DNA from: Sedimentisphaerales bacterium
GTDB lineage: Bacteria; Planctomycetota; Phycisphaerae; Sedimentisphaerales; Anaerohalosphaeraceae
Direction: 5' to 3'
Length of the DNA stretch: 32,328 bases
NCBI GenBank assembly: GCA_016926155.1
Contig: JAFGPC010000134.1
Coordinates: 1-32,328 of the forward strand
Part shown: positions 1 to 32,328 of the stretch, one piece after another
Layout: each line of letters begins with the position of its first letter
Numbering within the stretch: the stretch's first letter is position 1
Position numbers and translations under genes: made by a program
The notes under the pieces: model-generated
What the model was told of the DNA's origin: nothing
Seen by the model: only the letters and a program-made list of their open reading frames with translations
The model's database searches: none

Positions 1-326
1 ACAGAGACGCCGTTGCTGTGGCTGTAGTGATAGATTGTCTTGTGAAGGGTATCGAACTCATCAACCTGATAAATATCCATTTCCTTATACCCTGAGTTAA
101 TCTGACCGTTCAAGGTCACACGATATAGGGTATTTGCCGTAGGAGTAAATTTGAACCAGTCGACATCGCCGCTCTCAAGAACACCGTTAACGATCGTCCC
201 GTTTGTCAGGATAGCCGCGGCGTCCTCCGGAATATCACCATAATCCGGATCCTCAGCCAATAGAACTTCCCCACCGACAAAAAGACAGAAACACAGCAGA
301 AACTGCAGACAGACTTTACCCTTCAT
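1..326 (-). CDS. Secreted protein, N-terminal part (PPC-like domain), cut by window edge
   Basis: The first 108 codons of a leftward gene are visible; the rest lies outside the window. The protein starts MKGKVCLQFLL, a Sec signal peptide with a hydrophobic core and likely cleavage near LLA-ED at about residue 25. The mature part begins with an acidic stretch and then a segment reading GDVDWFKFTP, typical of the bacterial pre-peptidase C-terminal (PPC) beta-sandwich fold, in which a short 'no disability/loss' style acidic loop precedes D-W-F-x-F. The start at 326 is preferred over an ATG two codons upstream (332) because GGAG at 334-337 is then 7 nt away. Function is unknown; PPC-like modules are common in exported planctomycete proteins, where they sit in larger multidomain polypeptides. 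The call of a secreted protein is solid, the domain name tentative. Confidence 0.75.
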   Translation of the reverse strand, partial: MKGKVCLQFLLCFCLFVGGEVLLAEDPDYGDIPEDAAAILTNGTIVNGVLESGDVDWFKFTPTANTLYRVTLNGQINSGYKEMDIYQVDEFDTLHKTIYHYSHSNGVS

Positions 327-407
327 CACCATTCTCCTAAAACAGATAAACACTCACACATCCGATCCAACAGAGCCAACAAGACGATTCACCCGCTGAG
401 TTACGAT

Positions 408-436
408 ATTATATCTTTTTAGGGATTTCAGATCAA
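408..436 (-). promoter_or_regulatory. Sigma70-type promoter for the leftward secreted gene
   Basis: On the minus strand TTGATC (436-431) is followed after exactly 17 nt by a perfect TATAAT (413-408). The start codon at 326 lies about 75 nt downstream of the predicted start point. Confidence 0.7.
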
Positions 437-481
437 TAGTCGTGGCCATGATTGACTGGCTATTTTCAAAAAATCACGTCG

Positions 482-509
482 AAACCTCATTTTGTTGAGG
501 TTTTTGTTT
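482..509 (+). terminator. Hairpin plus T-run, possible insulator terminator
   Basis: AAACCTCA (482-489) and TGAGGTTT (496-503) form a perfect 8-bp stem with a 6-nt loop, followed by TTGTTT on the plus strand. No rightward gene is visible upstream, so it may shield the next promoter from read-through. The AT-rich stem makes it weaker than the terminator after the mutase gene. Confidence 0.45.
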
Positions 510-511
510 GG

Positions 512-540
512 TTGACAGGGGGCATTTAAGGACGTACACT
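512..540 (+). promoter_or_regulatory. Sigma70-type promoter for the hexose-phosphate mutase gene
   Basis: Consensus TTGACA (512-517), 17-nt spacer and TACACT (535-540). The start codon at 599 is about 52 nt downstream of the expected start point, and a GGAG at 589-592 supplies the ribosome binding site. Confidence 0.8.
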
Positions 541-598
541 GAAATCAGGTAGATGTAGAATAACCAGGACAATGGAAGGTTCTATTTCGGAGTGATAG

Positions 599-1975
599 AT
601 GGATACTTCGATATTCAAGGCGTATGACATCCGGGGTATATATCCGGAGCAGATTGACGAATCGGCGGCGTGGAAGGTCGGTCACGCAACGGCCCAATTT
701 TTGCGGTCTCTCCTGCGGGGATACGAGAGGGGGCAGGCCAACGCGCAGAGCGTCTGTGTAGGCCATGATATGCGAAAGCACAGCCCCTCCATTGCCAAGT
801 CTCTGATTTCCGGGATGAACGCTACCGGCGCCAACGTGATCGATATCGGAATGATCGACACACCGCAGATGTATTTTGCAATCAATCATCTGGGGACGTG
901 CGGGGGTGTGCAGGTGACCGCATCGCACAATCCCGCCCAGTACAGCGGATTCAAGATTTCGGGCCTGGAAGCCAAGCCGATCGGGCAGGATACCGGGCTC
1001 AAGGAGATCAAGCATATCTCTTCTTCCCTTCTGCACACACATGGCAAGTCACGTGGCTCGGTGGAAAAATGCGATTTGAGCCAGGAGTACAAGCGGCATG
1101 TTTTGAAGTTCCTGAATCCTCACCTCCGGAATTTGAAACTTGTTGTCGATGCCTCCAACGGCATGGCGGGAAAGATGATACCGATTCTTTTCGGTGATCT
1201 GTCCATTGAGTTGATTGGGTTAAATTTTGACCATGATGGAACTTTTGTGCACGATCCCAATCCCTTGGTCGAGGCGAACCTGACCGAGTTGAAGCAGGTT
1301 GTGGTCGAAGAACAGGCAGACTTCGGTGTGTGTTTCGATGGAGATGCAGACCGGCTGATTATGGTCGATGAAGCCGGTCAAACCATTGGCTGCGATATTT
1401 TGACGGCGTTGATGGTGCCGTATTTTCTGGAGGGCAATCCTCACTCGGCCGTCGTGTATGACTTGCGGAGCAGCCATGTGGTGCAGGAGGAGATCCTCAA
1501 GCATGGCGGGATTCCGCGCCGGGAACGGGTAGGCCATGCCTATATGAAGAAAACGCTTCGCGACAGCCATGCTGCTTTCGGAGGCGAACTGAGCGGGCAT
1601 TTTTATTACCGGGACAATTACTACGCCGATTCCGGCATGATTACACTGGTTCACATGCTGAATATTATGAGTGAGACGGATCGGACGGTCGGCGAACTGG
1701 TAGCTCCTTTGAAGCGATATTATGCCACGGGAGAGGTCAATTTTGAGGTTGACAACAAAGAAGCAGTAATGCGAGACCTGGTCCGCAAATACAGCCAGGG
1801 ACGTTATGATGATCTGGACGGAGTGACGATCCAGTTTCGGGACTGGTGGTTTAATGTGCGTCCCAGCAATACCGAGCCGCTGTTGCGCTTGAATGTAGAG
1901 GCAAATGATCCGCGATTGCTGAGAGAGGTATTCAAGGAATTGACAGATTTTCTAGGCGAGCCGGTGGAACATTAA
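599..1975 (+). CDS. manB: Phosphomannomutase/phosphoglucomutase (alpha-D-phosphohexomutase)
   Basis: A 458-residue cytoplasmic enzyme that interconverts hexose 1-phosphate and 6-phosphate, feeding GDP-mannose or UDP-glucose synthesis. All four signatures of the family are visible: the phosphoserine loop TASHNP with Ser109, the metal-binding DGDADR at 247-252, the sugar-specificity loop GGELSGH at 328-334, and the phosphate-binding RPSNTEP at 421-427. Length matches the AlgC/ManB class (about 460). The GELSGH sugar loop fits bifunctional PMM/PGM rather than phosphoglucosamine mutase, but mannose against glucose preference cannot be read with certainty. It has its own promoter and terminator, so it is a single-gene unit separate from the sulfatase array that follows. 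Start chosen from GGAG spaced 6 nt before the ATG. Confidence 0.93.
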   Translation: MDTSIFKAYDIRGIYPEQIDESAAWKVGHATAQFLRSLLRGYERGQANAQSVCVGHDMRKHSPSIAKSLISGMNATGANVIDIGMIDTPQMYFAINHLGTCGGVQVTASHNPAQYSGFKISGLEAKPIGQDTGLKEIKHISSSLLHTHGKSRGSVEKCDLSQEYKRHVLKFLNPHLRNLKLVVDASNGMAGKMIPILFGDLSIELIGLNFDHDGTFVHDPNPLVEANLTELKQVVVEEQADFGVCFDGDADRLIMVDEAGQTIGCDILTALMVPYFLEGNPHSAVVYDLRSSHVVQEEILKHGGIPRRERVGHAYMKKTLRDSHAAFGGELSGHFYYRDNYYADSGMITLVHMLNIMSETDRTVGELVAPLKRYYATGEVNFEVDNKEAVMRDLVRKYSQGRYDDLDGVTIQFRDWWFNVRPSNTEPLLRLNVEANDPRLLREVFKELTDFLGEPVEH

Positions 1976-1994
1976 TTCGGATCGAGAAAATAGC

Positions 1995-2025
1995 GAAATG
2001 GGGGCTTCGGTCCCCATTTCTTTTT
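1995..2025 (+). terminator. Intrinsic terminator with UUCG tetraloop
   Basis: GAAATGGGG (1995-2003) pairs with CCCCATTTC (2012-2020), extended by a G-T and a C-G pair that close a classical TTCG tetraloop; a run of five T follows at 2021-2025. It lies 20 nt after the mutase stop and separates that gene from the sulfatase array. Confidence 0.9.
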
Positions 2026-2049
2026 AGGTCCTGTTGAAAGCGCCTGAAA

Positions 2050-2065
2050 GTCGATTCTTATCGAC
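2050..2065. repeat. Inverted repeat GTCGAT-N4-ATCGAC upstream of the sulfatase array
   Basis: A perfect 6-bp inverted repeat with a 4-nt centre (2050-2055 and 2060-2065). A further GTCGA copy occurs at about 2074-2078. It lies in the 133-bp interval before the first sulfatase and could be a regulator site or a leader hairpin. No strong sigma70 promoter was found in this interval; the best candidate, TTGAAA at 2034-2039, has a poor -10 partner. Confidence 0.4.
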
Positions 2066-2091
2066 GAAAAGAAGTCGAACACGGCAAGAAA

Positions 2092-2118
2092 TAGAATGGC
2101 AGAAGCGTTTCCATTCTA
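2092..2118. repeat. Inverted repeat TAGAATGG-N11-CCATTCTA upstream of the sulfatase array
   Basis: A perfect 8-bp inverted repeat (2092-2099 and 2111-2118) with an 11-nt centre, so the half-site centres are 19 nt apart, about two helical turns. This spacing suits a dimeric transcription factor. It ends 40 bp before the first sulfatase start and is the best operator candidate for the array; a leader hairpin is the alternative. Confidence 0.45.
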
Positions 2119-2158
2119 AGATAGGGCTATAAGAATTGAACGAGGATAGGGAGTTGGT

Positions 2159-3610
2159 ATGAAAAAACCTCTTTCACGCCGACAGTTTTTACAAACCGCC
2201 ACAGTCGCCTCTATCTCTTTGGGTATGGGTATAAAAAGCATCTCAGCACAGGAACACTCCTCGCAAAAGAAACCAAACGTTTTATTTATCGCCGTGGACG
2301 ATCTGCGTCCCGAACTGGCCTGTTTTGGGCGAAAGGAAGTGATTTCTCCCAATCTGGACCGATTGGCTGCCGAGGGTGTGATTTTCAGCCGCTGTTATTG
2401 CCAGGTGCCGGTTTGTGGTGCATCCCGTGCAAGCCTGCTGACCGGCGTGCGCCCAAAACGGGATCGTTTCGTGGGATTCGATACATGGGCCGACAAAGAC
2501 CTGCCCGGTAATCTTTCGTTACCGCGTCACTTTCATACACACGGCTACACCACGTTGTCACTAGGGAAAATCTATCATCATCAAACTGACGGAGCGGGGA
2601 GCTGGTCCCGCCCGGCATGGCGACCGAAAGGGCAGGGCAACTGGCGGGATTACCAATTGGCTGCGAGTCGAGCCATCGCTGCGGACAGAGCTGCAGGAAA
2701 AGGGCCTGCATTCGAGGCGGCGGAGGTATCGGACGAGACATATTTCGACGGCAAAATCGCTAACCAGGCGATCGCAGAACTTCAACGGCTAAAGGGTAAT
2801 GGAGCGTCGTTCTTTTTAGGGGTGGGATTTCTTAAGCCGCACCTGCCATTTAATGCCCCCAAAAAATACTGGGACTTATACAACCGTCGGGATATTGATC
2901 TGGCCGATAATCCCTTTGCTCCCAGAGGGGCTCCGCGAAGTGCCCTTCACAATTGGGGAGAGCTGCGTGCCTACGATGGAATTCCTGCCAAAGGGCCCTT
3001 ATCCGAGGAAATGGCCCGAACCCTGGTGCACGGATATTATGCGTGTGTAAGTTATACCGATGCCCAGATTGGGCGGATTCTGGATGAACTGGAACGATTG
3101 GGCTTGAAGGATAATACTATCGTTGTATTGTGGGGTGATCATGGATGGAATCTTGGCGAACACGGCCTATGGTGTAAGCATTGTAATTTTGAGACGTCAC
3201 TTCGATCCCCATTGATGATCCGTGTGCCGGGTGTCAAGGGCGGTTCTGAGTGCGAAGCGCTGACCGAGTTCGTGGATATCTATCCATCACTGTGTGAACT
3301 ATGCGGGCTGGATGTGCCGGAACATACCGAGGGATTGAGTTTTGTTCCCTTGCTGGCCAATCCAACCCGTCCGTGGAAAAAGGCGGCCTTTAGTCGATAC
3401 TATGCGGGGGATTCGGTTCGGACTTCCCGCTATCGTTATACGTACTGGCTGGACAAACAGGGTAATCGTTTCGAGCATATGCTGTATGATCATGTCACCG
3501 ATCCGGGGGAAAATGTGAATGTGGCTGACCTGCCCGAAAATGCGGGCACTGTCGCATGGCTGAGCGGATTGCTTCGAAAGGGATACCGAACCGGTTTGCC
3601 TGATAGGTAA
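2159..3610 (+). CDS. Tat-exported sulfatase, iduronate-2-sulfatase-like (S1_7-like)
   Basis: First gene of the array, 483 residues. N-terminus SRRQFLQTATVASIS is a twin-arginine signal with probable cleavage after SISAQ near residue 31; there is no lipobox cysteine, so the product should be soluble in the periplasm. Metal ligands Asp47-Asp48 sit in FIAVDDLRPELACFG. The formylglycine site is Cys86 in PVCGASRASLLTG, with alanine in place of the usual proline, as in iduronate-2-sulfatases. Lys137 and His140 lie in GKIYHH, Lys226/His228 in LKPHLP, Asp327-His328 in WGDHGWNLGEHGLW and Lys340 in CKH. The DHGWNLGEHG block is the hallmark of iduronate-2-sulfatase-like enzymes, which remove 2-O-sulfate from uronic acids or related sugars. 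The real substrate is not known. An upstream AGGGAG provides the ribosome site. Confidence 0.92.
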   Translation: MKKPLSRRQFLQTATVASISLGMGIKSISAQEHSSQKKPNVLFIAVDDLRPELACFGRKEVISPNLDRLAAEGVIFSRCYCQVPVCGASRASLLTGVRPKRDRFVGFDTWADKDLPGNLSLPRHFHTHGYTTLSLGKIYHHQTDGAGSWSRPAWRPKGQGNWRDYQLAASRAIAADRAAGKGPAFEAAEVSDETYFDGKIANQAIAELQRLKGNGASFFLGVGFLKPHLPFNAPKKYWDLYNRRDIDLADNPFAPRGAPRSALHNWGELRAYDGIPAKGPLSEEMARTLVHGYYACVSYTDAQIGRILDELERLGLKDNTIVVLWGDHGWNLGEHGLWCKHCNFETSLRSPLMIRVPGVKGGSECEALTEFVDIYPSLCELCGLDVPEHTEGLSFVPLLANPTRPWKKAAFSRYYAGDSVRTSRYRYTYWLDKQGNRFEHMLYDHVTDPGENVNVADLPENAGTVAWLSGLLRKGYRTGLPDR

Positions 3611-3661
3611 TCATTTTTATGCCACTTTACAAGTCTGGTGTGATAAAGGTGAGGATACGGT

Positions 3662-5887
3662 ATGAATCGTCGCAGGTTCCTGCAAGTAGTGGGTGTTGGC
3701 GCTGCCATGACTGCAAGTGGTTGTCGGGGCGCTGTCTTAGAGAGCGAAGTATCCGATGCTTCATTGTCAATCCAACGTCCGAATGTGCTCTGGATCAGCC
3801 TGGAAGACATCAGCCCGGATCTGGGCTGTTACGGAGATGACTATGCAATCACACCCAATATCGACCGCCTTGCCGAACAAGGTGCACGATTTGACCGGGC
3901 CTTCACGAGTCACGGAGTATGCGCTCCCGTACGATCCGGCCTGATCATGAGCTATTATGCCTCGGCGGCAGGAACCAATCCCATGCGATGTAAGGGTGTT
4001 CCTCCCGAGGCGATTCGCTGTTTTCCCGAATATATGCGGCAGGCAGGGTATTATTGTACGAACAATTCGAAAACGGACTACCAATTCGATCCGCCCGATA
4101 CAGCCTGGGATGAGTGTAGCAATAAGGCCCATTGGCGCAATCGGCCCGAGGGAAAGCCGTTTTTTTGTGTGATCAACCTGACCAGTACGCATGAGAGCCG
4201 GATTCGCACACCCAAAGGAAGAAAAGCGACTATTCATGATCCTGCCAAAGCCAATTTGCCGTCTTACTATCCCGATACGCCGTTGGTCCGAAACGACTGG
4301 GCGTGTTACCACGACAACCTGACCGAAACCGATGAACGGGTGGGGCAGATTTTGAAAGATCTGGAAGCGGATGGGCTCGCTGAAGATACAATTGTCTGGT
4401 TCTGGGGAGATCATGGCCGCGGATTACCGCGAGCGAAACGCTGGATTTATGATTCCGGTTTGCATATTCCATTGATCATTCGGGTGCCGGCCAAATATCG
4501 TAAATGGGCTGATCAGAAAAATCCCGATGCACTCGGACCCGGTTCAGTTAATGAAGACCTGATTTCCAGCATTGACTTTGGCGCAACGATGTTATCCCTG
4601 ACCGGCATAGAAATACCCCGACACATGCATGGTTATCCTTTCCTGGGTCCCCAAAAAGTCCAGCCACGACAATACATCTATGGAGCGAGAGACCGGATCG
4701 ATGAAACACACGATCTGATGCGATGTGTGCGGGACAAGAAATATCATTATATCCGCAATTACATGCCCTATGTTCCCCGGTCGATGCATGTATCGTATAT
4801 GGACTTGATGCCGACAATGCAGGAGATGCGGCGTCTTCATGCGGAAGGCAAACTAGCCGGCGCGCAAAAACAGTATTTCGAATGTCCACGTCCCGCCGAG
4901 GAATTGTATGATATAATAGCGGATCCGCATGAAGTTAAAAATCTGGCAAAAAATCCAAAGTTCCGCAATGTACTTAAACGAATGCGGGATGAGATGCATC
5001 GATGGATGCGTGAGATCGGTGACGTAGGGCTTATTCCGGAGCCGGATTTTGACATGATGAAACGGCCGTTGGGTCGGTATGAAGTGACGGCGACACCCGG
5101 TGTGAAAGTGCAAAACATGTCGGGCCAGAGTACAGACTGCCGCGTAAGCCTGGAATGCTTGACACCGGGGTCGTCTATCGCCTATCGTCTCGACGGACCC
5201 CATGGAACACACCAAGGGACCCAATGGGAGGTATATACAAAACCTGTTCCTGTCGCCAAGGGCCAGACATTGCGTGTCAAGGGCGTGCGGATCGGATTCA
5301 GTGATAGTAAGGAAATCATGTTTCAATGTGGAGATCCGCCGATTGCCCCTGAAAGAGATCGAAGCCGGGAACATTGGAAAAAACAGCTTTCCCGGACGGA
5401 TTTGCTGGATCGATTGCTGGAAGTCAAAGAACTGGACCTCGAAGGATCGGCAGCATGTGAGAAATATTTTGCCCTGCTCGGTGATAAATGGGGATCCGTG
5501 CGTTACTGGGGAGTACTTGGATTGCATCACTCTTGCAAGAAGAAGGCGGAAATAGATCAAGCCATTCCAGCCTTAACGCCCTTGCTGCAAGACACCTCGC
5601 AATCCGTGCCTGTTGCCGCTGCCGAAGCATTATGTGACTGGGGGCAACAAGAAGCTGCTCTCCCGGTGCTACTTACGGCTTTACAGGAAGGACGTGTCTC
5701 ACAGACAAAGTTGTTTGCCGCCCATTCCCTTTATCGATTGGGAACAAAAGCAAAGGATGTCCTTCCTGAGGTAAAAGCAGTCTACCAGAACAGTTCAGGT
5801 GATTTGAAGAAGGTTCTTGAGAGAGCTATTGAACAAATGGAAGCACAGGTGACACACGAATTGCGGTCAACAATGGATAGGAGATGA
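3662..5887 (+). CDS. Tat lipoprotein sulfatase with CHB_HEX-like and HEAT-repeat C-terminal domains
   Basis: 741 residues, about 250 longer than its neighbours. MNRRRFLQ is the Tat motif and TASGC puts a lipobox cysteine at residue 21, so a membrane-anchored lipoprotein is expected. The catalytic domain runs to about residue 460: Glu48-Asp49 at the metal site (Glu instead of the first Asp), formylglycine Cys87 in HGVCAPVRSG, NNSKTDY at 134-140 in place of the usual GKWH block, and GDHGRGLPRAKRW at 249-261 followed by YDSGLHIPL. Residues about 480-560 look like a small beta-sandwich similar to the C-terminal module of chitobiase/hexosaminidase (SIAYRLDG, KGQTLRVKGVR). Residues about 585-735 are alpha-helical HEAT-type repeats. 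This extra tail suggests binding of a glycan or a partner protein. The stop overlaps the AGGAG of the next gene. Confidence 0.9.
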   Translation: MNRRRFLQVVGVGAAMTASGCRGAVLESEVSDASLSIQRPNVLWISLEDISPDLGCYGDDYAITPNIDRLAEQGARFDRAFTSHGVCAPVRSGLIMSYYASAAGTNPMRCKGVPPEAIRCFPEYMRQAGYYCTNNSKTDYQFDPPDTAWDECSNKAHWRNRPEGKPFFCVINLTSTHESRIRTPKGRKATIHDPAKANLPSYYPDTPLVRNDWACYHDNLTETDERVGQILKDLEADGLAEDTIVWFWGDHGRGLPRAKRWIYDSGLHIPLIIRVPAKYRKWADQKNPDALGPGSVNEDLISSIDFGATMLSLTGIEIPRHMHGYPFLGPQKVQPRQYIYGARDRIDETHDLMRCVRDKKYHYIRNYMPYVPRSMHVSYMDLMPTMQEMRRLHAEGKLAGAQKQYFECPRPAEELYDIIADPHEVKNLAKNPKFRNVLKRMRDEMHRWMREIGDVGLIPEPDFDMMKRPLGRYEVTATPGVKVQNMSGQSTDCRVSLECLTPGSSIAYRLDGPHGTHQGTQWEVYTKPVPVAKGQTLRVKGVRIGFSDSKEIMFQCGDPPIAPERDRSREHWKKQLSRTDLLDRLLEVKELDLEGSAACEKYFALLGDKWGSVRYWGVLGLHHSCKKKAEIDQAIPALTPLLQDTSQSVPVAAAEALCDWGQQEAALPVLLTALQEGRVSQTKLFAAHSLYRLGTKAKDVLPEVKAVYQNSSGDLKKVLERAIEQMEAQVTHELRSTMDRR

Positions 5888-5892
5888 TAAGG

Positions 5893-7380
5893 ATGAATCG
5901 ACGACGGTTCTTAAAGACCATCGGTGTTGGGGCTTGTCTTCTGGCGATGCCCGGCTGTGCCAATTCCGCTCAGCAAACAACCGGGAAAAAGAAAAAACCC
6001 AATTTTATCTTTTTCCTGGTGGATGACATGGGATGGACGGATGCCGTCTGTTTCGGCAGTTCCTTCTATGAGACACCGAATATCGATCGCCTGGCGGCCG
6101 GCGGGGTGCGCTTTACAAATGCCTACGCCGCCTGTCCGGTGTGCAGTCCGACACGAGCCAGCATTATGACAGGCAAGTATCCCGTACGTCTTGCCACGAC
6201 AGACTATTTCGGAGCACCGCAGCCGGATACGATAGGTCGACATTGGACCAAGGACAAACCTTTATTGCCAGCTCGATATCGAAATTATTTACCGCATGAA
6301 GAAATAACCATTGCTGAGGCGTTGAAAGAGGCGGGATACGCCACGTTCTTTGCAGGCAAATGGCATCTGGGCGGGGAACCGTACTGGCCGGAACATCAGG
6401 GCTTCGATGTTAATAAAGGGGGGATCGAACGGGGTGGACCCTATGGCGGCAAAAAATATTTCTCTCCTTATGGTAATCCCCGGCTTGAAGACGGACCCGA
6501 AGGAGAACACCTGCCATCTCGGTTGGCCACCGAAACCGTCAAATTCATAACCGAACATAAAGAGGAACCTTTCTTGGCATATCTGGCCTTCTATTCCGTG
6601 CATACGCCCTTGATGAGTCGTGAGGATCTGCGGCAAAAGTACCTGTCCAAGAAAAAACAGCTTGGATTGGAAGCCCAGTGGGGACAGGAAGGAGATCGCA
6701 AAGTAAGACTGGTACAGGAACATGCCGTATATGCCGGGATGATCGAAGCAATGGACCAAGCCGTGGGCAAGGTACTGGATGGCATCGAGGCATTGGGACT
6801 GGCCAAGAATACAATCGTGATGTTCATGTCGGATAATGGCGGTTTGAGCACATCCGAAGGCCATCCGACATCGAACCTGCCCCTTCGTGCAGGCAAGGGT
6901 TGGCTCTATGAGGGTGGTATTCGAGAGCCGATGATCATTCGCTGGCCGGGTGTGGCAAAGGCCGGCAGCACCTGCAATGAGCCGGTAACAAGTACGGACT
7001 TTTATCCGACGATTCTAGATATGGCCGGGCTGCCAGCAAAGCCGAAGCAACATATCGATGGAATGAGTATGGTACCACTTTTGATCGGAAAAAAGAAAAA
7101 ACTGGGGCGGGAAGCCATCTATTGGCATTATCCCCATTATGGCAATCAGGGCGGCAGTCCCGGCAGTGCCGTACGCGCCGGTGACTGGAAACTGATTGAG
7201 TTCTTTGAAGACAACCATGTTGAATTGTATAACCTGAAAAACGATATCAGTGAAAAAAACAATCTGGCAGAACAGATGCCACAAAAGGCGGCTCAACTCC
7301 GAGAAATGCTCCACATGTGGCGTAAAGAGACTGGGGCACGGATGCCAACTCCGAATCCCAATGCCAAACCGAAAGCATAA
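5893..7380 (+). CDS. Tat lipoprotein sulfatase, arylsulfatase-A-like (S1_16-like)
   Basis: 495 residues from the ATG at 5893. An in-frame ATG at 5884 also exists but abuts AGGAG (5879-5883); the ATG at 5893 is 9 nt away and gives a clean MNRRRFLK Tat start. Lipobox AMPGC with Cys22. Active-site elements are complete: Asp44-Asp45 in LVDDMGW, formylglycine Cys84 in CPVCSPTRASIMTG, Lys156 and His158 in AGKWHLG, His237 in YSVHTPL, Asp314-Asn315 in MSDNGG, and Lys335 in RAGKGWLYEGGIREP. The PxR-L-A-T-T-D-Y stretch after the signature is typical of the S1_16 arylsulfatase group, whose characterised members act on galactose or fucose sulfates in algal glycans; that assignment is tentative. Translation is probably coupled to the preceding gene. 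Confidence 0.93.
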   Translation: MNRRRFLKTIGVGACLLAMPGCANSAQQTTGKKKKPNFIFFLVDDMGWTDAVCFGSSFYETPNIDRLAAGGVRFTNAYAACPVCSPTRASIMTGKYPVRLATTDYFGAPQPDTIGRHWTKDKPLLPARYRNYLPHEEITIAEALKEAGYATFFAGKWHLGGEPYWPEHQGFDVNKGGIERGGPYGGKKYFSPYGNPRLEDGPEGEHLPSRLATETVKFITEHKEEPFLAYLAFYSVHTPLMSREDLRQKYLSKKKQLGLEAQWGQEGDRKVRLVQEHAVYAGMIEAMDQAVGKVLDGIEALGLAKNTIVMFMSDNGGLSTSEGHPTSNLPLRAGKGWLYEGGIREPMIIRWPGVAKAGSTCNEPVTSTDFYPTILDMAGLPAKPKQHIDGMSMVPLLIGKKKKLGREAIYWHYPHYGNQGGSPGSAVRAGDWKLIEFFEDNHVELYNLKNDISEKNNLAEQMPQKAAQLREMLHMWRKETGARMPTPNPNAKPKA

Positions 7381-7396
7381 TGGGAAGGACCTATCC

Positions 7397-8782
7397 ATGC
7401 GATTATCACGACGGGCTTTTTTGAAAACGGTGGGTATTGGTGCCGCCGCTATGATGGCGCCGGGATGCAGTCAGGAGGAAAAAGTATCCGTTAACACTAG
7501 GGACCGCAGGCCGAATGTGATTTTGATTTACACCGATGACCAGGGCTCCATCGACTTGAACTGTTACGGGGCAAAGGACCTGTATACACCCAACCTGGAT
7601 CGGCTTGCTGAACAGGGCTTGCGATTTACCCAGTTTTATGTTGGAGCACCAGTGTGTTCCCCATCCCGGGCTGCCTTGATGACCGGTCGTTATCCCCAGC
7701 GGGCCCAACTGGCGGGAAATACCTCTTCTATGAAGGGGCATGCAGGGATGCCCACGGAGCAGATAACCATTGCCGAAGTCTTGAAACGAGCGGATTATAC
7801 TACTGGACATGTGGGTAAATGGCATTTGGGTTACACACCGGAAACCATGCCGAATGGGCAGGGTTACGGTTCGAGCTTCGGACACATGGGCGGGTGCATC
7901 GATAATTATTCACATTTTTTTTACTGGAATGGGCCCAATCGCCATGACCTGTGGCGGAATGGCAAGGAAGTGTGGCATGACGGAGAATACTTCGGCGATC
8001 TTATGGTCCAGGAGTGCAATCGATTCATCCATGAGAACAGGAAAGAGCCGTTCTTTCTCTACTGGGCAATCAACATGCCTCATTATCCATTGCAGGGACT
8101 GGACAAATTCCGGGATAGATACAAAGACATGCCCGAACCCCGCAAGTTTTATGCTGCGTTTGTCTCGACGGTTGATGATATGATTGGCCGGGTCCTACAG
8201 ACTGTGAATGAGCTGGGAATACGGGAAGACACGATCATCATCTACTTGAGTGATCACGGACATTCCGTAGAGGAACGGACGTATTTCGGTGGGGGCGACA
8301 GCGGGTCTTATCGAGGTCACAAATTCACCCTTTGGGAAGGGGGCATTCGTGTACCCTGTATCGTATCCTGGCCGGGTAAGATCGCACAGGGAGAGGTACG
8401 TCCGCAGGTTGCCATCAACATGGATTGGATGCCGACTATTGCAAAATGGTGTGGAACAACGATTGAACATCGAATTGATGGACTGGATTTATCAGAAGTG
8501 ATTGAATCCGCAAACACACCAAGTCCACATAAACAATTGCATTGGGAACGACCCGGAGGAAAACAAATCCATTGGGTAGCACGCGAAGGCGATTGGAAAC
8601 TGGTGGTCAATGGTCCCGCAACCAAGGACCGGCATCTGGATTTGCCGGCGGAACAGGAATTTTTAAGTAATTTGTCGAAAGATGTAACGGAGACCAAAAA
8701 TCTGGCGGACCAGCATCCGGAGAAGGTTGAACGGTTGAAACAGTTACATGACCAATGGCGAAAGAGCGTATTGGAGCAATGA
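7397..8782 (+). CDS. Tat lipoprotein sulfatase with Asp-His in the second metal motif
   Basis: 461 residues. The reading frame stays open well upstream to 7250 inside the previous gene, but only the ATG at 7397 is preceded by a ribosome site (AAGGA at 7385-7389, 7 nt away) and begins a proper Tat signal, MRLSRRAFLK, with lipobox MAPGC (Cys24). Asp47-Asp48 in YTDDQG, formylglycine Cys87 in APVCSPSRAALMTG, Lys141/His143 in VGKWHLG, His229 in MPHYPL. The second metal motif reads LSDHGHS (Asp286-His287) instead of the common SDNGG; the following YRGHKFTLWEGGIRVP segment supplies the substrate-site lysine. D-H variants occur naturally in several S1 subfamilies, so activity is expected. It sits 16 bp after the preceding gene. 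Confidence 0.92.
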   Translation: MRLSRRAFLKTVGIGAAAMMAPGCSQEEKVSVNTRDRRPNVILIYTDDQGSIDLNCYGAKDLYTPNLDRLAEQGLRFTQFYVGAPVCSPSRAALMTGRYPQRAQLAGNTSSMKGHAGMPTEQITIAEVLKRADYTTGHVGKWHLGYTPETMPNGQGYGSSFGHMGGCIDNYSHFFYWNGPNRHDLWRNGKEVWHDGEYFGDLMVQECNRFIHENRKEPFFLYWAINMPHYPLQGLDKFRDRYKDMPEPRKFYAAFVSTVDDMIGRVLQTVNELGIREDTIIIYLSDHGHSVEERTYFGGGDSGSYRGHKFTLWEGGIRVPCIVSWPGKIAQGEVRPQVAINMDWMPTIAKWCGTTIEHRIDGLDLSEVIESANTPSPHKQLHWERPGGKQIHWVAREGDWKLVVNGPATKDRHLDLPAEQEFLSNLSKDVTETKNLADQHPEKVERLKQLHDQWRKSVLEQ

Positions 8783-8783
8783 A

Positions 8784-10190
8784 ATGAATCGACGTGATTT
8801 TTTAAAGTCAGTCAGTCTGGTCGGTGTAACGGCAGCCATTGCAGGTTGTGCGGAAGGGGAGAAAAGGATTAGAGGACGGGAACGACGTCCAAATATTCTG
8901 ATGATTCTTGTGGATGATCTGGGATATGGCGATCTTTCGTGCTATGGCGCCCAGGATATGCGAACTCCTCATCTGGATGCCTTAATGGCTTCTGGGATGC
9001 GGTTTGACAGCTTCTATGCGAATTGCCCTGTATGCAGCCCAAGCCGGGCGGCTTTGCTGACGGGCCGTTATCCGGACATGGTAGGCGTGCCCGGCGTGAT
9101 CCGAACACATCAGTCGGACAGTTGGGGATATCTGAAAGAAGATGTGATTCTGCTGCCTCAGCTTTTAAAAAAAGCCGGTTATCATACGGCTGTCGTGGGC
9201 AAGTGGCATCTGGGCTTAGAATCACCGAATGTGCCGAACGAACGAGGATTCGACCACTTCCATGGCTTTTTGGGCGACATGATGGACGACTATTGGAACC
9301 ATCGACGCCACGATATCAATTATATGTATTTAAACAAAAAAAAGATCGAGCCGGAAGGCCATGCAACAGATCTGTTTACGCAATGGTCGGTTGACTATAT
9401 CACTTCCCGTAAGGATTCCAAAAAACCATTCTTCCTGTACCTGGCCTACAATGCTCCGCACACACCGATTCATCCCCCCGCCGAATGGGTTGAAACGGTC
9501 AAACAACGGCAAGCCGGTATCACTGACAAACGGGCCAAACTCGTCGCGTTGATCGAACATCTGGACGATGGGATCGGCAAAGTAATACAGTTGTTAAAGG
9601 ACACGGGGCAATGGGGAAATACCCTCGTGATCTTTACCAGCGACAATGGCGGCCAAACAGGTGTCGGGGCGAACAACGGCCCTCTGCGCGGCGGCAAGCA
9701 GGATATGTGGGAAGGAGGAATCCGCGAGCCGTTCTGTGCGGTCTGGCCGGGACACATACCCACCGGTATACGAAAGGTCGACACAGTCGCCTGTACGATG
9801 GATCTGTATCCGACGATGTGCGAGGCGGCGGGAGTTCCGATTGTCCATGAAATTGACGGACGCAGTTTTCTGCCGACACTCCTTGGCCAAACGCAATCCT
9901 TGCCGGACCGCTATCTAGTCTGGATGCGACGGGAAGGAAATCCACGCTATGGAGGACGGATATATTATGCGATACGGTATGACAACTGGAAACTGCTGCA
10001 GAACTCGCCTTTTGAACCGATGCAGCTTTTTGATCTCAAAAACGATCCAAAGGAGGAAAATCCATTGTCAAACAGTCACCCCATGTTCAAGCGGCTATTT
10101 ATGGAGTTGAGTCGGCATATCAATCAAGCCGGAGGGATTCCATGGGCCAAAGAACCGGCCGACGTGGACAAAGTATATCAGGGGATATAA
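8784..10190 (+). CDS. Tat lipoprotein sulfatase, arylsulfatase type
   Basis: 468 residues starting at 8784, one base after the previous stop; GGAG at 8773-8776 inside the end of the upstream gene is 7 nt away, so the two are translationally coupled. An upstream in-frame ATG at 8748 has no Tat signal directly after it and is rejected. MNRRDFLK Tat motif, lipobox IAGC with Cys22. Asp44-Asp45 in LVDDLGYGD, formylglycine Cys84 in CPVCSPSRAALLTG, Lys140/His142 in VVGKWHLG, His226 in NAPHTP, Asp287-Asn288 in TSDNGGQTG and a lysine in LRGGKQDMWEGGIREP. All catalytic residues of the S1 fold are in place. Closest general type is a classical arylsulfatase; no specific substrate can be read. Confidence 0.93.
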   Translation: MNRRDFLKSVSLVGVTAAIAGCAEGEKRIRGRERRPNILMILVDDLGYGDLSCYGAQDMRTPHLDALMASGMRFDSFYANCPVCSPSRAALLTGRYPDMVGVPGVIRTHQSDSWGYLKEDVILLPQLLKKAGYHTAVVGKWHLGLESPNVPNERGFDHFHGFLGDMMDDYWNHRRHDINYMYLNKKKIEPEGHATDLFTQWSVDYITSRKDSKKPFFLYLAYNAPHTPIHPPAEWVETVKQRQAGITDKRAKLVALIEHLDDGIGKVIQLLKDTGQWGNTLVIFTSDNGGQTGVGANNGPLRGGKQDMWEGGIREPFCAVWPGHIPTGIRKVDTVACTMDLYPTMCEAAGVPIVHEIDGRSFLPTLLGQTQSLPDRYLVWMRREGNPRYGGRIYYAIRYDNWKLLQNSPFEPMQLFDLKNDPKEENPLSNSHPMFKRLFMELSRHINQAGGIPWAKEPADVDKVYQGI

Positions 10191-11629
10191 TGCCGTATCG
10201 TGTTTGCGATCGTCGAATATTTTTACAGCAGATTGGTCTGGCTGCAGGAGCATTGTCGCTTCTTGGTTGTTTCTCAACGCAAGCCGATATACAGAGAAAA
10301 AGAAAAAAGCCCAATATCCTGTTTATTATGGTCGATGATCTGGGGCCGGAGTGGATCAGTTGCTATGGTGGCCAAGATATTCAAACACCCAATATCGATG
10401 CCCTGGCCGAAGGAGGGATGCGATTTACTAATGCCTACTCCATGCCGAAGTGTACGCCCACAAGAGTGAGTCTTCTTACAGGGCAATATCCCTGGCGGAC
10501 CGGATGGATCAACCATTGGGATGTACCGCGATGGGGAGCAGGATGCCATTTTGACTGGCGATACTATACCACATTTGCCCATATCCTGCGATGCGCAGGA
10601 TACGCCACGGCAGCAGCGGGAAAGTGGCAGATTAATGATTTTCGCATCCAACCGGATGCGATGCAGCGACACGGTTTTGATGACCGGTGTATGTGGACCG
10701 GGGGAGAAACAGGAAATCCTCCAAGTGAAAATCGCTACTGGGATCCCTATATTCATACGCAACAGGGAAGCCGAACCTATACAGGGCGATTTGGAACGGA
10801 TGTCTTTGTTGAGTTTTTAATCGATTTTATGCAAAGGCATCGAGATAAGCCGATGCTGCTCTATTTCCCAATGTGCCTAACCCATGGACCTCTCACGTCC
10901 ACTCCGCTTGATCCTCAAGCCCAGGGGAAAATGAGTCGGCACAAGGCAATGGTCCGGTATATGGATCATGCCGTGGGACGATTAGTGGATGCCTTGGAAC
11001 AATTGGGGATTCGAGAGAATACGATTGTTTTCTTTACAACGGACAATGGCACCGCAGGCGGAATAACCGGACGATTGAACGGACGAGAAGTCAAAGGCGG
11101 GAAAGGGACTTTGTGGGAACGTGGTTGCCACGCTCCGTTCATCGTAAATGCTCCAGGTCTTGTTCCGATAGGTATCGTGACCGATGCTCTGACAGACTTC
11201 ACGGATATCCTGCCGACCTTTGCAGAATTGGCGGGAACGCCCGTACCCAAAGACACGGTCATTGACGGCAAATCGGTAGCGTCTTTGCTTCTGGGCAAGA
11301 CACAGGACTCACCACGGCAATGGATTTTGTCCATGGGCGGTGGTGAGGCCAGACAGGTAAATGGACGTGTTGTGCCCGAAAAGGACTATGCAGACCTTGT
11401 TATCCGGGATAAGCAATATAAGTTATGGGTGGAAGACGGTAAATCAACCCGACTGTATAACTTGCTTGATGATCCCGGCGAAGCGACAAATCTGATCGAT
11501 AGCAAGGATATAAACATCCTGTCTGCACGAGAAAAACTGGAACAAATAATTGAATCGCTACCGAAAAAAGATGCTGTTCCCATGTACGATCCGACACCGG
11601 CTCAATCATGGGATAGAAAATTGAACTGA
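10190..11629 (+). CDS. Tat lipoprotein sulfatase with GKWQ in place of GKWH
   Basis: 479 residues. Its ATG shares one base with the previous stop (TAATG), with GGGG five bases upstream, so reinitiation is likely. The Tat motif CDRRIFLQQIG is slightly unusual; lipobox LSLLGC has Cys27. Asp49-Asp50 in MVDDLGPEW, formylglycine Cys88 in PKCTPTRVSLLTG, then PWRTGW. The catalytic Lys-x-His block reads AAGKWQIND: Lys145 is kept but the histidine is glutamine (Gln147). His232 in CLTHGPL, Asp285-Asn286 in TTDNGTAGG and Lys101-type residue in KGGKGTLWERG complete the site. The Gln substitution next to the sulfate-binding lysine may belong to a subfamily feature rather than decay, since the rest is intact. 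Substrate unknown. Confidence 0.91.
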   Translation: MPYRVCDRRIFLQQIGLAAGALSLLGCFSTQADIQRKRKKPNILFIMVDDLGPEWISCYGGQDIQTPNIDALAEGGMRFTNAYSMPKCTPTRVSLLTGQYPWRTGWINHWDVPRWGAGCHFDWRYYTTFAHILRCAGYATAAAGKWQINDFRIQPDAMQRHGFDDRCMWTGGETGNPPSENRYWDPYIHTQQGSRTYTGRFGTDVFVEFLIDFMQRHRDKPMLLYFPMCLTHGPLTSTPLDPQAQGKMSRHKAMVRYMDHAVGRLVDALEQLGIRENTIVFFTTDNGTAGGITGRLNGREVKGGKGTLWERGCHAPFIVNAPGLVPIGIVTDALTDFTDILPTFAELAGTPVPKDTVIDGKSVASLLLGKTQDSPRQWILSMGGGEARQVNGRVVPEKDYADLVIRDKQYKLWVEDGKSTRLYNLLDDPGEATNLIDSKDINILSAREKLEQIIESLPKKDAVPMYDPTPAQSWDRKLN

Positions 11630-11647
11630 TCAAAGAGAGGTAAAAGA

Positions 11648-13345
11648 ATGAAACGATGGAACAGGCGGGAATTCTTAAAGGGTTTAGGCTTGGCGACAGC
11701 GAGTCTGTCGCTAAGCGGTTGCTTGGGGTCGCTTCAAGGATCTGGTACGACTCGACGACCAAATATTGTCCTGATTATGTCCGATGATATGGGATTTTCA
11801 GATATCGGCTGTTACGGAGGGGAGATCAATACTCCGACTCTCGATACACTGGCAGCCGGCGGTTTGCGATTTACCCAGTTCTATAACACAGCACGATGCT
11901 GCCCCACCCGTGCCGCGTTGATGACCGGCTTGTATCAACATCAAGCGGGTGTCGGCCATATGATGGAAGACCGTGGTGTTCCGAGTTATCAGGGAGATCT
12001 GAACCGACAGTGTGTGACGATTGCCGAGGTTATGAAGCTGGCGGGCTATCGTACCTATATGGCTGGTAAATGGCACCTTACACCGCTTCGGGGGGAGAAC
12101 CTATCCAAACATAACTGGCCGTGTCAGCGGGGGTATGACCGCTTTTTCGGTACGATTCATGGGGCGGGAAGCTTTTATGACCCGAACACCTTAACCCTGG
12201 ATAATAAGCAGATTGTTCCGTGGGATGATTTTTATTATACCGAAGCGATCTCGGACTACGCTTCACGATTTATCCGGGAACATAAGGAGCCTGATCCGTT
12301 TTTCATGTATGTAGCCTATACCGCCGCACACTGGCCGATGCATGCCCGCAAAGAAGATATTGCCAAATACAAAGGGCGGTACAGCAAAGGCTGGGATGCA
12401 TTACGGGCCGAGCGATATGAACGACTGAAAAAAATGGAATTGATCGATCCGAAGTGGGAATTAACGCCACGGGATCAGCAGATACCGGCATGGGAAAAGG
12501 AGCCATTTAAGGAATGGAATCAACGCCGCATGGAGGTATATGCGGCGATGGTGGATAACATGGACCGTGGCATCAAACGGATTGTGGAGACGCTCCGTCA
12601 GAAGGGTGAACTGGAGAATACACTGATCTTCTTCCTGCAGGACAACGGAGGCTGCGCGGAAGAGTACGGCAGCAATGGACCGATTAAGCCGGATCCTTCC
12701 AAACCTGTTGAGTTAAAGCCGATGGCCCCGGATGAATTGCAGACCGGTATGCAGCCGACGGTAACACGCGACGGCCGACCGGTCCGTACGGGCAAAGGAG
12801 TCATGCCAGGACCGGCAGACACGTATATTGCTTATGGTAAAGCCTGGGCCAATGCAAGTAACACACCATTCCGATTATACAAACACTGGGTACATGAAGG
12901 TGGTATCAGCACTCCATTGATTGTACATTGGCCGGCACGTATCAAAGATACGGGGCAACTACGATCTCAGCCGGGACATCTGATCGATATCATGGCCACC
13001 TGTGTGGATGTTGCCGCAGCCGAGTATCCCAAAGAGTATAAGGGCAACATCATTCAACCCATGGAAGGAAGAAGTCTGGTGCCGGCATTTGAGAATCGTC
13101 CGATCGAACGACCTGAAGGATTGTTCTGGGAACATGAGGGCAATAGAGCTGTCCGTAAAGGTGACTGGAAACTGGTATCCCGATATCCAGGTCGGTGGGA
13201 GCTGTACAATCTCAAAGAAGACCGGACAGAGATGCATAACCTAGTGGAGGAACATCCCAAGATTGTGAAAGAACTCAAAAACATGTATAATGCCTGGGCG
13301 AAACGATGCAATGTGGTCCCTTGGGGCGAGTTGACCAAGAAATAA
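11648..13345 (+). CDS. Tat lipoprotein arylsulfatase, AtsA-like (S1_4-like)
   Basis: 565 residues. Tat motif WNRREFLKGLG, lipobox LSLSGC with Cys25. The metal site MSDDMGFSDIGCYGGEI (Asp46-Asp47) and the formylglycine site ARCCPTRAALMTGLYQHQAG are characteristic of the Pseudomonas AtsA-like class. In that site Cys84 is the modified residue (C-x-P-x-R) and Cys85 occupies the x position. Lys141/His143 in AGKWHL, His228 in TAAHWPMH, Asp332-Asn333 in LQDNGGCAEEYG, and the long insertion before YKHWVHEGGISTPL (with the catalytic lysine) also match that class, as does the length of about 550. Members hydrolyse small aryl and sugar sulfates. GAGAGG lies about 8 nt before the ATG. Confidence 0.93.
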   Translation: MKRWNRREFLKGLGLATASLSLSGCLGSLQGSGTTRRPNIVLIMSDDMGFSDIGCYGGEINTPTLDTLAAGGLRFTQFYNTARCCPTRAALMTGLYQHQAGVGHMMEDRGVPSYQGDLNRQCVTIAEVMKLAGYRTYMAGKWHLTPLRGENLSKHNWPCQRGYDRFFGTIHGAGSFYDPNTLTLDNKQIVPWDDFYYTEAISDYASRFIREHKEPDPFFMYVAYTAAHWPMHARKEDIAKYKGRYSKGWDALRAERYERLKKMELIDPKWELTPRDQQIPAWEKEPFKEWNQRRMEVYAAMVDNMDRGIKRIVETLRQKGELENTLIFFLQDNGGCAEEYGSNGPIKPDPSKPVELKPMAPDELQTGMQPTVTRDGRPVRTGKGVMPGPADTYIAYGKAWANASNTPFRLYKHWVHEGGISTPLIVHWPARIKDTGQLRSQPGHLIDIMATCVDVAAAEYPKEYKGNIIQPMEGRSLVPAFENRPIERPEGLFWEHEGNRAVRKGDWKLVSRYPGRWELYNLKEDRTEMHNLVEEHPKIVKELKNMYNAWAKRCNVVPWGELTKK

Positions 13346-13396
13346 GTGATATCCGTATTGCTTATTGAGTTGGAATCTCTTATGTGAGGAAGAATG

Positions 13397-14809
13397 ATGA
13401 ATCGACGCAAATTTATCAAGGCGATGGGATTGACAGCAGCGGTATGTCTGGTTAGACCGCCAATCAATGCCGTCGCGGCATCAAAACGAAAACCGAATTT
13501 TGTAATCATCTATGCAGACGATCTGGGGTATGGAGACCTGACCTGCTTTGGACACCCCACTCTCAAAACACCAAACCTGGATCGGATGGCTGCCGAGGGC
13601 GCCAAACTGACCCAGTTTTATTCGGCGGCGAGTGTTTGCACTCCAAGTCGGGCCGCGTTGATGACCGGGAGGCTACCGATTCGCAGCGGCATGTGCAGTG
13701 ACAAACGGGCTGTTCTGTTTCCCAATTCCGGGGGCGGTATTCCAAAAACAGAAATGACTATCGCCGAAATGCTTACGTCGCAGGGATATAGCAGTGGCTG
13801 TTTCGGAAAATGGCATCTGGGTCACCTGCCTCAATATCTTCCGACAAACAATGGATTCGATACCTACTTCGGCATCCCCTACAGCAACGATATGGACCGA
13901 GTCAAAGATGCGCCAAGAAACGCCAACACGAAACCGGAAGTTGAGTATTTCAATGTGCCTCTGATGCGGGATGAAGAAATCATCGAGCGTCCTGCCGACC
14001 AGCATACGATTACCCGGAGATACACCCAGGAAGCAGTGAAGTTCATTAGCAAAAACAAAGACAAACCCTTCTTTATCTACCTGGCTCACAATATGCCGCA
14101 TATCCCCTTGTTTTCCAACAAGGAATTTGAGGGTAGCAGTCTGCGAGGGCTGTATGGGGATGTCGTCGAAGAAGTCGATTGGAGCGTTGGGCAGATACTG
14201 GATACATTACGTAAACAGGGACTGGCTGAAAATACACTGGTGCTTTTCAGCTCAGATAACGGTCCCTGGCTGGTGTTCAAGCAACATGGCGGAAGCGCCG
14301 GTCCGCTTCGCGACGGCAAAGGAAGTACCTGGGAAGGCGGAATGCGGGAACCGACGATCGCCTGGTGGCCGGGAACGATTCAAGCCGGGTCGCTAATGAC
14401 GTACATGACCAGTACACTGGATGTGTTTCCAACGCTGGCTGAATTGGCCGGAGCTGAGATACCGAATGACAGGGTATATGACGGATACAGTATGGTTTCT
14501 CTTCTCACCGGGAAAGGCCCGGGCAGGAGGAATACAATGGTGTATTACCGCGGAACACAACTGCGAGCGTTGCGTAAGGGGCCGTGGAAAATCCATCTGT
14601 ATACAAAGACCGAGTATGTGGGACAGAAGATTCAAAAACATGATCCGCCTCTCTTATTCAATGTGGAAATCGATCCAGGCGAGCAATATGAAGTCGGTGC
14701 TCAATATCCAAAGGTCATCGCGGATCTGCTGGAAGAAGTAAAGAAACACCAGGCAACCGTAAAACCGGTACCCAGCCAACTTGAAATCCCACTATCTGGA
14801 GATTCATAG
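13397..14809 (+). CDS. Tat-exported sulfatase, arylsulfatase-A/GALNS-like
   Basis: 470 residues from the second of two adjacent ATGs (13394 and 13397); the second is better spaced (6 nt) from GAGGA at 13386-13390. The Tat motif MNRRKFIKAMG is followed by a hydrophobic core and cleavage near AVAA-SK at about residue 29, with no lipobox, so a soluble product is predicted. Asp41-Asp42 in ADDLGYGD, formylglycine Cys81 in SVCTPSRAALMTGRLPIRSGM, Lys138/His140 in FGKWHLGHLPQYLP, His235 in NMPHIPL, Asp287-Asn288 in SSDNGPW and Lys308 in RDGKGSTWEGGMREP. The LPIRSGM and HLPQYLPT blocks resemble lysosomal arylsulfatase A and N-acetylgalactosamine-6-sulfatase. A 51-bp gap precedes it, among the largest in the array, without a convincing internal promoter. 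Confidence 0.93.
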   Translation: MNRRKFIKAMGLTAAVCLVRPPINAVAASKRKPNFVIIYADDLGYGDLTCFGHPTLKTPNLDRMAAEGAKLTQFYSAASVCTPSRAALMTGRLPIRSGMCSDKRAVLFPNSGGGIPKTEMTIAEMLTSQGYSSGCFGKWHLGHLPQYLPTNNGFDTYFGIPYSNDMDRVKDAPRNANTKPEVEYFNVPLMRDEEIIERPADQHTITRRYTQEAVKFISKNKDKPFFIYLAHNMPHIPLFSNKEFEGSSLRGLYGDVVEEVDWSVGQILDTLRKQGLAENTLVLFSSDNGPWLVFKQHGGSAGPLRDGKGSTWEGGMREPTIAWWPGTIQAGSLMTYMTSTLDVFPTLAELAGAEIPNDRVYDGYSMVSLLTGKGPGRRNTMVYYRGTQLRALRKGPWKIHLYTKTEYVGQKIQKHDPPLLFNVEIDPGEQYEVGAQYPKVIADLLEEVKKHQATVKPVPSQLEIPLSGDS

Positions 14810-14840
14810 AAACGACATTTCTTTTCAGGAGATCGAATTA

Positions 14841-16223
14841 ATGAGGTCCAAACCAAATCGACGCGATTTTCTAAAGAGTATCGGGTTGACCGGAGCAGCA
14901 CTGTCCCTGGGAGTCAGTATATCGGCACAGGAAGAAGTCCCTTCGACAAAAAGACCGAATGTAATTTTATATGTGGTGGACGATCAGGGCAGCACGGATG
15001 CGGGTTGTTACGGTAATCCAGTAATTCGAACACCGGGACTGGATATGCTTGCCGAGAACGGAACTCGCTTTACCCATGCATTCTGCACAAGTGCATCCTG
15101 CAGTGCCAGTCGTTCGGTTATTCTTTCCGGTTTATACAACCATTACAATGGCCAGTATGGACACCAGCACGCCTATCACCATTTCAGCAGCTTCGACTAT
15201 GTACGATCCTTACCGAACCTGCTTTCCGAAGCAGGTTACCGTACTGCTCGATGGGGCAAATATCATGTAGCCCCTGAAGAAATCTACCAGTTCCAACAAA
15301 CGCTTCCGGGAGGTTCGCCAGAAGCGGGGGCGAGTCGATGCAAATCCTTTCTTGCCGCACAGGATGACAGGCCGTTCTTTTTGTATTTCTGTACCACCGA
15401 ACCGCATCGTCCCTTCCGCCGCGATGGCGATACATTCAAGCCAAACGAAGTGATCGTACCGCCGTATCTGCCGGACTCCCCGGAATGCCGTGAAGAACTG
15501 GCCAAATACTATGATTCCGTCGAACGGGCCGATAAAGGGTTACTGCAGCTATTACAGATTCTCAAGCAAACCGGGCACTGGAAAGACACAGTGGTGATCT
15601 ATCTGTCCGATAACGGCATTGCATTCCCAGGGGCCAAGACCACTCTCTATGAGCCGGGTATGCGCCTCCCCTGTGTTGTGCGAAATCCGTTTGCCGGAAA
15701 AAAGGGGATCGTAACCGATGCCATGGTTAATTACGCCGACATCGCACCGACGATATTGGATTTGTGCGATGCTACGCCAAAGGAGTATTCGTTTCACGGA
15801 AGGTCATTTACTTCAGTGCTTGATCAGGAACATCCGGATGGGTGGGATGAAATTTACGCCTCTCACACGTTCCATGAGATCACCATGTATTATCCCATGC
15901 GGGTGGTGCGGGATCGCCGATACAAACTCATCTGGAATATCGCCTATGGACTGGAATATCCATTTGCATCAGACCTGTATGCCTCGGCGACCTGGCAGGG
16001 AGTCCTCAAACGGAAGGAAAAATTCTATGCCAAGCGCCGTGTCGAGGCTTATCTGCATCGCCCGAAATTCGAACTGTATGACCTGCAGAATGATCCGGAT
16101 GAAGTGAACAATCTTGCTGAAGATCCGAAGTACGAGACCATACTGGAGGAATTGAAGACCAAACTCCGGAACTTTCAAAAGAGAACGAACGATCCCTGGA
16201 TACTGAAGTGGGAATATGAATGA
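14841..16223 (+). CDS. Tat-exported sulfatase, heparan N-sulfatase-like (S1_8-like)
   Basis: 460 residues from the ATG at 14841, preceded by AGGAG (14827-14831) 9 nt upstream; the frame is open from 14781 but no ribosome site or signal supports an earlier start. NRRDFLKSIG is the Tat motif and cleavage is expected after SISAQ near residue 30, without lipobox. Asp47-Asp48 in VVDDQGSTDAGCYG, formylglycine Cys87 in ASCSASRSVILSGLYNH (Ala in place of Pro), the following GQYGHQHAYHHF block, Lys140/His142 in WGKYHV, His189 in TEPHRPF and Asp257-Asn258 in LSDNGIAFPGAKTTLYEPG. These are features of sulfamidase-like enzymes (SGSH, family S1_8), which act on N-sulfated glucosamine or on O-sulfates in bacterial relatives. 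Substrate here is unproven. Confidence 0.92.
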   Translation: MRSKPNRRDFLKSIGLTGAALSLGVSISAQEEVPSTKRPNVILYVVDDQGSTDAGCYGNPVIRTPGLDMLAENGTRFTHAFCTSASCSASRSVILSGLYNHYNGQYGHQHAYHHFSSFDYVRSLPNLLSEAGYRTARWGKYHVAPEEIYQFQQTLPGGSPEAGASRCKSFLAAQDDRPFFLYFCTTEPHRPFRRDGDTFKPNEVIVPPYLPDSPECREELAKYYDSVERADKGLLQLLQILKQTGHWKDTVVIYLSDNGIAFPGAKTTLYEPGMRLPCVVRNPFAGKKGIVTDAMVNYADIAPTILDLCDATPKEYSFHGRSFTSVLDQEHPDGWDEIYASHTFHEITMYYPMRVVRDRRYKLIWNIAYGLEYPFASDLYASATWQGVLKRKEKFYAKRRVEAYLHRPKFELYDLQNDPDEVNNLAEDPKYETILEELKTKLRNFQKRTNDPWILKWEYE

Positions 16224-16270
16224 AACAGGCCAATTTCGTTTTAGGGGACGGCCACTAAAGGAGCAGAACG

Positions 16271-18325
16271 ATGACGACTCAATACTGGAACAGGCGTGAT
16301 TTTCTAAAGGCAGCGGGGGTAACCGCCACGGCAATGACTCTTCCCGGCTGTGGACCGAGCTTACAGACAAGTCCTCAGCAAAGGCCCAATATCATTTATA
16401 TCATGAGTGACGATCACGCCTCTCATGCGATGAGTTGCTATGGAAGCCGGATCAATACGACTCCGAATCTCGATCGGATCGCCAATGAAGGGATGCGATT
16501 TGACAATTGTTTCTGTACCAATTCCATCTGCGCGCCGGTACGTGCAGTCGTATTGACCGGTAAATACAGCCACATTAACGGTGTCCTCGATAACCGCCAA
16601 CGATTTGACGGAAGTCAACAGACCTTCCCGAAAATCCTGCAGGCCAACGGCTATCAAACCGCCATGATCGGCAAGTGGCATCTGAAAACCGATCCTACCG
16701 GCTTTGATTACTGGAACGTCCTTCCAGGTCAGGGAGATTACTATAATCCCGATTTGATCGAGATGGGACAAAGGAAACGATATGAAGGGTATGTAACCGA
16801 TATCCTTACAGATCAGGCATTACAATGGCTCAAAGGCCGCGATCCCGACAAACCGTTTTGTCTGATGTATCACCATAAAGCCCCGCATCGGCGATGGGAG
16901 CCGGGCCCGAATCATCTGACGATGTACGACGATGTGACGATTCCAGAGCCGGACAACCTTTTCGACGATTATGCAACCCGCAGTGATGCAGCCCGGGAAC
17001 AGGAAATGATGGTAGCAAAACATCTGACGCCCAATGATCTCAAGCTGACTGGTGTCCCGGGGCGAATGAACGACCAGCAGAAACAAGCATGGAACACCGT
17101 CTATGAACCGAAGAACCAGGCCTTCGAACAGGCCAATCTGGAAGGGGATGAACTGGTCCGATGGAAATATCAACGGTACATCAAGGATTATCTCCGCTGT
17201 ATCGCCTCCGTGGATGATAACGTGGGACGAGTGCTGGACTGGCTCGAGGAGGAAGGGCTTGCCTCCAATACGGTGGTTATTTATACCTCAGATCAGGGAT
17301 TCTATCTGGGCGATCATGGCTGGTTTGACAAACGGTTCATGTACGAAGAATCCTACCGTATGCCGCTGTTGATCCGCTGGCCGGGAGTTATCAAGTCCGG
17401 ATTGGTAAACGACGAATTGGTGATGAATGTGGATTTCGCCCCGACGATCCTCGATGTGTGCGGAGCACAGGTTCCCGAGGATATGCAGGGCGAAAGCTTT
17501 GGCCTTATGCTCAAGGGCCGGAAACTGACAAACTGGCGAAAAGCCTGCTACTATCATTATTTCGAATATCCCGCTGTGCACATGGTCAAACGGCATTATG
17601 GAATACGGACCAAAAAGTATAAGCTGATGCACTTCTATAACGATATCGATACGTGGGAAATGTACGATCTCCAAAAGGATCCGCGGGAGATGAATAACAT
17701 CGCCGATGATCCCGCCTATGCTCAAATACGAATGGAAATGACAACGGAGTTATATCGACTCAAGTCTTACTACGGAGATACACGGGAACTGGAAGAGGAA
17801 TTGATGGACGGCAAGGTGCGGGTATTGCAGCATAAAGATTTCACAGGAGTATATAACGCACAAATCAAGGACTCCGTATTTGGATATGATATGACGGCAC
17901 AGGGAATGGGATTTGCCCTGAAACGTGCAGACAAACCGTTCCAGAAAAAGGCGGTATTCCAATGCAAACTCAAATCTCTCGTTAATGAAGGCACGAGAAA
18001 CGGCTTTCTTTGTTTCGGCCAAAGTGACAATCGGAATGACATGGTAAAAACAGGCGTCTTTATCGGCGCGGGTGAGTATGTTTTCCTGTTCGGAAGAATC
18101 GGTGAGGAAAGTAAAACCCTGCGAACACCAACTCCATTTGACAAATTCAAGACCTTCGATGTATCAGTGGAGGTGGATTTGCAGGCCGACAAGATTTCTA
18201 TGACCGTAGATGGCACAACGATCACGGCCCCTCTGCAGCGGGATTGGAAACAGATTGGATATTACGGCTATATGGCCAATGGTGCAAGCACGGCGTTCAG
18301 TAAAATCGAGGTGTCGGGTGAATAA
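16271..18325 (+). CDS. Tat lipoprotein sulfatase, GlcNAc-6-sulfatase-like (S1_11-like), with lectin-like C-terminal domain
   Basis: 684 residues. Tat motif [11 protein letters not shown] and lipobox TLPGC (Cys27). Metal site [14 protein letters not shown] (Asp47-Asp48), formylglycine Cys87 in [20 protein letters not shown], Lys135/His137 in IGKWHL, His206 in [10 protein letters not shown], and Asp341-Gln342 in [23 protein letters not shown]. These blocks are characteristic of the N-acetylglucosamine-6-sulfatase-like group. The catalytic part ends near residue 505. Residues about 515-684 form an extra beta-rich domain with alternating hydrophobic strands (ending SKIEVSGE) that looks like a LamG/concanavalin-A-type jelly roll and may bind glycan. 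It is the last complete sulfatase of the array. Only 40 bp without a terminator separate it from the convergent gene. Confidence 0.92.
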
Positions 18326-18334
18326 GCTGATAAA

Positions 18335-18397
18335 GGGAGTGAATCCATGAATCGTTGTAGGCCTGCTATCGATGCCAGGTTGGAGCGAATTTGCTGA
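18335..18397 (+). pseudogene. Remnant of an eleventh sulfatase gene: RBS, ATG and first codons only
   Basis: GGGAG at 18335-18339 stands 7 nt before an ATG at 18347, the same arrangement as in the complete sulfatases. The first 15 bases (codons M-N-R-C-R) match the first 15 of the sulfatase at 3662 in 13 positions; the two differences are C-to-T changes that turn the second twin arginine into cysteine. After this the frame meets a stop at 18395-18397, having run into the antisense of the convergent gene, whose stop is at 18366. Homology to a Tat signal therefore ends by about 18365. The simplest reading is a deletion or inversion that removed the rest of a sulfatase gene. Confidence 0.6.
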
Positions 18398-20720
18398 TCG
18401 CTTCATCGAACAACGGCCTGCGTCGAAAATCGGCCGGATCGTAGGTTGGATTGGAAGGATCGGCATTCGCCCAGTGCGAATGATGACGGCCGTAATACGT
18501 GCCGTAAAACTGATAGTTTGTATCCACCCATCGACACAGGACCATCAGCTCATATGGATCGAGCAGCCTGGTATGATCCTCATTGGCGTTCTTCGGATGC
18601 GCTGCATCGGTAAGCACTTGAATCAATACACTTTGGTAACAGCCAAGGCTTTTTGGTTTCAGAAAAGAGCCGTTGTAATTGCCCTGGTCTCCCTGTAGAA
18701 AAGAGGTAAATTCCGGAATGATCGGACCGGCCAGTTGCTTTTTACACAATTCTTCATAAGAAGCGTTGTAATATTCCGTCAGATCGGCAGTCAGCTTCAA
18801 ATCTCCCTCAGGTTTTTCATTTCCATGACAGGAAATGCACTTGGCGTCGAAAAGCGGTTGGATATCGCTGGGGTAATGAATTACCTGTCGGGCAAGGCCG
18901 TCTCCGCCATGATCGACAAGATCACACGGCTGCGGCTGGGGAGTGCTCGGCTCGCGTCGTAAGGCCAGAAGCATATGGGGCTTGGTATGGTTGGCGGTAT
19001 GGTTGTTTCTCCCGTGACACCCGACACAGGAGCGCACTTCGCCGGGACGATAGTTGACATAGGTCCGCTCCCGCTGGATTTCCCGAAAGTTCTCATCCAG
19101 TGCCTGGAAGAAGATATTCCGATTGGCCGGGACTTTGAAGTAGGCTGAGCCGTCTTTTTCCACCGGCACGACACCCCACTGTACCCGGGGCCAGAGGGCC
19201 GCCTTCCAGTTGGAGCTGGTTGTGGCCATGCCCCATCGCCTGCCGGTATCCCAGTATCGCGGGACCGCCTCGTTGATTCGCAGCCATTTGATCTGGCCGA
19301 GTGCTACATTTTCCATTTCCTGATAAACATTATTGAGAATACAGAGAGCTTCATTGTTGGCGGCATACTTCGAATCGTAATCCGTTTGGATTTTCGGGGG
19401 AATCTTTCGAGCGACTAGCGGAGTCGGATGCCAGCAGGATAAAGCCGGATCATTGTAAATAAGCCGATGGTTTCCTTCCGTATCAATCAGATACAGGCTA
19501 TAGGCATCGGGTACGTTTTGATAATGGTCGCTCGGGTTGGATTTGTAGGAAACGAGAAACTCATTTTCGCTGACCGGATAGGGATGTGTGTAGAGATGAC
19601 CGCTTCGACCTTCCTGGTCGTGTACATAGGTGCCGTCTTGCTTTCGGAAATACCAGCCGTATCCATTCCGTCGTTCCATAAAGATATGCGGAGTGATGTT
19701 GGTGACGGCATAGTTATTATCCCATTGGATATACTCAGGCTCGTCCGGATCGGGGCCTCGTCGGAGCAAACCCTGCTGTAAATTGAGAAGCATAATCGCC
19801 CCGAGACAGCCGCCTTGGGGATAGTGGCACGTGCCGACACAGACGATCTGGTCGCTGGTTCCGGGCAAGGCTTGGGGATACATATACACGGTTGTGGTAT
19901 CATCGGCTATGCCGTACAATTCCTGTGGCATGGATCCATCCGGATTCATGGACCAGATCGTTTTACATACTCGTGAACCTTTATCGACATATTCCCAGCG
20001 ATGATACATCACCCTGCCGTCATCCAGAACCACCGGACAGAATTCGCTGACAGGGCTCTGGGTGAGTTGCTGGATGTTGCCGCCGTCGGCATTCATCCGA
20101 TGCAGTACGGATGTGACCAGGTGTGCGGAACCGCCGCAGAGGATCGTATACTCACAGCGGGTCGAGGAAAAAATAATATCGCCGTCCTGCAGGTAACAGG
20201 GATGAACGTCGTCGGTGTGCCAGGGCTTGCCCCAGCGAGCTACCTTCTGGGCTTCGTCGGGAGGAGGGAACGACACTTGCCGCAGACCCGTGCCATCTAC
20301 ACACACCTCCCAGATCCGAAAACCGGCGCTGGGATTTTCGCGGAAATCAAAGAGGACTTTCTTTGCGTCGAAAGACAGGCTGATCTTACCGATAAAGCCC
20401 TTGCCTCCCGGCAGGCGGGCCGCGGTAACCACGGGCCGTGGTTGCTGTGTGCGGAGGTTATAGATATAGATGCCGTTGTCGGCGACAAAACGGTCGGGAC
20501 TGGTGCCGTTGTTGATATCGGTGTAATAATGGTCGGAGGAATAGGGCTTGCGTTTCACAAAAACAATCTCATCAAATCCCAGCCGATCGGAATCAGCGGT
20601 GAGCTTCTGATCGATATCCTGTAGATCCGCTATGCATAAGACGCTGGTTGTCAGAAGAACGACGGTAATCAAACTCGTTACAAGAATTCGCGTCATTGGT
20701 CTTAATTTATGTACTGCCAT
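18366..20720 (-). CDS. Secreted HzsA-related protein with beta-propeller and two c-type haem motifs
   Basis: 784 residues. A signal peptide (ILVTSLITVVLLTTSVLCIA, about residues 12-31) directs export. Residues about 45-440 contain repeated segments such as NPDGSMPQELYG, MNADGGNIQQLT and VDGTGLRQVSF, typical of PD40/TolB-like propeller blades. Two canonical haem c motifs follow, CVGCH at 565-569 and CISCH at 628-632; an additional CVGTCH (294-299) has one residue too many for the standard motif. The combination is that of the hydrazine synthase alpha-subunit-like family, which is widespread in planctomycetes that do not make hydrazine; the role is unknown and probably redox-related. The start at 20720 overlaps the upstream gene by 14 nt; Met9 at 20696 is the alternative. 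The C-terminus sits on the breakpoint described for the sulfatase remnant, so the last residues may not be native. Confidence 0.85.
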   Translation of the reverse strand: MAVHKLRPMTRILVTSLITVVLLTTSVLCIADLQDIDQKLTADSDRLGFDEIVFVKRKPYSSDHYYTDINNGTSPDRFVADNGIYIYNLRTQQPRPVVTAARLPGGKGFIGKISLSFDAKKVLFDFRENPSAGFRIWEVCVDGTGLRQVSFPPPDEAQKVARWGKPWHTDDVHPCYLQDGDIIFSSTRCEYTILCGGSAHLVTSVLHRMNADGGNIQQLTQSPVSEFCPVVLDDGRVMYHRWEYVDKGSRVCKTIWSMNPDGSMPQELYGIADDTTTVYMYPQALPGTSDQIVCVGTCHYPQGGCLGAIMLLNLQQGLLRRGPDPDEPEYIQWDNNYAVTNITPHIFMERRNGYGWYFRKQDGTYVHDQEGRSGHLYTHPYPVSENEFLVSYKSNPSDHYQNVPDAYSLYLIDTEGNHRLIYNDPALSCWHPTPLVARKIPPKIQTDYDSKYAANNEALCILNNVYQEMENVALGQIKWLRINEAVPRYWDTGRRWGMATTSSNWKAALWPRVQWGVVPVEKDGSAYFKVPANRNIFFQALDENFREIQRERTYVNYRPGEVRSCVGCHGRNNHTANHTKPHMLLALRREPSTPQPQPCDLVDHGGDGLARQVIHYPSDIQPLFDAKCISCHGNEKPEGDLKLTADLTEYYNASYEELCKKQLAGPIIPEFTSFLQGDQGNYNGSFLKPKSLGCYQSVLIQVLTDAAHPKNANEDHTRLLDPYELMVLCRWVDTNYQFYGTYYGRHHSHWANADPSNPTYDPADFRRRPLFDEAISKFAPTWHR

Positions 20721-21111
20721 TTTTTGTCACTTTTCTTCCTAATGAATAAAAACACCACGAATAGAAAAGGAGAAACACAGTTCCGTAAAAACATGCAGGC
20801 CAGTCAATCTGAAATTCCTTGGTCACAAGTTCTAATACAAGCCCATACATTCCCAACCAATAGAAAACCGCCGCTGGTAAAACCGATAATGTACTGATTA
20901 CCAGAAGAGCTTTTCTATTATAACAGAAAATAGACAGTATAAAAGTAAAGATGAGATAACAGGATGCAAGAATCTGCATGGCATTTTCAAAAGCAGAGTA
21001 TTCGATTTCGCCTTCCAATATATCTGAAATAAGCCCCCATATGAACAGAATTGAGAATAAACCAAATATGAACTGGATCCATCCGATTTTGGATTTGCTT
21101 TTCTGGTTCAT
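20707..21111 (-). CDS. Small four-helix membrane protein
   Basis: 134 residues, unrecognised. Four hydrophobic segments are visible: residues about 9-27, 45-63, 68-88 and 105-127, separated by short polar loops; the N-terminus MNQKSKSK is basic, so it probably faces the cytoplasm. The gene is AT-rich and its codon use differs from the neighbours, which may indicate relatively recent acquisition or weak expression. Its end overlaps the start of the HzsA-like gene by 14 nt, which suggests coupling, and it lies downstream of a strong leftward promoter. The ribosome site is weak; a 22-codon leader frame ends on its ATG (ATGA) and could deliver ribosomes. Confidence 0.6.
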   Translation of the reverse strand: MNQKSKSKIGWIQFIFGLFSILFIWGLISDILEGEIEYSAFENAMQILASCYLIFTFILSIFCYNRKALLVISTLSVLPAAVFYWLGMYGLVLELVTKEFQIDWPACFYGTVFLLFYSWCFYSLGRKVTKNGST

Positions 21112-21176
21112 TTACTTTTTATCCACATGGATGCCCTTTTTCCTTCTTGCCGACCTGATCTGCATTTCACTCTCAT
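21108..21176 (-). CDS. Possible 22-residue leader peptide
   Basis: ATG at 21176 opens a 22-codon frame rich in Arg and Lys (starting MRVKCRSGRQEGK) whose TGA overlaps the ATG of the membrane protein gene as ATGA. GAGGGG lies about 10 nt upstream. The arrangement suggests translational coupling, but the frame is short and could be chance. The sequence ACAGGATG, close to the CsrA consensus, covers this start codon. Confidence 0.3.
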   Translation of the reverse strand: MRVKCRSGRQEGKRASMWIKSK

Positions 21177-21202
21177 CCTGTGAATCCCCTCTGATACATC
21201 TC

Positions 21203-21232
21203 ATTATACAAAAAACAACCATATCCTGTAAA
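21203..21232 (-). promoter_or_regulatory. Sigma70-type promoter for the membrane protein/HzsA-like operon
   Basis: On the minus strand TTTACA (21232-21227) is separated by 18 nt from a perfect TATAAT (21208-21203). The first start codon of the operon (21111) is about 85 nt downstream of the predicted start point. Confidence 0.75.
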
Positions 21233-21274
21233 GCAGTTGAGCAGTGCAGGAAAGAAAGGGGATATATAAGTAAA

Positions 21275-21302
21275 TTGCGAATTTGGCCCGATCGGGTATA
21301 CT
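21275..21302 (+). promoter_or_regulatory. Probable promoter for the beta-helix enzyme gene
   Basis: TTGCGA (21275-21280), 16-nt spacer, TATACT (21297-21302). It would give a leader of roughly 43 nt before the ATG at 21352. It is divergent from the promoter at 21203-21232. Confidence 0.5.
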
Positions 21303-21351
21303 GGAAAAAGTAAGGACTACAGAATAATACTAGAGTTTTGGAGGTTCTGTG

Positions 21352-24063
21352 ATGGCGCGGTATCGATATTCTCCTGTTATGGTCTTTGTCCTCAGTTGGA
21401 TCTGTCTGTGTGCATGCAGCGTGCAGGCCGAGACGATCTATGTCTCGCCGGAGGGTCGGGATTCCTGGTCGGGTCTTGTCGAGCGAGCCAACGCCCGACG
21501 CTCGGATGGACCGGCGGCAACGCTGACCGGGGCGCGCAACGTCGTACGAAAGCTCAAGAGCGAGGACAAGCTCATCGAGCCGGTCGAGATCGTCGTCGCA
21601 GACGGGCAATATACCATGCTCGAAACGCTGGTCCTGGAACCGCAGGACAGCGGCACAGCGAATATGTCGATCACCTACCGAGCCGCAGACGGCGCCAAGC
21701 CCGTCTTTTCGGGGGGGCAGGTGATATCCCGTTTTGTCCCCGACAAAGACGGTGTGTGGAAAACACGAGTGCCGGACGTTGCCGAAGGGAAGTGGTATTT
21801 TGAGCAGCTCTGGGTGGATGGTGTGCGGGCTGTGCGGGCCAGGACGCCAAACGAGTATTACTTTTACATGCTCAGCATTCATGAACAGATGCTGGAAAAC
21901 GGAGGCAGCGTAGCCAGGCGGGCCCGCCAGACCGTCAAGCTCCGCGCCGGGGATATCGCCCACCTTCTGCCCCTGAGCAAAAAGGAACTGCGCGATGTCA
22001 ACTTCATGGTGTATCACAAATGGGACAACACTCGGCGGTTTATCACGGCTGTCAATGGCAAGAACAACCTGCTGATTACCGACGGGACGGGGATGAAGCC
22101 CTGGAACAAGTGGGTCAACAACACGCGATATCACCTGGAAAACTTCAAGGCCGCCCTGGATACTCCGGGTGAGTGGTTTCTGGATCGTGACGGGACGCTG
22201 TACTATAAACCGCTGCCGGGCCAGGATATGCGAAAGGCGGTTGTCGTAGCCCCAAGACTGGAGAAATTCGTCGTTTTCAAGGGCGATCTGGATAAGAAAC
22301 AGTTCGTTGAGCACATTACAATCCGCGGCCTGTCGTTTCAGCATGCCCAGTACCTCACTCCGCCCGAGGGTTTTGAAGCGGCCCAGGCGGCCTCGCCCAT
22401 TGACGCCGTGGTCATGGCTGACGGAGCCCGAAACATCACGCTGGATCTATGCCGTGTCGAGCATGTGGGCACCTATGGCATCTGGTTCCGGGAGGGCTGT
22501 TGGGACTGCCTGGTGCAGCGGACACTGGTGAATGATCTGGGGGCCGGCGGGATCCGGATCGGCGAAACGGGGATCGCTTCCGAGGAGCATCGGCGAACCA
22601 GTCACATTACGGTTGATAACAATATCTTCCATGGCGGCGGGTATATCTTCCCCTGTGCGGTTGGTGTATGGATCGGCCAGAGCGGCGATAATCAGGTCAC
22701 GCACAATGATGTGGGCGATTTTTATTACTCAGCCGTCTCGATAGGCTGGCGATGGGGCTACTCAGACAGCCTGGCCAAGCGGAACCACGTGGATTACAAC
22801 CACTTGCATCATATCGGTTATGGTGTGCTCAGCGACATGGGAGGGGTATACACGCTCGGCCCCAGCGAAGGCACAACGGTCAACAATAACGTGATCCATG
22901 ACGTCTATGCGTACTCCTACGGCGGCTGGGGGCTGTACACCGACGAGGGCAGCACGGGTATCACGATGGCCAACAACCTCGTATATAACGTTAAGACCGG
23001 AGGATTTCACCAGCATTACGGCAAGGAAAACGTGATCCGCAACAACATCCTGGCCTTTAGCGAACTGTATCAGGTGCAGGCCACCCGCGTTGAAGAACAT
23101 CTGTCGTTTACGTTTGAGAACAATATCGTTTACTACGATCAGGGAGTATTGCTTTCCGGGCCATGGACGCGGGTACGGCTGAAGATGGATAACAATTGTT
23201 ACTGGAATACAGCAGGGAAAGTGGATTTTGTCGGAAAGAAACTGGAGGACTGGCAAAAAGAGACAGGATACGATAAAAACTCGATTGTCGCCGATCCTGG
23301 ATTTGCGGATACAGCCAATCATGATTTCCGACTGCCGCCGGACAGCCCGGCATTGAAGGTCGGTTTCCAGCCGTTCGACTATAGCAAGGCGGGTGTATAT
23401 GGCGATCTTTCATGGATTGAACTGGCCAGGAACTTGCCTGTCAAAGAGCGAGAACTGCCGCCCCCGCCCCCGCCGGTAGATGTTGAGGATGATTATGAAC
23501 TGACCGATGTCGGGTCTCTGCCGGCGGATGCCGAAGTCCACACCGAGAACAAAGGCGATTCGATTGTTATCACAAACGAGCAGGCTGCTTCGGGGGAAAA
23601 ATCGGTCAAGATTACCGACGCGCCGGGCCTGGAGCACTCCTGGAATCCTCACCTGGTCTATCGTCTCCAGCACCGAAGCGGCACAACAACTTCGTCGTTT
23701 GACCTGATGATCGCAGTAGATTCGAGTATCAATTTTGAATGGCGCGATTACGGCAAGAGCCCATATCGAACCGGGCCGTATTTTTCCATTCGCAATCAAA
23801 TCCTGAGCGTGGCCGGCAGGGAAATGATGCGACTGCCTTTAAAAAAATGGATTCATTTCTCGATCACTGCGCCGCTGGGGGAAACAACCGAGGAAGCATG
23901 GTCGATGGAGGTGACTATCCCGGGAAGTTCCTCACGTATGTTCAGGAACATTCCCCATAGCAGTACGGAATTTAACCATTTGGAATGGCTGGGCTTGACC
24001 AGCAACGCCACCGATAAAACCGCCTTCTACTTGGACAACATCTCGATCAAAAACAAGCGATAA
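21352..24063 (+). CDS. Secreted right-handed parallel beta-helix enzyme, GH141-like, with C-terminal jelly-roll domain
   Basis: 903 residues from ATG 21352, 7 nt after GGAGG (21340-21344); a GTG three bases earlier is too close. Signal peptide to about residue 26 ([14 protein letters not shown]). The opening pattern, with [12 protein letters not shown], then [29 protein letters not shown] and [14 protein letters not shown], is that of the beta-helix glycosidases grouped in GH141, known for alpha-L-fucosidase and xylanase activities. Residues about 310-650 hold the helix coils with repeated N-N and I/V-rich rungs ([35 protein letters not shown]). A polyproline linker (six P in a row near 702-707) leads to a domain at about 710-903 resembling a LamG-type carbohydrate-binding jelly roll. 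The family assignment is by pattern only; a polysaccharide lyase or epimerase of beta-helix fold is the alternative. Proximity to ten sulfatases supports a role on sulfated glycan. Confidence 0.8.
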
Positions 24064-24065
24064 AT

Positions 24066-24087
24066 AGATATCATCCTTATATCTTTT
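24066..24087 (+). terminator. Weak hairpin with T-run after the beta-helix gene
   Basis: AGATAT (24066-24071) and ATATCT (24079-24084) form a 6-bp AT-rich stem with a 7-nt loop, followed by TTT. It lies 3 nt after the stop codon. Stability is low, so termination here is uncertain. Confidence 0.35.
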
Positions 24088-24136
24088 CATGGTGAACATA
24101 GAATTTTGTTTTCCAGTACAGTGCAATCTGCGCATC

Positions 24137-24168
24137 AAAAAAGGCCGCGAGCCTCCATGCTCACGACC
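24137..24168 (-). terminator. Strong intrinsic terminator on the minus strand
   Basis: On the minus strand GGTCGTGAGC (24168-24159) pairs with GCTCGCGGCC (24152-24143) over 10 bp with two G-U pairs; the loop is ATGGAG, and TTTTTT follows at 24142-24137. There is no leftward protein gene ending here, so it marks the end of a non-coding transcript. Confidence 0.8.
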
Positions 24169-24444
24169 CAAGCAAAAATGCGTATCAGGTCACTCGTCCC
24201 TGTGCGACCTTCAAGCTGTCTTTTCATTACCATATCCGGCGGTCACCGCCGGTGTCCTCCCGTTAACACCATTCCCTTGGCGCACACTATCCCTGTCAAC
24301 TTATCAAAATCGAGTTTGAGGATATCTTCTTACCCTACCGGCTTCCCATGGCGCACATAGACCATCCCTGCCTACGGAAAACGCTCCCTGTAGAATTGTT
24401 TTTTCATTCTTATCCTCGCCCTCCGTGTACTCGTCCCTTTCGAT
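24137..24444 (-). ncRNA. Candidate CsrB/RsmZ-like CsrA-sequestering small RNA
   Basis: A leftward transcript of about 305 nt is predicted from a strong promoter (24451-24479) to a strong intrinsic terminator (24137-24168), and no convincing reading frame fills it. It holds 13 GGA triplets, eight of them GGGA. ACAGGGA occurs exactly three times (24391-24385, 24296-24290, 24203-24197), with a further CAGGGATGG at 24370-24362 and AAAGGGACG near 24440; these match the CsrA consensus ACARGGAUG. Two sites sit in hairpin loops: CGCCA-AGGGAA-UGGUG (24282-24267) and CAC-AGGGACGA-GUG (24206-24190, extended by AGGU/ACCU). A very stable stem, CCGGCGGT-C-ACCGCCGG (24236-24252), and a repeated block TGTGCGCCA (24356-24348 region and 24286-24278) add structure. 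Architecture resembles CsrB; homology to a known RNA family could not be tested. Confidence 0.6.
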
Positions 24445-24450
24445 CAAATC

Positions 24451-24479
24451 ACTATATTCGCGGACCATATGTTGATCAA
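24451..24479 (-). promoter_or_regulatory. Sigma70-type promoter for the candidate small RNA
   Basis: On the minus strand TTGATC (24479-24474), a 17-nt spacer, and TATAGT (24456-24451). Transcription should start near 24444. Confidence 0.7.
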
Positions 24480-24507
24480 CACCTTTTTAACAAAAAACGT
24501 AAAATTA

Positions 24508-24536
24508 TTGTCTGATGTTTCTCGTCCTGCTACACT
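24508..24536 (+). promoter_or_regulatory. Sigma70-type promoter facing the SGNH hydrolase gene
   Basis: TTGTCT (24508-24513), 17-nt spacer, TACACT (24531-24536), followed by GGAATC. The -10 and following bases nearly repeat those of the mutase promoter (TACACTGAAATC at 535-546). It is back to back with the small-RNA promoter, with 28 AT-rich bases between the two -35 boxes. Confidence 0.65.
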
Positions 24537-24566
24537 GGAATCGTTAAATCCTTGGGAGAAAACAAG

Positions 24567-24698
24567 ATGCAAAGTGACAATAAGAAAATCCTTTTTTTAG
24601 AGACAGCTACCAGCGTTCTGTTACTTCTTCCTTTTTCTTCGAACGGCTACACCTTTCGTACAGACGCATTGCAATTCATTACTAGTTACCGATCATGA
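24567..24698 (+). CDS. Small ORF with hydrophobic N-terminus (43 residues)
   Basis: The ATG at 24567 stands 8 nt after GGGAG (24554-24558) and 25-30 nt after the predicted start point of the promoter at 24508-24536. The peptide begins MQSDNKKILFLETATSVLLL, then PFSSNGYTF, which looks like a signal peptide or single membrane helix followed by about 20 residues. It may be a small secreted or membrane peptide, a leader controlling the SGNH gene 98 bp downstream, or the 5' stump of a broken secreted-protein gene. No family recognised. Confidence 0.35.
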   Translation: MQSDNKKILFLETATSVLLLLPFSSNGYTFRTDALQFITSYRS

Positions 24699-24796
24699 TC
24701 TTATGAAAGACGAAACAAATCAACAACGAGATATATGGCATCGTGAAGCTTGTTGGGTAATTTGAATCAGGGAAATCAGTTTCAGGAGGATAAGGG

Positions 24797-25708
24797 ATGA
24801 AACCATGTTTATTGACTGCTTTGTTGATGTTCTCGGCATTTGTATCCGCACAACAGAGTCGGGAGAAAACACCCGGATCGGAGGAGCCGTCTTCAGCGCG
24901 ATGGGAAAAAGAAATCCGGGTATTTGAAGAGTGGGACAAGAAGAACTCGTTTCCCAGGGACGCGGTTTTGTTTGTTGGCAGCAGCAGTATTCGACTGTGG
25001 CCAACGTGCGAATCATTTCCCGGGTTTCCCGTGATCAATCGAGGATTCGGCGGGGCTTTCGTTGCCGACGTTACATACTATGCTGACCGCATTGCAATCC
25101 CGTATAAACCGACAGCCATCTGTTTTTTTGCCGGCGGAAATGACATTGCGTCAGGCAGGACACCGCAACAGGTTGTTGAAGACGCCGCCGCTTTTGCCAA
25201 ACACATTTGGTTGAAACTGCCGACAACACCGATTCTCTTTTTGTCCATCAAACCCAGTCCCCAACGCATGGCCCACTGGCCGCAGATTAAAGAGGCCAAC
25301 AAGTTCCTGCAGGACATGTGTTCGCGAGATGACCGGCTTTCTTTTGTTGATGTTGCCACTCCGCTTCTGGACCTCGAGGAAACACCCATCCCCTCGTTGT
25401 ACCAATCGGATCAGTTGCACCTTAGCGAAACCGGGTATCGGATATGGACATTGCTGGTCACGCCGGCTTTGACGCAGTGTATTCGAATCAACGAGTCGAA
25501 TACTTTCGCACCAGGAGATTCTACTCCGCCGGCAGCATCCCCGAATCCAGGTGTAGGTAACTATATCGCTTCCAAAACTAGTAAAATCTTCCATACTTCA
25601 ACATGCAGTTCGGCGAAACGAATTACAGAAGCCAATCTGGTACGATTTGATTCGCGGGAGCAGGCGCTCCGCAGTGGACGAAAACCCTGTAAGCTCTGTA
25701 AGCCCTGA
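24797..25708 (+). CDS. Secreted SGNH/GDSL hydrolase fused to an Ada-like zinc-binding domain
   Basis: 303 residues with a signal peptide (cleavage near VSAQQ, residue 19). The SGNH blocks are visible: FVGSSSIRLW at 59-68 with the nucleophile at Ser63, a glycine at NRGFGG (block II), GGND at 113-116, and DQLHLSETGY with Asp205 and His208. This is the fold of carbohydrate esterases and platelet-activating-factor acetylhydrolase-like proteins, so deacetylation of a glycan is a reasonable guess. After a Pro/Ser linker (238-254), residues 256-303 read YIASKTSKIFHTSTC and end GRKPCKLCKP; Cys270, Cys298 and Cys301 with His266 match the small metal-binding domain of Ada methyltransferase, here exported. 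AGGAGG (24784-24789) is 7 nt before the ATG. Confidence 0.88.
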   Translation: MKPCLLTALLMFSAFVSAQQSREKTPGSEEPSSARWEKEIRVFEEWDKKNSFPRDAVLFVGSSSIRLWPTCESFPGFPVINRGFGGAFVADVTYYADRIAIPYKPTAICFFAGGNDIASGRTPQQVVEDAAAFAKHIWLKLPTTPILFLSIKPSPQRMAHWPQIKEANKFLQDMCSRDDRLSFVDVATPLLDLEETPIPSLYQSDQLHLSETGYRIWTLLVTPALTQCIRINESNTFAPGDSTPPAASPNPGVGNYIASKTSKIFHTSTCSSAKRITEANLVRFDSREQALRSGRKPCKLCKP

Positions 25709-25728
25709 ACGAAGAAAGAGTTCGATTT

Positions 25729-26418
25729 CTAAAATTCCCATTTATGGGATTGTTTGATAAACCGATTTTGCATGATGATTCCGAGTATCGTCGGGGCGAT
25801 AATTACCACGGGCATGAACCATGTGGTATTGTAGACCAGGTCCTGAATATGAGAAGTCGGTGGTTGCTGCAGGGCCTCATATTTATCCAGTAGGGAAAGA
25901 ATTCCCACAATAACGATCGTACTGCCCCCTAAACTGGTAAACAACATAACGGCGGCCTTGAGTACGATAAAAGATATCATTCCACCCGCTACGACTCCCA
26001 CTAACGCGCCGGCCCAGGCATAGACCTGAGGCAGGTTGAAGGCATACCACAGTCCACCAGTAATGATGCCTCCTGCGGCGGCTCCGAGCAGACAGACGCA
26101 CCACTTCATCAACGGCACCGAGACAAAAGCCAGCAGTGCACAGCCTAATAATCCTCCCAGAACCTCGCTTCCCATCTCGCGACCGCCCAGAATGCCAAGA
26201 ATCATCCCAATTAATCCGAAAGAAATAACTACAAGGATGCGAAAGATACGCCAGCCGTAAAGCATGTACACGATGCCAAACGAGATGGCCAGAACGGCCT
26301 GCAGCCAGGTCAGAACGGTGATCTGTTGCCAGATCATATCCACGAGAGAATCGACGACTCGTTCATTCCCCACTGTTGTAGTTGGTTCGGTCTGTGCAAG
26401 AAGGCTCAGAAACGGCAT
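25729..26418 (-). CDS. Polytopic membrane protein, DUF4203-like (glycine-rich helices)
   Basis: 229 residues with about seven hydrophobic segments between residues 38 and 220, several with small-residue packing motifs (GGLLGCALL, GAAAGGIITGG, GALVGVVAGGMISF). A long periplasmic or cytoplasmic N-terminal stretch (1-35) precedes them. The pattern resembles TMEM198/DUF4203 proteins of unknown function. The ATG lies 2 nt after the stop of the upstream gene, with AGGAG inside its last codons, so the two are a translationally coupled pair. It converges with the SGNH gene with only 20 bp between the stops. Confidence 0.75.
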   Translation of the reverse strand: MPFLSLLAQTEPTTTVGNERVVDSLVDMIWQQITVLTWLQAVLAISFGIVYMLYGWRIFRILVVISFGLIGMILGILGGREMGSEVLGGLLGCALLAFVSVPLMKWCVCLLGAAAGGIITGGLWYAFNLPQVYAWAGALVGVVAGGMISFIVLKAAVMLFTSLGGSTIVIVGILSLLDKYEALQQPPTSHIQDLVYNTTWFMPVVIIAPTILGIIMQNRFIKQSHKWEF

Positions 26419-26420
26419 GG

Positions 26421-27185
26421 TTATTCTCCTTCCTGGCTTTTGTCTTTACTGTGATCTTTCCTGCCCGGGCTGAACACAAGCGAGAGGATCGTACCGAAAG
26501 CGATCATCCCCGCAAATACCAATCCATAGAAAGAACCGTTTTCGTACATGCTGGTCAACGGACGGGCCCCTTTGTACAACAAGACAGAGATCATTCCCAT
26601 GAAAATCAGATTTGTACCCAGCAATGAGCAGCTCACCGCTCCGATCAGTCGGGGAAAGAACGCACCGATCCCTGCGATAAGGATCCCGGCGCCGACGGCA
26701 AGGGCGATTCCCGTAATATTCATGTCCCGAGCGGCCTGCCCGATCTGATCTCCGGCATATTGGGTTTGCTGCTCCAGAAGCCTAAGGGTTTGCCAGTTTC
26801 CCAAAGGCGCTTCAGGGGCAGCCTGCTGCTCCTGCGGCCAGGTCCAGCCTCGCTCCTGTAGGGAAGGAACGACGAACATAACGCCTACCAAAAAAACGAC
26901 AAGAATCCCTCCTACGAGAATCAACAGGGCCCGATAGAAGAACATTCCGAAGCCGGCTCCAATCACCGTCATCAAAACCAGTGCAATTGTCTGGCCGGTC
27001 GTGAAGAAATAGGCAACCGCAAACCCCAGCCCGGCCCCGATCAGACCGGCAAAGAGCCGGGCCCAGCGAAGGCCACCGAGCCAGATACATAGACCAAGTA
27101 CCACAAGCCCAATCCCGCCCAGCACCAGTACCTGGGGGGAAAAGTGCAGCGCCGCCTTCTCAAAATCACGTAAAATATCAAGCAT
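26421..27185 (-). CDS. Polytopic membrane protein, partner of the DUF4203-like protein
   Basis: 254 residues with about seven hydrophobic segments: three or four between residues 18 and 110, a polar domain at about 111-153 rich in Gln and Glu (EEQQ-type), and three more between 157 and 243; the C-terminus is charged (GRKDHSKDKSQEGE). Glycine-rich helices (GLIGAGLGFAVAYF, AVGAGILIAGIGAFF) are like those of its partner, so the two may be distant paralogues forming a heteromer. No Shine-Dalgarno is seen before the ATG; an extended -10 (TG-A-TATAAC, 27199-27191) with TTGAAA at 27221-27216 lies so close that a leaderless transcript is possible. Confidence 0.75.
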   Translation of the reverse strand: MLDILRDFEKAALHFSPQVLVLGGIGLVVLGLCIWLGGLRWARLFAGLIGAGLGFAVAYFFTTGQTIALVLMTVIGAGFGMFFYRALLILVGGILVVFLVGVMFVVPSLQERGWTWPQEQQAAPEAPLGNWQTLRLLEQQTQYAGDQIGQAARDMNITGIALAVGAGILIAGIGAFFPRLIGAVSCSLLGTNLIFMGMISVLLYKGARPLTSMYENGSFYGLVFAGMIAFGTILSLVFSPGRKDHSKDKSQEGE

Positions 27186-27427
27186 AAACCGTTATATCAA
27201 AAAGATTTATATATATTTCAAAACGGGCGCACACATCTCGCCCCACGTCAAAGTATCGGCCTGAGAAGGTCGGAATCGTGAAAGAAACTCTTTCTTGGCT
27301 CCGAAATCCAGTGAGTACTCGATAGGCAGGTAGTCAAACTGGAATGCGAAATATCAATAAAAAAACAGACAAAACACAAGCCCCCTGCATGACATGGCAT
27401 ATATGTCTAGTGTTATCTCATAGGTAA

Positions 27428-27511
27428 TGCGGATGAGAGGACTCGAACCTCCACGGGGTTGCCCCCACAGGCACCTGAAGCCTGCGCGTCTGCCAATTCC
27501 GCCACATCCGC
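27428..27511 (-). tRNA. tRNA-Leu (anticodon CAG)
   Basis: The minus strand folds into a class II tRNA: acceptor GCGGATG/CATCCGC, D-arm with GGCAGACGC, anticodon stem CAGGC/GCCTG closing loop TTCAGGT (anticodon CAG), a long variable arm GTGGGGGCAACCCCGT region, and T-arm GAGGTTCGAGTCCTC. Discriminator base is A (27428). CCA is not encoded. Confidence 0.96.
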
Positions 27512-27615
27512 TTGAAACGCTATATGCTACCGCGGGCACAGACAGCGTCAAGGTCTTTTTCGGCGGAATTTCTATCCGTTTGGGTGAATATCGGCTGATT
27601 CTGAGCCGCTACGGC

Positions 27616-29757
27616 TTACGGTTCTGTTTTGATCTGAGTCCGGCGGCACAATTCCACCAGTTCATCCAATTGAATCCGGATCTGATCCAGTTTTTTATCA
27701 GCTATGAAGGTTTCGAGGGATTTGGCCTTCTCCGTATAGATCGGAAAACCGGCAAAACTTCCTAATCCTTTGAAAGAATGAACCTTCAAAGACAGTTCGT
27801 TAAGCAAGCCCTGCTCATAATCCTGCTGCATTTCCTGAATTCGTTCGGGGAGTCTGCTTACAAAACTCTCGATGGCCTTGTGATAATCCGCTTCCTCGGC
27901 TAGAAAAGAAGTAATCTGTCCTCCCTGCTGGGCCTGTTGAATCTGACGGGTTTGCTGAACAAACCGCCAGACCTTTCGCAGAACCAGATCCTTCTTGATC
28001 GGTTTGCGAACATAATCATCACATCCGGCTTCCAGACATGCCAATTCATCCCCCCTGGCAATCGAGGCCGTCATGGCCAGGATCGGTGTGGATTGATTCA
28101 GCCCTATGGAGCGAATCTGCCTTGTGGCGTCCAGGCCGCCCATCAACGGCATCTGCATATCCATCAAAATCACGTCGAACTTTTCCTGTTGGGCCCGTTC
28201 GATGGCTTGTTGTCCGTTCGCGGCGTGTGTTATACGATAGCCGACTTTTTGTAAGAGGACTTCCAGCAGCATGCGGTTTTCTTCTACATCGTCAACGATT
28301 AGAACGGATCCGGCCATGACTTCGGTTGATTCCGCGGACAATTTGCTGCGGTCTGTCTGAGATAGTTGTGAAGATCCGTTTTCCGTCTCCGTGGCATTGA
28401 ATTCAGAAAACGCTTTTTTAGAATCAATATCACTCTCGAGAGGCTCGTTTTTATTTTCGGATTGAGCCAGTTCGACCAATTCTTGTGCCACTTGCAGGAG
28501 ATTTCCGGCACTATCATTAATCATTTTGACCTGCTGCCTCTGTTCCTGTGTAAGATTGTCTTGGCCTAAAAGATTTGTAAAACCGCAAATGCTGTTCATT
28601 GCCGTCCGAATACGATACCCCAGACTCACCAGATATTTTCCTGTGCGATAGCCGGTATAGCGGGCCCGCTCCGTATCGGAAAGGTAATCTGTGATATCCA
28701 GCATCGTTATTACAACACCACTGTATCTTCCATTGTTGAGAGTCGGTCGAATGCGAATTTCATAATTCTCATAAGGCAGAATCTCGTAGTCCTCCGATCC
28801 CTCCTCTTCTCCATGGTTCCTGATCCGGCATAAAACAGACGCCAGTTTTTCATAGAAGGAATCAGGCAGTACTTGCTCCAAGGTGTTTTTATACAGAGTA
28901 TGTGGATTCAGATGCATAACCTGAACAAATTGTTGGCTGACGGCAATAATTCGTTCCTGTTCGTCGGTCACCAGTAATCCCAGGGGTACTGAACGCAGCC
29001 AGTTCGGGGAGAATAACTCCGTTTGTTTTTCTTCAGGAACCTCCTGCCACACTTGTTTTTGTGCTGAAATATCAACACAGGCCCCCAATAATCCGACAAC
29101 GCGATGTCCTTGTCGCATCGGAACCTTACTGACCAGCAGGTGAAGCTCCTTGCCATCCTCTCGTATATGTCGAATCTCCAGATTCAGCAGGGCAATACCG
29201 GTCCGAAGCACTTCCTTATCACATCGCACAAAATGATCCGCCAGAGTACGCCCCCACTCCAGATCGTAGTCGGTCTTCCCGACAATATTTTCGGAGTTGG
29301 AAAAGCCGAGCAATCGGGCGAATGCAGGATTACACCCCTGAAACACGGAATGCATATCTTTCCAGAAAATCCCCTGAGGAAGAGAAAGCACGATTTCCCG
29401 CCAGCGTTTTCTGTCGTTTCGTAGATGCTGGACCGCTTGTTCCCGTTCTAGGCTGAGGCTTTGCAACTCGTCGTTTAATCGTCCAATGGCCTGATGAGCA
29501 TCCAGATGGGCCTTGTGTCTGCCCAGACGATGAAACAACACCGCTGTACCAATGACAGCCGCGGCAAAACAGCCCATTAGAAAAAAAGTATTTTGGGCGT
29601 GAAGTCGTATGGGCAATCCCAGATCCGTATTTGCTTCCAGGGACAACAGCATCGTCTCGAGCTGATGGATATTCCACCAGGTCATGAGTCCCATGTATAC
29701 AAGACCGATAAAGCACAGCCCGATGGAAAAAATCCATTTGGTTCGATTACTTATCAT
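27616..29757 (-). CDS. Membrane sensor with degenerate histidine-kinase core, receiver and HPt domains
   Basis: 713 residues. Two membrane helices (about 8-30 and 56-76) enclose a short external loop. Then come a coiled coil (85-120), a PAS domain with PAC (about 122-235; IFWKDMHSVFQGCNPAFARLLGF region) and a second PAS (about 252-358). Residues 374-400 match the DHp helix of hybrid kinases (usual form SHEIRTPMN) but read SLGYRIRTAMN: the phospho-acceptor histidine is Tyr381. No HATPase_c N, G1 or G2 boxes follow; instead a Ser/Glu-rich linker leads to a receiver (about 483-600; Asp489-Asp490, acceptor Asp533 in LMDMQMP, Thr563, Lys585) and an HPt domain (615-710) with His660 in VHSFKGLG. It cannot autophosphorylate by the usual route but can take part in a phosphorelay, accepting phosphate from another kinase. 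Confidence 0.85.
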   Translation of the reverse strand: MISNRTKWIFSIGLCFIGLVYMGLMTWWNIHQLETMLLSLEANTDLGLPIRLHAQNTFFLMGCFAAAVIGTAVLFHRLGRHKAHLDAHQAIGRLNDELQSLSLEREQAVQHLRNDRKRWREIVLSLPQGIFWKDMHSVFQGCNPAFARLLGFSNSENIVGKTDYDLEWGRTLADHFVRCDKEVLRTGIALLNLEIRHIREDGKELHLLVSKVPMRQGHRVVGLLGACVDISAQKQVWQEVPEEKQTELFSPNWLRSVPLGLLVTDEQERIIAVSQQFVQVMHLNPHTLYKNTLEQVLPDSFYEKLASVLCRIRNHGEEEGSEDYEILPYENYEIRIRPTLNNGRYSGVVITMLDITDYLSDTERARYTGYRTGKYLVSLGYRIRTAMNSICGFTNLLGQDNLTQEQRQQVKMINDSAGNLLQVAQELVELAQSENKNEPLESDIDSKKAFSEFNATETENGSSQLSQTDRSKLSAESTEVMAGSVLIVDDVEENRMLLEVLLQKVGYRITHAANGQQAIERAQQEKFDVILMDMQMPLMGGLDATRQIRSIGLNQSTPILAMTASIARGDELACLEAGCDDYVRKPIKKDLVLRKVWRFVQQTRQIQQAQQGGQITSFLAEEADYHKAIESFVSRLPERIQEMQQDYEQGLLNELSLKVHSFKGLGSFAGFPIYTEKAKSLETFIADKKLDQIRIQLDELVELCRRTQIKTEP

Positions 29758-30151
29758 TCAATCTGTCAATGCCTTTGCACTGCGAATTATCAGACGTAGC
29801 TCGTTCAGTATTTACTAGGAAAGAGAAAAACCATTTTCTTGCCTGACTCGTGTCAATATCGGCCAGCCCCCATTGCCGCTTAACCTCCGGACATTGACGT
29901 TCCCTCTGTCTGAGAGGGTTTTATTGAGCGGACAAAAAGCATGAATAGCAAGCTTTATCCTGCATTTACTGTCTCATTGAACCACATGTATTCCCGGAAT
30001 ACGTCGCCCGGTTGCGGCAGGGATGTCGCATGAATTGCCACCTATAGAACATACGCCACAAGGATGCCCTTTCGATTCATGCATATCCATAATCATACAC
30101 AGGATCAGTCGATACTATTCGGATTTCAGGGTCGTTCTCCCAACAAAATCA
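29758..30151. other. Non-coding interval of 394 bp
   Basis: No plausible gene. It holds a 15-bp near-perfect palindrome GTATTCC-C-GGAATAC at 29988-30002, a possible operator; a hairpin CCCTCT/AGAGGG (29902-29918) followed by TTTTATT on the plus strand, without a rightward gene to terminate; and a plus-strand hairpin TGCG-GCAGGGATGT-CGCA near 30012-30030 whose loop matches the CsrA consensus CARGGAUGU. No clear promoter for the sensor gene was found; GATAAT at 29791-29786 has a poor -35. Confidence 0.4.
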
Positions 30152-32050
30152 TTACTTCTGTGGAATACCGCTATCGATCTTTCGCAATGAGAAATCGTCA
30201 AAATCAACTTCGAATCGGTACTCTTCCGTCAAGGTTGTCCTTCCTCGTAACCATACGCTGACCGAATCGTTCGTTGGTCGGATTGGCTCGCTACGATAGG
30301 CCACAAAGATTCCGTGTACTCCCGGCAGGTTTGTCCAGCGAATGGTATCTGCGTTGGCATCGACAACCTGGCCGGTCGGATCGTAACCCACCAGGCAAGC
30401 ATGCTTTTCATCTATCGGCCAGGTGGAACGAACCATTCCTTTGAGTCGATAGGTTTCTAAGGTGCTCAGGTTACTGACTTTTTGCACCAATCCCCCATCA
30501 GCCGTCGTGCGTGTTGCGCTGCCTCCGACGATACGGGCAATTCGATTTTCCTTATCCGGCTCATTAAACACGTGTCGAAATTCTGTCCCTGAATCCACGG
30601 AGAAGGTGTTCCATCCGGCCGGAATCCCGGAATCGCCGTCTCTCTGCATATTCCCATTAGTCAGTAGATTTTTACCTGTAACAGCTTGCATCCAATGAGA
30701 TGCTGTATGTTCATATTCGATGATCTGCATGTCCAGATCAAAATCCTGTTGATCACGGCCTTTACGATACGCCGTACCGTACTCATACTCATCTCGCCCA
30801 TTTTTTCGGTATGGATTGAAGCCCGGTTTATCGTCGCTGACCATGCCCTTGATGTTGACATAGCCATGCAGTGTATTGTAGTTTTCAATGGATTCAAACT
30901 CGACAGCGTAGGTCTTGCCCGGTTCCAGAGACACCTCGCCCGGCGCAAAACAGGTTCCGAACATGCCCCATGAAGCATCGCCTGTATAATTACCGTTGCC
31001 GATAGCGATCTTTTCGGTGCCGACAATTCTGCCGTCCGGTCCATCCTCCCGCACGCGAACCTTGACGCGCTGCCGCATCAGTGCCGGCTGCACACCCGAG
31101 GTCGCCGCATAGAGCACTACCGCCGCCAGTCCGCGTCCCTTTGCGACATACGTTTGAGACCAGCAGCGGTCAAAACCGGCAAATGCCTCGAACTTTTTAT
31201 GGACACATTTGTTATACGGGATCAGCAATCCGTCGCTGTCGGAGCCGATGGTCATACACAGATTCCGTCCCTGCCGGCCGGTATCACCATCTTTGCCAAT
31301 TCGGTAACATCCCAACGGGGTATTTTCGACAGGTCTCCAAAAGATCTGAAAACTGTTTCCCTTTTTCTCCGAACGAAGATGGACGGCGTACACCTGACCG
31401 GGCTGTGTAGGGACCTGCCCGGAATCCCAGCCTGCCGAAAACCAGTAATTTTTTACTCCGCCGCAATCGACATTCAGTACAACCGCATCCGGTCCAACTC
31501 GTGGCCAGGAATCCGGTGTGCCATCGCCTTTTTTGTGAATCGAGATTAAGATGTTCTGTCCCAGTGGCCCTGGTCCGTCCACGCCATCGGTCGCCGGCTT
31601 GAAACCGACCTGGGTAATACTCGTTCCCTTTGCGACGAAGGTCTGCCAGTAATCGGCAGCAGGTTTTTCATCCCAGCAGCCCTGATCAAAATCCGCATAG
31701 TCAAACACAGGAGACAGAACACGATCCACCATTTCACCCTGCCGGACAAATTGATTGGTCAGAATTCGTGGACGAACAAATCCGGCCGGATCGGAAAAAA
31801 CCATTGTGTAGTTGCCTTCCATGCCGGGAAGATAATACCAGCCTGCCGGGTGAGTCTCCCATGTGCGAAAACCAATCGCCTGCCTGTCCTGTCCGGATGC
31901 CGCGGCGAATACATGTACGGCCGTCATTGGTTCAGTCTGTTCGCTGCCCGGATATCGTGGAGCAATGTAACGTCCCTTAAGGGCAACCTGCCCGAATAGA
32001 GGACCGACAAGTACCAATAGAACGAATGAGACGGCGAACCGATTTCTCAT
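30152..32050 (-). CDS. Secreted multidomain protein with duplicated module and CBM-like C-terminus
   Basis: 632 residues, signal peptide to about residue 20 (GPLFG-QVALKG), start fixed by AGGAG 7 nt before the ATG. Residues about 20-115 look like a carboxypeptidase-regulatory or transthyretin-like beta domain (VFAAASG, GWYYLPGMEGNYTM). Two related modules follow, each with a W-x-Q-T-[FY]-V-A-K-G motif: at about 132-240 (YWQTFVAKGTSITQVGF) and about 290-420 (CWSQTYVAKGRGLAAVVLY), each with a later PGQVYAVHL/PGKTYAVEF strand. Residues about 465-630 resemble a galactose-binding-like CBM (NLLTNGNMQRDGDSGIPAGW, ending FEVDFDDFSL). No catalytic motif seen; function unknown, perhaps glycan binding at the cell surface. 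Confidence 0.8.
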   Translation of the reverse strand: MRNRFAVSFVLLVLVGPLFGQVALKGRYIAPRYPGSEQTEPMTAVHVFAAASGQDRQAIGFRTWETHPAGWYYLPGMEGNYTMVFSDPAGFVRPRILTNQFVRQGEMVDRVLSPVFDYADFDQGCWDEKPAADYWQTFVAKGTSITQVGFKPATDGVDGPGPLGQNILISIHKKGDGTPDSWPRVGPDAVVLNVDCGGVKNYWFSAGWDSGQVPTQPGQVYAVHLRSEKKGNSFQIFWRPVENTPLGCYRIGKDGDTGRQGRNLCMTIGSDSDGLLIPYNKCVHKKFEAFAGFDRCWSQTYVAKGRGLAAVVLYAATSGVQPALMRQRVKVRVREDGPDGRIVGTEKIAIGNGNYTGDASWGMFGTCFAPGEVSLEPGKTYAVEFESIENYNTLHGYVNIKGMVSDDKPGFNPYRKNGRDEYEYGTAYRKGRDQQDFDLDMQIIEYEHTASHWMQAVTGKNLLTNGNMQRDGDSGIPAGWNTFSVDSGTEFRHVFNEPDKENRIARIVGGSATRTTADGGLVQKVSNLSTLETYRLKGMVRSTWPIDEKHACLVGYDPTGQVVDANADTIRWTNLPGVHGIFVAYRSEPIRPTNDSVSVWLRGRTTLTEEYRFEVDFDDFSLRKIDSGIPQK

Positions 32051-32069
32051 GTGACCACTCCTGCCAAAT

Positions 32070-32099
32070 ATAGTAAAAATCCCACATAGTGTATCACAA
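32070..32099 (-). promoter_or_regulatory. Possible promoter for the secreted multidomain protein
   Basis: On the minus strand TTGTGA (32099-32094), 18-nt spacer, TACTAT (32075-32070). The start codon is about 13 nt after the predicted start point, which leaves just enough room for the AGGAG. Moderate match only. Confidence 0.35.
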
Positions 32100-32140
32100 G
32101 CGATGACAAAATGAAATCATGTAGATCCTCTGGTAGCGCA

Positions 32141-32177
32141 AAGAAAGGGCCTGCACCCTTTTGTAAAGTGCAGGCCC
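32141..32177 (-). terminator. Intrinsic terminator of the dockerin-type gene
   Basis: On the minus strand GGGCCTGCAC (32177-32168) and GTGCAGGCCC (32156-32147) form a perfect 10-bp stem with an 11-nt loop, followed by TTTCTT. It lies 55 nt after the stop of the leftward gene at the right edge. Confidence 0.85.
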
Positions 32178-32231
32178 AATCGACTCCTTTATAGGATTGG
32201 GTTATCCTTTATCAAAATCCGTTTTTCAATG

Positions 32232-32328
32232 TTATTCACAAACCAGCCATCCGCAGACCGTCCATTCTTCCGCCACTAACGCCAGATCCAGCAGATCCAC
32301 ATAGCAGTCTCCGTTGATATCGGCGACC
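32232..32328 (-). CDS. C-terminal end of a dockerin-type secreted protein, cut by window edge
   Basis: The last 31 codons of a leftward gene are present. They encode VADINGDCYVDLLDLALVA followed by EEWTVCGW and a stop. D-x-N-G-D-x-x-V-D-x-x-D-L is a calcium-binding dockerin type I-like repeat, and the trailing E-W with cysteines is the form common at the C-termini of exported Phycisphaerae proteins. Whether it binds a cohesin is unknown; such tails are often cell-surface attachment or sorting modules. The rest of the protein is outside the window. Confidence 0.8.
   Translation of the reverse strand, partial: VADINGDCYVDLLDLALVAEEWTVCGWLVCE

Follow-up and report, generated by a model that had tools for sequence, protein, structure and literature searches.

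The window, by which we mean the whole stretch of DNA that was analysed, comprises 32,328 nt from a member of the planctomycete order Sedimentisphaerales. On its minus strand, positions 24444 to 24137 appear to constitute the gene for a stand-alone small regulatory RNA that is conserved in related planctomycetes and that we infer to be expressed. The predicted RNA strand is rich in G (104 G, 54 C) and lies between two protein-coding genes. The features of this locus, ordered from upstream to downstream of the RNA, are the following:

24797 to 25708, plus strand: GDSL/SGNH hydrolase with a C-terminal Ada-type Zn-binding domain (Pfam PF13472, PF02805), the divergent upstream neighbour, used as synteny anchor
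24451 to 24479, minus strand: sigma70-type promoter TTGATC-17-TATAGT, found by consensus scan, with counterparts in the related genomes G008, G018 and G009
24137 to 24444, minus strand: predicted small RNA of about 305 nt, bounded by the conserved promoter and terminator, with an orthologous locus in relatives
24412 to 24426, minus strand: 5' element ACGGAGGGCGAGGAU, AGGAGG-like, found near the 5' end in nearly all long-form homologues
24372 to 24407, minus strand: possible 11-codon leader ORF, MKKQFYRERFP, whose start, stop and Shine-Dalgarno (SD) sequence are aligned in G008
24385 to 24391, minus strand: ACAGGGA copy 1, read in the sequence
24290 to 24296, minus strand: ACAGGGA copy 2, read in the sequence
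24266 to 24283, minus strand: hairpin GCGCCA[AGGGAA]UGGUGU with an ANGGAN hexaloop; GGA in the loop with probability 0.99
24197 to 24203, minus strand: ACAGGGA copy 3, read in the sequence
24187 to 24210, minus strand: weaker hairpin AGGUCGC-A-C[AGGGAC]G-A-GUGACCU with an ANGGAN hexaloop and an A.A mismatch; probability 0.33
24142 to 24169, minus strand: 3' hairpin GGGUCGUGAGC[AUGGAG]GCUCGCGGCCU, the intrinsic terminator, with its ANGGAN hexaloop at 24158-24153
24137 to 24142, minus strand: T-run of the terminator, read from the sequence
21349 to 24063, plus strand: right-handed beta-helix (GH141-like) protein (Pfam PF13229, PF21231), the convergent downstream neighbour

A sequence-only reading of this DNA had proposed the minus-strand promoter TTGATC-17-TATAGT and an intrinsic terminator. 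The promoter is present at 24479-24451, and the terminator at 24169-24137 consists of an 11-bp hairpin, where 10 bp had been proposed, followed by a T-run. The RNA start at 24444 was placed from the position of the -10 element. Across a scan of 5 kb, lone promoter-like or terminator-like matches turn up as often as chance predicts, and both elements are credible because they are conserved in relatives. BLAST and pattern searches recovered the promoter, together with an almost unchanged terminator hairpin, from G008, G018 and G009, where the promoters at the same place read TTGAAC-17-TATAGT, TTGAAT-16-TATAGT and TTGAAT-16-TATGAT, respectively. The named records that bear orthologues are metagenome-assembled genomes labelled Phycisphaerae, Phycisphaerales or Planctomycetota. 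The earlier reading had been staked beforehand on such conservation, and the promoter, the terminator and the GGA loop of the 3' hairpin are all conserved in relatives. As in the Csr/Rsm class, the predicted gene would be noncoding and equipped with its own promoter and terminator.

Between the window and its nearest orthologues, no site is kept in position except the 3' hairpin, and conservation is low in the central part of the transcript. This low central conservation, along with the chance level of single matches, is what might be expected if the locus were ordinary intergenic sequence, in which a promoter match had arisen by chance and the terminator belonged to some other unit. We consider this very unlikely given that promoter, terminator and position are kept across genera, that the stem covaries and that the genome carries a second paralogue.

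The absence of convincing coding potential, also noted in the sequence-only reading, holds for longer frames, as the minus strand of this interval contains no ORF of at least 80 aa. It has to be qualified for shorter ones, because an SD-led ORF of 11 codons (24407-24372) has a counterpart in one relative. The main rival explanation builds on this ORF. The transcript would be a small mRNA or leader in which AGGAGG is the Shine-Dalgarno sequence for a short basic peptide, the hairpin is a mere terminator or attenuator, and CsrA, if bound, regulates translation of the peptide. Indeed, SD, start and stop align between the window and G008 (column-shuffle p 0.009), AGGA is enriched in the RNA bodies of 13 homologues, and reading by eye finds similar MKKQ starts in G025 and G020 and, after the same SD, MKKQRGISAKIIR and MKKQRGVSGIFIK in the two g12 genomes. 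However, G013 has no start codon near AGGAGG, G030 has a stop soon after it, and neither the length nor the sequence of the peptide is kept between genera. A leader or attenuator is also difficult to reconcile with the window, where no co-directional gene lies downstream and the neighbour is convergent. Moreover, a small mRNA leaves unexplained both the free N positions in an otherwise invariant A.GGA loop and the second ANGGAN hairpins described below. We therefore regard it as improbable that the transcript is nothing but a small mRNA or leader. The short-ORF reading, weakly supported in some genera, is nevertheless compatible with CsrA binding, and the two could coexist.

Where contigs allow, the RNA locus of G008, G018 and G009 lies between the same two neighbours as in the window, and the beta-helix neighbour is the same in all three. 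In G013 and G019 the RNA occupies another position, downstream of nrdJ, and in the examined loci of genus g13 (G029 and G145) the RNA is followed by a 3D-domain protein. The idea that the RNA is a companion of the beta-helix gene was rejected: no such RNA lies next to the beta-helix orthologues in other families or in G013, and because those of other families lack an adjoining RNA it is not an accessory of that gene. The suggestion that the RNA tunes glycan metabolism encoded nearby likewise found no specific support, as the RNAs of relatives reside beside nrdJ, the 3D-domain protein or other genes.

Several observations concern the surrounding genes themselves. The Ada-type Zn domain (SKTSKIFH..C..AKRI...CKTCNP) recurs at the C terminus of hydrolases of this bacterial family with varied N-terminal domains. 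Several genera carry, in the interval that separates the Ada-Zn gene from the RNA and directly before the RNA promoter, an ORF for a small membrane peptide of ~30 aa (L124, L129, L134, L119; e.g., MIAVMLSSHEVLVIVLIVAVMVFIMSRRK), which by eye is like the start of a TatA-like protein. Elsewhere in the window, positions 18366-20720 encode a protein matching the middle domain of hydrazine synthase alpha (PF18582), and this gene adjoins a series of sulfatase genes, with matches spread over 8748-18325.

The 3' hairpin is kept across many genera. Across 12 distinct homologues of this hairpin, 98.5% of cells are paired, and changes on both sides are seen in 6 of 11 pairs, a level reached by 0 of 500 shuffles. 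In the loop of these homologues, A, G, G and A are invariant and both N positions vary, with A, C, G or U at position 2. Consensus folding of the entire transcript yields the 3' hairpin alone as a convincing structure. A covariance model built on this hairpin (R1) gave further matches in the window's bacterial family; because the model was trained on GGA loops, the hairpin's own loop statistics are partly selected. Tests that leave out the 3' hairpin are the stronger evidence. Homology is established independently of the loop by means of the divergent Ada-Zn neighbour that the loci have in common: a search with this neighbour protein from one of the further matches, followed by inspection of upstream regions, located hairpins of G029, G032, G030, G025, G020, G001, G027, G016 and G024 at the same syntenic position. 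The T-run after the hairpin is missing in several genera in which hairpin and loop are kept, so the conservation goes beyond termination.

When 397 genomes of the class were searched at a threshold of E<=1e-7, matches of the 3' hairpin model were confined to the window's bacterial family and to genus g37, which belongs to another family. The g37 loops read AUGGAG, ACGGAG or AGGGAG. Many weaker matches are ordinary terminators without GGA loops, ordinary gene terminators with GGA loops of this type also exist (L165), and two pattern matches (L036 and L043) resemble coding sequence and were set aside as chance. The same terminator stem occurs elsewhere with other loops (GTTAC, ATATC, TTTGCA), so the family is not defined by stem identity alone. 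Its apparent hallmark is a terminator-like 3' hairpin with an ANGGAN loop, usually after an AGGAGG-like 5' element, with a second ANGGAN hairpin in several genera.

The sequence-only reading had relied in part on the number of GGA triplets. Its count of 13 is correct, but its expectation of about five is too low: shuffles give 9.5 (mononucleotide) to 11 (dinucleotide), with p 0.12-0.26. There is no excess in the window RNA or over 13 homologues, and counting was dropped as evidence because strand composition accounts for the total. Longer motifs behave differently. ANGGA occurs eight times versus about three in shuffles (p about 0.004), AGGGA six times versus 0.9, and ACAGGGA, whose three exact copies do have the proposed spacing of 95 and 93 nt, three times versus 0.05. 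Among 32,669 windows of 308 nt from the same genome (a background of 20 stretches plus the window, 333 kb), 0.13% have at least eight ANGGA and none has at least six AGGGA. Other GGA-dense windows of this genome are mostly coding.

Exposure of these sites was predicted as well. Unpaired GGA in the window RNA amounts to 7.1 versus 3.0 expected, and 0 of 100 shuffles scored as high; in G008 and G018, GGA triplets outside the terminator loop are no more exposed than in shuffles. The proposal that GGGA lies in at least two hairpin loops agrees with ensemble probabilities of GGA in the loop of 0.99 and 1.00, with 0.33 for a third site. Multiple exposed GGA sites are typical of the Csr/Rsm class, and the window RNA has two strict ANGGAN hairpins plus the weaker one.

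CsrA/RsmE proteins recognize the ANGGAN hexaloop, and solved structures show RsmE bound to it (PMC7652899). We counted such hexaloops on stems of at least 4 bp, excluding the 3' hairpin, which is the only part used for searching. Seventeen RNAs have 8 versus 0.47 in shuffles (0 of 500 as high), and ANGGAN ranks first of 90 permuted motifs. Such hexaloops include GCGCCA[AGGGAA]UGGUGU of the window RNA and UUUCA[AYGGAC]UGAAA of genus g37. With one RNA per genus the count is 4 versus 0.27, and with the window left out it is 3 versus 0.23 (p 0.001). This rigid count gauges RsmE-type sites rather than all CsrA sites, since CsrB of Escherichia coli scores zero. The strict ANGGAN hairpins number just one in several homologues (G009, G018, G019, G013, G025, G020, G017). 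Seven genomes of genus g13 retain a second hairpin, UUA[ANGGAG]UAA, with N as A, C or G and with one A-U to G-U change in the stem.

The same results bear on whether this could be a conserved small RNA that acts otherwise, through base pairing or another RNA-binding protein, with a GGA loop that is coincidental or serves another partner. Its fast-evolving body between conserved ends resembles that of many trans-acting RNAs, and in several genera a TGTGCGC-type motif recurs after the 5' element and before the hairpin. Yet the A-N-GGA-N constraint, repeated in further hairpins and first among the permuted motifs, is the CsrA/RsmE element, and the strand, rich in G and poor in UCC, does not resemble RNAs that base-pair to ribosome-binding sites. 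We find this alternative improbable, slightly more so than the small mRNA.

The window's genome appears to encode a second RNA of the same kind. The next match of the model in this genome is at G000 C104:44132-44173 (L152), and the feature around it is as follows:

L152 402-673, equivalent to G000:C104 about 43,901-44,173: second RNA with five ANGGAN hexaloop hairpins

The hairpins before the 3' one are AAAC[AUGGAU]GUUU, AGA[AUGGAU]UCU, GACG[AGGGAG]CGUC and CGCAU[AGGGAA]AUGCG, and the RNA ends in GGGUCGCGGGC[AUGGAU]GUUCGCGGCCC. It is the only cluster of at least three ANGGAN hexaloops (stems of at least 4 bp, within 300 nt) in 1.53 Mb of examined sequence, a count that includes both strands, and its predicted fold surpasses that of all 200 shuffles. 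G008 has an apparent counterpart with three ANGGAN hexaloops (L166). Because the genome carries this second RNA, the two are likely to form a pair analogous to CsrB/CsrC or RsmY/RsmZ. The second RNA adjoins, in convergent orientation, an ORF that by eye resembles anthranilate/para-aminobenzoate synthase component I.

A CsrA decoy requires CsrA, and lack of csrA had been named as evidence against the idea. The window's genome has one csrA, whose intact product of 64 aa contains L4 and R44, as read directly from the translation. These are key RNA-contact residues (PMC7652899). Within the order, searches recovered CsrA from 136 of 161 genomes; it was not found in five RNA-carrying genomes. One of these, G009, was discounted as a refutation because its contig stops 293 nt past the conserved csrA neighbour, before the expected csrA start. 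G018 and G019 lack the csrA neighbour as well, and the remaining two genomes are 57% and 73% complete.

RNA antagonists of CsrA have been described as a gammaproteobacterial feature, and FliW has been proposed as the CsrA antagonist outside Gammaproteobacteria, Planctomycetes included (PMC4682653). A search that does recover FliW in Bacillus and Thermotoga detected none in nine genomes from the family or order, including that of the window. This leaves a place open for an RNA antagonist. FliW is a protein, and the planctomycete RNA would fill the same CsrA-restraining role.

The known RNAs offer instructive comparisons. Like RsmX, RsmY and RsmZ, which sequester CsrA/RsmE in Pseudomonas, the planctomycete RNA is predicted to stand alone with its own promoter and intrinsic terminator. 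It likewise carries multiple ANGGAN hexaloop hairpins, and its genome encodes a further RNA of the type as well as a small CsrA-family protein. In contrast to them, it comes from a different phylum and has no sequence or covariance-model similarity, and the planctomycete RNAs often have only one or two strict hairpins, with the terminator hairpin as the most conserved site. CsrB and CsrC of E. coli are similar in their length of about 300 nt, many GGA, a second paralogue in the genome and the sponge action that the window RNA may have. CsrB differs in having 22 GGA in 369 nt and zero strict ANGGAN hexaloops by the measure used here. Rfam covariance searches, which had been recommended as a check, matched no unrelated RNA family, and the Csr/Rsm models (CsrB, CsrC, RsmX, RsmY, RsmZ) matched neither the window nor homologous loci with E values as high as 5 allowed. 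A search of the available literature library found no paper on CsrA-binding RNAs in planctomycetes.

Computation demonstrates conserved gene boundaries, stem covariation, a constrained A.GGA. loop, enrichment of ANGGAN and the presence of CsrA. The window RNA is probably a CsrA decoy, a type hitherto known almost exclusively from gammaproteobacteria, because its hairpin loops carry the exact CsrA recognition signal, and together with its relatives it most likely represents a new, sequence-unrelated Rsm/CsrB-like family that binds and antagonizes CsrA. The RNA most likely exposes several ANGGAN hexaloops (two strong, one weaker) and further AGGGA sites. CsrA dimers would bridge the ANGGAN loops, the RNA would draw CsrA away from the leaders of mRNAs, more CsrA sites would come from the second RNA, and the family would thereby participate physiologically in CsrA control. 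We are fairly confident in the core of this model, a stand-alone RNA that binds CsrA through ANGGAN hairpins and competes with mRNA leaders, from a fast-evolving Phycisphaerae family with a second RNA in the genome. The initial idea of an independent or very divergent CsrB/RsmZ-like RNA accordingly stands as regards ANGGAN hairpins, covarying stems, a second RNA, an intact CsrA and no FliW found, and sequestration is its predicted part.

A broader proposition has somewhat better than even prospects: that FliW-less Planctomycetes restrain CsrA by a hitherto undescribed, independently evolved RNA family with at least two RNAs per genome, the terminator hairpin being the most conserved CsrA site. 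BarA-UvrY control of CsrB/CsrC is characteristic of Gammaproteobacteria (PMC4682653). If the proposition is true, CsrA sponge RNAs arose outside that class without a BarA-UvrY circuit. In this planctomycete lineage CsrA is present, FliW could not be detected, and a conserved RNA family displays the loop that CsrA recognizes. Bacteria widely possess CsrA, and its control outside Gammaproteobacteria becomes directly testable. The covariance-supported 3' hairpin also provides a handle for finding more such RNAs.

Additional RNA-like regions were encountered along the way. In G016, G024 and G027 (L137, L138, L139), the hairpin is followed by TTGACTT...TATATT, which resembles a promoter, and by a conserved stretch that bears no annotation (AGCCGAGCGGTTCGGC...) and had no Rfam match. 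Genus g37 (L155-L157, L159, L041, L042) has a strongly conserved RNA-like region of ~270 nt with UUUCA[AYGGAC]UGAAA, a 3' ANGGAG hairpin and an internal terminator-like element around AGGGAGGCA/UGUCUCCCU. In two g13 genomes (G012 and G031; L172, L192), an RNA-like locus carries GCGGAC[ANGGAG]GUUCGC, with N as G or C, and a terminator hairpin with the loop ACGGAU. This locus is possibly a third type of CsrA-binding RNA.
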